Shown here: piece after piece, positions 1-64,000 of the stretch
Numbering within the stretch: the stretch's first letter is position 1
How the letters are laid out: the number at the start of each line of letters is the position of its first letter
NCBI GenBank assembly: GCA_944384265.1
Contig: CALWSR010000003.1
Coordinates: 62,001 to 126,000 of the forward strand
Direction: 5' to 3'
Length of the DNA stretch: 64,000 nt
Origin: an uncultured Clostridia bacterium
Lineage (GTDB): Bacteria; Bacillota; Clostridia; Lachnospirales; Anaerotignaceae
Notes under the pieces: generated by a model
Seen by the model: the letters and a program-made list of their open reading frames with translations, nothing else
The model's database searches: none
Told to the model about the DNA's origin: nothing
Made by a program: the position numbers and the translations under genes

Positions 1-461
1 GAGCTTAAGTCTGCGTCAATGGCCATTTGTTTACCTGGCATAGCATCCAGTGTAAATCTGGCAGCAACCTCAGCCACACGCTCGGCACCCTTTGTGATAA
101 CCAAAAATTGTACCAATACAATAATCAAAAATATAATAACACCTACAATGACATTTCCTTGCAGCACAAAGCTGCCAAATGCCTGAATCACAGCGCCTGC
201 CTCTCCCTGCTTTGTCAAAATCAAACGAGTGGAGGAAATGTTAAGCCCCAATCGGAATAATGTTGTAATCAAAAGCAAAGAGGGAAAAATAGAAAATTCC
301 AATGATTCTTTGATTTGCATAGAAATGAGCAATATAATCAAAGAAAGGGAAATATTTAATATAAACATCATATCCAGCAGCCATGCAGGCAGTGGTATAA
401 TCAATAAAAGCACTATGACAATTACGAATATGGATACAATATAATTTAAAGCATTTTTCAT
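1..461 (-). CDS. flhA: Flagellar export gate protein FlhA, N-terminal part (cut by window edge)
   Basis: FlhA is the large gate subunit of the flagellar type III export apparatus in the inner membrane. Only the first 153 codons are inside the window; the frame is open to base 1. Reading from ATG 461 gives [12 protein letters not shown] and then several hydrophobic helices. The segment [13 protein letters not shown] is typical of the FlhA/FHIPEP N-terminal membrane domain. It is the last gene of the flagellar operon visible here, 64 bases downstream of flhB, in the usual flhB-flhA order. The cytoplasmic C-terminal domain lies outside the window. Confidence 0.93.
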
Positions 462-525
462 AAAAGTTCACCATTTCCCATCAAAGGTTTTATGTAAAAA
501 ATAAGACTGTAAAACAACTGAGTCA

Positions 526-1602
526 TTATTTCTTTTTTCCTGTCAAATCCTTTCCGTTGAGCTTGTATACATAAACCAGTATTTCTGCAACGGTACCATA
601 AAATTCCTCCGGTATCATATCAGAAACCTCTGTCATGACAAACAAGGCTCTGGCAACGGCTTTGTTTTCAATCACCTGTACGCCGTTTTCTTCTGCAATT
701 TTGATAATGCGCAATGCCAATTCATCCTGCCCCTTTGCTACCACAACGGGGGCCGCATCCTTTTTATTGTCATATCGCAGTGCCACAGCAAAATGTGTTG
801 GGTTTCTTAACACAACGTCTGCCTCCGGCACAGACTGCATCATTCTTGACATAGCCATTCTTCTTTGCAGCTCTCGAATTTTTCCCTTTATCTGAGGATT
901 TCCCTCTGTTTGTTTATATTCTTCTTTTACTTCCTGCTTAGACATTTTCAGCTGCTTTTCATAATCCCACCATTGATAAAAATAGTCAAAGGCAGAGATA
1001 ATCACAAAAGCAATGCTGACCTTTATGACCAAATTCATAATACAGTCTAATGTGAAAATAGAAGAAACAATCACACTTAATTTTAATGTTTTTTCAAAAT
1101 TGATTAGCTCTCCTACAAAAAAGTCATATAGTATATACATCAATATACTGATTTTTATAATCCCTTTTACCACTTCCACAATGCTTTTGGAAGAAAACAG
1201 CCTTTTAAAGCCCTGCAAAGGACTCAATCTGCTGAATTTTGGCTTCAATGCATCTGTGGAAAACAAAAGTCTGGTTTGCGCCGCTGTGGCAACAACCGCC
1301 AGCAGCACTGCAATCAATAGCAAAGGAACACAGGTCCTTACAAAAGCCACCACAATTTCCAATGTCATATCTGCTGTAAATTCCATGGTCACATCCGTTT
1401 GCGTAGCAGCATAAGCAATATATTGCAAGAAAAAAGAATGCAATGTGGCATAAATACCAGGAAACAACAGCTTCAAAGAAAAAAATGTACCAAGAAGCGA
1501 TACGACCACAACCACATCCTTACTTAAAAAGATGTTTCCTTTCTTTCTCTCGTCCCTTCGCTTCTTGGGGGTGGCTTGTTCGGTTTTTTCATCTGCCGCC
1601 AA
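526..1602 (-). CDS. flhB: Flagellar biosynthesis protein FlhB
   Basis: FlhB is the substrate-specificity switch of the flagellar type III export machine. The 358-residue length is normal. The N-terminal half holds several membrane helices, followed by a charged cytoplasmic domain with the autocleavage motif NPTH at residues 267-270, in which cleavage between Asn and Pro switches export from hook to filament proteins. The N-terminal DEKTEQATPKKRRDERKKG is the family signature. It follows fliR by 30 bases in the operon. Nothing unusual is seen. Confidence 0.97.
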   Translation of the reverse strand: MAADEKTEQATPKKRRDERKKGNIFLSKDVVVVVSLLGTFFSLKLLFPGIYATLHSFFLQYIAYAATQTDVTMEFTADMTLEIVVAFVRTCVPLLLIAVLLAVVATAAQTRLLFSTDALKPKFSRLSPLQGFKRLFSSKSIVEVVKGIIKISILMYILYDFFVGELINFEKTLKLSVIVSSIFTLDCIMNLVIKVSIAFVIISAFDYFYQWWDYEKQLKMSKQEVKEEYKQTEGNPQIKGKIRELQRRMAMSRMMQSVPEADVVLRNPTHFAVALRYDNKKDAAPVVVAKGQDELALRIIKIAEENGVQVIENKAVARALFVMTEVSDMIPEEFYGTVAEILVYVYKLNGKDLTGKKK

Positions 1603-1632
1603 CGTTGCTCCCCCCTTTTTCAGGCGTCTTTT

Positions 1633-2397
1633 TTATTGCAAAAATATGAAAAATTCTCTAAAAGCATCTATTGTACTTGGCACCAAATCCTTTATAAACT
1701 CTCCCATTGGTACAAACATCATCAGCAGTATCAATATGCCAATGAGTACCTTTGCCTGTATGTTAATGACAAATACATTAATCTGTGGTATTGTTTTCAT
1801 CAAAATACCAACACCGATTTCACACACAATTTCCGATACCAATATGGGAAAAGCAAATTGTACACTCAAAACAGTACATTCTACAAAAATATCCCATATC
1901 CTTTCATAGGCAATCTGATTCAAAACAACCTCCCCATAAGGCACTACTTCAGAGGAGGTTAATATGATGTGTATTAACGCAATATGACCATTTAAAGCAA
2001 AAAAGAACAGCATATACACAATGTTGTAAAGGGTTGCACTCATAGAAATAGAGGCATTGCTTTGGCTGTCATAAACCTTTGACATAGATAAGCCCAGCTG
2101 CATATCTATGATTTCCCCGGCAGATATAATCACATACAAAAATAAGCTGATGATAAATCCTACAATATAGCCTACCCCAAACTCTTTTAAAAGCAGTATG
2201 CCATATTCCATAATGGTATTGGGCTGCTGCACCGCACCATCATGAAAGCTTGCTATGATAATGGTCAAAGACATAATGATGCCGGCTTTTACCACTGCCG
2301 GTATATTGCGTCGTCCTAATATGGGATTAAATAATACCATCCCTGACATCCTCATCAATACCAATGTAAAAAACATAAAACGATTCGGTTCTATCAT
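1633..2397 (-). CDS. fliR: Flagellar biosynthetic protein FliR
   Basis: FliR is a polytopic membrane component of the export gate and assembles with FliP and FliQ at the centre of the basal body. The 254-residue protein is almost entirely hydrophobic with about six predicted helices, and has the family-typical stretch RMSGMVLFNPILGRRNIP near the N-terminus. It lies between fliQ and flhB, the conserved order in Firmicutes. Confidence 0.95.
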   Translation of the reverse strand: MIEPNRFMFFTLVLMRMSGMVLFNPILGRRNIPAVVKAGIIMSLTIIIASFHDGAVQQPNTIMEYGILLLKEFGVGYIVGFIISLFLYVIISAGEIIDMQLGLSMSKVYDSQSNASISMSATLYNIVYMLFFFALNGHIALIHIILTSSEVVPYGEVVLNQIAYERIWDIFVECTVLSVQFAFPILVSEIVCEIGVGILMKTIPQINVFVINIQAKVLIGILILLMMFVPMGEFIKDLVPSTIDAFREFFIFLQ

Positions 2398-2421
2398 GAC
2401 TGAAAAACCCTGCCTTTATTT

Positions 2422-2682
2422 TTATTCCAGCATCATATGAAACAGCAAAACAGTGTAGTCCTGCAATGTTTCCAACATCCAGCTGCCACTCATCAAACAA
2501 AGTGCTACAATCAATATCAGCTTTGGCACAAATGTAATGGTTTGTTCATGGATTTGGGTCGCTGCCTGTATAATAGAAATCAAAATGCCCAAAAACATAC
2601 TCAGCAGTAATATAGGTGCCGCCAGCTTTACCCCCACAACAAGGGCCGACTGCATAATAGACATCACTTCTGAATTTGTCAT
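2422..2682 (-). CDS. fliQ: Flagellar biosynthetic protein FliQ
   Basis: Small export-gate subunit with two membrane helices. The 86-residue length and the segment LGILISIIQAATQIHEQT are typical of FliQ, whose hairpin packs around the FliP-FliR helical gate. It starts 17 bases after the fliP stop and ends 24 bases before fliR, consistent with tight co-translation. Confidence 0.95.
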   Translation of the reverse strand: MTNSEVMSIMQSALVVGVKLAAPILLLSMFLGILISIIQAATQIHEQTITFVPKLILIVALCLMSGSWMLETLQDYTVLLFHMMLE

Positions 2683-2699
2683 AAACCTTGCCCTCCTGA

Positions 2700-3377
2700 C
2701 TAATTAAAACTGGAAACAAATGTTGAAAACAATAGCTGCCAACCGTTTACTGTGATAAAAAGCAGTATCTTAAAGGGCAGTGATATGGTCGCCGGAGGCA
2801 GCATAATCATACCCATAGACATCAGTGTGGAAGAAACTACAATATCAATCAGCAAAAACGGTATAAACAGCAAAAAGCCCATTGTAAAAGCCCTTTGCAG
2901 CTCACTTGTCATAAATGCCGGTATCACAACCCTCATGGGCAAATCAGTGACCTGCTGCTCCAAATTTTCTGGCAGCTGCATATCCGCAAAATCTAAATAG
3001 AGATTTAACGAATCAATTTTTGTATTTTTGAGCATAAATTCCTTTATGGGTATGCTTGCCCTCTCTAAAGCCTCCGCCTGGGTAATCTCCTCATTTTTAT
3101 AGGGCGTATAAGCCGTTTGGTTAATCTCATCCATAACAGGTGTCATGATAAAAAGTGTCAAAAACAGAGAAAGCCCTATCAATACAGAGTTCGGCGGTGT
3201 CCCCTGCAATCCGATTGCGTTTCGCAAAAAGGAAAGCACAACGATAATTCTTGTAAACGCTGTTATCATCACCAATATGGATGGCATTAATGTAACAACT
3301 GTCAGCATAAACAGAATTTCCAAAGTCTGGATACTATCTCCATTGACATTGATTAATGCATCTGTCATGTTAAACAC
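2700..3377 (-). CDS. fliP: Flagellar biosynthetic protein FliP
   Basis: FliP forms the core helical pore of the flagellar export gate. The 225-residue protein has the conserved LTRIIVVLSFLRNAIG-like segment (here FTRIIVVLSFLRNAIG) and the C-terminal block GMIMLPPATISLPFKILLF, both family hallmarks. The N-terminus lacks the long cleaved signal peptide found in some proteobacterial FliP proteins. Order is fliO-fliP-fliQ. Confidence 0.96.
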   Translation of the reverse strand: MFNMTDALINVNGDSIQTLEILFMLTVVTLMPSILVMITAFTRIIVVLSFLRNAIGLQGTPPNSVLIGLSLFLTLFIMTPVMDEINQTAYTPYKNEEITQAEALERASIPIKEFMLKNTKIDSLNLYLDFADMQLPENLEQQVTDLPMRVVIPAFMTSELQRAFTMGFLLFIPFLLIDIVVSSTLMSMGMIMLPPATISLPFKILLFITVNGWQLLFSTFVSSFN

Positions 3378-3392
3378 CTCTAAAAACTGTTT

Positions 3393-3776
3393 TTATTTTT
3401 TTGTTTTCCATTTGTCAAACAGCATATTTTGAAATAAACCACCGCCGTTTTCCATACCATCTTCTTTTTTTTCCAAAACAATATCCTCTTTGGAAAGCTC
3501 CGCCAAGCATACCATGCCTGACGGCGTGTTGCCAATGAGAAAATATCTTTTGTTTACCTGTATAATATCAATAGAGCGGTCTGTTCCTACAGCCGCTCTG
3601 TCCAGTAGCTTTATGCTTTGTGCTCTGTTGTTCATTTTTAAGGAGCTTCTGGCAACAAATTTACTGAACAAATAACTTAAATACAATATCAATAGTATTA
3701 CAACAATCAGGGTTGCCAGCATAGGCAGTGTCTCTGTTAAAATACCACTCATTCCCCTCTTAACATTAACCAACAA
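3393..3776 (-). CDS. fliO: Flagellar biosynthetic protein FliO (FliZ-type)
   Basis: A 127-residue membrane protein with one helix near residues 18-36 followed by a small basic cytoplasmic domain (LLDRAAVGTDRSIDIIQVNKRYFLIGNTPSG), matching the FliO/FliZ family that stabilises FliP during gate assembly. The longest frame begins at a TTG that overlaps the cheY stop by a few bases; an in-frame ATG at 3752 is an alternative start but has a poorly spaced ribosome site. Identity rests on topology, the C-terminal motif and position directly before fliP. Confidence 0.85.
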   Translation of the reverse strand: MLVNVKRGMSGILTETLPMLATLIVVILLILYLSYLFSKFVARSSLKMNNRAQSIKLLDRAAVGTDRSIDIIQVNKRYFLIGNTPSGMVCLAELSKEDIVLEKKEDGMENGGGLFQNMLFDKWKTKK

Positions 3777-4125
3777 TGGTGGTTACTGTTTTTAAAATTC
3801 TATCCGGTTTGAAAGGTTTTACAATAAAGTCCTTTGCTCCTGATTTAATTGCTTCAATAACCATTGCCTCCTGCCCCATAGCAGAACACATCACCACATT
3901 TGCATCTGCGTGCTTTGCTTTGATGGTTTTTAAAGCCTCCAAGCCATCCATGTTTGGCATTGTAATGTCCATAATCACCAAATCAGGACTTACCTCTTCA
4001 TACTTATCCACAGCCTGCGCACCGTCTGCTGCCTCATATAAATCTGTATAGCCATTTTTAGTCAGTACATCCTTTAACATCATTCTCATAAAAGCTGCAT
4101 CATCAACTAACAAAATCTTAGCCAT
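3766..4125 (-). CDS. cheY: Chemotaxis response regulator CheY
   Basis: A single-domain receiver of 119 residues. Acidic pocket Asp8-Asp9, phospho-acceptor Asp53 (DLVIMDITMPNMDG), Ser81 at the switch position and Lys103 (FIVKPFKPDRI) are all present. Phosphorylated CheY binds the flagellar switch and controls rotation. It sits between fliY, which encodes a switch protein with CheY-P phosphatase centres, and fliO, the Bacillus/Clostridium arrangement. No output domain is present. Confidence 0.96.
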   Translation of the reverse strand: MAKILLVDDAAFMRMMLKDVLTKNGYTDLYEAADGAQAVDKYEEVSPDLVIMDITMPNMDGLEALKTIKAKHADANVVMCSAMGQEAMVIEAIKSGAKDFIVKPFKPDRILKTVTTIVG

Positions 4126-4226
4126 TTTACCATACCTTTCCTTTTTACAAATATTTTTATTGTATTTCTTTATTAATTATCAGCCGTATAAAAGCATATT
4201 GTTTTTACACAGCATAACTAACCCTT

Positions 4227-5546
4227 TTATTTTCCAAGACCCTTTATCAAATCTTGCTTTTTGATAATTTCTGTGATACGAATGCCGAAATTATCATCTA
4301 CCACTACTACATCGCCCTTTGCCACACATTGACCGTTTACAAACAAGTCAACCTGCTCTCCTGCCAGCTTATCCAGCACAACAAGAGACCCCTGTGTCAA
4401 TTCCAGTATCTCTCGCACCAGCTTTTTGGTTCTGCCAATTTCAACAGAAACCTCCAAAGGCACACCAAGAATCATATTCAGGTTTTCTACCTGCTCTTCT
4501 CCCATGTTTTCCTTTGCCGCTTTCAAATTGTCCACAGGCAAAGGCTGCACATTGATTACCTTTGGCTCCTGCTGGGGCTGTTGCTGCTGCATCATCATTT
4601 GCTGCATCATCTGCTGCATCATTTGTTGCTGCTGCTGCATCATTTGCTGCATCATATCCGGTGCCATGGCAGGCTGCTGGGGCATCATTGGAGTGGGCTG
4701 TGGTGCAGCTGTTGTCATGCCTCCCATCAGCTTGTTGATTTCCTCCTGAGACATGGTGCCTCCGCCGGAAGCTGGCGCAGGCTGCGGCGCCGGTTGTGGT
4801 GTGGCAGATGCCATGCCTCCCATCAGCTTTTCAATTTCTGCCTGAGACATGGTGCCTCCGGAGCCTTCTGCTGCCGGCTGGCTGTTTTTTTGTGTTTCTT
4901 CTTTTGACAATACTGTACTGCTGCTATCTTCTGCTGCCTCTTCTCCATCTTCTATGGGCACACCAAATGCAGCAACCAATTTCTTTGCCAAATGAACCGG
5001 CATCATGTTCATAAATTCACTTTCCACAGTATCCTCAATCTTTAAATCAAAGCTGATGATTACCATTTTTTCGTCGCCTTGAAAACGCTCTTTTTTAAAG
5101 TTTTCTACATCCTCAATGGGAAAGGAAATGGGCGTGGAAATATCCACCACTTCTCCTAAAAACTCAGAAAGCGCTGTGGCAGAAGCCCCCATCATCATAT
5201 TCATGACTTCACAAATCGCACTCAGGTTTAAATCGCTTAATTCAAACTCCTCATCGGGAATTTCTGTCATCATCAATATTTCTACAATGGCTTTGACATC
5301 GCTTCTTTTCAGAAGCATCACATTTGTTCCTTTTAAGCCTGCAACATATGTAATTTCTACTCCAATGGCAGGCTCTAAATTTGTAAATTCAAATTCCTCA
5401 GCAGTTAGAACCTTTACTCTAGGTGTCGTAATATCAACTCGTCTACTGAGCATACTCGATACTGCCGTGGCAGATGCCCCTAAACTGATATTTAGTATTT
5501 CACCTATGGCATCTATCTCTAATGGACTAAAACGATCTGAACTCAT
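4227..5546 (-). CDS. fliY: Flagellar switch phosphatase/C-ring protein FliY (FliN fusion)
   Basis: 439 residues. The N-terminal CheC-like region has two D/S-x3-E-x2-N phosphatase centres (Asp12-Glu16-Asn19 and Ser109-Glu113-Asn116), which in the family dephosphorylate CheY-P. The C-terminal part (about 355-432) is a SpoA/FliN domain of the C-ring. Between them lies a long low-complexity linker with two copies of a TMSQ-E-I-KLMGGM peptide (about 232-245 and 264-277) and a Met/Gln-rich run (about 297-326). The linker copies resemble the SQxEIDALL CheY-binding peptide of FliM. It follows fliM by 26 bases. Confidence 0.94.
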   Translation of the reverse strand: MSSDRFSPLEIDAIGEILNISLGASATAVSSMLSRRVDITTPRVKVLTAEEFEFTNLEPAIGVEITYVAGLKGTNVMLLKRSDVKAIVEILMMTEIPDEEFELSDLNLSAICEVMNMMMGASATALSEFLGEVVDISTPISFPIEDVENFKKERFQGDEKMVIISFDLKIEDTVESEFMNMMPVHLAKKLVAAFGVPIEDGEEAAEDSSSTVLSKEETQKNSQPAAEGSGGTMSQAEIEKLMGGMASATPQPAPQPAPASGGGTMSQEEINKLMGGMTTAAPQPTPMMPQQPAMAPDMMQQMMQQQQQMMQQMMQQMMMQQQQPQQEPKVINVQPLPVDNLKAAKENMGEEQVENLNMILGVPLEVSVEIGRTKKLVREILELTQGSLVVLDKLAGEQVDLFVNGQCVAKGDVVVVDDNFGIRITEIIKKQDLIKGLGK

Positions 5547-5572
5547 CCTTTTCTCGCTCCTTCAATAAATCA

Positions 5573-6580
5573 TTATTCTTCATATACCCCACTGATTTTT
5601 ACTGCCATGTTTTTATTTTGCACACCAAGCTTTCCTTTAAACCATGGCTGTTCTTCAATATAGAGATAGACTTCAGAATCTTTTGGTTTATTCAGATTAA
5701 TCACATCCCCAACGTGTAAATTATAAATATCATTTAAATTCACTTGGGCTTGACCAAGTTCTGCTTTGATCTCCAAAGTGGAACTTCTAATGCATTCCAT
5801 AATCTCCTCGGCGGTATCTTCAATGGTGCCTTTTCCTCTGTTTACATTGTTGTTTCTGCTGTCAATCAAATCAAAAGCAACACTCAAATGTGTTCCAGGA
5901 ATACAGATATTCATCTGTCCTGTTATTTTGCCGATTTTTATATTTAAAACGACGATGACAATCGTTTCATCCATACCAATTGTTTGCATCATATTGCTGG
6001 CTCTTTCAATTTTTTGTATGCTAAAACCTACATCATCTAAATAATTTACCCATCCGTCTTTCATGATGCGTATAAAGCGTTCCATAATATCTTGATATAA
6101 TGCCAATTCCAAATCTGTATATTTATATTCAAGAGATACATTTGGCTCTTCCTCTCCGGAGCCGCCCATCATTCTATCAATCATCAGCAGCATAACCTCT
6201 GTGTTGATGTGCGCAATGGTGGGAATTTCATCCATTTCCTCTTCGGCATCTGCCAAATGGACATCCAGCAGCGTCAATACGTCATTTTCTCCCAAAGCAT
6301 TGTTAAATTCATAAAAACGCTGTTCCTCTACGTTGATGACCTCTATTTCACTGCTCATACGCAGCAAACCATTGATTCTGGCATTTAAAAGCCTTGCATA
6401 ATTTTCATAAATATTATTTAACATTTTCAGCTTATCTTTTGTAAACTTTTTAGGACTGTAAAAGTCATATTTGCGATACTGCTTTTCTGGGGTTTCTTCC
6501 TTTTTTTCTTCCTCAAAGCTGCCGTTTGCTACGGAATTGAGCAGCGCATCAATTTGACTTTGAGTTAAAACCTCTGCCAT
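5573..6580 (-). CDS. fliM: Flagellar motor switch protein FliM
   Basis: FliM is the middle C-ring protein that receives CheY-P and sets rotation direction. 335 residues, the usual length. The N-terminal CheY-binding peptide is TQSQIDALL (residues 6-14), followed by the CheC-like middle domain and a C-terminal SpoA domain (about 255-330). It lies 23 bases downstream of motB; fliL, often found just before fliM, is not present in that gap. Confidence 0.96.
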   Translation of the reverse strand: MAEVLTQSQIDALLNSVANGSFEEEKKEETPEKQYRKYDFYSPKKFTKDKLKMLNNIYENYARLLNARINGLLRMSSEIEVINVEEQRFYEFNNALGENDVLTLLDVHLADAEEEMDEIPTIAHINTEVMLLMIDRMMGGSGEEEPNVSLEYKYTDLELALYQDIMERFIRIMKDGWVNYLDDVGFSIQKIERASNMMQTIGMDETIVIVVLNIKIGKITGQMNICIPGTHLSVAFDLIDSRNNNVNRGKGTIEDTAEEIMECIRSSTLEIKAELGQAQVNLNDIYNLHVGDVINLNKPKDSEVYLYIEEQPWFKGKLGVQNKNMAVKISGVYEE

Positions 6581-6603
6581 TTACCCATTCCCCCCTCTCT
6601 TTT

Positions 6604-7416
6604 TCACTGTTCTCTTGCTGCCTCATGCTCTTGCAGTATGGTGTCTGTCTTCACCACTTCCGATTCAGCATAATATTCTTCCAAGCTTCTTTCTACACCA
6701 TCTGTTTGGGTAATCAATATTTCAACCCTTCTGTTTTTCGCTCTGTCCTCAGCCGTATCAAACTTACTGATGGGTCTAAACTGTCCATATCCTGATGATA
6801 CCAGCTTGGTAGGGTCAATAAAATTTTTTCCCTGCAAATATAACAATACCTCAGTTGCTCTGTTTGAAGATAAAAATCTATCGCTGACCGGCTCGTTTGG
6901 TATATCCGGTCTGGCCTGAGAGGTATGTCCCAATACAGATATTTCTTTTATCTCATCCACCACGCCATTGAGTGCGCCAACCAGCACATCCAGTGTTGCT
7001 TTGCCTTCATCCTTTAACACATAGCTGTCGCCGTCAAAAAATATGTTGTTTCGAAATGTAATGAATGTAAAGCCGTCGCCTTTAGAAACCTCTATATCAT
7101 TTTGCAAATTATTTGCTTCTATATATTGAGATAAAGTGTAATAAAATTCTTCAAAATCATCTATCACTTCATCTGACGGTGCGCCCCCCTCCAAGGACTT
7201 ATCCCCTGCCTCTGCTTTGGAGCTGATAACCACCTGTGAGGTTTCTGTTGCCGCATCCGGATTAAATGTTTTTACCAGGATTTCAAATTTTTGTGCATTG
7301 ATATCTGACATAGAATACAATAGTACAAAAAAGCATAATACCAGTGTAATCATGTCGCCATATGTATCCATCCAGTTAGCGCCGCCGCCACTGTCGCTTT
7401 TTTTCCTCCTGCCCAT
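6604..7416 (-). CDS. motB: Flagellar motor stator protein MotB
   Basis: MotB anchors the stator to peptidoglycan and carries the ion-binding aspartate. The 270-residue protein has a short basic N-terminus, one membrane helix starting near Asp21 (YGDMITLVLCFFVLLYSMS) and an OmpA-like peptidoglycan-binding domain in the C-terminal half (SSGYGQFRPI and NRRVEILI motifs). It follows motA by 77 bases. Confidence 0.95.
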   Translation of the reverse strand: MGRRKKSDSGGGANWMDTYGDMITLVLCFFVLLYSMSDINAQKFEILVKTFNPDAATETSQVVISSKAEAGDKSLEGGAPSDEVIDDFEEFYYTLSQYIEANNLQNDIEVSKGDGFTFITFRNNIFFDGDSYVLKDEGKATLDVLVGALNGVVDEIKEISVLGHTSQARPDIPNEPVSDRFLSSNRATEVLLYLQGKNFIDPTKLVSSGYGQFRPISKFDTAEDRAKNRRVEILITQTDGVERSLEEYYAESEVVKTDTILQEHEAAREQ

Positions 7417-7493
7417 TATAACACCTGTCCTCTAATTAATCTATTTAAAATTGATATTTTCTTCTCTTCCTTTTTCTGCTATTTCATTTTGAC

Positions 7494-8315
7494 TCATTCG
7501 CCACTGTCTTCATTTGCCAAATCTCTTTGCTTTTGTCTGAGGAAGGAAATCAACTTTTCTTTCAAAAATTTAGGGTTTTCACCTGCTTGTATGGATAAAA
7601 CGCCTTCTATGATAATTGTTTTGCACAATTCCTCTTCTGAATGTCGCACTCTCAATTTTGTCGCAATTGGGTTAAATATCAAATGGGCCATCAAACAACC
7701 ATAAAATGTTGTTATCAATGCAACAGCCATACCTGCACCAAGGCTGTTTGCGCCCTCCCCTGCCGAGCTTAAATCCATACTTTTTAACATATTTATCAAA
7801 CCAACCAATGTACCAATCATACCAAAGGCTGGCGCTGTTGCAGAAGCCTTATCATACATCCCGGCGGTATCGTCATGCCGTGCCGCCAAGTTATCCAAAT
7901 CATTGTTGAGCATTTCTCTGACTCTGTCTGCATCGGTTGCATCCACAATCAGCATCAGGCTTTGTTTAAAAAAAGGGTCATCCAGCTGATTTGCCTTTTC
8001 TTCCAGTGCCAAAAGACCGTTTCTTCTTGCAATCTGCGCAAACTCTACCAATGTATCAATATATTCCATGGGATTAAATTTGTTTCCATTCATAATAATT
8101 TTAAAATGGTTCGGTATTTCTTTTAAATATGTTGCCGGATAGTTTGCCACAATCGCAGCAATTGTACCGCCAATAACAATAATGGCACTTGGCGCATCCA
8201 AGAAATTGACTACATTGCCAATCACATACGAAATGCCATTACTTGTATCAAGAGCAATACCATTTATAATCAATCCAAGTCCTACTAAAAAACCAATAAT
8301 TGTCGTTAAGTCCAT
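7494..8315 (-). CDS. motA: Flagellar motor stator protein MotA
   Basis: MotA forms the ring around MotB in the stator and couples ion flow to torque on FliG. 273 residues with four hydrophobic segments: two near the N-terminus and two after the large cytoplasmic loop. The conserved region ATAPAFGMIGTLVGLINML is present. Located directly upstream of motB in the operon. Confidence 0.96.
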   Translation of the reverse strand: MDLTTIIGFLVGLGLIINGIALDTSNGISYVIGNVVNFLDAPSAIIVIGGTIAAIVANYPATYLKEIPNHFKIIMNGNKFNPMEYIDTLVEFAQIARRNGLLALEEKANQLDDPFFKQSLMLIVDATDADRVREMLNNDLDNLAARHDDTAGMYDKASATAPAFGMIGTLVGLINMLKSMDLSSAGEGANSLGAGMAVALITTFYGCLMAHLIFNPIATKLRVRHSEEELCKTIIIEGVLSIQAGENPKFLKEKLISFLRQKQRDLANEDSGE

Positions 8316-8346
8316 AACACGCCTCCGCCAATTCCTTTTTTACCGC

Positions 8347-8577
8347 TTACCACATACCTTCTCCATTATTTTGCTCTATGGTCAGTTTTTGGTGCCAGTT
8401 ATAAATCTTTGCATTATAATCAATGATTTTTTCTACAATTTCATCTGCACTTTCCCTTACTACAAAATAATCCTTGTTCATCATAATAATTTTGCTTTCC
8501 GGAATCAATTCGATTCTTTCAATTTGTCCGCAGTTGATAATAAATTGCTCCTTGTTTAATTTTGTAAGCCTAATCAA
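8347..8577 (-). CDS. flbD: Flagellar protein FlbD
   Basis: A small (76-residue) protein of the FlbD/SwrD family, which in Bacillus supports stator torque. The characteristic opening is LIRLTKLNKEQFIIN. The frame extends upstream to 8634, but the family alignment and a strong ribosome site (AAAGGGGGG, 6 bases before) favour a TTG start at 8577. It lies between flgE and motA, which fits a role with the stator. Confidence 0.85.
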   Translation of the reverse strand: MIRLTKLNKEQFIINCGQIERIELIPESKIIMMNKDYFVVRESADEIVEKIIDYNAKIYNWHQKLTIEQNNGEGMW

Positions 8578-8643
8578 AAATAGCCCCCCTTTATGATTAC
8601 ATATAGCCGGAGCAGCAAAAAACTGCTCCAGCATTTTTTCAAA

Positions 8644-9612
8644 TTACCGTTTCATATTTACCAGCTCTTCCAGCATCTGGTCTGTTACAGTAATGATTCT
8701 TGTATTTGCCTGAAAACCTCTTTGTGTTGTAATCATTTCGGCAAATTCGTTTGCAATGTCCACATTTGCCATTTCCAAATAGCCCGTCAAAAGCTGTCCT
8801 GTGTTGCCCTCTCCGGCATTAAATGCCTCCACTGTACCGGTGTTGCTTCCAATTCTGTAATTAGAGCCAACTGCTTCCAAGCCACCGGTATTAGGCACAC
8901 TTGCCACAGCAATTTTACCAATGGAAAAGGTATCTCCACCGGGAGGTGTTACCATAACAGTACCGTCTGCATTGATTGTAATGCTTACCTTTGGAATCTC
9001 GCCTTCTTCTATTTGTATTCCGCCGGCGGTGGTATCTCCCTCAGCCACAGGAATACGGATAGGCACCAGGTTTGTTTCATCAATTTGTGCATCATCCGGC
9101 ACAGGATAGGTCACATCTGCACCATATCCAAAGCCGTATACAACATATCCTTGAGAATCTACTAAATACCCGTCAGAATCCACATTAAAATTGCCCACTC
9201 TTGTCAGCAGCAATGATGTAATATCATTTTGATTGCCGCCGCCCTCTGCTGCTCCTTGTTTTGGATTGACGCCAGTTACTCCTACGGGAAGCTTTTGACC
9301 AATCAAAAAGAAACCATTTCCGTCTATCATCACATCAGAGCCTCTTCCTGTTGCTGCCGGTGTGCTGGATTCAAAAATTTTGTCAATACTTCCCAGTCTA
9401 CAACCATATCCTACCTGAGCAGAGTTTCTGCCTCCATAAACATCTGTACCAGCTGAAGAGTGGGTTGTTGTTGTATACAGTGCCTCTTGAAATGTAGCAC
9501 GGGATGCTTTGTATCCATATGTGTTACAGTTGGCAATGTTGTTGCCTATGACGTCCATTTTGGACTGGTGTGTTTTTAAACCTGCAATTGCTGCAAACAT
9601 TGATCTAACCAT
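8644..9612 (-). CDS. flgE: Flagellar hook protein FlgE (hook/basal-body family)
   Basis: 322 residues with the N-terminal rod/hook motif MFAAIAGLKTHQSKMDVIGNNIAN and the C-terminal EFAEMITTQRGFQANTRIITVTDQML, both classic for FlgE-type axial proteins. The ATG at 9612 is preferred over 9654 because AGGAGAG lies upstream and homologues begin MVRSMFAAI. It is rather short for a hook protein, with a reduced middle domain. Position after flgD and fliK supports FlgE over FlgF or FlgG. Confidence 0.9.
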   Translation of the reverse strand: MVRSMFAAIAGLKTHQSKMDVIGNNIANCNTYGYKASRATFQEALYTTTTHSSAGTDVYGGRNSAQVGYGCRLGSIDKIFESSTPAATGRGSDVMIDGNGFFLIGQKLPVGVTGVNPKQGAAEGGGNQNDITSLLLTRVGNFNVDSDGYLVDSQGYVVYGFGYGADVTYPVPDDAQIDETNLVPIRIPVAEGDTTAGGIQIEEGEIPKVSITINADGTVMVTPPGGDTFSIGKIAVASVPNTGGLEAVGSNYRIGSNTGTVEAFNAGEGNTGQLLTGYLEMANVDIANEFAEMITTQRGFQANTRIITVTDQMLEELVNMKR

Positions 9613-9705
9613 TCTGTTTTTCTCTCCTTTTTCAAAAAGTTGTGCTGTCGGCATTTGAGGGCAGACAGTCCTCTGCCCTCTCGGCCTCCATAAAATGGTC
9701 CGGCC

Positions 9706-10086
9706 TTATAGTATAACAGCACTGTCTATTTTTGTAAAAATATTGTTTTTCATTTCACTGCCGCTTATTGTAGTTACCACAATATTATTGGGTATGTTCA
9801 CAATAAATACTTCCTTTGGCCCTATAACTACAACGTCCTTTGCCCCTTTTTCCTTTGCCTTGGCAACAGCGTTGTTCAAATCCTGTATCAAAGAAGGTGT
9901 CATTTCAATGCCTCTTTGGTCAATTCTTTCCCTTGCGTGCTTTGAAAACTGGATTTCTTCCTTTTTTTGCAGCTGCTCCTGCAGCAGCTGTTCAAAGCCA
10001 ATTCCTCTTTGACCTGCCTGCAGCTTTTGCAGCTGAGAGCCTCTAATGCCTTCTGTTACTTGATTACCATTGATATTTTGAACCAT
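9706..10086 (-). CDS. Flagellar operon protein (TIGR02530-type)
   Basis: A 126-residue protein recognised as the conserved flagellar operon protein found next to flgD and flgE in Firmicutes. The signature block is FSKHARERIDQRGIEMT, followed by an alpha/beta segment ending VFIVNIPNNIVVTTI. Its biochemical role is not established; context suggests hook assembly. Spacing is 30 bases after flgD. Confidence 0.85.
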   Translation of the reverse strand: MVQNINGNQVTEGIRGSQLQKLQAGQRGIGFEQLLQEQLQKKEEIQFSKHARERIDQRGIEMTPSLIQDLNNAVAKAKEKGAKDVVVIGPKEVFIVNIPNNIVVTTISGSEMKNNIFTKIDSAVIL

Positions 10087-10115
10087 CAGCCATTCCCCTC
10101 AAACTGTGCTAAAAC

Positions 10116-10718
10116 TTATGCCGTGGTATCGGTTTTGTCCTCCGGCTTTTCTGTTTCTCCAGAGTCCTCTGTACCATCCTCCGGCTTTTCTACTTCTTCA
10201 GAACCATCTGTACCGCCTTCTACTCCTTCAGAACCCTCTGTGCCATCCTCCGGCTGGTTTTCTTCAATAAAGTCCTCAGGAATTTTACCAATTGCCATAA
10301 TTTCGGATAATGTATAGGCCTCGCCATCTACAAACACAACTGTTTGTCCTTGATACAATCCGCTGCCTGTTACAATGCCTTCTATGGTTTCTATCTCACC
10401 ATCTTCATTTTCTTTTGCAATGGTTACCTCTTTTCCTACCAATGACACAGAATAATTTGTAATAGCAATGTCATTCATATTTACAATGGTATTTTGCAAA
10501 TCTGTCATGGTTTGTATGGATGTCATCTGAGCCAGCTGATTGAGCATCTCCGAGTTATCCATAGGACTGGTAGGGTCCTGGTTTTGCAGCTCTGCTGCAA
10601 ACAGCTTCAAAAAGTCTGTCATATCCAATGTGCTTTTGTTATATGTACCCGGCTTTCTGAGGCCATCCTCTGCCTTTTGTGCATAATCTGACATTACGCC
10701 GTTTACTGCCATTTCCAT
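10116..10718 (-). CDS. flgD: Flagellar hook capping/scaffold protein FlgD
   Basis: FlgD caps the growing hook. The N-terminal FLKLFAAELQNQDPTSPMDN is the family signature, followed by QLAQMTSIQTMTDLQNTI. 200 residues. The C-terminus (about 150-200) is a highly acidic Glu/Gly/Thr/Pro-rich tail with repeated KPEDGTE-like units, which is not part of the conserved domain and looks repeat-derived. Lies between fliK and the flagellar operon protein. Confidence 0.93.
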   Translation of the reverse strand: MEMAVNGVMSDYAQKAEDGLRKPGTYNKSTLDMTDFLKLFAAELQNQDPTSPMDNSEMLNQLAQMTSIQTMTDLQNTIVNMNDIAITNYSVSLVGKEVTIAKENEDGEIETIEGIVTGSGLYQGQTVVFVDGEAYTLSEIMAIGKIPEDFIEENQPEDGTEGSEGVEGGTDGSEEVEKPEDGTEDSGETEKPEDKTDTTA

Positions 10719-10738
10719 TCCTCCTTATTTTGTAGCAT

Positions 10739-11986
10739 TTATTCTGCCATGCTCCACAATCCCAGCCTCATTTGCTGTATAAAATCTCTGGATTGCTCCT
10801 CCCGCAGTCTTTGCTGATGCTGTCTTTGCTGTTCCTGCTGCTGTCTTGCAAAGCCATCACCCTTTTCTTCTTTGTTTTGGTTTTGGTTTTCCATGGTCTT
10901 TTGGTCTACCACTTCCACATTGGTTTCATTGCCTGTGTGCTGTTGTATTATGGCTCCCAATTCTCTGGCTTTTTCTGCCAAAAGATTCATTGTTTTGGCG
11001 TTTTCTGCAAACATAGAAATGTGGGCCTGACCATTTTCCATCACCAGCTTCACTGTGATTTTTCCCAGCTCCTTTGGTGTGAGCTGAATTTCAAATTCAT
11101 TTTGATTTTGAGAAAGCTTTGTCAGCATTTTATCCGCCAGCTTTTGTGCCGCTTCCGGGTCGTTGATTTGTGCATTTTCTCCAACCTTTACAGTCACCAC
11201 ATCTTCAGAAAATGTTTTTTTCACAGGTGCTTCCATGGTCTGCTCAGGCAGCTCCGATTCAGAAGAAGTGTTTGTCTGTCCATCCTTTTGCTGTGCAGAC
11301 TGCTTTGCAGTTGTTGTGATTTCGGCTTCTGCTGTCTGCTGCTCTGTATTGACTGCTTTGGCATCTGTTTTCACTGTTTCAGGCTGCTGTTTGTTTTGTT
11401 CTGCATTGGTTACATTTGCAACTTCCTTAGGCACATTCTGTTCAGAAAGGGTTTTCTCAGCCGTCATCTGGGGCTGTTTTGTATCCACCTGTACTACCTT
11501 TTCTGCTGTGTTTTGCGGCATAGTCTGATTTTGCTCTGTTGGTTGCTCTGTTGTTTGCTCCATCACAATGCCCTCTGCCTGTGTCAGCACCTGTGCTTGT
11601 GCAATCGGCTGCTCTTTGGCCATTTTTTCAGGCTGCACCTCTTGGGCTGTCACCATGTTTGTGTTTACGGCCGCCGCCAGCAATGCCAAATCCATTTGCT
11701 GCAGCATATTGTCTTTTGTGTCTTTGACATCATTTGTTGCATTTTCTGTGTTTTCTGTTTCTGGCTTTGTGGTATCTTCTGTTTTGTCTAAGGAATCATC
11801 CTTTGGTGTTTCCTTTGTAGAAGTATCCTTTTTTGCACCGGTGCTGTCACTTGTTTTTTGGCTGTCTGCCGTTTGCTTCATAAAACGGTAAAATGCATCG
11901 TTTTTGTAATCTGCACCAGACGCCTTTTGTAACATCATCTGTCCCTGCATTGCCACAAAGTCAGCTGCTTTTACACTTGCCTCCAC
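10739..11986 (-). CDS. fliK: Flagellar hook-length control protein FliK
   Basis: FliK measures hook length and triggers the FlhB specificity switch. 415 residues: a long Gln/Thr/Glu-rich, low-complexity N-terminal ruler region and a compact C-terminal domain (about 285-370) with the signature FEIQLTPKELGKITVKL. The extreme C-terminus is Gln/Arg-rich. Composition and position between fliJ and flgD are normal. Confidence 0.93.
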   Translation of the reverse strand: MEASVKAADFVAMQGQMMLQKASGADYKNDAFYRFMKQTADSQKTSDSTGAKKDTSTKETPKDDSLDKTEDTTKPETENTENATNDVKDTKDNMLQQMDLALLAAAVNTNMVTAQEVQPEKMAKEQPIAQAQVLTQAEGIVMEQTTEQPTEQNQTMPQNTAEKVVQVDTKQPQMTAEKTLSEQNVPKEVANVTNAEQNKQQPETVKTDAKAVNTEQQTAEAEITTTAKQSAQQKDGQTNTSSESELPEQTMEAPVKKTFSEDVVTVKVGENAQINDPEAAQKLADKMLTKLSQNQNEFEIQLTPKELGKITVKLVMENGQAHISMFAENAKTMNLLAEKARELGAIIQQHTGNETNVEVVDQKTMENQNQNKEEKGDGFARQQQEQQRQHQQRLREEQSRDFIQQMRLGLWSMAE

Positions 11987-12053
11987 AATTTCGCCTCCTT
12001 TGATTTTTTTTAATATATAGCCAATTCCATAAGGAATGTGCTAACAAATCATT

Positions 12054-12509
12054 TCATTTTCCCGCTATGCGGTTAAATGATACAAATTCCTCCACAAACT
12101 GCTCCTCTGCCTTTTGCTCCTGTTTGTGATAGGCTTCCAGCTTTTTTTCCTTCAATTTTTCCAAGGAAGAGGTATCCTGCTTTGCCGCCACTACCTCCCG
12201 GCGTTTTTTTTCTTCCTCTTTTTTCATTTCAGCAAGCTTTTTTTCCTCCTGCTGTATGGTCACTTCCAATCTTCTTAAATAGGTTTCAAACCCAATGGAT
12301 TCTATAATGGTAATGCCTTGGGCCTTTTTTTCATTAAAATCATTGTTGCACTGTTTATATTCCTTTTCCAAATTATGTATGATATTTTCCTGTTCATTTA
12401 TACGTGCCAGTATTTTTCCATGCTCATTTTTTAAAGCATCCAAAACCTGATTTTTGTAGCTTAATACCGTTGCCAAAGAAAAATGAAATTTTTTCATTGT
12501 TTTCAGCAT
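12054..12509 (-). CDS. fliJ: Flagellar export chaperone FliJ
   Basis: A 151-residue, almost wholly helical coiled-coil protein rich in Lys and Glu, opening with MKKFHFSLATVLSYK as FliJ proteins do. FliJ works as the central stalk of the FliI ATPase ring. The start may be the ATG at 12509 or 12497; the second matches homologues better. It begins 18 bases after fliI. Confidence 0.9.
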   Translation of the reverse strand: MLKTMKKFHFSLATVLSYKNQVLDALKNEHGKILARINEQENIIHNLEKEYKQCNNDFNEKKAQGITIIESIGFETYLRRLEVTIQQEEKKLAEMKKEEEKKRREVVAAKQDTSSLEKLKEKKLEAYHKQEQKAEEQFVEEFVSFNRIAGK

Positions 12510-12526
12510 CCCTCTCGTATATATAT

Positions 12527-13828
12527 TTATTTTAGTATTTTTTCCATTTCCTCCAGTACTTCTTCATAAGAAAAGTTTTCTGTCACACTTTGCTGTAAAA
12601 ATCCATTTATTTTGTCGATTTTGGAAATGGCATAATCTACCTTTGCATTGGTGCCTGCTTTATAAGCTCCAATGGAAATCAAATCCGCATTTTTGTCATA
12701 TACACTCAATATATCCCTCAGCTTTGAATTCAAATCCTTATGTCTTTGTGAAACAATGCTGCTCATCAAACGGGAAATGCTTGCATTGACATCAATGGCA
12801 GGAAAATGATTGCTGTTTGCCAATTTTCTGGTCAACACAATATGTCCGTCCAATATACCACGGACTGTGTCTGCAATGGGTTCATTGGTATCATCCCCTT
12901 CTACCAATACGGTATAAACACCTGTGATGGAGCCTTTTTTAAAATTGCCGCTTCTTTCCAAAAGCTTTGGCAGCTCTGCATAAATAGAAGGCGTATACCC
13001 TCTGGCCACAGGAGGCTCTCCCACCGCCAGGCCAATTTCTCTTTGGGCCATGGCAAAGCGTGTCAAAGAATCCATCATCAAAAGCACATCTTTTCCTTGG
13101 TCTTTAAAATATTCTGCTATGGTGGTTGCCACCATGGGGCATTTCATTCTCAGCATGGCAGGCTGGTCGCTGGTGGCAATCACAAGCACAGAACGTTTCA
13201 TGCCCTCTTCTCCCAAATCTCTTTCCATAAATTCCAGCACTTCTCTGCCACGCTCTCCCACAAGGGCAATGACATTGATGTCTGCTTTTACATTTTTGGC
13301 AATCATACCCAAAAGGGTACTTTTTCCAACACCACTGCCTGCAAAAATACCAATTCTTTGTCCCTTTCCGATGGTCAGTGTGCCGTCTATGGCTTTTACG
13401 CCAAATTCCATTTTTTCTGTAATGGGAGGTCTGTCCAAAGGATTGGTATAATTGCTTTCCACAGTATAATATTCTTCTGTTTCAAAGCTGCCCTTTCCAT
13501 CAATGGGATTTCCCATAGAATCAATGGCTCTGCCTCTTAAAAAATCCCCCACAGGTATTTTCAGTCTTTGCTTTGTGTTTCTGACAAAGCTGCCCACGGA
13601 AATACCGCTCATATTGTCATAGGGCATTAAAAATATTTTTTCATCTTTAAATCCCACAATTTCTGCGGGAATTTGTTTGTTGCCCCCTTCATTATATATC
13701 AGACTGATATCTCCCATGCTTGCCTTGCCTCCGGAGGCCTCTATACCCATGCCGACAATGTTTTCAATTTTTCCAATATGACTGATTGTTTCAGACTCCA
13801 GTATCAGGCTGACCATATTTTTAAACAT
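12527..13828 (-). CDS. fliI: Flagellum-specific ATPase FliI
   Basis: FliI is the hexameric ATPase of flagellar export, related to F1 beta. 433 residues. Walker A GSGVGKST at 164-171, Walker B VLLMMDSLTRFA, and the PPVARGYTPSIY loop typical of type III ATPases are present. It is separated from fliH by a 125-base gap that contains a perfect 9-bp hairpin. Confidence 0.97.
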   Translation of the reverse strand: MFKNMVSLILESETISHIGKIENIVGMGIEASGGKASMGDISLIYNEGGNKQIPAEIVGFKDEKIFLMPYDNMSGISVGSFVRNTKQRLKIPVGDFLRGRAIDSMGNPIDGKGSFETEEYYTVESNYTNPLDRPPITEKMEFGVKAIDGTLTIGKGQRIGIFAGSGVGKSTLLGMIAKNVKADINVIALVGERGREVLEFMERDLGEEGMKRSVLVIATSDQPAMLRMKCPMVATTIAEYFKDQGKDVLLMMDSLTRFAMAQREIGLAVGEPPVARGYTPSIYAELPKLLERSGNFKKGSITGVYTVLVEGDDTNEPIADTVRGILDGHIVLTRKLANSNHFPAIDVNASISRLMSSIVSQRHKDLNSKLRDILSVYDKNADLISIGAYKAGTNAKVDYAISKIDKINGFLQQSVTENFSYEEVLEEMEKILK

Positions 13829-13864
13829 ATATAACCTCCGGCCTTTTTTATTTTGCTGTAAAAT

Positions 13865-13886
13865 AAGGGGCTTTTATAAGCCCCTT
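13865..13886 (-). promoter_or_regulatory. Intra-operon hairpin between fliH and fliI
   Basis: Perfect 9-bp stem (AAGGGGCTT with AAGCCCCTT) and a 4-base loop in a 125-base gap of an otherwise tight operon. On the minus strand only four T follow, so partial termination or an mRNA processing/stability role is more likely than full termination. Confidence 0.6.
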
Positions 13887-13953
13887 AAAAATCGTATTGC
13901 TTTTGTTGCAAAGAACAGCTTTCTGCTTTATGAGGGCTGAATTTTTTATTTTT

Positions 13954-14922
13954 TTATAATGATGCACTGTTTAAAATCTCTTTAATATTTACCATTTGAG
14001 TACTTGCACTTGCATCAATAATTTCATCAGGCAATTCTATAATACAAGTACCTGCCGTTTCATGCTCCATCACAACAATTTTCACATGGTCAGAAAGATG
14101 TGCCAAGTGCCTTAATAATGCGGAATCCCCTTCCACCATCATTTCTGCATCACATCTTGCAATGTATACCTTGGCCCATTCTCTGCTTTTTAGTTTTTCT
14201 GTTGCTGCAATAATCATTCTTTCAATGACTTCTCCACTTGATTTTAGGCTTACCTGTATCACTTTTTCTGCAATGGCCACTGCCACATCTCTCAGCTGGT
14301 CACGATATTTTTGAAGCATTTCTTCTTTCATTGCTTCAGCACTTTCTATCACCAGCTTGATATCCTCCAGAGCCTTTTGGCTCATTTGGTCATACTGCAT
14401 TTTACACTCTTGCTCTGCTTTTTGCTGCCCTTGTATTGTTCCTTCTTCATATCCCTCTTCATAGCCTTGCTTTTGTGCATCGCTCTTCATCTGCTCAGCC
14501 TGCTGCCTTGCTTCAAAAAGAATGTTTTCAGCCTGCTGCTTTGCTGCTTCCAATGTCTGTCGTGCCTGCTGATTGGCCTTTTTTTCTATCTCTTGTGCTT
14601 TTTTTTTGATTTCATCTATCTCCTGCAAGGCCTTTTCTCTTTCTTTTTTTACGGCTTTGTCTTCAAATACAAAATCCTCTTGTGCTTTTGGCTGCTGCTG
14701 AGGCGGCGGAGGGGTTTGTTCCTTTTTTTGTTCAACAGTTTCTTTTTTTGTTTTTTTTTCTTCCGTCAGTTGAGGCAAATCCTCCAGAAGGGCAATGCCC
14801 TTTTTTTTCACATTTGCTTCTTCTGCCGTTTCGTCTGCTTGATGATATTTTCCATATGTATAATCTGCTACATTTTTGTCCTTTTCATAAAACTTAAAGA
14901 TATTACTATGCAATAATATCAT
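13954..14922 (-). CDS. fliH: Flagellar assembly protein FliH
   Basis: FliH dimerises and holds FliI in check at the export gate. 322 residues: a charged N-terminus with runs of Pro and Gln, a long coiled coil (about 85-170, rich in Ala/Gln/Glu) and a C-terminal domain ending with IIELPDEIIDASASTQMVNI, the conserved FliH/V-ATPase-E-like end. It overlaps the 3' end of fliG by 17 bases, indicating coupled translation. Confidence 0.92.
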   Translation of the reverse strand: MILLHSNIFKFYEKDKNVADYTYGKYHQADETAEEANVKKKGIALLEDLPQLTEEKKTKKETVEQKKEQTPPPPQQQPKAQEDFVFEDKAVKKEREKALQEIDEIKKKAQEIEKKANQQARQTLEAAKQQAENILFEARQQAEQMKSDAQKQGYEEGYEEGTIQGQQKAEQECKMQYDQMSQKALEDIKLVIESAEAMKEEMLQKYRDQLRDVAVAIAEKVIQVSLKSSGEVIERMIIAATEKLKSREWAKVYIARCDAEMMVEGDSALLRHLAHLSDHVKIVVMEHETAGTCIIELPDEIIDASASTQMVNIKEILNSASL

Positions 14923-15919
14923 CCTTTCCGCCTTTCATAATAATCAGCTCGCCCTGCTCTTCCAGTCTTCTGATGATAGCCACAATTCTCTGCTGTGCCT
15001 CTTCCACATCTTTTTTACGAACATTTGTTGTAATTTCTAAGTCGGATTTAATAGATTCTGCCATACGAGATGACATATTTGCAAAAATAATACTCTTTAC
15101 CTCTTCGTTTGCGCCCTTCAATGCAAACACAATGTCCTTGCTGTCGCAATCCCGTACAAAACGCTGTACAGAACGATTATCCATGGTTGTAATATCTTCA
15201 AATACAAACATTCTCTTTCTGATTTCTTCTGCCAGCTCGGCATCCTTTTCAGAAAGCCCGTCAAAAATACTTTTTTCGCTGCTGCGGTCCATGTTGTTCA
15301 TAACCTCGGCAATATAATCAATACCGCCAACCTGTTTGTAATCTGTTGTAAGAATATTGGCAAATTTCTTCTCCAATTCTCTTTCCACAATTTTAATGGT
15401 ATCCGGCGAAACACTGCTCATGGTGGCAATGCTGTGAACAACCTGCAGCCTTTTTTTGTCATCCAAATTTTCAATCACCTGAGAGGATAATGTGGAATCC
15501 ACATAGGCCAGCACCAAAGCAATGGTCTGAGGCCTTTCCTGCGACAATATGGTCACAAGGTTGGAGCCGTCTGTTTTTCTGATAAAAGAAAACGCTCTTG
15601 TTTTCAGCTGCTTTGATATTCTGTCCAAAAGACTGCTGGCTGTTTCCTGTCCAAAGGCTTTTTCCAATACCGTTCTGGCATATTCCAGGCCGCCGTCGGT
15701 TACTACCTTTTGTGTCAGGCACATTTTGTAAAATTCATCCAGAACCTCTTCTGTTTCCTCCGGCGTCAAATGCTGCAGCTTTGCCACCTCCACTGTCAGC
15801 TTTTCCAAATCATCTTCGCTTAAATATTTATAAATCTGAGAAGCTTTATCTACCCCCAGTGAAACAACGACTGCAGCTGCTTTTTGTTCAGGTGATAAAG
15901 CACGTTTCCCCTCAGCCAT
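14906..15919 (-). CDS. fliG: Flagellar motor switch protein FliG
   Basis: FliG links the MS ring to the C-ring and takes torque from MotA. 337 residues with three armadillo-like regions. Recognisable blocks are EDDLEKLTVEVAKL, ERPQTIALVLAYV and the C-terminal MFVFEDITTMDNRSVQRFVR with its charged torque helix. The start overlaps the end of fliF by a few bases and the end overlaps fliH. Confidence 0.97.
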   Translation of the reverse strand: MAEGKRALSPEQKAAAVVVSLGVDKASQIYKYLSEDDLEKLTVEVAKLQHLTPEETEEVLDEFYKMCLTQKVVTDGGLEYARTVLEKAFGQETASSLLDRISKQLKTRAFSFIRKTDGSNLVTILSQERPQTIALVLAYVDSTLSSQVIENLDDKKRLQVVHSIATMSSVSPDTIKIVERELEKKFANILTTDYKQVGGIDYIAEVMNNMDRSSEKSIFDGLSEKDAELAEEIRKRMFVFEDITTMDNRSVQRFVRDCDSKDIVFALKGANEEVKSIIFANMSSRMAESIKSDLEITTNVRKKDVEEAQQRIVAIIRRLEEQGELIIMKGGKDDIIA

Positions 15920-17558
15920 TGTCTTCTCCTCCTCTCAGCCAGGATTTAATAAGCTGTGCGGATATTTCCGGATTTTCCTCCGCAAATCTGCGGATATTTT
16001 CCTTCAATTCCATACTCTTTTCATTTTGTATTCTAAGCAGTTCTTTTTCTGATTCTGTCTCTTGGTCTGTTTCTGCCGCCCCTTCTGCCTCCTGCATCAA
16101 TTCATTCATAGGCGGAACAACCACAGTTTCTGTCAGCTGAACATCTGCAAGGGCCGCAGCCTCTTGGGCCTTTTTCCTTCTTTTTCTGAGCATCAGCACC
16201 AGCAAAATCAAAAGCAGTACCAATATGCCTGCTGCAACGGCTCCAATCAGTATCCATCTGTTCAAGCCTGTGTCTACTGCCGGTACAGATGTGTCAATAA
16301 AGAATGGTGCGCTTTCCACAGCAATTTTGTTGTTTTTGTCTGCGTCAGAAATACCTGCTGCTCTTGCAACAATATCCCTTACAGCCGCTCTTGACAAATC
16401 CCCAAAATCTGTGCCATTGATGACAACGGATACATTCAAGTCCTCCAAATTTCCTGTATCCATTTGCACCTGTTCTTTGATTTGATTAACCAAATAATTG
16501 ATATCCTGCTGATTTCTTATGTAATTTTCTGTACCGTCTGTTTCTAACTGCTGTACGCCATAAATGGGAATTTCCGCATTGGTTTCTGTTCCCGGCACAC
16601 CGCCTTCTTCAGCTCCGTCCGGTCTGGAAAGCTCCTGATTGATGGATACATTTCCGGGAATGCCCACCTTGTCTTCTTCATTTGGCGGTGCAGAATAATT
16701 GATGATTTCCTGTATTCTTTTGTCAATGTCCACAGAAGCCTTTACAGAAACCTTTACATTTTCTTCTCCATAAATTGGCTTTAATACATTTAACACATTG
16801 TTTTTAATGGTGTTTTCAATTTCCTTTTCCACATCCAGCTTCAGCTGGGCTGCCAGGCTTCTGTCTCCTGTATCGCTGTCTGTTCTGACTGTCACATCTG
16901 TACCGTTTCCATCCAATACAGTGATGTTTTCAAATGTAATTTTGGATACACTGGTGGAAATCAGCCTTTGTATGCCTTCTACCTGAGCCTTTGACGGAGA
17001 TGTGCCGTCTTTCATAATCACAGTAACAGATGCACTGGCATCCATATTCACGGCATTTCCAATCACATATTTTTGCTCCTCTGCCGGTGTAATGGTTACC
17101 ACTGCATCCTTCACGCCGTCAAACTGCCGAATGGTAGAAGCCAGTCTGTCCTGAAGATAAAACAGCTCATAGTTGTCTCTGTCAGCATCTGTTGTCATCA
17201 TGCTGATGTTGTTTGTATATAAATCATAAGAAAAACCGCTTTTTGGGTAGCCTGCCATAACAAGCTGCGCCCTCAGCTGGTCCTCCTGTTTTTCCGGCAC
17301 CAATATGGTACCGCCTGTCCGATATCTGTAATCTACGCCCGAATCCTGTAATGCAGTCATTACTTCTGTTGCTTCTGTTTCATTCATATCCTGAAAAAGT
17401 ACAACATAAGGTCTTGTATTTAAATAAAATGCAAGTCCGGCAGAACCAACTAAAAGCAAAATAATACCTGCAAGTATCAGTCTTTTTGTTTTTTTATTTA
17501 ATTTTTCAACCGTTTGTTTTATTTTAGCCCATAAAGCCTTCAATTTTGTAGCATCCAA
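15912..17558 (-). CDS. fliF: Flagellar MS-ring protein FliF
   Basis: FliF builds the membrane/supramembrane ring on which the flagellum assembles. 548 residues: first membrane helix at about 24-46, two ring-building YscJ-like domains (EKQEDQLRAQLVMAGYPKSG, VVTITPAEEQKYV), second helix at about 425-450, and a cytoplasmic tail whose last residues bind FliG. Standard length and order. Confidence 0.96.
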   Translation of the reverse strand: MDATKLKALWAKIKQTVEKLNKKTKRLILAGIILLLVGSAGLAFYLNTRPYVVLFQDMNETEATEVMTALQDSGVDYRYRTGGTILVPEKQEDQLRAQLVMAGYPKSGFSYDLYTNNISMMTTDADRDNYELFYLQDRLASTIRQFDGVKDAVVTITPAEEQKYVIGNAVNMDASASVTVIMKDGTSPSKAQVEGIQRLISTSVSKITFENITVLDGNGTDVTVRTDSDTGDRSLAAQLKLDVEKEIENTIKNNVLNVLKPIYGEENVKVSVKASVDIDKRIQEIINYSAPPNEEDKVGIPGNVSINQELSRPDGAEEGGVPGTETNAEIPIYGVQQLETDGTENYIRNQQDINYLVNQIKEQVQMDTGNLEDLNVSVVINGTDFGDLSRAAVRDIVARAAGISDADKNNKIAVESAPFFIDTSVPAVDTGLNRWILIGAVAAGILVLLLILLVLMLRKRRKKAQEAAALADVQLTETVVVPPMNELMQEAEGAAETDQETESEKELLRIQNEKSMELKENIRRFAEENPEISAQLIKSWLRGGEDNG

Positions 17559-17672
17559 TGTAAAACCCCTCTTGCCTTTCCTTATTATTTGCCCTGCAAA
17601 CGAACTTATATTTTATTTCTTCTATCTATATTATACAATATATGACTCACTTTTGGCAAATTTTAGTAACGC

Positions 17673-18002
17673 TTACAAATTAATTCTCATCACTTCATTG
17701 TAAGAATCCAAGGCCTTATTACGCAGCTGAATCAGCATATCCACTGCCAGCTGGGCTTTTGCTGAAGCAATGGCGCCTGTGTGCGGGTCATTTGTCTGTC
17801 CTGTGGCAAATTTATATTTTGCCTGCTGCAATTCATTGTCTGTATCAATCACATCCTGTATGGCATTTTCAAATATATCTGCAAACAGTGTTTGTCCGCT
17901 GCCCTGAGAAGGTGCAGCTGACGTCAAAGAGGCTCCCCCCACTTTTTTTGTTGTATCAAAGCCCTCTCCAAACTGCATCAGTTGTATCGGATCTATAAAC
18001 AT
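17673..18002 (-). CDS. fliE: Flagellar hook-basal body complex protein FliE
   Basis: FliE joins the MS ring to the rod. With the ATG at 18002, preceded by GGAGGGAG, the protein is 109 residues; the longer frame to 18026 lacks a ribosome site. The C-terminal half carries the family signature AKAQLAVDMLIQLRNKALDSY followed by NEVMRINL. Lies between flgC and fliF as in most Firmicutes. Confidence 0.93.
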   Translation of the reverse strand: MFIDPIQLMQFGEGFDTTKKVGGASLTSAAPSQGSGQTLFADIFENAIQDVIDTDNELQQAKYKFATGQTNDPHTGAIASAKAQLAVDMLIQLRNKALDSYNEVMRINL

Positions 18003-18107
18003 AATTCTCCCTCCAGTTTTTATCAACTATAATACCTGTTGTTTTTTTGTAGTATGCTCTGTGCTACAATGCCTTCCCTTTACTGTGCCATTGCCTCAAA
18101 ATAATGT

Positions 18108-18578
18108 TTATTTTCCAATTTCCAATGCCTTTGTAGCCATGGCCTTTACGGCATTAAATGCTGTTATGTTGGCATCATATGCTCTGGAAGCCGACATGGC
18201 ATCAATGGTTTCTTTTACCAAATCCACATTTGGCATCATCACATAGCCATCCTCATTTGCATCTGGATGAAGCGGGTCATATACGGGTTTAAAATCTCTT
18301 TCATCCTCTATAATTTCTGCAACACGCACGCCCCCTGCTGCACCAATGGCCGCTCTTTGTCCGTTTTCTCCCCGAATGCCTTGGGCTGTACCGTTTAATA
18401 TTTCTTGAAAGCTTCTTTCCTTTACCGGTTCAAATACCACCATTTTTCTGCGGTAAGGTCCCCCGTCCTCTGTTCTTGTGGTATTGAGATTTGCAATGTT
18501 TTCTGATGCAATGTCCAATCTCATTCTTTCAGCCGTCATGCCGGAAGCGCTGATATTTAATGCACTTAAAAATGCCAT
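18108..18578 (-). CDS. flgC: Flagellar basal-body rod protein FlgC
   Basis: Proximal rod protein of 156 residues. N-terminal SALNISASGMTAERMRLDIASENIAN and C-terminal NVDLVKETIDAMSASRAYDANITAFNAVK are the paired helices that form the axial coiled coil. ATG at 18578 has GGAGTTGAGGG upstream. Begins 29 bases after flgB. Confidence 0.95.
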   Translation of the reverse strand: MAFLSALNISASGMTAERMRLDIASENIANLNTTRTEDGGPYRRKMVVFEPVKERSFQEILNGTAQGIRGENGQRAAIGAAGGVRVAEIIEDERDFKPVYDPLHPDANEDGYVMMPNVDLVKETIDAMSASRAYDANITAFNAVKAMATKALEIGK

Positions 18579-18607
18579 TTTCCCTCAACTCCATTTTTAT
18601 GTATTTT

Positions 18608-18991
18608 TTATTGTCCCTTGATGGCAGAACGTATTCTTGTATAATCAGAATTAAATGACTGCACGGCAAATTGATATTGCAGCGTTGCTCTGGCCAGCTC
18701 CGCACTTTCTGCTGTAATATCCACATTGTTGCCGTCCATTCTCATAGATTCGTTTTCTGTTTCATGAATGGTAATTCCGGAATCCTCTATTGCTTGGCGA
18801 AACTCCTTTTTTGTTTTGCTTCTGGTGCTGTTTAATCTTCTTTCCAGCTCATCTTCAAATGTAACATATTGTGCTTTAAAATTAGGCGTATTCTGATTTG
18901 CAATGTTATTTAATGTCACTGCCTGCTTTTGCCACAAATAATCCATTGATTTTTGGAGCATTCTGCCTGTATTGCCTAACATAAAATCCAA
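18608..18991 (-). CDS. flgB: Flagellar basal-body rod protein FlgB
   Basis: First gene of the operon, encoding the proximal rod protein. The core matches FlgB (QKSMDYLWQKQAVTLNNIANQNTPNFKA, then NVDITAESAELARATLQYQ). No well-placed ATG starts the longest frame (TTG at 19006). A TTG at 18991, five bases after GAGGTGGG, is the best-supported start; ATG at 18982 is also possible. A sigma-A promoter lies about 95 bases upstream. Confidence 0.92.
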   Translation of the reverse strand: MDFMLGNTGRMLQKSMDYLWQKQAVTLNNIANQNTPNFKAQYVTFEDELERRLNSTRSKTKKEFRQAIEDSGITIHETENESMRMDGNNVDITAESAELARATLQYQFAVQSFNSDYTRIRSAIKGQ

Positions 18992-19086
18992 ATTATCCCA
19001 CCTCAATTCCCCTTGTATAAGCTGACAAATTTACCCTTTTTATCAGCAATCCTTGTTTTTTTATACCTATTTTTTTAATGATTATT

Positions 19087-19115
19087 ATTATATGACAAAA
19101 CCATACAAAAAGCAA
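19087..19115 (-). promoter_or_regulatory. Sigma-A promoter of the flagellar operon
   Basis: On the minus strand, TTGCTT (19110-19115) and TATAAT (19087-19092) are separated by exactly 17 bases and lie about 95 bases before the flgB start. No flagellar sigma-D motif and no c-di-GMP riboswitch was seen in the short leader. This is a sequence-based inference. Confidence 0.7.
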
Positions 19116-19179
19116 CACCTGACTTTGTAATTTATCAAAATTCAAAAAAATATACACTTCCATTTTTATCCATAACATG

Positions 19180-19560
19180 ATTTTTTTTGTTTTTTACTAT
19201 ATTCCCAAAATATAACCGACATCATTTTATATAATATCTACAAAAATATTCTTTTTTATATTTACATATATTTCTAAATTATGTTTAAAATTCCATATTT
19301 TATAAAAAAATTGTTATTTTTTAATTTTGATTATGTAAATCTTTTAACAAAACATTAACAAATAATTAAATAAAAACATTCCATAATTATGCAAAAAGTA
19401 TATCATATGGTAAATTCACAGCATAATACTACCATATATAGTAACTTAAAAATCTTTTCTTATTTGTTTTATATCTAATCTATGTTACATATTTGACATT
19501 CTTAAAAAATGTATTTCTATACTATATGCTATACAAAATATTCTCAAAAACATTTTTTAT
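19180..19560. other. Strongly A/T-rich intergenic stretch upstream of the flagellar promoter
   Basis: About 380 bases composed almost only of A and T with many short A and T tracts, located just upstream of the flgB promoter. No gene, hairpin or repeat could be supported. It may act as an UP-element-like or curved region, or bind a nucleoid regulator; this is inference. Confidence 0.5.
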
Positions 19561-20010
19561 GCTAAAAAACAGCCGGATTTTCGCATTTTTGTTTTGCAGC
19601 AAAATATTTTTGCTCTACTGATTTCTTTTTTTTGTACAAAAGAGATAAATTTTTTCTCTTTCGCTGCTATACTGTAAAAACAGCATAAAAAAGCAGCTGC
19701 CTGCCTGGCGGTTTTTCACATAGGTCCTCAGCCTATGGATAAGCCCACCGGCCTTCTGTTTCCCTCTGGCCTTAAAAAGACATTTGCTTTCGATGCCAAC
19801 CCTTTCCCTGACCGGTATTTTTTTCACTGCTTTATGATATGATTTGTTATTTTTTACTGCTGTATCAACACAGCAGCATTTCCGGCAAGGCCCTTTGCCT
19901 CTCTATCCAAAGCTTCACATAGTACTGCTCTGTTCCTTTCAATAGACTGTCCAAATTCATATGCTTGGCTTGGTATTGCCATCGGCATATGTATGTGATG
20001 CATTCCACAC

Positions 20011-20625
20011 CTGCCCTGACACCATTTCTTTACCCTTCCCCCACACCATTGTATTACCAATTCTTCCATGGCTCTTTTTTTCACCACAAAGCGTCTTTTC
20101 TTTATATGGTATTTGCAGTTTCACATTCTATGCCCAAACCCTATATCTCTCCCCTGCTCCTGCCCTTAGCAGACCCCAGCCCTATGACAGCAAAAAGGCT
20201 TTTTGCATCCCACGCCTGCCCTGACACCATTTCTTTACCCTTCCCCCCACATCATTGTATTGCCAATTCTTCCATAGCTCTTTTTTTCACCACAAAGTGT
20301 CTTTCCTTATATATGGTATTTGTAGTTTCACATTCTATGCCCAAACTCTATATCTCTCCCCTGCTCCTGCCCTTGGCAGACCCCAGCCCTATGACAGCAA
20401 AAAGTCTTTTTGCATCCCACACCTGCCCTGACACCATTTCTTTCCCCTTCTCCCACATCATTGTATTGTCAATTCTTCCATAGCTCTTTTTTTCACCACA
20501 AAGCGTTTTTCCTTTATATGGTATTTGCAGTTTCACATTCTATGCCCAAACCCTATATCTCTCCCCTGCTCCTGTCCTTGGCAGACTCCAGCTCTATGAC
20601 AGCAAAAAGGCTTTTTGCATCCCAC
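20011..20625. repeat. Tandem array, 3 copies of a ~206-bp unit
   Basis: Copies begin at 20011, 20216 and 20424 with the marker CTGCCCTGACACCATTTC and end with TTTTTGCATCCCAC. The copies differ by scattered substitutions and small indels. Open frames through it are a by-product of the repeat and carry no recognisable protein. The array separates the flagellar operon promoter region from the chemoreceptor cluster. Confidence 0.9.
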
Positions 20626-20650
20626 ATTCCATACAGGGCTTTACACACAT

Positions 20651-20683
20651 AAAAAAAGATTGTATTTCAAATACAATCTTTTT
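20651..20683 (-). terminator. Rho-independent terminator after the FMN-binding lipoprotein gene
   Basis: A stem of about 15 bp (AAAAAGATTGTATTT with its complement) with a very short loop is followed on the minus strand by a run of seven T. It lies about 70 bases past the stop of the gene at 20755. Confidence 0.8.
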
Positions 20684-20754
20684 GTTTACATTGTCCTTTT
20701 CAATTTTAAATCCATTGTCACAGCTGCCTTTGACGTCAAAAGCAGCTGCATGAT

Positions 20755-21201
20755 TTACTGAGGATAAGGCACAACAGCCACAGAAGAATCCCCTGCTTTT
20801 GCCTTTTCCAAAAGTGCCGCTGTCAGCAGCTTAAAATTTGCTCCGGATGTGCTGGCTCCGGAAACCACATCAATAGCATCGCTGGACTGGCTTTTTAAAA
20901 AAGAGGCCCCATATCTTCTTGTATAATTGTTGGGGTAGGTCCCCTGAATGGGATTCATAATTCTCATATATGCAATGTCCCAAGATTTGATAAATCCGCT
21001 GGATGCCTTTGCATTATATTCCACTGTCACAATTTCTCCATTACTTACAGAAATCACTGCAAACTCCTCCCAGCCAAACTCGTCATATCCATCCATACGG
21101 GCTGTATAATATCCATCCTGCAACGCTTGCTCCCTTTTGCAGCCTGCCAGAGAAAACAGCATGATGCCTATTATCAAAACAATACTTATTTTTTTCACCA
21201 T
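20755..21201 (-). CDS. FMN-binding-domain lipoprotein
   Basis: 148 residues. The N-terminus has a lipoprotein signal (ISIVLIIGIMLFSLAGC), so the protein should be anchored outside the membrane. The rest is a small FMN_bind-like domain with DGYYTARMDGYDEFGWEE and the C-terminal motif DVVSGASTSGANF, the Ser/Thr site at which FMN is covalently linked in related proteins. ATG at 21201 follows AAGGAG and lies 4 bases after the stop of the chemoreceptor gene, so translation is coupled. A role in extracellular redox reactions or sensing is inference. Confidence 0.8.
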   Translation of the reverse strand: MVKKISIVLIIGIMLFSLAGCKREQALQDGYYTARMDGYDEFGWEEFAVISVSNGEIVTVEYNAKASSGFIKSWDIAYMRIMNPIQGTYPNNYTRRYGASFLKSQSSDAIDVVSGASTSGANFKLLTAALLEKAKAGDSSVAVVPYPQ

Positions 21202-21205
21202 GCTA

Positions 21206-23209
21206 TCACACTCCTTGCTCTTCATTTTGCTTTTTTGTTTGAAACTTTTCTGCCATTGCCTGCAATGTCATGGCCTGCTGGGACAGCTCCTCACTGGCAT
21301 TTGCACTTTTTTTGCTGGTTATCAAATTTCTTTCTGCGATATGGGAAATGGAATCCATGGCAGAGGCCACATTTTCCAGTGCATCCTTTTCTTTTTCCAC
21401 AGACACCAAAAGCTTATCTGTAATATGGCTGATTTTTTGTGATATTTCTGCAATATCATCCATAGAAACAGAGGTTTCCTTTGCTTGCTTGACACCCTTA
21501 TCAATGGCAGTGCCGGAAATTTCTATGATTTGTGAAGTACGCTTTGCAAAATCTCCGCTTTTTCCTGCCAGATTTCTGACTTCCTCTGCCACCACTGCAA
21601 AGCCCTTTCCGGCGGCTCCTGCTCTTGCCGCTTCTATTGAGGCATTGAGTGCCAATATATTTGTCTGAAAGGCAATGTCCTCCAAAAATTTTGTAATTTT
21701 GCTGATTTCTTCTTCATTGCGGCGGATATCCTCCATAGACTCCAGCAGAGAGGCCATTTGCGCCACGCCCTGTGTCAATTTTTCTCCTGCTTCATTTGTC
21801 AGCTGCTTTGCCTGATTTGTATTTTCATCCACTGCCGCAATGCTGTTTGAAATATTTTTTGCTTCCTCCTTCAATCTTTCCACTGTGGCAGACTGCTCCT
21901 CGCTGTTGCTGTTGACATTTCTTGCTTCATTTGAAACCCCCACAGAGGCCTGAGAAAGTGTGTTGGAGGATTTTTGCACCTCTCCAATCATTTCATTTAA
22001 AAAATCAATAATATGGTTGGTGGATTCCTTTAAAACAGCAAAATCTCCCGTAAATTCTCCCGTTACCTCTGTCTGCAAATTCCCCTTTGACAAAGAGGTC
22101 AATGCTTCTGTCAGCTCCATAATATATCCTCTCACATCCTCCACCGTTTCCTGCAATGCAACGGACAAATCCTCTGTTTCATCTCCTGTATCAAAAACCT
22201 CCACAGGGCTTGTGATATCTCCCAATGCCAATTTTTGTATTCTGTTTTTGACAGTGCCTAAGGCCTTTGCAATTTTGTCTGCTATGATGCTGGCAAGGGC
22301 TGCTGTAACGGCAATGCACAAAACGGTGATGACAATGTTCATGCTAATCACCCTTTGCTCTGCCGCCTTCACCTCTTCCCGGGGCATTGTCAGCACCATA
22401 TACCAGTTTGTGCCTTTTACAGGCGTAAAGGAAACAAATGTTTTTTCTCCATTCAAATTTAAAAATGTAATCCCCGTTTCTCCGCTGTATATTCTTTCAA
22501 ACAATTTCACAATAGCATTGCTTTGCCCATACAGCTGTGAAACAGTGGTGTGATTTTGCACAAATGTGGTATCGGGATGGGCCACAACAGTGCCGCTTTC
22601 ATTGACAATGGCTGCATAGCCGTTATAACCAATATGTAAATTGCTCAAAACGTCGTTTAAAACATCATATTTGTAGCTTCCCACTACATAATACACAACA
22701 TTGTTGTTTGCCTTCACCGGTGCGCCAATGGCAACCTGAAGCTGGCCATCTGCATATTCTGTATCGCTGATTGCCAAATTTTGTGTTTCTGTCATATTTT
22801 GGAATAAAGAAGTGCCTGAAATATCCAAAGGGCTGTTTTCTGCTCCGCAATAAAACCTGCCGTCTGTTGTATACAATGACAGCCACACAAATTCTATCCC
22901 CGAGCTGAAATCTGTCAAAACCTGCTTCTTTTCTTCTACCGTTGTTTCTAAAGAAGATAATGTTTTGTTATCCGAAACAGAAAAAATACGGTCTGCCAGC
23001 ATATGCAGATTGCCCTCCACTGTTTGAGCAGCAATTTTTGTAAGCGGCTGCAGCAAATCCTGTGCCAATGTGTTTGTCAATGTATTGGTGCCGTAAAGCA
23101 GCACCCCTGTTGTGGCAGCTGCCAAGCATAAAACCCCTGCCATAACCGTTGCTATAATTTTTATTTTGATATTTCTTCTTTTCCCACTTCTTTTTTTTGC
23201 CAAAACCAT
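21206..23209 (-). CDS. Methyl-accepting chemotaxis protein (Cache-type sensor)
   Basis: 667 residues from ATG 23209, which follows AAGGGGGA; a 9-residue longer frame is less likely. Membrane helices at about 10-35 and 290-315 enclose an extracellular ligand-binding region of Cache type (VAIGAPVKANNNVVYYVVGSYK). HAMP and a cytoplasmic signalling domain follow, with the hairpin [20 protein letters not shown] and GFAVVAEEVRNLAGKS. It would sense an external ligand and drive CheA/CheY. The FMN-binding lipoprotein gene is coupled to its 3' end. Confidence 0.93.
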   Translation of the reverse strand: MVLAKKRSGKRRNIKIKIIATVMAGVLCLAAATTGVLLYGTNTLTNTLAQDLLQPLTKIAAQTVEGNLHMLADRIFSVSDNKTLSSLETTVEEKKQVLTDFSSGIEFVWLSLYTTDGRFYCGAENSPLDISGTSLFQNMTETQNLAISDTEYADGQLQVAIGAPVKANNNVVYYVVGSYKYDVLNDVLSNLHIGYNGYAAIVNESGTVVAHPDTTFVQNHTTVSQLYGQSNAIVKLFERIYSGETGITFLNLNGEKTFVSFTPVKGTNWYMVLTMPREEVKAAEQRVISMNIVITVLCIAVTAALASIIADKIAKALGTVKNRIQKLALGDITSPVEVFDTGDETEDLSVALQETVEDVRGYIMELTEALTSLSKGNLQTEVTGEFTGDFAVLKESTNHIIDFLNEMIGEVQKSSNTLSQASVGVSNEARNVNSNSEEQSATVERLKEEAKNISNSIAAVDENTNQAKQLTNEAGEKLTQGVAQMASLLESMEDIRRNEEEISKITKFLEDIAFQTNILALNASIEAARAGAAGKGFAVVAEEVRNLAGKSGDFAKRTSQIIEISGTAIDKGVKQAKETSVSMDDIAEISQKISHITDKLLVSVEKEKDALENVASAMDSISHIAERNLITSKKSANASEELSQQAMTLQAMAEKFQTKKQNEEQGV

Positions 23210-23243
23210 AGTCCCCCTTAATTCTGCTATGACCATATGACAG

Positions 23244-23275
23244 AAAGCCTTTTTCTTTAGAAAAAGGCCTTTTTA
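23244..23275 (-). terminator. Hairpin between the two chemoreceptor genes
   Basis: An A/T-rich hairpin with a GGCC core (GCCTTTTTCT paired with AGAAAAAGGC) lies between the stop of the chemoreceptor at 23283 and the start at 23209. The T run on the minus strand is short, so it may be a weak terminator or an attenuator that lowers expression of the downstream receptor. Confidence 0.45.
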
Positions 23276-23282
23276 TTATGTA

Positions 23283-25058
23283 TTAGTATTTACTGCCAAA
23301 ATCATGGTATTCTTCAAAGCTGTTTTCTGTATTGCCATAGGAATCAGAAAGGACAGTGTGATTTTCCGCATTGTCAACGCCCTTTATTTTAAACTGTGCC
23401 ATCAATCCCTTCAGCATTTCTGACTGACTGGACAACTCCTCACTGGCTGCGGCAGATTCTTCCGCTGTTGCAGAGTTTGTCTGTATGACAGCAGAAATTT
23501 GGTCCATGCCCAATGTCACCTGGCTGATGGCAGAAGCCTGCTCTTTGGAAGCAGAAGAAATTTTGTCAATGCTGCCTGTCATCTCCTCTGTACCCTGCAA
23601 AACAGATTCCAGGGATTGGGCAGTTTCCTTTGCAATTTCTTCTCCGTTTTTGACTGCTCTCATAGAGGCTTCAATCAATGTTGCAGTGTTGGAAGAGGCC
23701 TCAGCACTTTTGCTTGCCAAATTTCTTACCTCGTCGGCCACAACGGCAAAGCCCTTTCCTGCCGCACCTGCCCTTGCCGCTTCCACAGCCGCATTCAGTG
23801 CAAGTATATTTGTTTGAAAAGCAATATCTTCAATGGTTTGAATAATTTTTCCAATTTCATTAGAGGAATTGCTGATATCCTTCATTGCTTCCAGCATTTT
23901 CTGCATTCTTTCACTGCTTTCAGCTGCCACTGTACCCACTTCATTGGCCCTTGTGGCTGCCAAATCTGCATTTTGTGCATTTTCAGACACTTGGTGAGAT
24001 ATTTCGGCAATGGTTGCAGACAGCTCCTGCACAGAGCTTGCCTGCTCTGTGGTCCCCTGTGAAAGTGCCTGGGCGCCGCTGGAAACCTGCTCTGCTCCTG
24101 CCGAAACCTGCACAGCCGCCTCAGAAACCTGTGACAATGCTTCATTCAATCTGGCAATAAACTTGGTAATGGACGCCTCCATGTTGGCAAAGTCCCCTTT
24201 AAAAGGCTCCTCCGGCTCCTCAATCAAAAAGTCGCCCTCTGCCATTTTCTGCATGGTTTCATCAATCAAATCAATGTAATGCGCCAGTGTATTGCAGCTG
24301 CTTCTTACACTTTCTGCCATCATGCCAAACTCGTCGTTGGATTCATAGGCAACTGTTGTATGTACATTGCCCTTTGTCATTTCTCCCATAGCAAATACAA
24401 TTTCATTTACCGGTGTTAATATCATACGACAAAGCCTGATAATTGTCAAAACAGAAATGAGAATTCCTATGAACAAAATTAAGAACATAACAATATATAC
24501 AATGGTCCGCACATTTTGTGCCTCCTGCACCTGTGCCTGTGTTTGATTGTTTTCTGCTGCAATAATGGTATTTAACGCTTCCTCTGCCTTGTCCAATACA
24601 GGTATGTATTCACTTTGATATATATCAAATGCTTCATCGTTTGTATCCTGCATATTTTGTTCTATCAATGGCATAATTTTGTTTCTGGCACCTGTGGCCT
24701 GAGCCAGGTTTGTTTCAAAGCTTGCAATCAAAGAAGCATCAACCGTTGCATTTTGTTTATATTCTGAAATCAGAGTATCTAATTGGGCAAAGGCTGTATT
24801 GGCTTCCTCCAGCTCACTGCGTATGCCGGAAGGGTCGTCTTCTGCCAGGGCCTCCAGCAGGCTCATCCGAATGGTTCTGATTTGTGTTTGTATCTGCTGC
24901 ACATATTTTACATTTGGCACTGATTTTTGTGCAAGCATATTAATTTCTTGGCTTAATTTTGCTGTGCCGATAAATGCTGTTGCCGCCAATATTATGGTAC
25001 CCATCAAAATAATGGCAAAGCTGAAAAGTAATTTCGTTTTTAACCTCATGTTTTTCAT
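23283..25058 (-). CDS. Methyl-accepting chemotaxis protein (four-helix-bundle sensor)
   Basis: 591 residues. Helix 1 at about 9-30, then an extracellular four-helix-bundle-type region (4HB_MCP-like) of about 150 residues, helix 2 at about 185-208, HAMP, and the signalling domain with the conserved tip [20 protein letters not shown] and [16 protein letters not shown] (about 410-455). A C-terminal extension of about 35 residues ends in [10 protein letters not shown], with no clear CheR-tether motif. The sensor differs from the neighbouring receptor while the signalling halves are similar. Confidence 0.94.
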
Positions 25059-25379
25059 TGCTAATGTCCTCCATATCCTTTTTTACTTTTCCCTTTCATT
25101 TTTGCAAAAACACAACTCCCCCCATTTTGCCCTGCCATAAAAGCTGACGGCTGCAAAATCATCCAAACTGTGCTTTTTACTGCCTTTTTATTTTGTACAA
25201 AACCCTTTTTTATCTTTCGTATTATGTTACCATAGTTTATATCATAATCTGAATTTAGTCAATGCAAATACAGCGAATTCCCCCTATTTTTTACAAATTT
25301 TAACAAATTATGACATCATTTATTGTCAATTTCTTTTCTTTCTTCATTTAATAAAATGTCAAAAAATACTGCCTCCATG
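25059..25379. other. Intergenic region upstream of the chemoreceptor genes
   Basis: No gene is seen here. It must hold the promoter for the gene starting at 25058; I could not identify a convincing sigma-D or sigma-A box. Confidence 0.4.
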
Positions 25380-25405
25380 AAAAAAGCAGTATCAAAAGAT
25401 ACTGC
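25380..25405 (-). terminator. Rho-independent terminator after the abrB-like gene
   Basis: Perfect 8-bp stem GCAGTATC/GATACTGC with a four-base loop, followed on the minus strand by six T. Lies about 20 bases beyond the stop at 25424. Confidence 0.85.
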
Positions 25406-25423
25406 TGTGGAAAAATTACAAAC

Positions 25424-25687
25424 CTATTCTATTACTTGTAATCCTGCCAGGGCTGCCATTTCGAGTATAGAGCTTTTGGCTACTTTTTTTCCTTTGTAAT
25501 CAATCAAATCGTCCATTGCTCCCGTAAAAATATCCGCAGGCTCATATTTTTTTAATATCACCTTCTCATCATCTACGAAAATTTCTAAGGAGTCTTTTTC
25601 CTTAATGTTTAAAATTCTGCGTAACTCAATGGGCAGTACCACCCGTCCTAACTCATCCACTTTCCTTACAATTCCCGTTGATTTCAT
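25424..25687 (-). CDS. AbrB/SpoVT-family transcriptional regulator
   Basis: 87 residues. The N-terminal swapped-hairpin DNA-binding domain is complete: STGIVRKVDELGRVVLPIEL and then RRILNIKEKDSLEIFVDDE. The C-terminal 35 residues are a short dimerisation tail. Such transition-state regulators control stationary-phase and sporulation genes. It is monocistronic, with its own promoter and terminator, and is divergent from spmA. Whether it is the AbrB orthologue or a paralogue cannot be decided here. Confidence 0.9.
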   Translation of the reverse strand: MKSTGIVRKVDELGRVVLPIELRRILNIKEKDSLEIFVDDEKVILKKYEPADIFTGAMDDLIDYKGKKVAKSSILEMAALAGLQVIE

Positions 25688-25737
25688 ACTAAAAATCCTC
25701 CCAATGACCTGTTGCGACTTTTATATTTATCGAAATA

Positions 25738-25766
25738 AATATAGCACCTTTGTCAAACAATGTCAA
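25738..25766 (-). promoter_or_regulatory. Sigma-A promoter of the abrB-like gene
   Basis: TTGACA (25761-25766) and TATATT (25738-25743) with a 17-base spacer on the minus strand, about 50 bases upstream of the start codon. A second TTGACA lies inside the spacer. Confidence 0.75.
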
Positions 25767-25864
25767 TCTATAAAGAATTAGAGAAATAAATTATTTGTTT
25801 TGACTGCAATTTTTATTGTTTTTCAAGAATATATTACTATATCAAAGCAAAGGACTGGTTACTT

Positions 25865-26446
25865 ATGTTAAATTTCATATGGGTATTTTGTATGCTATTG
25901 GGTATTGTATTTGCCTTAATCACAGGGGAGATGGCCGCCGTTTCCGACGGCATTCTTTCTGCCGGCAAGGACGCCGTCAATCTGGCACTGACCATGGCCG
26001 GCGTGGTTGCCACATGGAGCGGTATTATGAAAATTGCCGAAAAAGGAGGCATGATATCAGTTTTGTCTGACAAGCTTTATCCCCTTTTGCACATTCTCTT
26101 TCCTGCCATTTCCAAAAAAAGCAAGGCCATGCAGTATATCTCTGCCAATTTCATCGCCAATTTTTTGGGGCTGGGCTGGGCCGCCACACCGGCAGGCATA
26201 TTGGCCATGAAGGAGCTGCAAAAATATAATACCAAAAAAGATACGGCCAGCAATGCCATTTGTATGTTTATGATTGTCAATATGTCCTCTTTGCAGCTTG
26301 TCACAATCAATATCATTGCCTATCGTCAGCAATATGGCTCAGCCAACCCCGGCGAAATCATCGGCCCCGGCATCGTTGCCACATTGATTTCCACACTCAT
26401 TGGTGTTTTGGCCGGAAAACTTCTGGAACGGTGGTGGAAGCATTGA
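25865..26446 (+). CDS. spmA: Spore maturation protein SpmA (nucleoside recognition domain)
   Basis: 193 residues, polytopic membrane protein with the Gate/nucleoside-recognition domain. Characteristic segments are GIMKIAEKGGMISVLSD and ISANFIANFLGLGWAATPAG. In Bacillus, SpmA and SpmB are needed for dehydration of the spore core and heat resistance. The stop overlaps the probable spmB start. It indicates that the organism is, or was recently, a spore former. Confidence 0.93.
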   Translation: MLNFIWVFCMLLGIVFALITGEMAAVSDGILSAGKDAVNLALTMAGVVATWSGIMKIAEKGGMISVLSDKLYPLLHILFPAISKKSKAMQYISANFIANFLGLGWAATPAGILAMKELQKYNTKKDTASNAICMFMIVNMSSLQLVTINIIAYRQQYGSANPGEIIGPGIVATLISTLIGVLAGKLLERWWKH

Positions 26447-26979
26447 GATTTTTTTTGTATCTTTCTGATTTTATCATTCCTGTCACAATATTATTTATTG
26501 TTGTATTTGGCTGTCTGAAAAAAATCAACATTTATGATGCCTTTATAGAAGGGGCCGTAGACGGCTTAAAAACCGTTGTCGATATTTTGCCCACTCTCAT
26601 CGGGCTTATGGTTGCTGTTGCGGTGCTTAGAAGCAGTGGTTTTTTGGCATTTTTGACAGAAATGCTCAGACCCCTTGTTGCATTGACAGGCTTTCCTGCC
26701 GAGGTCATTCCTTTAAGCCTGATGCGTCTGGTATCTTCCTCTGCCGCCACAGGTCTTTTGATGGATTTGTTTACAACATATGGACCGGATTCCTTTATCG
26801 GCAGAATCGCCTCTGTGATGATGAGCTGTACCGAAACGGTGTTTTATACCATGTCTGTCTATTTTACAGCCGTAAAAATTACAAAAACCCGTTTTACATT
26901 GGCAGGTGCCCTTGCCGCCAATGCCGCAGGCATCCTTGCTGCCTATTATATCACTGTTTTTCTTTTCGGACGACAATAG
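26434..26979 (+). CDS. spmB: Spore maturation protein SpmB
   Basis: About 181 residues, membrane protein of the same fold as SpmA; blocks AFIEGAVDGLKTVVDILPTL and RIASVMMSCTETVFYTMSVY are typical. No ATG is available: GTG at 26434 (or 26431), overlapping the end of spmA, is the likely start, with TTG 26443 as alternative. The longer upstream frame runs through spmA and is not real. Confidence 0.9.
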   Translation: MEALRFFLYLSDFIIPVTILFIVVFGCLKKINIYDAFIEGAVDGLKTVVDILPTLIGLMVAVAVLRSSGFLAFLTEMLRPLVALTGFPAEVIPLSLMRLVSSSAATGLLMDLFTTYGPDSFIGRIASVMMSCTETVFYTMSVYFTAVKITKTRFTLAGALAANAAGILAAYYITVFLFGRQ

Positions 26980-27030
26980 AGCCATCCGCTGGGGCGGGTG
27001 GCCCATAGGCCTCTTTTTTTGCAGCCATTG

Positions 27031-27499
27031 CTCTGCCGCCTGCTTTTTGTGCCTGTGGCCTTCATACAGCTTTTACTGCTCTTCTTTTCATAGCTTGTCA
27101 TATGCTTTGCTGTTTTTTACTGTTGTATCTGCAATACCAAAGTGCTTTGTTTCTATTGCACTGCAATTTTCTGCTTTTTGCCTCTAAAACGCAATACGCC
27201 CATTTTTTTACATATACAATGCTTGTGGATAACAGCAGTAATTCCTCTGCCGGCTGTCTTTTGCGCCTGTGGCCTGCATACAGCTTTTACTGCTCTTCTT
27301 TTCATAGCTTGTCATATGCTTTGCTGTTTTTTACTGTTGTATCTGCAATACCAAAGTGCTTTGTTTCTATTGCACTGCAATTTTCTGCTTTTTGCCTCTA
27401 AAACGCAATACGCCCATTTTTTACATATAGAATGCTTGTGGATAACAGCAGTAATTCCTCTGTCGGCTGTCTTTTGCGCCTGTGGCCTGCATACAGCTT
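27031..27499. repeat. Tandem array, ~2.2 copies of a ~213-bp unit
   Basis: The marker ACAGCTTTTACTGCTCTTC occurs at 27066 and 27280, and ACAGCTT again at 27493, giving periods of 214 and 213. The copies are nearly identical, so the duplication is recent or kept homogeneous. Repeated open frames inside the array are artefacts. No gene is seen from here to the tRNA. Confidence 0.9.
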
Positions 27500-27831
27500 C
27501 AGTGCAAATTATTCCTTTCATAGATTGAAGGAGGAAATAGATTGATAACCCTCTAAATGATTTCAAAAAAGCAGCAGCAATACCATTGTTCCATTTTGAA
27601 ATAACACCATACCATTATGGCATTGTATGCCGCCTCTTTTTTTTCAGCACACAATTTGATGATACCTTACTCATCTGTATTAAAACAAATTTTTATACAA
27701 ATATAACATGGATGTTTCTATTTTTTTCTTTTTATGTAAATTATTTTTTATACTGCCATTGCCACTGGACATGATAAAAAGGCAATTTGAATATTTGATG
27801 CACCAAATTTCTCTCTAGCATAAAGCCCAGC

Positions 27832-27870
27832 AAAAAAAGCCTTAGAAATATAACATTTCTAGGGCTTTTT
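27832..27870 (-). terminator. Rho-independent terminator of the tRNA gene
   Basis: A stem of about 16 bp (AAAAAGCCCTAGAAAT on the minus strand, paired with ATTTCTAAGGCTTTTT, one mismatch) ends in a T run five bases past the tRNA 3' end. Confidence 0.85.
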
Positions 27871-27875
27871 AAACA

Positions 27876-27949
<74 letters not shown>

Positions 27950-28228
27950 ACACCATATAAATATTTATGTTTTAGTATATACCTATTTTTATCATTTGTC
28001 AATAAAACTTTTTACTTTTTTATTTCTCCACTCATTTTTATTTTCTGCTTTTTTAAAATATGCTTTTTAGACCTGTGTACATTTTATGGCCTTTGCCACA
28101 TCCCCAATCAAAGGCTGTTTACAGCAAAGCCTCTATTTTTTCGTAAAATATCATTTGTGGCAGAAACCACCTGTTTTCTGCCAAGGGCAGCTTTGTGACA
28201 ATGGTTTTTATATCACCAAAATATAAAT
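27950..28228. other. Intergenic region between tRNA-fMet and rnhB
   Basis: About 280 bases between divergent transcripts. It must contain the tRNA promoter; I see no further structure. Confidence 0.4.
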
Positions 28229-28257
28229 TTGCTTTTTACTGCTTTTCTCACTATAAT
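28229..28257 (+). promoter_or_regulatory. Sigma-A promoter of the rnhB-yraN gene
   Basis: TTGCTT (28229-28234) and TATAAT (28252-28257) with a 17-base spacer, 24 bases before the ATG at 28282, which has an excellent AAGGAGG site. Confidence 0.65.
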
Positions 28258-28281
28258 AGATACAAAACAAGGAGGTTTGTT

Positions 28282-29418
28282 ATGGAAACAATAGATGCTG
28301 TCAAAAAAAAGCTATCCTCTGCATCAGCACAGCAGCTGCCGGATTTATTAAAGCAATACAGCTGCGACAAAAGAAAGGGCATTCAAAATATCCTATCAAA
28401 ATATCATAAAAAAATGGCCGCTGACCAAAAGGAATCCCAAAGGCTGGAAAATATGCTGCTTTTTGAAAGGCAGTGCTATCAAGAGGGCTTCACTGCCATA
28501 GCAGGCATAGATGAGGTGGGACGGGGGCCTCTGGCCGGTCCTGTTGTGGCCGCCGCCGTGATTTTGCCAAAGGAGTGCAAAATAGAGGGCATCAATGATT
28601 CCAAAAAGCTTTCTGCCCAAAAAAGAGAGGCACTCTACCCCATCATTTGTGAAAAGGCCATTGCTTACGGCATTGGCATTGTAACAGCACAACGCATTGA
28701 TGAAATCAACATATTGCAGGCAACATTTGAAGCCATGAGGGAAGCCGTTTCAAAGCTTTCTCTTGCTCCCGATTTCATACTGGCCGATGCGGTACACATT
28801 CCCCACATTCCAATCCCTCAAAGGGGCATCATAGGGGGGGATGGCAAAAGCATTTCCATTGCCGCTGCCAGCATCATTGCAAAGGTTACAAGAGATGGCA
28901 TCATGGAGGAATATGCTAAAATATATCCTTCATATGGCTTTGAAAAAAACAAGGGCTATGGCTCTCAAGAGCATATCCATGCCATTTCTGCCTATGGCCT
29001 TTGTGCCATACACCGCAAAACATTTGTCAAAAATATATCTTCTCATCACAAAAATCCATCTCAAAACAAACAAAAAGGAGATAAAGCAGAGCAGCTGGCT
29101 GTACAAGAAATGAAAAAAATGGGATATACCATATTGGCACAAAATTACCGTTGTTTGACAGGGGAAATTGACATCATCGCCAAAAAAGAAAATACCATTG
29201 TATTTACAGAAGTAAAATTCAGACAATCAGAACAAAAGGGATTTCCCTGTGAGGCTGTAACACCTCAAAAACAAAAACACATCCTAGCAGCAGCAAACAG
29301 CTATCTGTCTGAAAATGAAATTTCTGACACTGCCATTCGTTTTGATGTGGCAGAAATATTGCAAAAACAGCAAAAGCTTTTTTTTCGCTATATAGAAAAT
29401 GCCTTTTGGCAGGAATAG
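28282..29418 (+). CDS. rnhB: Ribonuclease HII fused to a YraN-family (UPF0102) endonuclease-like domain
   Basis: 378 residues from the ATG after AAGGAGGTTTGTT. Residues about 72-250 are RNase HII, which removes RNA from RNA/DNA hybrids. The acidic site is seen as Asp77-Glu78 (DEVGRG), Asp169 and Asp205 (KVTRD). A Ser/Gln/Lys linker leads to a YraN domain (about 265-375) with GEIDIIA and FTEVKFR, the Asp297/Glu310/Lys312 pattern of the PD-(D/E)XK fold. The two are usually separate neighbouring genes; here the frame is continuous. pgeF follows after 12 bases. Confidence 0.93.
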   Translation: METIDAVKKKLSSASAQQLPDLLKQYSCDKRKGIQNILSKYHKKMAADQKESQRLENMLLFERQCYQEGFTAIAGIDEVGRGPLAGPVVAAAVILPKECKIEGINDSKKLSAQKREALYPIICEKAIAYGIGIVTAQRIDEINILQATFEAMREAVSKLSLAPDFILADAVHIPHIPIPQRGIIGGDGKSISIAAASIIAKVTRDGIMEEYAKIYPSYGFEKNKGYGSQEHIHAISAYGLCAIHRKTFVKNISSHHKNPSQNKQKGDKAEQLAVQEMKKMGYTILAQNYRCLTGEIDIIAKKENTIVFTEVKFRQSEQKGFPCEAVTPQKQKHILAAANSYLSENEISDTAIRFDVAEILQKQQKLFFRYIENAFWQE

Positions 29419-29430
29419 GAGAATGAAAAT

Positions 29431-30243
29431 ATGCATCACATTCATGAAAAAAATCATTTGCACTATGTCACATTTGAAAATTTGAAAAATACAAATATGG
29501 TAAACCATTGCTTCACAACACGTCTTGGCGGTGTCAGCCAAGGCGTCTATGCCCAGCTTAACCTCAGCTTTACCAGAGGAGAGCCAAAACAAACAATACT
29601 TGAAAATTATCACATCCTTTGCCGCACACTGGGATTTGATTTTGACAGCTTTGTGCTTTGCCATCAAACCCATACAACCAATGTGCGTGTTGTCACAGAG
29701 GCCGACAGAGGCATGGGTGTCACAAAGCAAAGCACCATCCAAGACACAGATGCTTTGATTACAAACATTCCGGGCATACAGCTGGTGGCATTTTCAGCAG
29801 ACTGCACTCCCATATTTCTGCTGGATACCCAAAAAAAAGCCATCGCAGTCATCCATGCCGGCTGGAGAGGCACTGTCAATGGCATTGCCAAAAAAACCAT
29901 AGAAAAAATGATACAGCACTATGATACAAACCCAAAAGACATCATTGCAGGCATTGGCCCCTGCATTGGACAATGCTGTTTTCAAGTGGACGCACCTGTC
30001 ATAAAAGAATTTCATCAAAAGCTTTCTTTTGCAGAAGAGGTCATCATACAAGATACGGTGCCCCAAAAATATAAAATTGACCTTTGGGAAACCAACCGCC
30101 GTATTTTGATGGAAGCTGGGGTGCCTCGGGAGCAAATTGAAATCTGCAAAATCTGCACCATGTGCCACACAGAGCTGTTTTATTCCCACAGAGCAATGGG
30201 CAATGCCAGAGGGAATATGGCGGCTGTCATCTCATTAAAATAA
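29431..30243 (+). CDS. pgeF: Laccase-domain protein YfiH/PgeF (peptidoglycan editing factor)
   Basis: 270 residues. Metal-site motifs are present: CHQTHTTNV, SADCTPIFL, VIHAGWRGTVNGI and the C-terminal CHTELFYSHR. The family includes a purine nucleoside/adenosine-acting enzyme of multi-copper-oxidase-like fold and the E. coli factor that prevents misincorporation of serine into peptidoglycan. It follows rnhB-yraN and precedes a nucleotidyltransferase, probably one operon. Confidence 0.92.
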   Translation: MHHIHEKNHLHYVTFENLKNTNMVNHCFTTRLGGVSQGVYAQLNLSFTRGEPKQTILENYHILCRTLGFDFDSFVLCHQTHTTNVRVVTEADRGMGVTKQSTIQDTDALITNIPGIQLVAFSADCTPIFLLDTQKKAIAVIHAGWRGTVNGIAKKTIEKMIQHYDTNPKDIIAGIGPCIGQCCFQVDAPVIKEFHQKLSFAEEVIIQDTVPQKYKIDLWETNRRILMEAGVPREQIEICKICTMCHTELFYSHRAMGNARGNMAAVISLK

Positions 30244-30264
30244 ACGGAAGGGGTGTGTATTTTT

Positions 30265-30930
30265 ATGGTAGAAATACAAACATATCTTTTTATTTTTCAA
30301 AAAAAATTGGAACAATTATTTGGAGAAAAGCTGTTTTTTTTCGGCATACAGGGCAGCTATGCCAGAGGAGAGGCCACAGAAGACAGTGACATTGATGTGG
30401 TAGTCATTGTGGAGGAGCTTACTGCTTCTTTGCTTTTGGATTATAAAAAAATGATAGACAGCCTGCCTTTTCGTCAAAAGCTTTGCGGCTTTGTTTCCGG
30501 AAGGGAAGAGTTGTTTCATTGGACCCCTTGGGAGCTGTTTCAGTTTTATTATGATACCAAACCTATTTTAGGCACACTGGATGATTTGCTTGCTCTGATT
30601 ACAAAGGATGACATCAAGCAAGCCGTTCATAACAGTGCCTGCAATATATATCACAGCTGCTGCCACAACATTTTGCATGAAAACAGTACAGAAATATTAA
30701 AATCTCTTTATAAATCCTGTGTATTTTTATTGCAGGCAAAATCCTTTTTGCAGACAGGCTATTACAGCAAAACAAAAAAAGAGCTTGAAACAGTCCTTTC
30801 TCAGGAGGATGCCTCCATCATTGCCATCAGCCAAAGGCCTTATGAAATTACAAAACAGCGGCTGGAAGAGCTTTCCTTTTTGTTATTGCAATGGTCAAGT
30901 GCTATTATCACAGATGAATCCTTTTCCTAA
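30265..30930 (+). CDS. Nucleotidyltransferase-domain protein (MNT-like)
   Basis: 221 residues from ATG 30265; GTG 30253 is an alternative. The N-terminal half has the pol-beta-type nucleotidyltransferase motif GSYARGEATEDSDIDVVV, with GS and the Asp-x-Asp metal pair (about residues 34-50). The C-terminal half is helical and resembles the HEPN-like or substrate domain fused to such enzymes. The substrate is unknown: it could be an antibiotic, tRNA or protein nucleotidyltransferase. No partner HEPN toxin gene is seen next to it. Confidence 0.75.
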   Translation: MVEIQTYLFIFQKKLEQLFGEKLFFFGIQGSYARGEATEDSDIDVVVIVEELTASLLLDYKKMIDSLPFRQKLCGFVSGREELFHWTPWELFQFYYDTKPILGTLDDLLALITKDDIKQAVHNSACNIYHSCCHNILHENSTEILKSLYKSCVFLLQAKSFLQTGYYSKTKKELETVLSQEDASIIAISQRPYEITKQRLEELSFLLLQWSSAIITDESFS

Positions 30931-31129
30931 TCAAAACAGACTAAGTCCATATTCTATTTTGATTTGTTTTACAGCCAATACAAAATCTGTCTGTATTTAT
31001 TTTCTTTTTTGTATGCCTTAGCATAGGCAATGAAAATGCTTTTATGGCAAATGTGCCTATTCTCCTTTTTTCTCATTTGCTCGGATACAAAGTGCTTATC
31101 TATGCGCTATTCTTTTTTTAAAACCAATG
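30931..31129. other. Intergenic region after the nucleotidyltransferase gene
   Basis: AT-rich, no gene seen. It ends at the dispersed stem-loop repeat described in the next entry. Confidence 0.4.
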
Positions 31130-31258
31130 CTGCGGCAAAATAAAAGCTGTACAAAAAAGCCCTTCCATACTGTAAAACCGGCTGCCTTCTGAGTGGAATT
31201 ATCTCAAAGGGCAACCGGTTTTTGTATGCTGTTGCTTCAAAGGGCTGTTTTGCAGCAG
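31130..31258. repeat. Dispersed nested stem-loop repeat, copy A
   Basis: About 130 bases. The outer arms are CTGCGGCAAAA and TTTTGCAGCAG; the inner arms are AAAACCGGCTGCC and GGGCAACCGGTTTT. The same core (AAAACCGGCTG then CTTCTGA, CAACCGGTTT, GGGCTRTTTTGCARCAG) recurs at 34511, 40.8 kb, 41.1 kb and 63.2 kb onward. It lies between convergent genes, where it could act as a bidirectional terminator. Confidence 0.75.
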
Positions 31259-31343
31259 TCTTTACACCATTTCAACAGCGAAAACACTTTTTATAAAATT
31301 GCTTTATACCCTCTCTTTAAATGGATTACCCCATTTTTATGGC

Positions 31344-31535
31344 TTAGGATTGCTCTTGGGCTTCTATGATTTTTTTTACACCCTTTTCAAATTTTTGTCT
31401 GGAAAGCATCACCAAATGTCCGCATTTACAGCAACGGATTCTAAAATCAATGCCTGTGCGCAGTATCTCCCATTCACTCCCTCCACAGGGATGGGGTTTT
31501 TTCATTTGTACTTTATCTCCCACAGAAAAATGCAT
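31344..31535 (-). CDS. DUF951 family protein
   Basis: A 63-residue basic protein with the family pattern VGDKVQMKKPHPCGGSEWEI and RCCKCGHLVMLSR. The cysteines suggest a small zinc-ribbon-like fold, and the shape suggests nucleic-acid binding, but no function is established. It lies downstream of the mscS gene, a common pairing in Clostridia. Confidence 0.88.
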   Translation of the reverse strand: MHFSVGDKVQMKKPHPCGGSEWEILRTGIDFRIRCCKCGHLVMLSRQKFEKGVKKIIEAQEQS

Positions 31536-31609
31536 TTTTTCACACTCCTTTTTTCATCACATCATTTAGGCTAATTTACTAAAAAAGAACAAAATGGTCA
31601 AGCATTATT

Positions 31610-32461
31610 TCACTCCTTTGCAATATGCACTGTTCTTTGGGGAAAGGGTATGCTGATTTTTTCCTGGTCAAATCTTTGTTTGATACGAATGCGCAGCTCT
31701 CTTTCCACGGCCCAATTTTTTTTCACCTGACATTTTCCCACAATGCGTATTCTCACAGCAGATTCATCCAGTGCCACCACACCGACCACCTCCGGCGTTT
31801 CCAAAAGCCCCTCCACATTATCTGTTTGCTCCATTTCATTTTTCAACACATTTATCACTTTTTGTGTATTTTCTTCATAGGCAACATCAACCTCTACAAT
31901 GGCATTCATATATTCCTTGCAGTAATTTGTAATCACTCCAATAGAGCCATTTGGAATAATATGCACTGCACCGTTAAAATCCCTTATTTTTGTAGTACGC
32001 ATTGTAATGGCCTCCACAGTGCCTGTCTGCCCCTGTATGGTCACAATATCCCCCACACCAAAATGGTCCTCAAACAATATAAAAAAGCCATCCAGTGTAT
32101 CCTGTATTACATTTTGGGCGCCCAGTCCAATGGCCACAGAGCCGGCGCCGGCAATGGCAATCAGAGAGCTTTTTTCCACGCCCAGCTGTACCAATATGGT
32201 GCAAATGGCAATAAAGTATAATAAATATTTTATCACACTGGATACAATGGAATAAACTGTGTTGGCCTTTCTTTCATCCACAGGCACCTTGCTGTTTTGT
32301 GCCTGCTTCATTAAAAACCGCTTTACAATTTTTCTGCTCAGCTGTACCAAAAAAAGACATACTATCAGCACAATCAGACAGTAAAATATTTTATAGCCCA
32401 ATTCCAAAAGTCTTTCAATATTTTTTTCAGAAAACAATATCAAAAATTCTTCCAAAAACAA
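31610..32461 (-). CDS. Small-conductance mechanosensitive channel, MscS family
   Basis: 283 residues. Three N-terminal membrane helices, then the pore-lining helix and beta domain signature SLIAIAGAGSVAIGLGAQNVIQD, followed by FFILFEDHFGVGDIV and the alpha/beta C-terminal domain. It would release solutes on osmotic downshock. The start is next to the stop of the upstream glutamine amidotransferase gene (no gap), so they are co-transcribed. Confidence 0.93.
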   Translation of the reverse strand: MFLEEFLILFSEKNIERLLELGYKIFYCLIVLIVCLFLVQLSRKIVKRFLMKQAQNSKVPVDERKANTVYSIVSSVIKYLLYFIAICTILVQLGVEKSSLIAIAGAGSVAIGLGAQNVIQDTLDGFFILFEDHFGVGDIVTIQGQTGTVEAITMRTTKIRDFNGAVHIIPNGSIGVITNYCKEYMNAIVEVDVAYEENTQKVINVLKNEMEQTDNVEGLLETPEVVGVVALDESAVRIRIVGKCQVKKNWAVERELRIRIKQRFDQEKISIPFPQRTVHIAKE

Positions 32462-33148
32462 TCACCCTTCTTTTGCTGCTTTGATAAACATTTCAAAGAG
32501 CTTCCTTTGTATTTTACATTTTGTCATTGCCTCAGGATGCCACTGCACCCCAACCACAAATGGAGCTGTTTTATGTTCTATGGCCTCTATCAAGCCATCC
32601 TTGCTTTTTGCACAAACCAAAAAATCATTTCCCGGCTCTTTTACAGACTGGTGATGAAAGCTGTTTACCATACAGCTGTCTGCACCTGCAATTTTGTATA
32701 AAATGCTGTTTTGTGCAATTTCTATGCTGTGGGTGGGATAAAAACGGGGTGCCTTTTGCATATGCTTTATGTTGGTATGGCTTTGGCTGAAAATATCTTG
32801 ATAAATACTGCCTCCATGCAATATTGCCATCAGCTGCATACCTCTGCAAATCCCCAATACAGCCAGCTTTTTTTGCTGTGCCTGCTGATATAGCCTCCAT
32901 TCAAAATCATCTCTGAGGGGAGAAATCTCTCCATTTTCTTTGATAGGCTCTTCTCCAAACAAAACAGGGTCAATATCTCCCCCTCCTGTAAGCAGCAGAC
33001 CATCAATAAAATCAGGAAATGCTTCATTGGGACAAAGCAGCACAGCATATCCTCCTGCCTGCTCCACAGCCTTCACATACTGCTCAGAAAGCATAAATTT
33101 TTTTGTTTCATAACAATAATCCGGTGTAATACCTATAATGGGCTTCAT
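32462..33148 (-). CDS. Class-I glutamine amidotransferase-like hydrolase (peptidase C26, PuuD-like)
   Basis: 228 residues from ATG 33148, which follows AAAGGAGA; the longer frame to 33379 has no ribosome site and no homologous look. The catalytic triad is visible: nucleophile in LGICRGMQLM and His/Glu in WHPEA. The family cleaves gamma-glutamyl bonds, as in gamma-glutamyl-GABA hydrolysis. The substrate here is not shown by context (mscS follows). Confidence 0.88.
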   Translation of the reverse strand: MKPIIGITPDYCYETKKFMLSEQYVKAVEQAGGYAVLLCPNEAFPDFIDGLLLTGGGDIDPVLFGEEPIKENGEISPLRDDFEWRLYQQAQQKKLAVLGICRGMQLMAILHGGSIYQDIFSQSHTNIKHMQKAPRFYPTHSIEIAQNSILYKIAGADSCMVNSFHHQSVKEPGNDFLVCAKSKDGLIEAIEHKTAPFVVGVQWHPEAMTKCKIQRKLFEMFIKAAKEG

Positions 33149-33721
33149 AAAAATCTCCTTTTTCTTTTTCAGATTTTGCTGCTTTGCTATGAAATAGAAA
33201 GGGAAAAGCACTGATATTCCAGTCAAAACCGGCTTTGTCCCTTTTTTTGAAGCAGGTGCGCTTTTAAATGGCAACGCTGCAATTTTTCCTCTTTTCCATG
33301 GAAATGACAAATTTTTTGGCTGCTTTTTTTCAATCCCCATATCATTGTTCCATTTCATATCCTCATTGATGAGGCACATTCATATTTGGGGCCTTTCTGG
33401 AAATAGAAATGACGGCCAAAACCACCTCTTTTACTGCTTCATTTATCATCTTTGGCATAATAAGGCCTCTGAAATTTTTCTTTTGCCATACAGAAAAGTC
33501 CGTTGGCAATGTCTTTTCCTTTTTTTCAAACAAAGTGGTATGTTTTGATTCGTCTCAAAACCCTTACCATATGATTTTTGCCATTCACATAACCCATCCA
33601 TTTTTTATTTTGCCGGCAGAAATACAGACAAAATATGGATGGCGGCATTTTTATATGACACAGTCTGCAAGGCCTGATTGTCATCTATTTACAGGCATAC
33701 ATTTATTTTTATGACTATGTA
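33149..33721. other. Intergenic region upstream of mtnN
   Basis: About 570 bases between divergent genes. Short frames are present but none has a ribosome site and recognisable content. The promoter of the amidotransferase-mscS operon should be here but was not pinned down. Confidence 0.4.
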
Positions 33722-33751
33722 TTGTATGGTAGCACAAAAATATGCTAAAAT
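33722..33751 (+). promoter_or_regulatory. Probable sigma-A promoter of mtnN
   Basis: TTGTAT (33722-33727) and TAAAAT (33746-33751) with an 18-base spacer, about 45 bases before the start codon. Confidence 0.5.
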
Positions 33752-33797
33752 AAAGAGATTTCAATAGATTTTATATGGAAAGAAAGGGGAAATTCTT

Positions 33798-34499
33798 TTG
33801 CATAAAATTGGTATTATCGGTGCAATGCAGGAAGAAATTGCACCATTGCAGCAAAAGGCTGTTATCACACAAACACAGTCATTTCTAGGCTTAACATTTT
33901 ATCAAGGCACACTTTACAACAAAGAAATCATATTGGTTGTCAGCGGCATAGGAAAGGTCAACGCCGCCCTTTGCACACAGGTTTTGATAGACCGCTTTGA
34001 TGTGGATTGTATCATCAATGTGGGTGTAGCCGGGGCTGTATATTCCAAATTATCCATTGGAGATATTGTCATATCTGAAAATGCCGTGCAGCATGATATG
34101 GACACCTCTGCATTTGGGGACCCCATAGGCATCATTCCTCGTATGAAGGAAAGCTATTTTAAAGCGGATAAAAATTTGATTGCATTGGCCAAAGACTGCG
34201 GAGAAGCATTAAGCACAAAAACAAATATTTTTGTAGGCACCATTGCCAGCGGTGACCAGTTTATCAGTACTGTATCGGGAAAACAAAAAATATGGAACAC
34301 TGTAAAGGGCTATTGTGCAGAAATGGAGGGGGCAGCCATTGCCCATGCCTGCTATCTCAATGACATTCCCTTTGTTATCATACGCTGTATTTCTGATGAC
34401 GCCGAGGAAAAGGCACACATTTCCTATGAAGAATTTGTAAAAATTGCCGCAAAAAATTCCGGCGAGCTGTTGGAAAAAATGCTGCAAAGGCTGCCATAA
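33798..34499 (+). CDS. mtnN: 5'-methylthioadenosine/S-adenosylhomocysteine nucleosidase
   Basis: 233 residues; cleaves MTA and SAH (and 5'-deoxyadenosine) to adenine and a ribosyl product. Motifs: GAMQEEIAPL with the catalytic Glu, VGVAGAVYSKLSIGDIVIS, EMEGAAIAHACY for ribose binding, and the catalytic Asp in ISDDAEEKAH. The start is a TTG after GAAAGGGGA. Monocistronic. Confidence 0.95.
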   Translation: MHKIGIIGAMQEEIAPLQQKAVITQTQSFLGLTFYQGTLYNKEIILVVSGIGKVNAALCTQVLIDRFDVDCIINVGVAGAVYSKLSIGDIVISENAVQHDMDTSAFGDPIGIIPRMKESYFKADKNLIALAKDCGEALSTKTNIFVGTIASGDQFISTVSGKQKIWNTVKGYCAEMEGAAIAHACYLNDIPFVIIRCISDDAEEKAHISYEEFVKIAAKNSGELLEKMLQRLP

Positions 34500-34510
34500 T
34501 CAAATGTTGT

Positions 34511-34630
34511 CAGGGCTGCTGCAAAATAAAATTGGGTGAAAAAAATCATAAAAAAACGGCTGCCTTCTGATTGGAATTTACCGGTTTTTGTATGCTTTTA
34601 TATAAAAAGGCCATTTTGCAGCAGCCCCTG
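34511..34630. repeat. Dispersed nested stem-loop repeat, copy B
   Basis: Starts 11 bases after the mtnN stop. Outer stem of 17 bp: CAGGGCTGCTGCAAAAT (34511-34527) pairs with ATTTTGCAGCAGCCCCTG (34613-34630, one bulged C). The inside has AAAACGGCTGCCTTCTGATT and ACCGGTTTTTGTATGC, the same core as copy A. May serve as the mtnN terminator. Confidence 0.8.
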
Positions 34631-35041
34631 CTTTTTTATTGCTCTCACATTTTCATCACAGCCAATATTCCCCTCTTTTTTATATGCTTCCAATCTGCCC
34701 TTGATATGATTTCATAAATCTCCTTTTCAACAAGGTACTCTAAAAACACCCCATTACCACATCCAATTCTGACTGCCCTTTCCCTTCTGAAATCATTTAT
34801 TCCTTTTTTTCATCCATATGCTTTATGAAATAGTATAAAAGCTCTTATTTTTTTCATCATTTCTCTTGTGTTGTTGCCATAGAAAACGCCTCCCTTTTTG
34901 TAGATTTGTTTTACAGCATAAACATTTTTAAAAACACTTGTCTGCGCCTTCCTTTTTCAGCCAACAAAAAGCAATTTGCTGTTCCATTGATATTGTTTCA
35001 TTGATATAGTATGCCATTTCCATGGCTTATAAAAATAGATG
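34631..35041. other. Intergenic region upstream of marR
   Basis: About 410 bases, AT-rich, no gene or structured element seen before the marR promoter. Confidence 0.4.
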
Positions 35042-35100
35042 TTGACATGAGTATGAAATCGTACTATAATCCTGTTTGGAATTAAGTATGATTTCGTACT
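35042..35100 (+). promoter_or_regulatory. marR promoter with two operator-like repeats
   Basis: Perfect TTGACA (35042-35047), 17-base spacer, perfect TATAAT (35065-35070). A 16-bp near-palindrome AGTATGAAATCGTACT fills the spacer (35050-35065), and a second copy AGTATGATTTCGTACT lies at 35085-35100 before the ribosome site. The arrangement predicts repression by the MarR protein encoded just downstream. Confidence 0.8.
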
Positions 35101-35114
35101 TATGGAGGTGTTTT

Positions 35115-35555
35115 ATGCAGTTTGAACAAAAACCGGAATTAAGAGCATTGAACGGTATCTACAAAGAGGTTGACAAATTGTATCATGATGTAGCCGTCAA
35201 GGCAGGACTGTCCGACAGTTCTTTTTTTATATTATATACCATTGCGGAATTGGGAAACGGCTGTTTGCAAAAGGATGTTTGTGATATGTATTCCATCAAC
35301 AAGCAAACCATACATTCTGCCATTAAAAATTTGGAAAAAAAGGGCTATCTTTATTTCAAAAGGGGAAAAGGCCGTAATATGCACATTTGTTTGACACAGG
35401 AGGGAGAAAAATTGATACAGCAAAAAATCATACCCATTATGGAGGCAGAAAATGCCGTTTTTACTGCCATGACAGAGGAGGAAAGCCAAGCACTGCTTTT
35501 TTTAAATAAAAAATATCTTTCTTTACTCCATCAAAAAATGAGCAAATTGCTGTAA
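35115..35555 (+). CDS. MarR-family transcriptional regulator
   Basis: 146 residues from ATG 35115 (GGAGG upstream). The winged helix-turn-helix is at about 50-100: LQKDVCDMYSINKQTIHSAI, then NLEKKGYLYFKRGKGRN for the wing. The promoter carries two matching near-palindromes, so autorepression is likely. A MATE exporter gene follows about 400 bases downstream on the same strand, suggesting control of drug or metabolite efflux (inference). Confidence 0.9.
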   Translation: MQFEQKPELRALNGIYKEVDKLYHDVAVKAGLSDSSFFILYTIAELGNGCLQKDVCDMYSINKQTIHSAIKNLEKKGYLYFKRGKGRNMHICLTQEGEKLIQQKIIPIMEAENAVFTAMTEEESQALLFLNKKYLSLLHQKMSKLL

Positions 35556-35957
35556 AAAAAAGTCTGTTGAAAAATGAGCTTTATACTGTTTTATTGGCTG
35601 TCCAAAGCATTTTTCAATGGAATAGCTACAATATCCTTTTTTCCAATCCACAGCCCCCTCTTTTATGTAAATCAGCATACTGACAACCCTTTCTTTTATG
35701 CCGGCTGTATTATGGGCATAGAAAAAATGGATATGGTACCGGCAAACAAAAAAAATTGGTGTGATAAAATAAGCAAAGTCTTGAGGACACTGCCTTCCCA
35801 TTGAAAAAAATTGCAGTAAAGCATCCAAAAATCCTTCTTGGCAGACTGGAGCAAATGAGAAAGAAAGAAAATGGGTTTTGACTATAAAGTCAATGCTGCA
35901 TCCCTTTCTGTTTCATAAAAAAGCAGCAAAAATATTTATGTTTATAAGGAGGAAACC
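35556..35957. other. Intergenic region between marR and the MATE gene
   Basis: About 400 bases with no supported gene. No third copy of the marR operator motif was found, so the exporter may be read through from marR or have its own unrecognised promoter. Confidence 0.4.
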
Positions 35958-37289
35958 ATGAAAATACAATTATCCGACCATTTTGGCTATAAAAGACTGC
36001 TTCGTTTTGTCATATCCCCTGTTTTGATGATGATATGCACCTCTTTATACAGCATTGTGGACGGTTTTTTTGTGTCCAATTTTGTGGGAAAAACAGCATT
36101 TGCCGCCGTCAATTTATATATGCCCTTGATGATGGGCATGGGCTCCTTTGGCTTTATGATAGGTGCAGGCGGCAGTGCTGTCATTTCAAAAACATTTGGA
36201 GAAGGAAAAAAACAGCTGGCAAATGAATATTTTTCCATGCTGATTTATATTACAATATTGTTTGGCATTTTTTGCTCTATATTGGCCTTTCTGTTTTTAA
36301 AGCCCATTATACTGCTTTTGGGAGCAGAGGGAGAGCTGGTTTCCCATGCCATGACATACGGACGTATTTTGCTGTTGTCTCAAATGGCATTTATGCTGCA
36401 AAATGTGTTTCAGTTTTTTTTGACTGTGGCCGAAAAGCCTCAGCTCAGCCTGAAAATATCCATTCTTTCAGGCATAACAAACGGCATTTTGGATTTTGTT
36501 TTTATTGTGGTGTTTCAATGGGGCATTGCAGGTGCTGCCGCCGCAACCGCCATTGGGCAGGCAGTGGGAGGCATTGTGCCATTGCTTTATTTTATGAAAA
36601 AAAATGATAGCTGGCTCCGTTTGACAAAATCAAAATGGCATTTTGGCGTTTTGTTAAAAACCTGTACAAATGGCTCCTCTGAGCTGATGACAAATCTGGC
36701 CTCTTCTGTTGTTACAATATTATATAATTTGCAGCTTATGAAAATTGCAGGGGAAAACGGCGTTGCCGCCTATGGTGTGATTATGTATGTCAGCTTTATA
36801 TTTGCCGCTGTTTTTATAGGCTATTCCATTGGCAGCGCCCCCATCATCAGCTATCACTACGGTGCGGCAAATCCTGCTGAGTTAAAAAATCTGTTTCAAA
36901 AAAGCATTGTGCTGCTTATGGCAGCAGGCATTGTGATGTTCACTGCTGTGGAGGTGCTTTCTGCACCGCTGACAAAGCTGTTTGTACGCTACGACCCCTA
37001 TTTATATGACATGACACTAAGAGGCTTTCGGTTATATGCTTTTATGTTTTTGGTTTGCGGCATCAATATATGGGGCTCTGCATTTTTTACAGCCTTAAAT
37101 AACGGATTGGTTTCTGCATTGATTTCTTTTTTAAGAACATTGGTGTTTGAAACAGGAGCCGTGTTGATTTTGCCCATCTATTTGGGCCTGGACGGCATAT
37201 GGCTTTCTGTATTGGTGGCAGAGATATTTGCTCTTATCATCACAGTGTTGTTTTTTGTCACAAAAAAGAAACAATATCAATATGCTTAA
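35958..37289 (+). CDS. MATE-family multidrug/metabolite efflux transporter
   Basis: 443 residues with about 12 membrane helices in two repeats. The family opening is RLLRFVISPVLMMICTSLYS, followed by IVDGFFVSNFVGKTAFAAVN. It exports cations or drugs in exchange for Na+ or H+. ATG after AAGGAGGAAACC. Upstream marR is the likely regulator. Confidence 0.92.
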   Translation: MKIQLSDHFGYKRLLRFVISPVLMMICTSLYSIVDGFFVSNFVGKTAFAAVNLYMPLMMGMGSFGFMIGAGGSAVISKTFGEGKKQLANEYFSMLIYITILFGIFCSILAFLFLKPIILLLGAEGELVSHAMTYGRILLLSQMAFMLQNVFQFFLTVAEKPQLSLKISILSGITNGILDFVFIVVFQWGIAGAAAATAIGQAVGGIVPLLYFMKKNDSWLRLTKSKWHFGVLLKTCTNGSSELMTNLASSVVTILYNLQLMKIAGENGVAAYGVIMYVSFIFAAVFIGYSIGSAPIISYHYGAANPAELKNLFQKSIVLLMAAGIVMFTAVEVLSAPLTKLFVRYDPYLYDMTLRGFRLYAFMFLVCGINIWGSAFFTALNNGLVSALISFLRTLVFETGAVLILPIYLGLDGIWLSVLVAEIFALIITVLFFVTKKKQYQYA

Positions 37290-37372
37290 ATGGGACGATA
37301 CTTTTGACAGCAGCAGCCACAGAAATGCTATTGACTTTTTTGATACAGCATTTTATAATAAAGTCAAACAAA

Positions 37373-37506
37373 TTCTTCAGGGCAGGGTGCAATTCCCGAC
37401 CGGTGGTACAGTCCACGAGCCAATGCACTGCATTGGCTGACATGGTGCAATTCCATGACCGACAGTGAATGTGGCAAGCGTCACAAAGTCTGGATGGGAG
37501 AAGAAT
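37373..37506 (+). promoter_or_regulatory. FMN riboswitch (RFN element)
   Basis: Conserved RFN blocks in order: CAGGGCAGGGTGCAATTCCC, GACCGGTGGTA, AGTCCACGAGC, a variable stem (CCAATGCACTGCATTGG), GCAATTCCATGACCGACAG, and GTCTGGATGGGAGAAGAA. All six helices of the class can be drawn. FMN binding should favour the downstream terminator and shut off ribU. Confidence 0.96.
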
Positions 37507-37561
37507 AAATGACAGCAGGCCACAATCATGGGGCTTTTGCTATCCTTTATTTTGCTTGTCG

Positions 37562-37591
37562 GCAGCCTGAAGATTTTTAGGCTGCTTTTTT
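37562..37591 (+). terminator. Riboswitch-controlled intrinsic terminator
   Basis: Stem GCAGCCT (37562-37568) with AGGCTGC (37579-37585) followed by six T. It lies 55 bases past the FMN riboswitch and 110 bases before the ribU start, the expected position of an expression platform for transcription attenuation. Confidence 0.85.
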
Positions 37592-37701
37592 GTATAAAAA
37601 AAGCAGTTCGCCAAAAGCGATTTGACAGTGCAAGGCACTGTAAAACCAAAAAATCTCATGCAGTACAGCATTGCTGTACCACAACAAATGGAGGGAAAAC
37701 C

Positions 37702-38304
37702 ATGGAAAATATCAAAGCAATTTTTACAAGCTGTAAAACACAGCAGTCTCAACAGCCAAAAAAAATAAACACAAAGCAAATGGTGGGTATGGCAATGTTA
37801 GCCGCCGTTTCCATTGTATTTGTATCCATTATACATTTTCCGCTGTTTCCGGCGGCGGCATTTTTGGAGTATGACCCGGCAGATATCCCCATTTTAATCG
37901 GGGCATTTGCCTATGGCCCCGGGGCAGGCTTTTTGCTGGCCGTTGTGGTTTCCTGCATACAAGGGGCCACTGTCAGTGCCGGCAGCGGTGTCATAGGCAT
38001 TGTCATGCACATTGCGGCCACAGGAAGCTGCGCTTTGATTTGCGGAAGCATTTATCAAAAAACAAAAACAAAAAAAGGCGCCGCTGCCGCATTGGCCCTG
38101 GGAGCCTTTACCATGACAGCGGCCATGGTGTTGATGAATTTGATATTGACTCCTCTTTTTATGGGGGCGCCTATTGAAACGGTTATGAAAATGCTGGTGC
38201 CTGTTATCATTCCTTTTAATCTTTTAAAATCAGCAATCAACTGTTTGATTACATTTTTGCTGTATCAATCCATTTCCCATATATTGAGGGGAGTGGGCAA
38301 ATAA
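37702..38304 (+). CDS. ribU: Riboflavin ECF transporter substrate-binding protein RibU
   Basis: 200 residues from ATG 37702 (GGAGGGAAAACC upstream); the longer frame runs back into the riboswitch leader. Six hydrophobic segments with the RibU pattern AAAFLEYDPADIPILIGAF and GAGFLLAVVVSCIQG. RibU captures riboflavin and docks on the shared ECF module, encoded elsewhere. The FMN riboswitch makes the assignment firm. Confidence 0.95.
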   Translation: MENIKAIFTSCKTQQSQQPKKINTKQMVGMAMLAAVSIVFVSIIHFPLFPAAAFLEYDPADIPILIGAFAYGPGAGFLLAVVVSCIQGATVSAGSGVIGIVMHIAATGSCALICGSIYQKTKTKKGAAAALALGAFTMTAAMVLMNLILTPLFMGAPIETVMKMLVPVIIPFNLLKSAINCLITFLLYQSISHILRGVGK

Positions 38305-38460
38305 AGCTTCCTTGCAAACAAGCTTTTGTCTGTAAATAGAGTTTTGTTTTCAAAAAGCAATCCATTTTATTTTTTGTCAGAAAAGCAGTTTTTTATTGTC
38401 ATAAGCTTTGTTTATGCATATAATAATATGGAGGCTGAAAATATAGACTAAATACACAAA

Positions 38461-38501
38461 AGAGAGCATATATTTTTCAGAGGAGATATGCTCTCTATTT
38501 T
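38461..38501 (+). terminator. Rho-independent terminator between ribU and ddl
   Basis: An 11-bp stem (AGAGAGCATAT with ATATGCTCTCT) followed by ATTTTTATG. It lies about 155 bases after ribU and 60 bases before ddl, so it may instead be an attenuator of ddl. Confidence 0.7.
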
Positions 38502-38559
38502 TATGTTTTGCAGAGCAGGCCTCCTACACAAGCACCGCAATACAGAAAGAAGGTATGAT

Positions 38560-39636
38560 ATGAATAAAAAAACAGTCGCAATTATATTCGGCGGACAATC
38601 CACAGAGCATGAGGTGTCCAGAAATTCTGCTGCTATGGTGATTTCAAACATAGACGAGGAAAAATACTTTTTAATACCCATTGGTATCACAAAGCAGGGG
38701 CAATGGCTCATATACAATGGCCCCGTAGAGCATATTCAAACAGGAGAATGGGAAAAATACGGTACACCGGCCATCATCAGCCCTGACGCCACACAAAAGT
38801 GTATTTTAAAAATAGTAGGCGGAAAAATAAAAGAAATTCCTGTGGATGTTGTTTTTCCTGTGCTTCATGGGGCATGGGGAGAGGATGGAACCATACAGGG
38901 TCTTTTTGAAATGGCCCAAATTCCCTATGTGGGGGGTGGTGTGCTTACTTCCAGCGTGAGCATGGATAAGGTTTTTACAAAAATGATTGCAGAACACGCC
39001 GGCATCAAGCAGGCAAAATATTTATGGTTTTATAAAAAACAGCTGCAAAGCTGTCAGACAGTTATGGAAAAAATAGAAAAAGAGTTAGGCTATCCCTGCT
39101 TTATCAAGCCGGCAAATGCAGGCTCTTCCGTGGGCATTTCAAAGGCTCACAATCCTCAGGAGCTGGAGCAGGCACTTTTTCATGCGGCAAAATTTGACAA
39201 CAAAATCATTGCAGAGGAATTTGTAGATGCCAGAGAAGTGGAATGTGCTGTGCTTGGCAACGACAATCCCATGGCAAGCTGTGTGGGAGAGATATTATCC
39301 TCTGGGGAATTTTATGATTATGATGCCAAATATAACAGTCCCGAATCCAAAACAGTGGTTCCTGTGGATATGCCCCAAGAAATTACAGATAAAATCAAAC
39401 AGGTGGCACTTCAAATTTATCAGGCAGTAGAGGGAACAGGCCTTGCCAGAGTGGACTTTTTTGTAAAAAAGGGTACCAATGAAGTCATATTCAACGAGCT
39501 GAACACCATGCCCGGATTTACCACAATCAGTATGTATCCCATGCTTTGGGAGGAAGAGGGAAAAACAAAAACAATGCTGATTGATGAGCTGATTACATTG
39601 GCACTTACAAAACAGCAGCACAAAGGTCATGCCTAA
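38560..39636 (+). CDS. ddl: D-alanine--D-alanine ligase
   Basis: 358 residues from ATG 38560 (AGAAGG upstream). ATP-grasp enzyme that makes the D-Ala-D-Ala dipeptide of peptidoglycan. Motifs: FGGQSTEHEVS at the N-terminus, FPVLHGAWGEDGTIQG, CFIKPANAGSSVGISK, and the metal-binding FNELNTMPGFT. A Ddl versus D-Ala-D-Lac ligase distinction was not attempted. murI follows after 18 bases. Confidence 0.95.
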   Translation: MNKKTVAIIFGGQSTEHEVSRNSAAMVISNIDEEKYFLIPIGITKQGQWLIYNGPVEHIQTGEWEKYGTPAIISPDATQKCILKIVGGKIKEIPVDVVFPVLHGAWGEDGTIQGLFEMAQIPYVGGGVLTSSVSMDKVFTKMIAEHAGIKQAKYLWFYKKQLQSCQTVMEKIEKELGYPCFIKPANAGSSVGISKAHNPQELEQALFHAAKFDNKIIAEEFVDAREVECAVLGNDNPMASCVGEILSSGEFYDYDAKYNSPESKTVVPVDMPQEITDKIKQVALQIYQAVEGTGLARVDFFVKKGTNEVIFNELNTMPGFTTISMYPMLWEEEGKTKTMLIDELITLALTKQQHKGHA

Positions 39637-39654
39637 CAGGCAGGAGGAAAAAAC

Positions 39655-40458
39655 ATGGATACAAGACCAATCGGTGTGTTTGATTCCGGTGTAGGCGGCT
39701 TAACTGTTGTAAAGCAAATGATGAAAACACTGCCTCATGAAAACATTATTTATTTTGGAGATACAGCCAGACTGCCCTATGGCACAAAATCCAAAAATGC
39801 TGTTACCAAATTTTCCAAACAAATTGTACGTTTTTTGCTCACAAAGGACGTCAAGGCAGTGGTCATTGCCTGCAACACAGCCAGCTCCAACAGCTTGGAG
39901 GCACTGCGGCAAACATTTGAAATCCCTATTTTCGGCGTTGTCAAATCTGGTGTAAAAGAGGCCCTTCGTTCCACCAAAAACAAAAGGGTGGGCATTATCG
40001 GCACTGCCGCCACCATACGCAGCAAGGCCTATGAAAGGCTGATTGCACAGGCAGATGACAGTATACAGGTGTATGCAAAGCCCTGCCCTCTTTTTGTCTC
40101 TCTTGTGGAGGAGGGCTGGACAGACAACGCTGTGGCAAGGCTGACAGCAGAAAATTATTTAAAGGAATTGGTAGCAGAAGACATTGATTGTCTTGTGCTG
40201 GGCTGTACCCATTATCCTTTGTTAAAAAAGTGCATTGGGGAAACAGTGGGCGAAAATATCAATCTGGTTGACCCTGCAAAGGCCACTGCCAAAATGGTAA
40301 AAGCATTTTTGTCAGAAAAAAAAATGCTCCACAAAAAAGAAAATGTTGCAGAGCATTTTTTCTATATCAGTGATGCCGCAGACACATTTGACATGATGTG
40401 CAAAAAGGCATTGAAAAAAGCCTATTCTCCGGAAATTGTTGATATTGAAGCCTATTAA
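39655..40458 (+). CDS. murI: Glutamate racemase
   Basis: 267 residues. Supplies D-glutamate for peptidoglycan. Both catalytic cysteine motifs are present: VIACNTASSN and LGCTHYPLL, with the opening GVFDSGVGGLTVV. In operon with ddl, so two D-amino-acid steps of cell-wall synthesis are expressed together. Confidence 0.96.
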   Translation: MDTRPIGVFDSGVGGLTVVKQMMKTLPHENIIYFGDTARLPYGTKSKNAVTKFSKQIVRFLLTKDVKAVVIACNTASSNSLEALRQTFEIPIFGVVKSGVKEALRSTKNKRVGIIGTAATIRSKAYERLIAQADDSIQVYAKPCPLFVSLVEEGWTDNAVARLTAENYLKELVAEDIDCLVLGCTHYPLLKKCIGETVGENINLVDPAKATAKMVKAFLSEKKMLHKKENVAEHFFYISDAADTFDMMCKKALKKAYSPEIVDIEAY

Positions 40459-40501
40459 AAAGCAAAGGGGCTTTCAGCAAAATTTTACTGTGCAGCAGTT
40501 A

Positions 40502-40556
40502 CATATTGCTTTAAAAAGGCGCCGGATTTTACCGGCTGCCTTTTTAAAGCAATATG
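40502..40556. repeat. Long perfect hairpin after murI
   Basis: Arms CATATTGCTTTAAAAAGGC (40502-40520) and GCCTTTTTAAAGCAATATG (40538-40556) are perfect complements, and GCCGG/CCGGC extends the stem to 24 bp with one bulged T and a 6-base loop. It contains the ACCGGCTGCC word of the dispersed repeat. It probably terminates murI, but no clear T run follows on the plus strand. Confidence 0.85.
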
Positions 40557-40647
40557 CTTATGGCATTGATATAAAAATGCCCAGTCTGCTCTTTTTAGGA
40601 TAGAAACAAAATACTGCTTGGGAAGCTGTTTGAAAAAAATCTGGTTT

Positions 40648-41306
40648 GCAGCCCCCTTTTATCATACTGCTTTGCCATTTCCGGTGCATTGTGCTTTCCA
40701 TTTTTCATACAGCTCCGTAAAAACCGTATTTTCCCCTTCCGTTGTTTTTTTATTCCATATTTGCCCTGCAATACCCATTTATTTCCATGCCTATGCCCAC
40801 ATGATATTTTGAAATTGCAGCAGCTTACACAAACAATTTTTGAAAATAATAGAAAACCGGCTGTTTTCTGAGCAAAATCCCCTCAAAAAGCAACCATTTG
40901 TTGTACACTGTTATTTTAAGCGGGCTATTTTGCAACAGCCCCCTTTTATCATACTGCTTTGCCATTTCCGGTGCATTCTGCTTTTCATTTTTCATAGCTC
41001 CATGAAAGCTGCATTTTCCCCTTCCGTTGTTTTTTTATTCCATATTTGCCCTGCAATACCCATTTATTTCCATGCCTATGCCCACATGATATTTTGAAAT
41101 TGCAGCAGCTTACACAAAGAATTTTTGAAAATAATAGAAAACCGGCTGTTTTCTGAGCAAAATCCCCTCAAAAAGCAACCGTTTGTTGTACACTGTTATT
41201 TTAAGAGGGCTATTTTGCAACAGCCCCCTTTTATCATACTACTTTGCCATTTCCGCTGCATTGCGCTTTCCATTTTTCATAGCTCCATGAAAACCGCATT
41301 TTCCCA
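40648..41306. repeat. Tandem array, ~2.3 copies of a ~286-bp unit with embedded stem-loop element
   Basis: The marker ATCATACT occurs at 40661, 40948 and 41233 (periods 287 and 285). Each full unit includes one copy of the dispersed stem-loop core (AAAACCGGCTGTTTTCTGAG and TTTTGCAACAGCCCC) at about 40817-40945 and 41101-41230. The short frames repeated in it are artefacts. No gene lies between murI and tex. Confidence 0.9.
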
Positions 41307-41443
41307 TTGCTTTACCTTCTTTTCCCACAAGGCTTTTACACTTTAAACTGCTTTATTTACGACGATTGCCATAAGCATACAGCACAAAATATTTTTTAGC
41401 TTTTTCTCCTTCTATTTTTCTCTGTATGTTTAGACTCCTTTTT

Positions 41444-43591
41444 TTATACCCCTCTCATTGTCAATGAAATTCTTTTTTTGGCCATATCCACATTTAATAC
41501 CTTGACCTGAACAACATCCCCCACGCCCACTGCATCCAAGGGATGCTTTATGTAGCTGTCGGAGATTTCAGAAATATGCACCAATCCATCCTGATGCACA
41601 CCAATGTCTACAAACACACCAAAATCAATGACATTTCTGACAGTACCCTTCAGCACCATATCAGGCTTTAAATCCTCCATAGAAAGCACATCACTGCGCA
41701 GCACAGGAGGAGGCAGCTCTTCACGAGGGTCACGGCCGGGCTTTTCCAATTCTTTTATAATATCCTCCAATGTGGGTATGCCAATGCCCAATTCCTCTGC
41801 TGTCTTTTCCGGAGCAGACAGCCTTTGATACAAATTTTTTACTGTTTTTTGTTTCACATCCTCCAAGCAGTAGCCTGCCATGTTTAAAAGAGCTTCTGCC
41901 GCTTGATAGCTTTCCGGATGCACTCCCGTGTTATCCAATGGAGTCTGGCTTTCCGGTATTCTTAAAAAGCCGGCACATTGTTCAAATGCCTTGGGACCCA
42001 GCTTAGGCACCTGCAACAATTCCTTTCTGGTTTGAAATTTTCCGTTTTCCTCTCTGTATTTTAATATATTTTTGGCAACTGTACTGCTGATGCCTGACAC
42101 ATAAGAAAGCAGAGAGGGAGATGCCGTGTTTAAATCCACTCCCACAGCATTGACACAGCTTTCCACCACACCGCTCAATGCTTCTCCCAGACGCTTTTGG
42201 TTCATATCATGCTGATATTGTCCCACTCCAATGGATTTTGGGTCAATTTTTACAAGCTCTGCAAGGGGGTCCTGCAAACGGCGTCCTATGGAAACAGCAC
42301 TCCGCAGGGCCACATCAAAATCAGGAAACTCCTCTGCCCCCAGCTTAGAAGCGGAATATACAGAGGCCCCGGCTTCATTGACAATGACATAAAAAACACT
42401 GCGTTCTAATGCTTTTAAAAGGGTTTCTGCCACAAACACCTCAGACTCCCGACTGGCTGTGCCGTTGCCAATGGCAATCACATCCACATGATATTGTTCA
42501 ATCATCGCCTTGAGCTTCTCCTTTGCCTCTTGTGTCCTTTTTTGAGGCGCAGTGGGATAGACCACCGCCGTATCCAGTGTTTTGCCTGTCTGGTCAATGA
42601 CGGCAATTTTGCAGCCTGTACGAAAAGCCGGGTCCAGTGCCAGCACCACTTTATCTTTTATGGGAGGCTGTAATAAAAGCTGTTTCAAATTTTCACGAAA
42701 TACCTTTATGGCATTTTCCTCTGCCGCCTCTGTCATATCATTTCTGATTTCCCGCTCCAAAGAAGGTGCAATGAGCCTTTTGTAGCTGTCTGCAATCACC
42801 TCCTGAAGCACCTGCCTTGTATCGCTTTGGGGCAGAATCAATTTTTGCTCCAATTTTTGAAGCAGTTTATATTCCTCCTCCAGAACAATTTTCACAGTCA
42901 AAAATTCCTCTTTTTCTCCTCTGTTGATTGCCAGCACTCTGTGTCCCGCCACTTTTTTTACAGGCTCCTGAAAGCTGTAATACATTTCATAAACAGACTG
43001 CTTTGTGTCATCGGTGGCTTTGGCTGTCAAAAAACCACTTTTTATGGTTTCTTTACGCAAAAGCTTTCTCAAATCCGCATCATCAGAAATACGCTCTGCC
43101 AAAATATCCTTGGCGCCGGCAATGGCCTCCTCCACCGTTTGCACTCCCTTTTCTTCATTCAAAAAGGACTTTGCTGTGTTTTGCAGCGTGTCAGAGAGCT
43201 TTTGCAGCCATATGAAATCGGCCAGAGGCTCCAGTCCCTTTTCCTTTGCAATGGTGGCTCTGGTACGGCGTTTTGGACGAAAAGGACGATAGATATCCTC
43301 AATTTCTGTCATGGTTTCTGCCAAAGAGAGCTTTTGTGAAATTTCCTCTGTCATGTTGCCCTGCTCTGTAATGCTTTTTTCCACCTGCTGTCTTTTTTCT
43401 TCCAAATGACGCAGATAGGAAAGCCTTTCATAAAGACTGCGCAGTATCTGGTCATCCAACGAGCCTGTCATTTCCTTTCTGTAACGGGCAATAAAAGGAA
43501 TGGTATTGCCTTCATCAATGAGCTTTATGACATTTTTCACCTGTGCAGCATTTAATTGAAATTCCTGTTGCAATTTGTATTGTATTTCCAT
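41444..43591 (-). CDS. tex: Tex-family S1 RNA-binding transcription accessory protein
   Basis: 715 residues. N-terminal Tex helical region, YqgF/RNase-H-like domain with LALDPAFRTGCKIAVID (about 325-345), helix-hairpin-helix repeats (VDLNTASPSLLSYVSGI and LLQVPKLGPKAFEQCAGF) and a C-terminal S1 domain (VIDFGVFVDIGVHQDGLVHI). Tex proteins act with RNA polymerase and ribosomes in transcription recycling and tolerance to stress. Full length, no defect seen. Confidence 0.96.
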   Translation of the reverse strand: MEIQYKLQQEFQLNAAQVKNVIKLIDEGNTIPFIARYRKEMTGSLDDQILRSLYERLSYLRHLEEKRQQVEKSITEQGNMTEEISQKLSLAETMTEIEDIYRPFRPKRRTRATIAKEKGLEPLADFIWLQKLSDTLQNTAKSFLNEEKGVQTVEEAIAGAKDILAERISDDADLRKLLRKETIKSGFLTAKATDDTKQSVYEMYYSFQEPVKKVAGHRVLAINRGEKEEFLTVKIVLEEEYKLLQKLEQKLILPQSDTRQVLQEVIADSYKRLIAPSLEREIRNDMTEAAEENAIKVFRENLKQLLLQPPIKDKVVLALDPAFRTGCKIAVIDQTGKTLDTAVVYPTAPQKRTQEAKEKLKAMIEQYHVDVIAIGNGTASRESEVFVAETLLKALERSVFYVIVNEAGASVYSASKLGAEEFPDFDVALRSAVSIGRRLQDPLAELVKIDPKSIGVGQYQHDMNQKRLGEALSGVVESCVNAVGVDLNTASPSLLSYVSGISSTVAKNILKYREENGKFQTRKELLQVPKLGPKAFEQCAGFLRIPESQTPLDNTGVHPESYQAAEALLNMAGYCLEDVKQKTVKNLYQRLSAPEKTAEELGIGIPTLEDIIKELEKPGRDPREELPPPVLRSDVLSMEDLKPDMVLKGTVRNVIDFGVFVDIGVHQDGLVHISEISDSYIKHPLDAVGVGDVVQVKVLNVDMAKKRISLTMRGV

Positions 43592-43600
43592 GATTTCCTC

Positions 43601-44635
43601 CTACTTTTTTTCTGACAAATCAATCCGTTTTTTACAATTTTCCCCACTGTAAAGCAAACGATATTTCAAAACAGCTCCGGGAATTTTCTCTGCCAATCCT
43701 CTTACTATCAAATAATCTAAATGGGCCATGGTTTCCCCCACAGCAAACCATCTTTGTGTGATGGGAAATTCCTCCCAGCATTTTCCCCTCATGGACCATT
43801 TCATAAAGGAGGCCGTTTCATATGCTGTCAAGGGCTGTTTTTGTGCCAAAATATCAATGGTATTTTCCAAACGAATTTTATGATGGGCTATGATTTGCTC
43901 AATCCTTTCATAAACATCCATTTCGTTTTTTCTGTGGGCAGGCAATGCCAGCCGAATGGGTATTTTTTTGATTTTATAAAGACTTTGTATATAATCTCCC
44001 AAAGCATCCTCTACCCCCAGCCAAGAGGTGATGTTTGGTGTAATGTCAAACAAAATATGGTCGGCTGTAAATAAAATCTGCTCCTTTTCCATATAAAGAC
44101 ACATCTGTCCGGGGGTATGTCCCGGAACCAGTATTGTTTTTAATGTATGCTCCCCAATCTGAAGGGTATCTTGGTCATACATCATTATGGCAGGGAAAAC
44201 ACCGCTGGGAGCAAAGCTTCTGGCCGGATTTGTATTGCGCAGTGCAGTGGTGTATTCCTTTGGAAAGCCCTCCTGTTCAAATTTCTGCTCTGTTTGAAGC
44301 CATATATCTCCTATGGTAGTGCCTACAAAATAGTCATAGTCTGTTTTTCCCATATAGATAGGGCAGTTTTTGCCCTCCATGAGATTATGGACAAGCCCTG
44401 TATGGTCAGAATGCAGATGAGTCAAAAAAAGAGAGGTATGCTCAAAATCCACTCCCAGCTCTGAAAGCCCCTCTTCCATGGCTTTTTTACATTCTGGACG
44501 GTTAAAGCCTGTGTCTATAATGAGTGTTTCTCCCTTGGACTGCAAAACATAGCAGTTTAAATTTTTTAAGGGATTATCCGGCAAAGGGATATGTATTTGA
44601 AAAATAGCAGGTGAATCCTTTATTTTTGTTACCAT
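43601..44635 (-). CDS. Metallo-beta-lactamase-fold hydrolase
   Basis: 344 residues. Zinc ligands: LTHLHSDHTGL, VPGHTPGQMCLY, LFTADHILFD and LPAHRK. The C-terminal 90 residues look like the winged-helix extension of YqgX/LACTB2-like proteins. The substrate is unknown; the family includes glyoxalase-II-like hydrolases and nucleases. It starts 9 bases upstream of tex on the same strand, so the two are probably co-transcribed. Confidence 0.88.
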   Translation of the reverse strand: MVTKIKDSPAIFQIHIPLPDNPLKNLNCYVLQSKGETLIIDTGFNRPECKKAMEEGLSELGVDFEHTSLFLTHLHSDHTGLVHNLMEGKNCPIYMGKTDYDYFVGTTIGDIWLQTEQKFEQEGFPKEYTTALRNTNPARSFAPSGVFPAIMMYDQDTLQIGEHTLKTILVPGHTPGQMCLYMEKEQILFTADHILFDITPNITSWLGVEDALGDYIQSLYKIKKIPIRLALPAHRKNEMDVYERIEQIIAHHKIRLENTIDILAQKQPLTAYETASFMKWSMRGKCWEEFPITQRWFAVGETMAHLDYLIVRGLAEKIPGAVLKYRLLYSGENCKKRIDLSEKK

Positions 44636-45055
44636 AAATAAAATACAACTCCTTTTTTTTACAATCCATTATACGTTTTTTTTGCTTTGTTCTCAACCAA
44701 TAATGGCAATGTGCTGTAAAAAAAACCATGCCCTTGTCTTTTGTCATATCTCCATTTTCAAATTCCCTTTATACTATACATCTTAAAAAAATAGATTTTC
44801 TGTTTTTTGTTCTGTTTTATACTGCTGTTTTTTATTTTTATGTCATATTATCCATCATAGCACCATAATCCTTCACTATTTTTATGAATATGCCATAAAT
44901 TATAATCAAAAAACCGTTTTAAAGAGCATAAAAAAAACAAGCTCATCGGCTCCTTTATAGATGAAAAAATAATATTATTGTTTTTTGTTCATATTTTATT
45001 CATAAATTTGTTATATACTTGTAAAAGTAAAAAAGTATTGTTTGGAGAGGAAATT
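44636..45055. other. Intergenic region between divergent MBL-fold and M23 genes
   Basis: About 420 A/T-rich bases holding two divergent promoters. No box pair with good spacing could be assigned with confidence and no gene is seen. Confidence 0.4.
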
Positions 45056-46246
45056 ATGTTAAAAAAACTTTTTATTGGCATGATGGCCTGTTTGCTGACA
45101 CTTTCCTTCAGTGTACCCCCTGCCGTACCGGTGGAGGCAAAAACATTGCAGCAGTTGCAGACAGAGCGTTCTAATTTACAAAAGAAAACAGAAGAGGCCA
45201 AAAAGAATTTAGAAGAGGCCAAAAAAAATAAAGCATCTGTGGCAGCAGAAATTGCCGCATTGGACCAAACATTAAATGCAGCCAATGCCCAGCTGGAAAA
45301 GGTGGAGGCAGACCTGGCAGAGGTGCAAAAGCGTTTGGAGGAATCCAAGCAAATGCTGGCACAGGCCACAGAGAACAAAGAAAATCAAATGGATGTTTTT
45401 GGACAGCGTGTAAAATTTATTCATGAAAACGGCTCTACAGGCTATTTAGACGTGATTTTGGAAGCAAAGGGCTTTAATGACCTTTTGATGCGTATGCAGC
45501 ACGTGGAAGAAATTATGAATTATGACAATAATTTATTAAACGAGCTAAAAAACACAGAAAATGTCATTCGTCAAAAAACAGAGGATGTGGCACAGGAGGA
45601 AAAAGAGGCCTCCAAGCTGGTGGAAGAGCAAAAGGTGACACTGGCCAGCCTGGAAAGCCTGAAGGCAGAAAAATCTGCCACCATGAAAGCCTATGAACAG
45701 GATGAAGCAAAATATGACCAAATTGTAAAAAGCAATGAAGCAGCCAGCCAAGAGGTAGCCAGACTGATTGCAGAAGCAACAGCGGCGGCAGCCAGAAGCG
45801 GCAGGGAAGAGGTGGTATACACCGGCGGAAAATTAAACTGGCCCGTACCATCCAGGGCGGCCTCCAGCTCCAGCCTCAGCAGCGGCTTTGTCAACCGAAA
45901 AAGACCTATCGGCAGCGGCTGGGAAAAGCATACAGGCTATGATATCCCTGCGGCCTACGGCGCAAACATTGTAGCCGCAGAAGGCGGCACTGTCATCACA
46001 GCCGGCTGGGTAAACGGATATGGAAACACAGTGATGATTAACCATGGCGGCGGTTTGGTTACATTATACGGCCACAACTCCAGCTTGACTGTGTCCAAAG
46101 GACAAAAGGTATCAAGAGGACAAACCATAGCAAAATGCGGCAGTACAGGAAACTCCACAGGAAATCACTGCCACTTTGAAGTCCGTGTCAATGGAAGCCC
46201 TGTTAATCCATCCTCCTATTTGGGTGTAGCCAACATTTCTGTATAA
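45056..46246 (+). CDS. Secreted murein hydrolase activator/M23 peptidase with coiled coil (EnvC-like)
   Basis: 396 residues from ATG 45056 (GGAGAGGAAATT upstream). A signal peptide ends near VEA at residue 28; a long coiled coil follows to about 245, then an LytM/M23 domain. The zinc motifs HTGYD and HCHFE (His371, His373) are intact, so it could be an active endopeptidase, unlike the degenerate E. coli EnvC. A role in septal or sporulation cell-wall cleavage is inferred from architecture. Confidence 0.92.
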   Translation: MLKKLFIGMMACLLTLSFSVPPAVPVEAKTLQQLQTERSNLQKKTEEAKKNLEEAKKNKASVAAEIAALDQTLNAANAQLEKVEADLAEVQKRLEESKQMLAQATENKENQMDVFGQRVKFIHENGSTGYLDVILEAKGFNDLLMRMQHVEEIMNYDNNLLNELKNTENVIRQKTEDVAQEEKEASKLVEEQKVTLASLESLKAEKSATMKAYEQDEAKYDQIVKSNEAASQEVARLIAEATAAAARSGREEVVYTGGKLNWPVPSRAASSSSLSSGFVNRKRPIGSGWEKHTGYDIPAAYGANIVAAEGGTVITAGWVNGYGNTVMINHGGGLVTLYGHNSSLTVSKGQKVSRGQTIAKCGSTGNSTGNHCHFEVRVNGSPVNPSSYLGVANISV

Positions 46247-46305
46247 TAAAAGCCATGTATTTTGGCCCATTGCCTGTTTCAAAAACAATCAAAGCAATCT
46301 TTTTT

Positions 46306-46334
46306 CCGTCAGCCAATAGGCTGGCGGTATTTTT
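46306..46334 (+). terminator. Rho-independent terminator after the M23 gene
   Basis: Stem CCGTCAGCC/GGCTGGCGG with an AATA loop followed by TATTTTT, 60 bases after the stop codon. Confidence 0.8.
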
Positions 46335-47567
46335 ATGGTGCCTTCACTGACCATTTGAAAAGGGGCAGTGTCATAATGCTGTCATGGAATCAAATGACCC
46401 CTTCAGACTGTCTTACAATATATTTTTCATATCCCCAAAAATGCGCCATATTATGCCCTTACTTTTTATACCATTGTAAAAATGATATAAAAGGCTGTAT
46501 GACACTGCTTTATCAAAAACATTTATTTATAAATATAAAATGTGTTTTTTTGGGAGGCCCACTGCTTAAAAATTCTGCTCACTTCTATATTTTTATTGCA
46601 TTTGCTTTTTATGAAGGCTGTGTGATGAGCATGGTTTTCTGTATGATGATTTTGCAGCCAAAGCCCTTCTTTTATACTTCTCTTTTTTCCATAGGCCTGT
46701 ACAAATGATTTTTCCCTCCCATGGTTACAAATCCGCCCTGCTTCCTTTATGAACTACACCCCTTCCTTTGTTTTGAAGCCTTATCCCATTTACACAGCAG
46801 CATAGTATTTTTCCATTTCTTTTTGGTTTTCATTTTATAAATAACAATATGCCTTTCTGTATCCTTTGGTGCATTTCATTGCAGATATCTGTTGTCCATT
46901 TAGCACCTTTACTAGAAATGGGCAGAAGAAGTGACAGAATGATATGGTTGCTTTTTTTATACATCATAAAAAATACCCCCAGCATGGCATTCCATTTTTT
47001 TCCATCACAATCCATTCTTTTTCGCTATACTTTTGTATGCAAAATAGCTATTTGCCATTTTTAGAGAGAATGCTAAAATAAAATATATATGGTTGCAGCA
47101 CAAATGCAGCTCTGTTTTGTCAAAAAGCATTCTGGAAAAGGATTTCATGCTATCCTATACAAAAACCTATTGGAAACACAAAAAATAAGACATGAAATAG
47201 CATTGCAATGCTGTTATTTTTATATCAATTCTGTCATGCTTATAAAAATCCTTTCACCAAAAAATCAAAAAACAATGTAGCTTTTGTCATAGCGGTTTAT
47301 GGCACCATCCTTTTTGATATGGATATAAATCACAATGCAACAACGGCTGAAGCATATCCATAACAGAACAATGCTTACAAAGAATATGCAATGAAAATTG
47401 GCCTCCCTTTTTTATAAATGGAGTACTGACAAATCATAGCCATTTTACCGTTGATATTCCGGCAAAATACAAATTGTGCAAACAAACACAGCATATTGTT
47501 TTTTATAAAAAGGCCCTGACTTTATGGCTCAAAATACAGACTGTACATTCATTTCTGAATCATTTTC
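46335..47567. other. Long intergenic region without supported genes
   Basis: About 1.2 kb. Open frames up to 148 codons exist but lack ribosome sites and coding character, and contain runs of Cys, Phe and Tyr codons typical of chance frames in this DNA. No repeat of the other arrays is seen. Confidence 0.5.
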
Positions 47568-47639
47568 TGACATAATGTCAATATAAATATTGACACAGTG
47601 TCAGAAATGTGCTATGGTATTTTTACTGACACAGTGTCA
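47568..47639 (+). promoter_or_regulatory. Promoter with three 13-bp palindromic operators
   Basis: TTGACA (47590-47595), 17-base spacer, TATGGT (47613-47618). Palindromes: TGACATAATGTCA (47568-47580), TGACACAGTGTCA (47591-47603, overlapping the -35) and TGACACAGTGTCA (47627-47639, just past the -10). The sites bracket the promoter, so a repressor should block it. The TetR protein encoded by the second gene is the obvious candidate. Confidence 0.82.
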
Positions 47640-47664
47640 GAATAGATAAAAGGAGTGAATGATT

Positions 47665-48213
47665 ATGAAAAAAAACATCGGCGCCCAGCTGGCATTATAC
47701 CCCACCCCCCTCACCATCATTGGTGCCATAAACGGCCCCAAGCCCACATGGACACTGGTTGCTCATGTGGGAATTATGGGACACAGCCATATATTGGTCA
47801 GCCTTGCAGCATCCCATTTTATCAATGGCTGCATCAAAAATACCCACAAGCTTTCTATCAGCATTGTAAATGAGCAAATGCTTCCACAGGCAGATTACAG
47901 CGGGGCTGTCAGCGGTGCAAAAGAGTCAAAAGCAGATTTGTTTTCTTGGCAGCTTGGGGAGGCTGGCACACCCATCATTGAAAAATCTCCCCTTACAATG
48001 GAATGTACCGTGGCAGACACATACAGCACTCCCGGCTTTGAAAACTTTATATGCACCATTGACAATACCTATGTAGAAGAAAAACACTTAAATGAAGCAG
48101 GGAAAATCAATTATCATTCTTTAAAGCCCGTATTGTTTGAATTTCCCACCTATGAATATTTAAAAACAGGCGATGTCATTGGCAAATGTCTGTCATTTCA
48201 AAATAAGGAGTGA
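47665..48213 (+). CDS. Flavin reductase-like (HpaC/DIM6-type) FMN-binding protein
   Basis: 182 residues; ATG 47665 is favoured by its spacing from AGGAG (ATG 47659 is too close). N-terminal split-barrel FMN-binding region: YPTPLTIIGAINGPKPTWTL. It likely binds FMN and acts as a flavin reductase or small redox protein. First gene behind the triple operator and 6 bases before the TetR gene. Confidence 0.85.
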   Translation: MKKNIGAQLALYPTPLTIIGAINGPKPTWTLVAHVGIMGHSHILVSLAASHFINGCIKNTHKLSISIVNEQMLPQADYSGAVSGAKESKADLFSWQLGEAGTPIIEKSPLTMECTVADTYSTPGFENFICTIDNTYVEEKHLNEAGKINYHSLKPVLFEFPTYEYLKTGDVIGKCLSFQNKE

Positions 48214-48219
48214 AGCCAT

Positions 48220-48843
48220 ATGCCAAAAGCATCCTCTGCACACACACAGGCAAGAAAAGAGGAAATTATAAACGCCTGTGCCAAGCTATATGAAACCATG
48301 GGCTTTCAAGAAATCACCATGAAGGAAATTGCCGCATTTACTTCCTTTACCCGTCCCTCCATTTATAACTATTTTCAAACAAAGGAGGAAATTTTTCTGG
48401 CTCTTTTGCAGCAGGAATATGAAATTTGGACACAGGATTTAAATGCCATTATGCCTTGCGGAAAAGAAAATCCCAGGCTGGAAGCGGCCCATAAAATTGC
48501 AGATACTCTGAAAAAAAGACAGGTGCTTTTAAGTCTGTTGTCCACAAACCTGTATGAAATGGAGCAAAACAGCCGTATGGAGCGTTTGATAGAGCTAAAA
48601 ATTGCTTATGGCGCTTCCATACAGGCTGTAAAAAACAGTCTAAAGCGGTTTTGTCCGGAGATGTCAGCACAGGAGCAGGAGGATTTTGTCTATTGCTTTT
48701 TTCCTCTTGTATATGGTATTTATCCCTATGCCGCTGTATCAGATATGCAAAAACAGGCAATGAAGCAGGCAAATATAACATATCCTTATATGTCTATCTA
48801 TGAAATTGCCTTTCTGGGCGCAAAAAAACTGTTGGGAGTGTGA
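48220..48843 (+). CDS. TetR/AcrR-family transcriptional regulator
   Basis: 207 residues. N-terminal helix-turn-helix at about 10-55: RKEEIINACAKLYETMGFQE, then ITMKEIAAFTSFTRPSIYNYF. The C-terminal ligand domain is helical. It is translated between the flavin-reductase-like gene and a second flavoprotein gene (3 bases away). The three TGACAC-type palindromes before the operon are its likely operators; the inducer is unknown, possibly an electrophile or quinone. Confidence 0.92.
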   Translation: MPKASSAHTQARKEEIINACAKLYETMGFQEITMKEIAAFTSFTRPSIYNYFQTKEEIFLALLQQEYEIWTQDLNAIMPCGKENPRLEAAHKIADTLKKRQVLLSLLSTNLYEMEQNSRMERLIELKIAYGASIQAVKNSLKRFCPEMSAQEQEDFVYCFFPLVYGIYPYAAVSDMQKQAMKQANITYPYMSIYEIAFLGAKKLLGV

Positions 48844-48846
48844 AAA

Positions 48847-49380
48847 ATGAAAATTGTAGTCATAGAGGGAAGCCCTCACAAAAAAGGTTCCACCAATCTG
48901 TTGGCAGAGCAGTTTATGCAAGGAGCCAAGGAAGCCGGCCACACCATAGAAGTATTGGATGCGGCACACATGGATATCCACCCCTGCATGGGCTGTGAAC
49001 ATTGTGGCATGGACGGAAATTGTGCATGGCAGGATGATGTATGGCAAATCCGTGATACTCTGCTTTCGGCAGATATGGCAGTTTTTGTCACACCTGTTTA
49101 TTACTTTGGTATGTCTGCCCAGCTAAAAATGGTAATTGACCGTTTTTACAGCTACACAATAAAGCTCTCTTGCAAAAAATTAAAAACAGCACTCATTGCA
49201 GCTGCCTGGGACAGTGATGAAGATGTGATGCCCTGTTTGAAAGCCCATTATCAAAAGCTGTGCCGTTATATGAATTTTCAGGACCAGGGTATGATACTGG
49301 CCACAGGCTGCGGCACACCGGCCGTTACAAAACACAGCGAATATATGAAAAAAGCATATGCCCTTGGAAAACACCTCTGA
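48847..49380 (+). CDS. NADPH-dependent FMN reductase/flavodoxin-family protein
   Basis: 177 residues. FMN phosphate loop EGSPHKKGSTNLLAE at the N-terminus; then CMGCEHCGMDGNC, a Cys-rich segment found in iron-sulfur flavoprotein-like members; and FVTPVYYFGMSAQLKMVIDRF, the isoalloxazine loop. It probably reduces quinones, nitro compounds or other acceptors. Third gene of the TetR operon. Confidence 0.88.
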   Translation: MKIVVIEGSPHKKGSTNLLAEQFMQGAKEAGHTIEVLDAAHMDIHPCMGCEHCGMDGNCAWQDDVWQIRDTLLSADMAVFVTPVYYFGMSAQLKMVIDRFYSYTIKLSCKKLKTALIAAAWDSDEDVMPCLKAHYQKLCRYMNFQDQGMILATGCGTPAVTKHSEYMKKAYALGKHL

Positions 49381-49544
49381 CATGAGCATGGTGCTTTGTA
49401 CAGCTGTAACAAACAGAGCCTGAAGCCTTCAGCTCATTTTGTTTCAATATGAAAATGGAGAAGACGTTTTTTATGAAGCAGCACCACAGCATTTTATTTT
49501 TTATGAAAACCACAAAATCAATGGCTATGAAAGGAGTATTTTTT

Positions 49545-50030
49545 ATGCATCAAAACATATTGGTTGCTTATTTTTCTGCAAGCGGTGAAACAGCAATGCT
49601 GGCAAAAACCATTGCCGCTGTTACAAATGGAACACTTTTTGAAATTCAGCCAAAAACAGCCTACACAGCTGCCGATTTAAACTGGAATGATACAAAAAGC
49701 CGCAGCTCCATTGAAATGAATGACAAAGCAAGCCGCCCTCCCATTGCAGCAAAAGTGGAAAACATGGAGCAGTATGACACTGTTTTTGTAGGCTTTCCAA
49801 TCTGGTGGTATGAGGCCCCTCGTATCATACAAACATTTTTGGAAAGCTATGATTTTTCCCACAAAACCGTTATTCCCTTTGCCACCTCCGGAGGCAGTGG
49901 TTTTGGCAAAACAGACAGCATTTTACAAAAATCCTGTTCTGCACAAACAAAATGGTGCTTTGGCAAACGCATGAGCAGCAGAGCCAGCCAAGCAGATGTT
50001 CAAAATTGGATAAAACAGTTAAATCTGTAA
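49545..50030 (+). CDS. Flavodoxin-like protein (cytosolic)
   Basis: 161 residues from ATG 49545 (AAAGGAG upstream); earlier in-frame ATGs lack a ribosome site. Phosphate loop FSASGETAMLA and isoalloxazine loop GFPIWWYEAPRI, both typical of the Flavodoxin_4 group. It has a close paralogue with a lipoprotein signal at 52064. The C-terminal part differs from the paralogue, ending in WIKQLNL. Confidence 0.9.
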   Translation: MHQNILVAYFSASGETAMLAKTIAAVTNGTLFEIQPKTAYTAADLNWNDTKSRSSIEMNDKASRPPIAAKVENMEQYDTVFVGFPIWWYEAPRIIQTFLESYDFSHKTVIPFATSGGSGFGKTDSILQKSCSAQTKWCFGKRMSSRASQADVQNWIKQLNL

Positions 50031-50199
50031 TACCATCACAGCAAAGCATGACAGCATTTTGCAAGGCCTTTTTCTATTTTTTATCAAAAAATAGTTGTCT
50101 GTCCATATCAAAGCAAATGTTGTCACCAGGATAATAAGCACAATAAAGGATAGTTTCATACATCACAAAATAAGAAAGCTCTGGAAAGGAGGAAGGAAA

Positions 50200-51144
50200 A
50201 TGGAAAAGAAAAAACCATTTCCAAAAATTGCATTGGGGGCATGGGCATGGGGAAATGACGGCACATTTGGCCAAAGCCACAGTGCAGAGGATATGAAAGC
50301 TGTATTTGAAGCCGCCATGAAAAAGGGCTTAAACCTTTGGGATACAGCATATGTTTACGGCATGGGTGCATCAGAAAAAACATTGGGCAGCTTTTTAAAG
50401 GGACTGCCCAGAGATTGTTATATGATTTCCGACAAATTTACGCCTCAATGTGCAGACAAAAACGACCCTGACCCAATTGGCCATATGCTGGAAAAGCAGT
50501 ATAATCTGCTGGGCATTCATGAAATGGATATCTATTGGATACATAATCCGGTAGATGCTCCACACTATATCAAAGCACTGGCAAAATATTTTGAAGGCAA
50601 AAAAAGGGTTCCTTTACTGGGGGTATCCAATCATAATATGGCACAAATCCAGGAGGCCCAAAAAATTTTAAAACAGCATGGTCTAAAGCTGTCTGCTGTG
50701 CAAAACCATTACAGCCTGCTTCACCGCCACTCAGAGCATTCCGGCATTTTGGATTATTGCAAAGAAAAGGGATTGTTGTTTTTTGCCTATATGGTTTTGG
50801 AGCAGGGAGCATTGTCTGGAAAATATAATACAAAGCATTTATTTCCCCAAGGAAGCGACAGAGCAAAGGCCTATCACAATATCCTGCCTAAGCTGGAGCC
50901 ATTGCTTCAGCAAATGGAGGAAATGGGCAAAGCAAAGGGGGCCTCTGTGGCACAGATTGCCACTGCATGGGCAATTTCAAAAAAAACTCTGCCCATCATT
51001 GGCGTAACCAATATCAAACATGTAGAGGATGCAGCCAAGTCCTGCCAAATTCATCTGGACGCCGCAGAAACAGAAGCATTGGAAGCACTTGCCAACAAAG
51101 CAGAGGTCAATACCACACGATATTGGGAAAAAGCAATGGAATAA
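50200..51144 (+). CDS. Aldo/keto reductase
   Basis: 314 residues from ATG 50200 (GGAGGAAGGAAA upstream). The catalytic tetrad is visible as Asp/Tyr in LWDTAYVYGMGASE, Lys in MISDKFTPQ and His in DIYWIHNP. A TIM-barrel NAD(P)H-dependent reductase of aldehydes or ketones. Located among flavoproteins and followed by a CMD-cupin gene, consistent with detoxification of reactive carbonyls (inference). Confidence 0.92.
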   Translation: MEKKKPFPKIALGAWAWGNDGTFGQSHSAEDMKAVFEAAMKKGLNLWDTAYVYGMGASEKTLGSFLKGLPRDCYMISDKFTPQCADKNDPDPIGHMLEKQYNLLGIHEMDIYWIHNPVDAPHYIKALAKYFEGKKRVPLLGVSNHNMAQIQEAQKILKQHGLKLSAVQNHYSLLHRHSEHSGILDYCKEKGLLFFAYMVLEQGALSGKYNTKHLFPQGSDRAKAYHNILPKLEPLLQQMEEMGKAKGASVAQIATAWAISKKTLPIIGVTNIKHVEDAAKSCQIHLDAAETEALEALANKAEVNTTRYWEKAME

Positions 51145-51181
51145 CAAAGGGCTTCAAAAATAATTTTAGGAGGTAAAAACA

Positions 51182-51934
51182 ATGGCAGTAAAACAAACAG
51201 CAGGAAGAAAGGAATTAGGCGAATTTGCACCAAAATTTGCACAGTTAAATGATGATGTATTGTTTGGAGAGGTATGGAGCCGGGAAGGCCAGCTTTCATT
51301 GCGTGACCGCAGCTTGGTGACAGTGGTTTGCCTGCTGTCAATGGGGCTTGTAGATACCTCCTTTCAATACCATTTGATGACAGCAAAGCAAAACGGCATT
51401 ACCAAAACAGAAATTGCAGAAATACTTACCCATGCCGCATTTTATGCCGGCTGGCCAAAGGCATGGGCTGCTTTTCGTATGGCAAAGGAGATATGGTCAG
51501 AAAAAACAGAAAACAATGCAAAGGCAGAGCATGAAAATGCAATGGTGTTTCCAATAGGCGTCCCCAATGAGGGATTTGCACAGTATTTTACAGGACAAAG
51601 CTATTTGGCCCCTCTTTCCACCTCTCAGGCAGGCATTTTTAATGTAACATTTGAGCCGGGATGCCGAAACAACTGGCACATCCATCATGCAGAGAAAGGA
51701 GGCGGACAAATATTGATTTGTGTTGCAGGACGGGGCTATTATCAGCAGGAGGGAGAAGCGGCACAGCAGCTTCTTCCGGGAGATGTGGTCAATATCCCCA
51801 CAGGTGTCAAGCATTGGCACGGAGCGGCACCAGACAGCTGGTTCTCCCATCTGGCAGTAGAGGTACCCGGAGAAAACACATCCAATCAGTGGCTGGAGCC
51901 TGTTACAGATGAAATCTATTCTCTTTTAAAATAA
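51182..51934 (+). CDS. Carboxymuconolactone decarboxylase-like/cupin fusion protein
   Basis: 250 residues. Residues about 30-115 are an AhpD/CMD-like helical domain (LSLRDRSLVTVVCLLSMGL, then HAAFYAGWPKAWAAF) but without the CxxC of AhpD. Residues about 150-235 form a cupin with metal ligands NNWHIHHAEKGG and VKHWHG. The fusion is known in Firmicutes; the substrate is not. Begins 37 bases after the aldo/keto reductase with AGGAGG, so probably the same operon. Confidence 0.9.
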   Translation: MAVKQTAGRKELGEFAPKFAQLNDDVLFGEVWSREGQLSLRDRSLVTVVCLLSMGLVDTSFQYHLMTAKQNGITKTEIAEILTHAAFYAGWPKAWAAFRMAKEIWSEKTENNAKAEHENAMVFPIGVPNEGFAQYFTGQSYLAPLSTSQAGIFNVTFEPGCRNNWHIHHAEKGGGQILICVAGRGYYQQEGEAAQQLLPGDVVNIPTGVKHWHGAAPDSWFSHLAVEVPGENTSNQWLEPVTDEIYSLLK

Positions 51935-52063
51935 TGAGGTGAGCAGGATTTCTGCTGGCGTCTTCTTTTCTAAAGGCACTCAGAAATGTCCCAAAATGTG
52001 GCATAACATTGCGTCAGCATTTTTTATCACCACATAAGCTTTTAAAACGAAGGAGGAAAGTAT

Positions 52064-52714
52064 ATGAAACAAATACAAAAAATAATGTCTTTTTTATGTA
52101 TATTTGCACTTTTCCTTTCCATGGCCGGCTGCAATACGGCACAAAGCTCTGCTGCAAATGAGGATACTGCTTTGGAGCAAACAGAAAAGGAAAACACATT
52201 GCAGACAGAGCCTGAAAATAAAAAGGTGCTGGTGGCTTATTTCTCCGCCACAGGAACCACAAAGGCCTTGGCTGAGTATGCTGCGGCTGCCATGGATGCT
52301 GATTTATACGAAATTGTGCCGCAGCAGCAATACACCTCTGAGGATTTAAACTATGGCAGTGATAACAGCCGCACCAGCATAGAAATGGGAGACCCTTCTG
52401 CCCGCCCTGCCATATCCGGCAGTGTAGAAAATATGGAGCAGTATGAAATCATTTTCATTGGTTATCCCATATGGTGGGGAGAGGCTCCCCGTATCATTTC
52501 CACATTTATGGAAAGCTATGATTTCAGTGGAAAAACCATTGTTCCCTTTTGCACCTCCGGCAGCAGTGACATTGGCTCTAGTGCCGCAAACCTCCATGGT
52601 TTGTGCGCAGAGGATGCTCTATGGCTGGATGGCGCACGCTTAAGCGGCAGCTTTACACAGGAGGATATGGCAGCATGGATTGACAGTCTGGGACTGGATA
52701 TACAAGCTCAATAA
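52064..52714 (+). CDS. Flavodoxin lipoprotein (surface-anchored flavodoxin paralogue)
   Basis: 216 residues. Lipoprotein signal with LSMAGC and lipidated Cys23, a short Glu/Thr-rich linker, then a complete flavodoxin domain: FSATGTTKALAEYAA and FIGYPIWWGEAPRI. It shares VENMEQY, APRII and ESYDFS with the cytosolic protein at 49545. The anchor suggests FMN electron transfer outside the membrane. Confidence 0.9.
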   Translation: MKQIQKIMSFLCIFALFLSMAGCNTAQSSAANEDTALEQTEKENTLQTEPENKKVLVAYFSATGTTKALAEYAAAAMDADLYEIVPQQQYTSEDLNYGSDNSRTSIEMGDPSARPAISGSVENMEQYEIIFIGYPIWWGEAPRIISTFMESYDFSGKTIVPFCTSGSSDIGSSAANLHGLCAEDALWLDGARLSGSFTQEDMAAWIDSLGLDIQAQ

Positions 52715-52845
52715 AAACAGCCATATATTGAAAATTTGTATCAAAAAGCCGGTGCAAAATCCACACCGGATATGAAAATTATTTTGCATTTTTATTTCTG
52801 CAATACTAAAAAACAAACAAAAAGCTGAAATTGTATTTTAATCAG
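52715..52845. other. Region after the flavodoxin lipoprotein gene
   Basis: Contains a short imperfect hairpin (CCGGTG with CACCGG near 52750-52772) that could be a weak terminator. No gene. Confidence 0.35.
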
Positions 52846-52935
52846 AACCACCGGCTAAGCCGGTGGTTTGCTCTGCCCCTAGCAGGGGCCACTGCCAGCT
52901 GCGCTTGTAAGCACGTTGAAAGTCCGCCAATCCCT
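52846..52935. mobile_element. Probable solitary end of an IS200/IS605-type element
   Basis: A perfect hairpin AACCACCGGC-TAA-GCCGGTGGTT (52846-52868) is followed by GCCCCT-AGC-AGGGGC (52875-52889) and by a conserved-looking tail with GCACGTTGAAAGTCCGCC. Subterminal hairpins of this type mark ends of IS200/IS605-family transposons and the linked guide-RNA region. No tnpA or tnpB frame is present nearby, so this is at most a remnant or a non-autonomous copy. Assignment is from memory of such ends. Confidence 0.45.
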
Positions 52936-53132
52936 CTGCTTTTTCATCATGCTTTCTGCTCATTTTGCAGTATTTTTCATCAACACAATACTTTTGTCAC
53001 AATACGGATAAAAGCATTGACACAATGCTTGACAAACAGCTGTTTTTTACTTTTATTTATATTTTTTCTCAATGATACTGCTGAGCATAAAACAGACAAA
53101 AATTGCTTTTACACCTTTTATGCAAATGTGTT
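52936..53132. other. Region between the IS-like end and hxlR
   Basis: No gene or clear terminator is seen; the hxlR transcript ends somewhere in this AT-rich stretch. Confidence 0.3.
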
Positions 53133-53459
53133 TTAACCATTTCTTTTTTTATATCCTTCTCCCCAATCCCACATGGCATCCAAAATTGGCTTTAAGCTTC
53201 TTCCCACTTCCGTAAGGCTGTATTCCACCCGTGGCGGCACCTCTGCATAAACACGACGGTTTACAAGCCCTTTTTCCTCCATATCCCGCAGCTGTGCTGT
53301 CAATACCTTTTGGGATACAGCACCAATGGATTTTTTTAATTCTCCAAATCGCTTTGTTCCCGGCAATAAATCCCGAAGAATCAGCACCTTCCATTTATCT
53401 CCTATGAGCATCAATGTGGTTTCCACCGGGCAAATGGGCAGTTGCTTTGCACTCTGCAT
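53133..53459 (-). CDS. HxlR-family transcriptional regulator
   Basis: 108 residues. The winged-helix domain is complete: CPVETTLMLIGDKWKVLILRD, then the recognition region RFGELKKSIGAVSQKVLTAQ and the wing YAEVPPRVEYSLTE. Members respond to aldehydes, quinones or disulfide stress. ATG after AAGGAGAG. Transcribed opposite to the flavodoxin genes; the target genes are unknown. Confidence 0.93.
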   Translation of the reverse strand: MQSAKQLPICPVETTLMLIGDKWKVLILRDLLPGTKRFGELKKSIGAVSQKVLTAQLRDMEEKGLVNRRVYAEVPPRVEYSLTEVGRSLKPILDAMWDWGEGYKKRNG

Positions 53460-53493
53460 GACAATCTCTCCTTTTTTATCCTTTCAAATGGAC

Positions 53494-53570
53494 GGTTACA
53501 ATACAAAAAGCTGTTTACCATACAAAACATCTCATAATGTCATTATAGCATTTTGGTATGCAAAACACAA
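53494..53570 (-). promoter_or_regulatory. hxlR promoter with direct repeats
   Basis: On the minus strand TTGTGT (53565-53570) and TATAAT (53542-53547) are spaced by 17 bases. Downstream are two direct repeats, TTTTGTATGGTAAAC (53513-53527) and TTTTGTATTGTAACC (53494-53508), 19 bases apart, which are candidate autoregulatory sites. Confidence 0.65.
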
Positions 53571-54596
53571 TTTTATATGCTTTTCATTTATTTTCAAAAA
53601 TTTTTTGAAAAAAACATACAAAATACACAATAGTTTCATTTTGGTAACTATATTACATAATTGTGCTTACTTTACATCAGAAACCCACTGAAATATAATG
53701 TACACAAAAGTAAATCAGAGCGGCCGCTCTATTACTTTCTAAAGAAACATATATACATCTCTTTTTAAAGGACCTTTGTCCATAGCAGAAATGCAATAAC
53801 AAACCAATGTTCACAAATAAAATCATTTATATTCAAAATATTGCATTTCCTTCAATCTATATATGCTTTTGTTAGGCAGATTGCTGTTGTATTTATGAAA
53901 GCAATCTGAAAAAGGCCCTTGGCCATACCAAAAAAAGAATTGCATGAAAATGATATACAGCACAATCCAGCCCATAACACAGGAGAAGCAGTCTTCATTG
54001 ACTGTGTTGTCTATTCGGCTTTTGAAGAAATGCCCACTACTGTAAAAATATTTGTGCTTTTCAATTATATGACTATATATTTTTGCAGACAGCTTACAGG
54101 GCAAACCGGTGGCATTTTCCCTTGCACCAATGGGAAGAAATTACCAAATGTCAGTATACCAAATCCATATGGACATACACAGATGGACGCTGGGATGGAA
54201 AAAAAAGGGAAGAAAACCCCAAGCCGGTTGAAAGCTTTTTTTATGATGTAATCATCCCCATAAGGCTGTAAAGTATTTTCAAGGAGATAGCTATATTCAA
54301 TCTGCCATTGCTGACGGTGTTTCTAGATTGAATGCTGCACTTACTGCATTATCTAGGAAAGGAATTGAAATGATTTAGGACAAAAGCCATATGCCTTTGG
54401 TACAGCCCAATTTTAGTCAGTAAAGGTACCTATGGCAGATAGAAAAGGGAAAAATTTTCAAGCATTGGGATGTAAGAAAAACCATTGCTGACCCATTCAC
54501 ATGACAGTATGAAAAAGGCAGCTTTCATTGCCAAACAGAATCACAAAGCAACTGCTTTACTGACAAAACAATAAAAATATAAAAAACAATACAGGA
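53571..54596. other. Region with an odd palindrome and possible decayed coding DNA
   Basis: About 1 kb. At 53707-53737 an inverted repeat AAAGTAA...TTACTTT encloses the 14-bp palindrome AGAGCGGCCGCTCT, which is strikingly G/C-rich for its surroundings. From 54083 to about 54378, two reading frames in succession (WHFPLHQWEEIT to FFYDVIIPIRL, then KYFQGDSYIQSAIADGVSRL to KGIEMI) read like coding sequence broken by a frameshift. I do not recognise the protein. Confidence 0.3.
54083..54378 (+). pseudogene. Possible gene remnant, frameshifted, unknown product
   Basis: The first part reads WHFPLHQWEEITKCQYTKSI, then WTYTDGRWDGKKREEN, and stops near 54268. The next segment, in another frame from 54271, reads KYFQGDSYIQSAIADGVSRL and ends KGIEMI with a stop at 54376-54378. 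Amino-acid use looks more natural than in chance frames here, but there is no start, no ribosome site and no recognised family. Confidence 0.25.
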
Positions 54597-54606
54597 GGTA
54601 TGTGTT

Positions 54607-55008
54607 ATGAATGAAGTAATAAAATTTTTGCAGCAAAATCCCGTACAGTATCTTGCCACTGTGGGCCGTGATGGAAAGGCAAAATGCCGTCCATTCATGT
54701 TTGCCGGAGAATTGGAGGGCAAGCTGTGGTTTTGCACCAATCACACCAAGGATGTTTACAAGGATATGCAGGCCAATCCAAACATTGAAATTTCCGTTTC
54801 CAGCTCTGACTATGCCTGGATTCGCCTCAGCGGTCAGAGCGTATTTGAAGATAACATGGCCGCCAAAGAAATGTGTATTCAAAATCCCATTGTCAAGGGA
54901 CAATATAAAGAGGCATCCAATCCTATTTTTGAGGTATTCTATCTCAAAAATGCCCATGCTGTGATTGCCGATTTTTCCGGCAATCCTCCTTCAGAATACA
55001 CACTATAA
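54607..55008 (+). CDS. Pyridoxamine 5'-phosphate oxidase-fold (PNPOx-like) flavoprotein
   Basis: 133 residues. Split-barrel FMN-binding fold with LQQNPVQYLATVGRDGKAKC, RPFMFAGELEGKLWFCTNHT and IEISVSSSDYAWIRLSGQ. The family uses FMN or F420 and includes nitroreductase-like and stress proteins; true PNPOx activity is unlikely at this size. ATG after AGGAGG. Stands alone downstream of degenerate DNA; another FMN protein in this flavoprotein-rich region. Confidence 0.9.
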   Translation: MNEVIKFLQQNPVQYLATVGRDGKAKCRPFMFAGELEGKLWFCTNHTKDVYKDMQANPNIEISVSSSDYAWIRLSGQSVFEDNMAAKEMCIQNPIVKGQYKEASNPIFEVFYLKNAHAVIADFSGNPPSEYTL

Positions 55009-56288
55009 ACAGAGCCTTTGCAATAAAATACAAAGGCTTTGCAAGCAGCTCCCAAAACCACAGCATGGCATGGAAAAAATTGTATATGACAGCGCAGAAG
55101 GAATATGTATGCTCCATTTTTATCATATGGCAGCCGGCATGGAAAAAACCATTTCAAAACAGCTTAAATAACAGCCCATTTTCTGTCTATACTGTGGCTG
55201 CTTTTTGAAAACAAATTGACAGCTTATACCTTTTTACTGCTTTGGTGTGCTGCCGCCTTACAGAATTTTTTGTAAATGGCTCTCTTTCTTTTGAAAGCAC
55301 AGTCAAGCAAAACCATATTGAAATGGAAAATGACTTTTTTATCATTTTGAAAATATGGATTTATCTGTTTTGCAAAACAAAAAACACAATTCTTTTTCTC
55401 TGATGTCCCATGCTGCAATGAAAGACATTGCAGTATGGCACAGAGATTTTGATTGCCACAGGAAGCATAAACAGCTTAACCCATTCCTTTTTGTCATTTG
55501 TATGGCTTCATGGGAAGTAGGCTCATTTAGCATAGAGGGGCGGTATTTTGCCATTTCATTTTTACTGCTGCTGCATTGATACCACATGGACAAGACAGTG
55601 GATACATCCATAAAAGTATGATATCAATGTCTGCTTTATCCATGCCAGGTCTAGGCAGGAAGCTTGTCTGTCACCTCAACCCCTCAGAAGCTTCAAATTC
55701 ATAAATGCACTTCATTATTCCCCACATTTTCCAAGCTATCCTTCCTTTTGTGGATATCAGAAATATCTTTTTGCCATTTTTCATTTGTGGTAAAAATGCA
55801 GTCATAGCTGCCGTTGACATACCTTTTGTTTATAACCATTTTTATTACTCCTTTCGAATTTTTTGGAAGCTTTCAACAAAACCTTTAAAGCTTGGTATAA
55901 AACGAAAAAGGGATTTCATTCCTTTGCTTCTGCTTTAGATTGCATTACAAATTTCTTGTTTTACTACAATTTTATACATAACCATTCTTTTTTATACAAT
56001 TTTACATCTGCTTCTGTCGCTGGTGTTTCCTATACAGAGGAACAACGAAAACATTGATTTTTCTTCTAAAAAGCTTCTGAAGTCAGCTTCTTTTTTGTAT
56101 GCTTATTTTTTTGTTGTATTTTTAATCCGTATTTTTGTATTTCCTTTTTCATATTAACATAACACATCCCATTTTTTCCCATTCCCCCTAAATATATTCT
56201 GCTGTTTGCATATCACATGATTCTGTCAGCTGAGGAATGATACTGCCTTTTTCATTTACACTTTGTTTGCTAATTTCTTTTTTATCAT
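55009..56288. other. Gene-poor region between the PNPOx-like gene and the defence locus
   Basis: About 1.3 kb, AT-rich. Only short frames without ribosome sites are present. No tRNA, integrase or attachment site was recognised. Confidence 0.5.
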
Positions 56289-56334
56289 AAAAAAATACCC
56301 TTCTATGCTTGTGTTGTATAATAGAAGGATATTT
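56289..56334 (-). terminator. Rho-independent terminator of the rdrA-rdrB operon
   Basis: A 14-bp stem with one mismatch (AAATATCCTTCTAT on the minus strand, paired with ATAGAAGGGTATTT) and a 14-base loop, followed by a T run. It lies about 90 bases beyond the rdrB stop. Confidence 0.8.
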
Positions 56335-56424
56335 TTATTTCTTTACAAAAAAATTTTGCAATACCAAATAGAAGTCCATTCCTATTTACAGTATGTTGAT
56401 ACCGCTTTACCGGCTAGGCATAAA

Positions 56425-59124
56425 TTACCCTTTTAATTGTTTTAATACTTCATCTAATTCCTCCAGCATTTCTTCATCTGGGAGATGATTTCTGATAAAA
56501 GAACATTCTATACCATTTTTTCTTAGCTTTTCAATCCAGTTTAAAGCCAATTCTTTATTGCACTTTTTTTCCATCAAACCATAATAGATATAACATAATT
56601 CATTGCTGATATTTGTATTTAATAAAGAAGGGTCGTCTGTATTTACACAAATCATTACATTGCTTTTGGTATCCATAAAATGATTGATGGTATAAGAATG
56701 ATGGTCAAATAAAGAATCCATTTCACCAATTACCACATTGGAAGAAGGATTGACTTCTATCACAACACCAAGCTGTCCAAAATATTGCTCTAATATGGCT
56801 TGTATGTTTTTTATAATTTCTATATCCTGCTGTGTAATTTCTATATGAATGGGTTTCATCATACGTTTTAAATAATATTGGCAGTGCTTGGCATAATAAA
56901 GCTCTTCTGCCCCCCATAAAGCAGTACCATTGTGTATCCTTTTGCAAAAGCTTTCTTTGAACTCTTTTTTATTACAGTCTATATCTACGAAGGATTTATA
57001 AAATTCTTTTTTATATGCTTTTATCTGTGTAGAAACATTTATGCTACCTTCATAAATTGCTTCTGAGAGCTTTTCTATTTTCTCCTCTAAATAAAATAAT
57101 TGTTTGGTCACATCCAATTCGGAATTTCTCAATAAATCAAATGCCCAGATATAATCCTCCAACAGCTCTATGCGGGGTAAAATGACAACGGGATTTCTTT
57201 TCTGCCAAAATTCTGCTGAAATGCCCAATGCTATGCCATGCCCAATTCTATCCCCTGCATGAAATTTGCAGTAATAAACGGCTTCATGCATACGCCGCAG
57301 TCCGGAAAGCAAATGTCTAAATTCCTCTCCTGCGTGAAATGTAAAGCATAAGCTTTGCAAAGAGCATTTTGTACCATTTTTTTGTATAAAAACCGGTTCA
57401 CAGGAGCTATCCCTTGCGTTTTCAAAAACAGGTGCAAACACCTGTACCGGTGTTGCATTTTCTAAGCTGGCTGCATCAATTCCCACAATATATTTGCTTA
57501 AAATAGGATATTTTACTCTGATTTCTTTGATACACTCTAATTGCTGTTGATATTTTTTTTGCAAATTTCCATAATATAAAAAAGAATCATAGCCCTCCTC
57601 CTCTTTTTTGAAATAACTGCAAGCATCATAAAAGCATTTTAAATGGATTGCCGTATCTTCACTTTTTATAAAATGAAAAATAAGCCCCACCCTTGGCAGT
57701 TTTTTATATGGAACATATTTCTGTTCTTTTTTGGTGCAATAGCTTTTTTGTAATATTTTTTGATATGCACTCAAAAAAGCTGCTATATCCTTTAAAATAT
57801 CCTTTTCTTTTTCTTTTATAGAAAGACGAAATTCTATTTTTTCAATATATTTATTTTGAAATTGTTCTCTGATTGCAATTTCCCAATATTCCTTCTCTTC
57901 AATCTTTTTGATAAAATTACCGGCTCTGCTGTTTTTTCCATAATATCTTTGAAAATGCTGCAATCCTGTTATGGTATTTTCTTGTACATAAACATGGAAA
58001 ATATGATGCTTTATTCTAATATATCGAAAAAATATTTCTTGAAAGCATTTATTTTCTTGAAAACATTTATTTTCTTGAAAGCATTTATTTTGTGGTGCAT
58101 TTTGTATTTTTTCTAAAGCATAAAATAAAAATATGGCTTCCTTTGTGGTATTGATATAGCTTCTTTTAAATATGTTGTCAATATAATCATAATCACCATT
58201 TTCATCTGCCAAATAACACGTTTCTATTTTTTCCCACAAAGAAACAAAAAAACTATAAATGTTTTGTTGCGGCTCTTTTTTTGATTTGAAATTTTGTTGT
58301 ATATTGTCCTCTATACTGCATAGGTCTTGGAGCAAATTCTGCTTTATTTTACAAAATTCTTCAGGAGGATACTCCTTTTCATATTTTATCCATATACTTA
58401 ATACAAAGCGTAATATATTTGCCGTTAAAATCAATATAAAATCCTCTTCTTTTAAATATAAATTCAAAAAGCTGTCCTTATTTTTTGCATACAGCCGCTT
58501 CATAAAGCTATCCCAAAATAGCCCAAAGCTTCCATAAGCGCCTGCATGGATATGATTTTCTGCAATTCCCCTTTGCAGCAAGCCGTCCAGCTGCATATCC
58601 CCCATATGAATCAGACCATAAAACCCCTCTAAATAATCAATCAGTTCAATATCATGGTCTTTAGAATAATTTGCATTATCCAATAAATACTGTACTACAA
58701 TCATATCCAAAGGAATGTGGCGGTTTAAGGCATGAAAAAAAATGATTTTATTGTGTCCCGAAAATCCCCCAAGCAATTCCCTGTCCTGGTCATTTTCCCA
58801 GTATTTATATACAAATTTTCCGTCCCTTTGGGATATAAAGGCCCTTGCCAGCTTTGAAAACATATCCAGAGAATATTCCACTGCATTACGGTACTGCTTT
58901 TCCGAAAAGAAGTAATATTTTTTAACCAGCATATCCAATATATCTAAATTTTGAATGTGGTATTTTGATTTTATGGCCTCTTCTATGTATTTTGTAATGT
59001 CTTTGGTATCAAATTCCTTTGCCTCTTTTTGATAATGCTGCTCTATGCCGTCCTGCTCATAAAATCCCAGCCCTGCAAAGGGATAACACATTACTTTTAT
59101 CATGCAGTTTATTGCATTGTTCAA
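56425..59124 (-). CDS. rdrB: RADAR adenosine deaminase-like protein RdrB
   Basis: 899 residues from a TTG directly after the rdrA stop (AGAAGG ribosome site inside rdrA); ATG 59103 or 59091 are alternatives. All adenosine-deaminase metal and catalytic motifs are present, widely spaced: HIH (His191, His193), HAGE (597-600), RIGHG (626-630) and NTDDP (828-832). At more than twice the length of housekeeping adenosine deaminase, with large insertions and an ATPase partner, it matches RdrB. Known RdrB proteins deaminate adenosine in RNA and/or adenine nucleotides during phage infection. Residues 346-363 are three copies of NKCFQE encoded by perfect-length 18-bp repeats. Confidence 0.9.
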   Translation of the reverse strand: MNNAINCMIKVMCYPFAGLGFYEQDGIEQHYQKEAKEFDTKDITKYIEEAIKSKYHIQNLDILDMLVKKYYFFSEKQYRNAVEYSLDMFSKLARAFISQRDGKFVYKYWENDQDRELLGGFSGHNKIIFFHALNRHIPLDMIVVQYLLDNANYSKDHDIELIDYLEGFYGLIHMGDMQLDGLLQRGIAENHIHAGAYGSFGLFWDSFMKRLYAKNKDSFLNLYLKEEDFILILTANILRFVLSIWIKYEKEYPPEEFCKIKQNLLQDLCSIEDNIQQNFKSKKEPQQNIYSFFVSLWEKIETCYLADENGDYDYIDNIFKRSYINTTKEAIFLFYALEKIQNAPQNKCFQENKCFQENKCFQEIFFRYIRIKHHIFHVYVQENTITGLQHFQRYYGKNSRAGNFIKKIEEKEYWEIAIREQFQNKYIEKIEFRLSIKEKEKDILKDIAAFLSAYQKILQKSYCTKKEQKYVPYKKLPRVGLIFHFIKSEDTAIHLKCFYDACSYFKKEEEGYDSFLYYGNLQKKYQQQLECIKEIRVKYPILSKYIVGIDAASLENATPVQVFAPVFENARDSSCEPVFIQKNGTKCSLQSLCFTFHAGEEFRHLLSGLRRMHEAVYYCKFHAGDRIGHGIALGISAEFWQKRNPVVILPRIELLEDYIWAFDLLRNSELDVTKQLFYLEEKIEKLSEAIYEGSINVSTQIKAYKKEFYKSFVDIDCNKKEFKESFCKRIHNGTALWGAEELYYAKHCQYYLKRMMKPIHIEITQQDIEIIKNIQAILEQYFGQLGVVIEVNPSSNVVIGEMDSLFDHHSYTINHFMDTKSNVMICVNTDDPSLLNTNISNELCYIYYGLMEKKCNKELALNWIEKLRKNGIECSFIRNHLPDEEMLEELDEVLKQLKG
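58036..58089 (-). repeat. In-frame 18-bp minisatellite in rdrB
   Basis: Three adjacent 18-base units (58036-58053, 58054-58071, 58072-58089) differ at one position. They encode NKCFQE three times. Unit length is a multiple of three, so copy-number changes keep the frame. Confidence 0.95.
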
Positions 59125-62100
59125 TTATTTTCCTTCTTTCTTTTCTTTTTTATTTGCTTCTTCTTCAAATAGTGATTCAATATCTCTTATGTCAATGTTC
59201 AATTCATTGTCATTTATTTTTTCTGTAAATTTCGTTTCTTCTGTTTTTCTGTATAATTCTCTTGCTTTGGTGATATCTTCATCAAATTTTACTACCGTGT
59301 CTAAATGACTCCATGGATTTCCCATTGTATTATTTTTATATACAGCATAAAAATACAAATGAAGCTTAAAAATAGCTTCGTTTTTCTTTTCTTCTTTTTC
59401 TTCTTCTTTCTCTCCAGTATTTTGCTCCTTATGCCATGTTAATTTATAAATGGCATAATACCATTCTCTTGCCTCTTCCTTTCCATACCAACCCCTTCCA
59501 GAAAATGTCTTATGTAATATTTCGCATTCTTCTCGTATATCCTTATATTCTCTTTTTGGGTCCTCTGGCTTATACTTATCTTCTATCTCTCGTATGTTCA
59601 ATTTACTTTTATCAGCAACTGTTTGATTATAATAACTACTGCCAGAGTAGCATGAAAGAAATTTTTGTTTCTTGTCTTTAAAATTATCATCTGTCATAAT
59701 ATATTTTAAAGATTTAATCTCTTCTTTTAGATATTCATATATGCACTCTTTTAAATTTGATATGGGTTTATCATTGAATATTACGCTATCCCATAATCTA
59801 TTTGCATCCATTTTTTTCATAATATCATATTGCTTTTGATATTTTTGTTTCTGTTTTTCATCAAAGTTTTTATTATTTATAATATTACTTATAAGAGCTT
59901 CATTTTCTGCAATAGATTTTACATTTAAAATTTGTTTTGTTATATTATCTATATGAAAAATTGTTTCCTCATAATATTTTATAAAATAATTATATAATAA
60001 TTTCTTTCTCAATTCTTTATATATTGGGCTATCTTCCAATGTATCTTCTAGGCTTTCTTTCGATTTGCCTTCTAGGCTTTCTTCCGATTTGTCTTCTAGG
60101 CTTTCTTCCGATTTGCCTTCTAGGCTTTCTTCCGATTTGCCTTCTAGGCTTTCTTCCGATTTGCCTTCTTGATTATCTTTCGACTCATTTCCTGCTGTAC
60201 ATGTCTCATCATTTTCTTTTTGAGTATCCTTCGGCTTTATATTATATAGTTTTTCACATTCTTTCTCTTTGAAATTTATGATGTCATGAAATAATGCTTC
60301 TGATGTCAGTGTTTTTTTACCCCCTGATAATACCCGTTGTATGGTATCAAAAGATTTCTCAAAGCCATTATAATTTTCAGCCAAATACTGCATCATTGTA
60401 TTATCATCCTTCTCTTTTTGGCATAAAAAAGATTTTAATGCTTGTTCTATATTGATAAACAGTTGTATTTTGTCCTCAAATGTATTAAAATCAAATGCTT
60501 TATAAAAATTATAGCCTTTCTCTACCAGCTTTTCATAAAAATTTAAAGCAAACAAAAAATCTCCATTTCTGAAAAATTGGTTTATAACGCCAAAAAGTAC
60601 ATTTTCTGTTCTATCTTCCTTTTCTTCAGCCATTTTTATGATATATTCCATCATTTCCTTTTCGATTAAAGCACTGCTTTCGTGTAAAGAGGGGGTGAAA
60701 AGCAATGCTTTTATGGCTTTGATTTTGGCCTTTTTGTAACTATTCGTTGTAACATTTATTTCTTGAAACAATTTTTTTATAAATTCTATGATTAAAAACA
60801 AAACAAACATACTTTTTCTGCTTTTACTATTTTTTTGCAGAAGCTCTGAAATTTCATTCTCACTTTTATCTTCCATTGCTTTTATGTCTTCCATTGCTTC
60901 ATCCATATATATTATAAAATTATCATAAAGAATATCCACACTTTCATTGTCATTATTAAAATGTATAATACTGTCAATGTTGTCACGCTGTCCATTTAAT
61001 ATTGGATTTGCAGCAATCATGGTATCAATCAAATTTCTTTTATCTGTATAATCCATATTTTTGTCATCCTGCCATTTTTGATACATATCATATAATACGG
61101 CATACATATTATTTAACCCTCTGGCCGTTTCATCAAAAAGGTGATATGTCAAAGGCAATGCTTTTTCTTCATTGTCCTCACTGTACATTGTAAAAAAGCG
61201 TTGGTTTTGCAATTCTTTTTCCTCTAATTTTCTCAATAATCCATGTAATGTCATTTCTGTTTTTTCATCTTTTTGTGCAATAAAATAGCCTCCTCTGTTT
61301 TTTAAAGACCAATATTTTATATTATGTCTATAAACAGGAGGCGCTACCTTTTTCAAATATTCATAAGCCAATTCTTTTTTTCGTTCCAATAAAGGCATTT
61401 CGTTTATAAACTTCCCACTCCATACCGTTTCGGAAAGGGCCTGCTCCTGTCTTAAAAAATCTATTGTAATGGCTTCTTCAAATGTGTCCAAATCTCCTGA
61501 AAAAAATGTAACGATATTAGGATGAGAAATATAAGAAAGAAGTGTTTTTATCACATCCATGCACCTGTTTGTGCTTAAATCAATATCATCAATAAATATA
61601 AACACCATAGCATTTTTTTCTTCACAGTTTTCTAATAAAGTATTTATAAACTTATGAAATCTTTTAATAAATTCCTGGTCAGCATTAAAAATCTGACTGG
61701 ATTTTTTGGTATACTCCAATTCGCTGGTAAAATTATCCATCAATATATTTTTGTATTGGGGCTGTATATAACAAAACTGTTTTACAACATCACGATACAC
61801 TCTTTCCAGGTCGCTTTTCTCATTTCTATTGCAAGGAAGAGCATTCTTGTTTTCACTTTCATATTTTGCGACAACATCAGAAAACATACCAATGATACTG
61901 GACATCAAGCTGTTGTTTTGAGACATATTTTCAGGTATGATAATGGGAAGTAAAACATCCTTTTTGTTTGTATCCTTGCTTTCTTTTTTTAATTCTTCAC
62001 GTATGGTACGCAATATAGATGTTTTTCCTGTTCCTCTTTTTCCAAGGATAGCAATATTGTTTATTTTTTGAGGAATGGCATCAACATCTATTTCCTCATT

Positions 62101-62241
62101 CCCACTTTCTTTTGATACCTTCTGCGCATTTTCACGAAATAGTTTTATTTGTTCCAAAATCGTTTCATATGTTGCCAATGTTTTTTGAATTTCAGGCCTG
62201 GTCAGCGTTCTTGCCCCTATGATTATTTTTTGGTTTTCCAT
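59125..62241 (-). CDS. rdrA: RADAR P-loop ATPase RdrA
   Basis: 1038 residues. Walker A GKRGTGKTS at 67-75, Walker B VFIFIDDID at 213-221, and a sensor-like IVTFFSGDLD at 243-252 form an AAA+/STAND-type ATPase core in the first 300 residues. The remainder is a long helical, Lys/Glu-rich region without recognised enzyme motifs. Residues about 690-735 are a repeated EGKSEESL linker. It is the first gene, abutting the deaminase gene with no intergenic base, as in RADAR loci, where RdrA rings work with RdrB. Its codon and base content are A/T-richer than the window's housekeeping genes, suggesting transfer. Confidence 0.88.
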   Translation of the reverse strand: MENQKIIIGARTLTRPEIQKTLATYETILEQIKLFRENAQKVSKESGNEEIDVDAIPQKINNIAILGKRGTGKTSILRTIREELKKESKDTNKKDVLLPIIIPENMSQNNSLMSSIIGMFSDVVAKYESENKNALPCNRNEKSDLERVYRDVVKQFCYIQPQYKNILMDNFTSELEYTKKSSQIFNADQEFIKRFHKFINTLLENCEEKNAMVFIFIDDIDLSTNRCMDVIKTLLSYISHPNIVTFFSGDLDTFEEAITIDFLRQEQALSETVWSGKFINEMPLLERKKELAYEYLKKVAPPVYRHNIKYWSLKNRGGYFIAQKDEKTEMTLHGLLRKLEEKELQNQRFFTMYSEDNEEKALPLTYHLFDETARGLNNMYAVLYDMYQKWQDDKNMDYTDKRNLIDTMIAANPILNGQRDNIDSIIHFNNDNESVDILYDNFIIYMDEAMEDIKAMEDKSENEISELLQKNSKSRKSMFVLFLIIEFIKKLFQEINVTTNSYKKAKIKAIKALLFTPSLHESSALIEKEMMEYIIKMAEEKEDRTENVLFGVINQFFRNGDFLFALNFYEKLVEKGYNFYKAFDFNTFEDKIQLFINIEQALKSFLCQKEKDDNTMMQYLAENYNGFEKSFDTIQRVLSGGKKTLTSEALFHDIINFKEKECEKLYNIKPKDTQKENDETCTAGNESKDNQEGKSEESLEGKSEESLEGKSEESLEDKSEESLEGKSKESLEDTLEDSPIYKELRKKLLYNYFIKYYEETIFHIDNITKQILNVKSIAENEALISNIINNKNFDEKQKQKYQKQYDIMKKMDANRLWDSVIFNDKPISNLKECIYEYLKEEIKSLKYIMTDDNFKDKKQKFLSCYSGSSYYNQTVADKSKLNIREIEDKYKPEDPKREYKDIREECEILHKTFSGRGWYGKEEAREWYYAIYKLTWHKEQNTGEKEEEKEEKKNEAIFKLHLYFYAVYKNNTMGNPWSHLDTVVKFDEDITKARELYRKTEETKFTEKINDNELNIDIRDIESLFEEEANKKEKKEGK
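60045..60164 (-). repeat. In-frame 24-bp minisatellite in rdrA
   Basis: Five consecutive 24-base units fill 60045-60164, with a degenerate sixth to about 60185. Three are identical and two carry single substitutions. They encode EGKSEESL-type units within an acidic/basic linker. Variation in copy number would lengthen or shorten the linker by 8 residues. Confidence 0.95.
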
Positions 62242-62288
62242 AAAAAAACATCACTTCCTTTTGTAACATTATTTTACATTTTTCAACA

Positions 62289-62317
62289 ATTATATCATCA
62301 TTTATCAATAAATACAA
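62289..62317 (-). promoter_or_regulatory. Sigma-A promoter of the rdrA-rdrB operon
   Basis: On the minus strand TTGTAT (62312-62317) and TATAAT (62289-62294) are separated by 17 bases. The ATG of rdrA follows 48 bases after the -10, with AAAAGGAAGTGA as ribosome site at a longer than usual spacing. Confidence 0.72.
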
Positions 62318-63070
62318 TTTGTATCCTAATAAGAAAGTGATGGTATTGCCAAAAAACCCATGGCAGAGAAAAATATATTTTCTTTTCATAGAAACAAACA
62401 AACGCTCTGTATCCTCTATTTATTTCAAATATGAGAGGCAAACGGCATAATATTTCTAACCATTCATATGTATAGTAGATTTTGGCCATACCTCTTTCAT
62501 CTGTATTTTTTAGCCAATGCAAAATTATAAAATGCCACTTATTTTTGTGATAAAAAGCCCTCACACTATCATACTATTTTTTTCTTCCCCATTCCTATAA
62601 AAAGGAAGAATTTGCATGATTTTCTGCTGTTTCTTTTTGCATTGCTGCAATGTTCTTTAAGGAGGCTTTATATTTTCAATATGATTTTTAACTACTTCCA
62701 TGTCTTGACATATTCCATAAACAATTTCTCATAATATTTTAAAAAATTCACATTTTCCTATTTTATCATTTCTTCTCTGAGGGGTAAAAAATCACCTTTT
62801 ATAGTACTGATTAGAAACGCTGTAAATACAAGACCTTTTATCAAAAAAATAATAATTGTTTCTGTTCCATTATGCACAAAAAAACCGTCCAGACCCTATT
62901 GGACGTTTTTTTGTGAGATAAACCAAAAAATAATGACAGAAATTTAAGCCGGAAAATTGTACAGCTTTCATAAAAAAGAGATTCTTAAATGGCATATGAA
63001 AAAACAAAACACAAGGCCCAATGTGTAAAAAACTGTGGAAACTTCTGAGAAAGGAACAGATAAAAAAGGC
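62318..63070. other. Gene-poor region upstream of the defence locus
   Basis: About 750 bases, AT-rich. No third RADAR gene (small membrane protein) could be supported; the short frames have no ribosome site or helix pattern. A hairpin near 62880-62912 (AAAAAAACCGTCC with GGACGTTTTTTT) resembles a terminator. Confidence 0.45.
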
Positions 63071-64000
63071 GGTTTGTGAGGGCTTGCAGCAGCCCCCATC
63101 TGTTTGTGCCATAAGCCTCGGGAACAGCCTCACAGCCGTCGCTGATTTTACCCATAAAAATTGGGGCTGCCGCAATGAAATTACAGTAGCAGCTTACACA
63201 AAGAAAGCTTGTAAATCATATAAAACCGGCTGTTTTCTGAGTAGAATTTACTCCAAAAGCAACCGGTTTTGTACACCATTATTTCAGAGGGCTATTTTAC
63301 AACAGCCCCAAAATATCTGTTATTTTTCAAATGGGAACAGGCAGATACCATGTTTGTAAATGCTTCCAAAGGGTTCATTCCCTACTGCAAACCCCCTCAA
63401 TCAGACAGCAAATCAGCCAAGCCCTGCCATCAGAAACAGCATAAGAAGGCGGTTTGTGAGGGCTTACAGCAGCCCCCTTCTGTTTGTGCCATAAGCCTCG
63501 GGGACAGTCTCACAGCCGTCGCTGATTTTACTCATAAAAATTGGGGCTGCCGCAATGAAATTACAGCAGCAGCTTACACAAAGAAAGCTTGTAAATCATA
63601 TAAAACCGGCTGTTTTCTTAAGTGGAATTTACTCAAAAAGCAACCGGTTTTGTACACCATTATTTCAGAGGGCTATTTTACAACAGCCCCAAAATATCTG
63701 TTATTTTTCAAATGGGAACAGGCAGATACCATGTTTGTAAATGCTTCCAAAGGGTTCATTCCCTACTGCAAACCCCCTCAATCAGACAGCAAATCAGCCA
63801 AGCCCTGCCATCAGAAACAGCATAAGAAGGCGGTTTGTGAGGGCTTACAGCAGCCCCCTTCTGTTTGTGCCATAAGCCTCGGGGACAGTCTCACAGCCGT
63901 CGCTGATTTTACTCATAAAAATTGGGGCTGCCGCAATGAAATTACAGCAGCAGCTTACACAAAGAAAGCTTGTAAATCATATAAAACCGGCTGTTTTCTT
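63071..64000. repeat. Tandem array of a ~380-bp unit with embedded stem-loop element (runs off the window)
   Basis: The marker GGTTTGTGAGGGCTT occurs at 63071, 63451 and 63832 (periods 380 and 381); the third copy is cut. Each unit carries the dispersed stem-loop core, e.g. 63161-63311 with outer arms TTGGGGCTG/CAGCCCCAA and inner arms AAAACCGGCTG/CAACCGGTTTT. Copies are almost identical. Repeated short open frames in the array are artefacts. Confidence 0.92.

What the first reader, a model, noticed from the sequence alone, without database searches (positions are those of the whole stretch)
56289..62317. Complete two-gene RADAR-type anti-phage locus (RdrA ATPase + RdrB deaminase) in a Clostridia genome
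Seen: a 1038-residue P-loop ATPase (Walker A 67-75, Walker B 213-221) abutting an 899-residue protein that keeps HxH, HAGE, RIGHG and NTDDP, all the adenosine-deaminase signatures. The pair has its own promoter and terminator. Known: RADAR pairs an ATPase RdrA with a giant deaminase RdrB that converts adenosine to inosine during infection and limits phage. Inferred: this is an intact, mobile defence module; the larger RdrA and the repeat insertions make it a divergent branch worth characterising.
Basis: partly seen in the sequence, partly recalled or inferred. Interest (0 to 1): 0.92.

Follow-up and report, generated by a model that had tools for sequence, protein, structure and literature searches.

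The report
Bacillota-type RADAR anti-phage gene pair
This is an intact-looking two-gene RADAR anti-phage system (an ATPase ring plus an adenosine-nucleotide deaminase) in a gut-type Clostridia bacterium; it belongs to a known but rare kind of bacterial immunity, in a well-defined Bacillota branch whose members score far below NCBI's curated RADAR cut-offs.

Summary
Two adjoining minus-strand genes, rdrA (59125-62241, 1038 aa) and rdrB (56425-59124, 899 aa), encode RADAR. By sequence, RdrB matches the RADAR deaminase (E 7e-61) and RdrA matches RdrA over its ATPase part only (E 5e-16). By predicted fold, RdrB's best PDB match is E. coli RdrB (Z 33.7 over 679 residues; next, ordinary deaminases, Z 24.5 over about 310). 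RdrA's best seven entries are all RdrA (Z 19-23; next BrxC, Z 12). All four zinc histidines, the catalytic glutamate, Walker A and Walker B residues are invariant in 47 RdrB and 44 RdrA homologues. The pair is linked in every Bacillota locus long enough to judge except one with a broken rdrA, and the two proteins diverge in step (rho 0.91). Nucleotide similarity to its nearest relative ends at the cassette's edges, and its GC is about 10 points below its surroundings, so it was probably acquired horizontally; no integrase or att site lies beside it. The likely mechanism, taken from characterised RADAR, is phage-triggered RdrA activating RdrB to turn (d)ATP into (d)ITP. Divergence this large is already documented within RADAR, so this is a new member of a known kind.

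The parts
59125..62241 (-). rdrA, 1038-aa AAA+ ATPase (Walker A 67-75, Walker B 213-221, sensor 1 D250, sensor 2 R374; helical C-terminal lobe from about residue 420)
   Evidence: NCBIfam RdrA E 5e-16, PADLOC RdrA 2.2e-15; profile of homologues matches E. coli RdrA chains at 5e-42 and S. suis RdrA at 2.6e-10; model matches RdrA structures Z 19-23
56425..59124 (-). rdrB, 899-aa adenosine-deaminase-fold protein (H191, H193, H597, E600, H629, D830), TTG start abutting the rdrA stop
   Evidence: NCBIfam RdrB E 7.4e-61, PADLOC RdrB 2.1e-37; model matches E. coli RdrB Z 33.7 over 679 residues; key residues 47/47
62289..62317 (-). putative promoter TTGTAT-N17-TATAAT upstream of rdrA
   Evidence: read from sequence; same layout in the ASF356 homologue; not listed by the stricter scan
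56291..56335 (-). intrinsic-terminator-like hairpin and T run after rdrB (14-nt loop, too large for the scan)
   Evidence: -15.3 kcal/mol, z -4.0
60027..60169 (-). six in-frame 24-bp repeats encoding E-(G/D)-K-S-E-E-S-L units in a predicted disordered tract (670-733) of RdrA
   Evidence: pLDDT under 50; absent from ASF356 RdrA
58035..58091 (-). in-frame 18-bp repeats encoding NKCFQE x3 in a loop of RdrB
   Evidence: adjacent low-confidence loop at 347-350; absent from relatives

Best explanation
The locus is a complete RADAR system. Shown here: the two genes, their families, intact active-site residues, the RdrB- and RdrA-type predicted folds, conserved linkage, co-divergence, purifying selection, and atypical GC with cassette-bounded homology. 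Inferred from characterised RADAR: RdrA assembles into an ATPase ring whose variable helical C-terminal lobe senses an unknown phage cue; its 'crown' insertion docks the ring on a multimeric RdrB shell; activated RdrB deaminates ATP and dATP to ITP and dITP, spoiling the nucleotide pool and limiting phage replication.
For: Family matches for both proteins. RdrB fold: E. coli RdrB first at Z 33.7, rmsd 3.5, 679 residues, ahead of single-domain deaminases at Z 24.5 over 308. RdrA fold: the first 20 Foldseek chains and the first 7 VIA entries are all RdrA. Zn ligands, catalytic Glu, D830, Walker A and Walker B residues invariant; sensor residues 42/44, matching residues named for E. coli RADAR (PMC9994260). 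The model's secondary structure shows the helical insertion between strands 2 and 3 (112-204) and the helices after sensor 1 (251-299) described for RdrA. rdrA lies directly upstream of rdrB in every Bacillota locus with enough contig to judge except one with a broken rdrA; distances correlate at rho 0.91. dN/dS against ASF356 is about 0.14 for rdrB and 0.08-0.24 for the RdrA ATPase, rising to 0.23-0.56 in the C-terminal part, as expected of a maintained machine with a fast-changing sensor. The ASF356 copy sits beside a type I restriction-modification system.
Against: No activity was or could be tested. The RdrA C-terminal half (beyond about residue 606) did not align to solved RdrA, so its similarity there is undemonstrated. 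Scores are far below NCBIfam cut-offs (206.7 vs 800; 58.3 vs 600). No other defence gene was recognised beside the window copy, although I did not scan its neighbours systematically.
Confidence: 0.93

Rival explanations
1. A RADAR-derived pair that no longer acts by (d)ATP deamination: same folds, but a changed substrate (for example another nucleotide, or RNA) or a non-defence role.
For: Divergence is high outside the active sites (14-16% structural identity); a deaminase fold alone does not fix the substrate; substrate specificity was not testable.
Against: All catalytic and metal residues are invariant across 47 homologues; patchy, horizontally mixed distribution and a fast-evolving C-terminal lobe are typical of defence; S. 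suis and E. coli RADAR, similarly divergent from each other, both defend (PMC9994260).
Confidence: 0.05
2. A different adenosine-deaminase effector, such as the CRISPR-associated CARF-deaminase Cad1, paired by chance with an ATPase.
For: PADLOC CARF_ADA profile hits RdrB weakly (4.6e-8); Cad1 structures are among the fold matches (Z about 20-23).
Against: That hit's best stretch covers only the deaminase part (781-895, profile 489-598); the model aligns nearly end to end with E. coli RdrB (11-879), leaving no room for a CARF domain; the neighbour is an RdrA by fold.
Confidence: 0.01
3. A decaying, non-expressed RADAR remnant in this genome.
For: In the same order, 5 of 14 RdrB matches carry in-frame stops, so decay may be common.
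Against: Both frames here are open and full length, promoter and terminator signals are present, and dN/dS is low.
Confidence: 0.03

Closest known systems
RADAR of E. coli P0304799.3 and C. rodentium (RdrA/RdrB; PDB 8fnt, 8fnv, 8fnw, 8hr7-8hrb)
   Same: Two adjoining genes in the order rdrA-rdrB; the same catalytic residues; RdrB fold over nearly its full length; RdrA ATPase with crown and post-sensor-1 insertions.
   Different: About 15% identity in the structural alignment for RdrB and 11-13% for RdrA; RdrB about 100 residues longer, RdrA about 90 longer with a disordered repeat tract; C-terminal half of RdrA does not align well.
RADAR of Streptococcus suis SS993 (RdrA 8fnu)
   Same: Another Bacillota RADAR, which defends E. 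coli when transplanted (PMC9994260); RdrA fold matches (Z 19.6, 402 residues).
   Different: The RdrA clade profile A2 finds E. coli-type RdrA but not S. suis RdrA at E 0.1; S. suis RdrB was not available to place in the tree.
Clostridium sp. MD294 (ASF356) RdrAB pair (locus L008/L013)
   Same: Closest relative: RdrB 79%, RdrA 59% identity; same promoter layout and TTG start.
   Different: Different genomic place (beside HsdM/HsdS/HsdR); lacks both in-frame repeat tracts.

Membership tests
RADAR | rdrA and rdrB encoded in tandem | tested here: met
   conserved order in homologous loci
RADAR | RdrB with four zinc histidines and catalytic Glu (E. coli H152, H154, H498, H530, E501) | tested here: met
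   H191, H193, H597, H629, E600; invariant in 47/47; H597, E600 and H629 aligned to E. coli RdrB
RADAR | RdrB overall fold, beyond a plain deaminase barrel | tested here: met
   Z 33.7 over 679 residues to 8fnv, versus 24.5 over 308 for the best plain deaminase
RADAR | RdrA Walker A, Walker B, sensor 1, sensor 2 | tested here: met
   G72/K73, D218/D219, D250, R374
RADAR | RdrA AAA+ with helical crown insertion and post-sensor-1 insertion | tested here: met
   helices 112-204 between strands 96-101 and 213-217; helices 251-299 after strand 243-249; RdrA entries stand apart at Z 19-23, next match Z 12
RADAR | RdrA C-terminal helical lobe like solved RdrA | tested here: inconclusive
   all-helical in the model, but alignments end by about residue 606
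RADAR | Reaches curated NCBIfam equivalog cut-offs | tested here: not met
   206.7 vs 800 bits (RdrB), 58.3 vs 600 (RdrA). These are annotation thresholds, not defining biology; the feature does not define the family
RADAR | Heptameric RdrA docked on dodecameric RdrB | not testable with these tools
   no complex prediction available
RADAR | (d)ATP to (d)ITP conversion and phage protection | not testable with these tools
   needs bench work
Cad1 (CARF-adenosine deaminase) | N-terminal CARF domain | tested here: not met
   best stretch of the CARF_ADA hit lies in the deaminase part; N-terminal region aligns with RdrB

The most novel reading that the evidence does not exclude
The Bacillota/Fusobacteriota branch is a functional subtype of RADAR whose distinct, rapidly changing RdrA C-terminal lobe recognises a phage cue, and perhaps docks RdrB, differently from the enterobacterial and streptococcal systems.
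Probability: 0.2. Interest if true: 0.5.

Novelty: new member of a known kind. Interest (0 to 1): 0.3.

Why it matters
RADAR has been reported in under 1% of genomes. Here an RdrB profile finds relatives in 14 of 392 genomes of one order, and the window pair scores far below NCBI's cut-offs; the Cetobacterium pair is annotated 'hypothetical protein'. This suggests RADAR is under-counted in Bacillota. The aligned set (47 RdrB, 44 RdrA) also localises the variable region of RdrA, which makes the open question of what RADAR senses more testable.

Tried and rejected
Conserved third gene (membrane or regulatory partner): none found; the most shared neighbour cluster occurs in only 10 loci, at varying distance and orientation. 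Empty-site comparison: the flanking PNPOx-like gene was found in two congeners but only on short contigs, and the other flank is a chemoreceptor-like protein with many paralogues, so no empty site could be defined. tRNA attachment site: the only tRNA in the window is at 27875. Phage records: no RdrB homologue; three distant ones in viral contigs. A TPR-like match in RdrA was repetitive and weak and is not relied on.

Full report
Observation. Two abutting open frames lie on the minus strand: rdrA at 59125-62241 (1038 aa) and rdrB at 56425-59124 (899 aa). The rdrB TTG start directly follows the rdrA stop, has a good ribosome-binding site, and is used at the same place in the closest relative. 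A TTGTAT-N17-TATAAT box precedes rdrA and has the same layout in the relative. A hairpin with a T run follows rdrB.

Identity by sequence. RdrB matches NCBIfam RdrB at 7.4e-61 and PADLOC RdrB at 2e-37; RdrA matches at 5e-16 and 2e-15, over its ATPase part only. A profile of 44 homologous RdrAs matches the RdrA chains 8hr7/8fnt at 5e-42/4.5e-41 and S. suis RdrA at 2.6e-10. Curated NCBI cut-offs are not reached (206.7 of 800 and 58.3 of 600 bits). The published spread of RADAR, however, is already this wide: 22-28% identity in the conserved parts, and under 20% between E. coli and S. suis RdrA (PMC9994260).

Identity by structure. The RdrB model (pLDDT 86.7, pTM 0.90) matches E. coli RdrB first, over 679 residues at Z 33.7, rmsd 3.5; plain deaminases follow at Z 24.5 over about 310 residues. 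The RdrA model (pLDDT 79.6) matches only RdrA structures in the first 20 Foldseek ranks; by VIA-align, RdrA entries score Z 19-23, then BrxC of BREX at Z 12. The two RdrA-specific insertions are visible in the model's secondary structure. The RdrA half beyond about residue 606 does not align to solved RdrA, so that part stays uncertain.

Active sites. In 47 RdrB sequences H191, H193, H597, E600, H629 and D830 never vary. In 44 RdrA sequences G72, K73, D218 and D219 never vary, and D250 and R374 are kept in 42. These correspond to the residues named for E. coli RADAR.

Relatives. One scan of GTDB genomes gave 51 loci. The Bacillota ones plus a Cetobacterium plasmid copy form one group in a quick tree (SH-aLRT 98), in which the window pairs with Clostridium sp. 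ASF356. rdrA lies directly upstream of rdrB in every such locus except two cut by contig ends and one with a broken rdrA. RdrA and RdrB distances correlate at rho 0.91 in 34 Bacillota-branch pairs (highest of 999 permutations 0.29). Part of that correlation simply reflects shared descent. Within the order, 14 of 392 genomes match, 5 of them with in-frame stops.

Acquisition. Coding GC is 29.6% (rdrA) and 32.1% (rdrB) against about 41% on average for long frames in the window. Nucleotide similarity to ASF356 lies between 56421 and 62298, that is from the rdrB stop to the promoter, with only the variable rdrA regions too diverged to align; no flanking DNA aligns. In ASF356 the pair sits beside a type I restriction-modification system; in another family member it is next to a tyrosine integrase. 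A third congener, Coprocola, carries a different RADAR lineage grouped with Gemmiger, and the Fusobacteriota plasmid copy nests among Bacillota. This supports transfer as a two-gene cassette. No integrase, transposase or tRNA was found beside the window copy.

Selection. Against ASF356, rdrB has dN/dS near 0.14, the RdrA ATPase 0.08-0.24, and the RdrA C-terminal part 0.23-0.56. A maintained enzyme with a rapidly diversifying lobe fits the published suggestion that this lobe senses phage; that remains an inference. The in-frame repeats in both genes lie in or beside low-confidence segments, are absent from ASF356, and cannot switch the reading frame when whole units are gained or lost.

Mechanism. 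By homology with characterised RADAR (PMC9994260), phage infection would activate RdrA, which docks on RdrB and enhances conversion of ATP and dATP to ITP and dITP. Earlier work proposed RNA editing; the structural and biochemical work cited favours free nucleotides.

Verdict. A genuine, apparently intact RADAR locus in a Bacillota branch that standard annotation cut-offs appear to miss: a new member of a known kind, of modest interest.

Noticed in passing
window 63052-64000, continuing to G000:C3:126288: A 381-bp tandem array beside rdrA; parts of the unit (about the first 77 and last 70 bases) recur at dozens of other sites in the genome, so it contains a dispersed repeat element.
   Followed up: partly
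window 19999-20626, 27027-27499, 40649-41305: Three more long-period tandem arrays (205, 214 and 285 bp), possibly of the same kind as the 381-bp array.
   Followed up: no
L027 and L045 (Oceanirhabdus sp. W0125-5, NZ_CP115913.1): One chromosome carries three RADAR loci: two complete pairs in tandem and a third whose rdrA appears broken.
   Followed up: partly
L043 and L044 (Peptostreptococcaceae MAG McD6.36): Two RADAR pairs with unusually large proteins: RdrA 1342 and 1357 aa, RdrB 1049 and 1092 aa.
   Followed up: no
L006:6900-12628 (Cetobacterium somerae 705-kb plasmid): A Fusobacteriota plasmid carries a RADAR pair of this branch annotated only as hypothetical proteins.
   Followed up: partly
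same-order genomes G269, G330, G299, G249, G231: RdrB matches with in-frame stop codons, suggesting frequent decay of RADAR or assembly errors.
   Followed up: no
alignment A4, one member: One RdrA homologue also matches cell-wall-binding EntB/EntC models (2.6e-14), perhaps through a repetitive linker.
   Followed up: no
L082 (IMG/VR contig IMGVR_UViG_643692026_000006): A distant RdrB relative on a 42.6-kb contig classed as viral.
   Followed up: no
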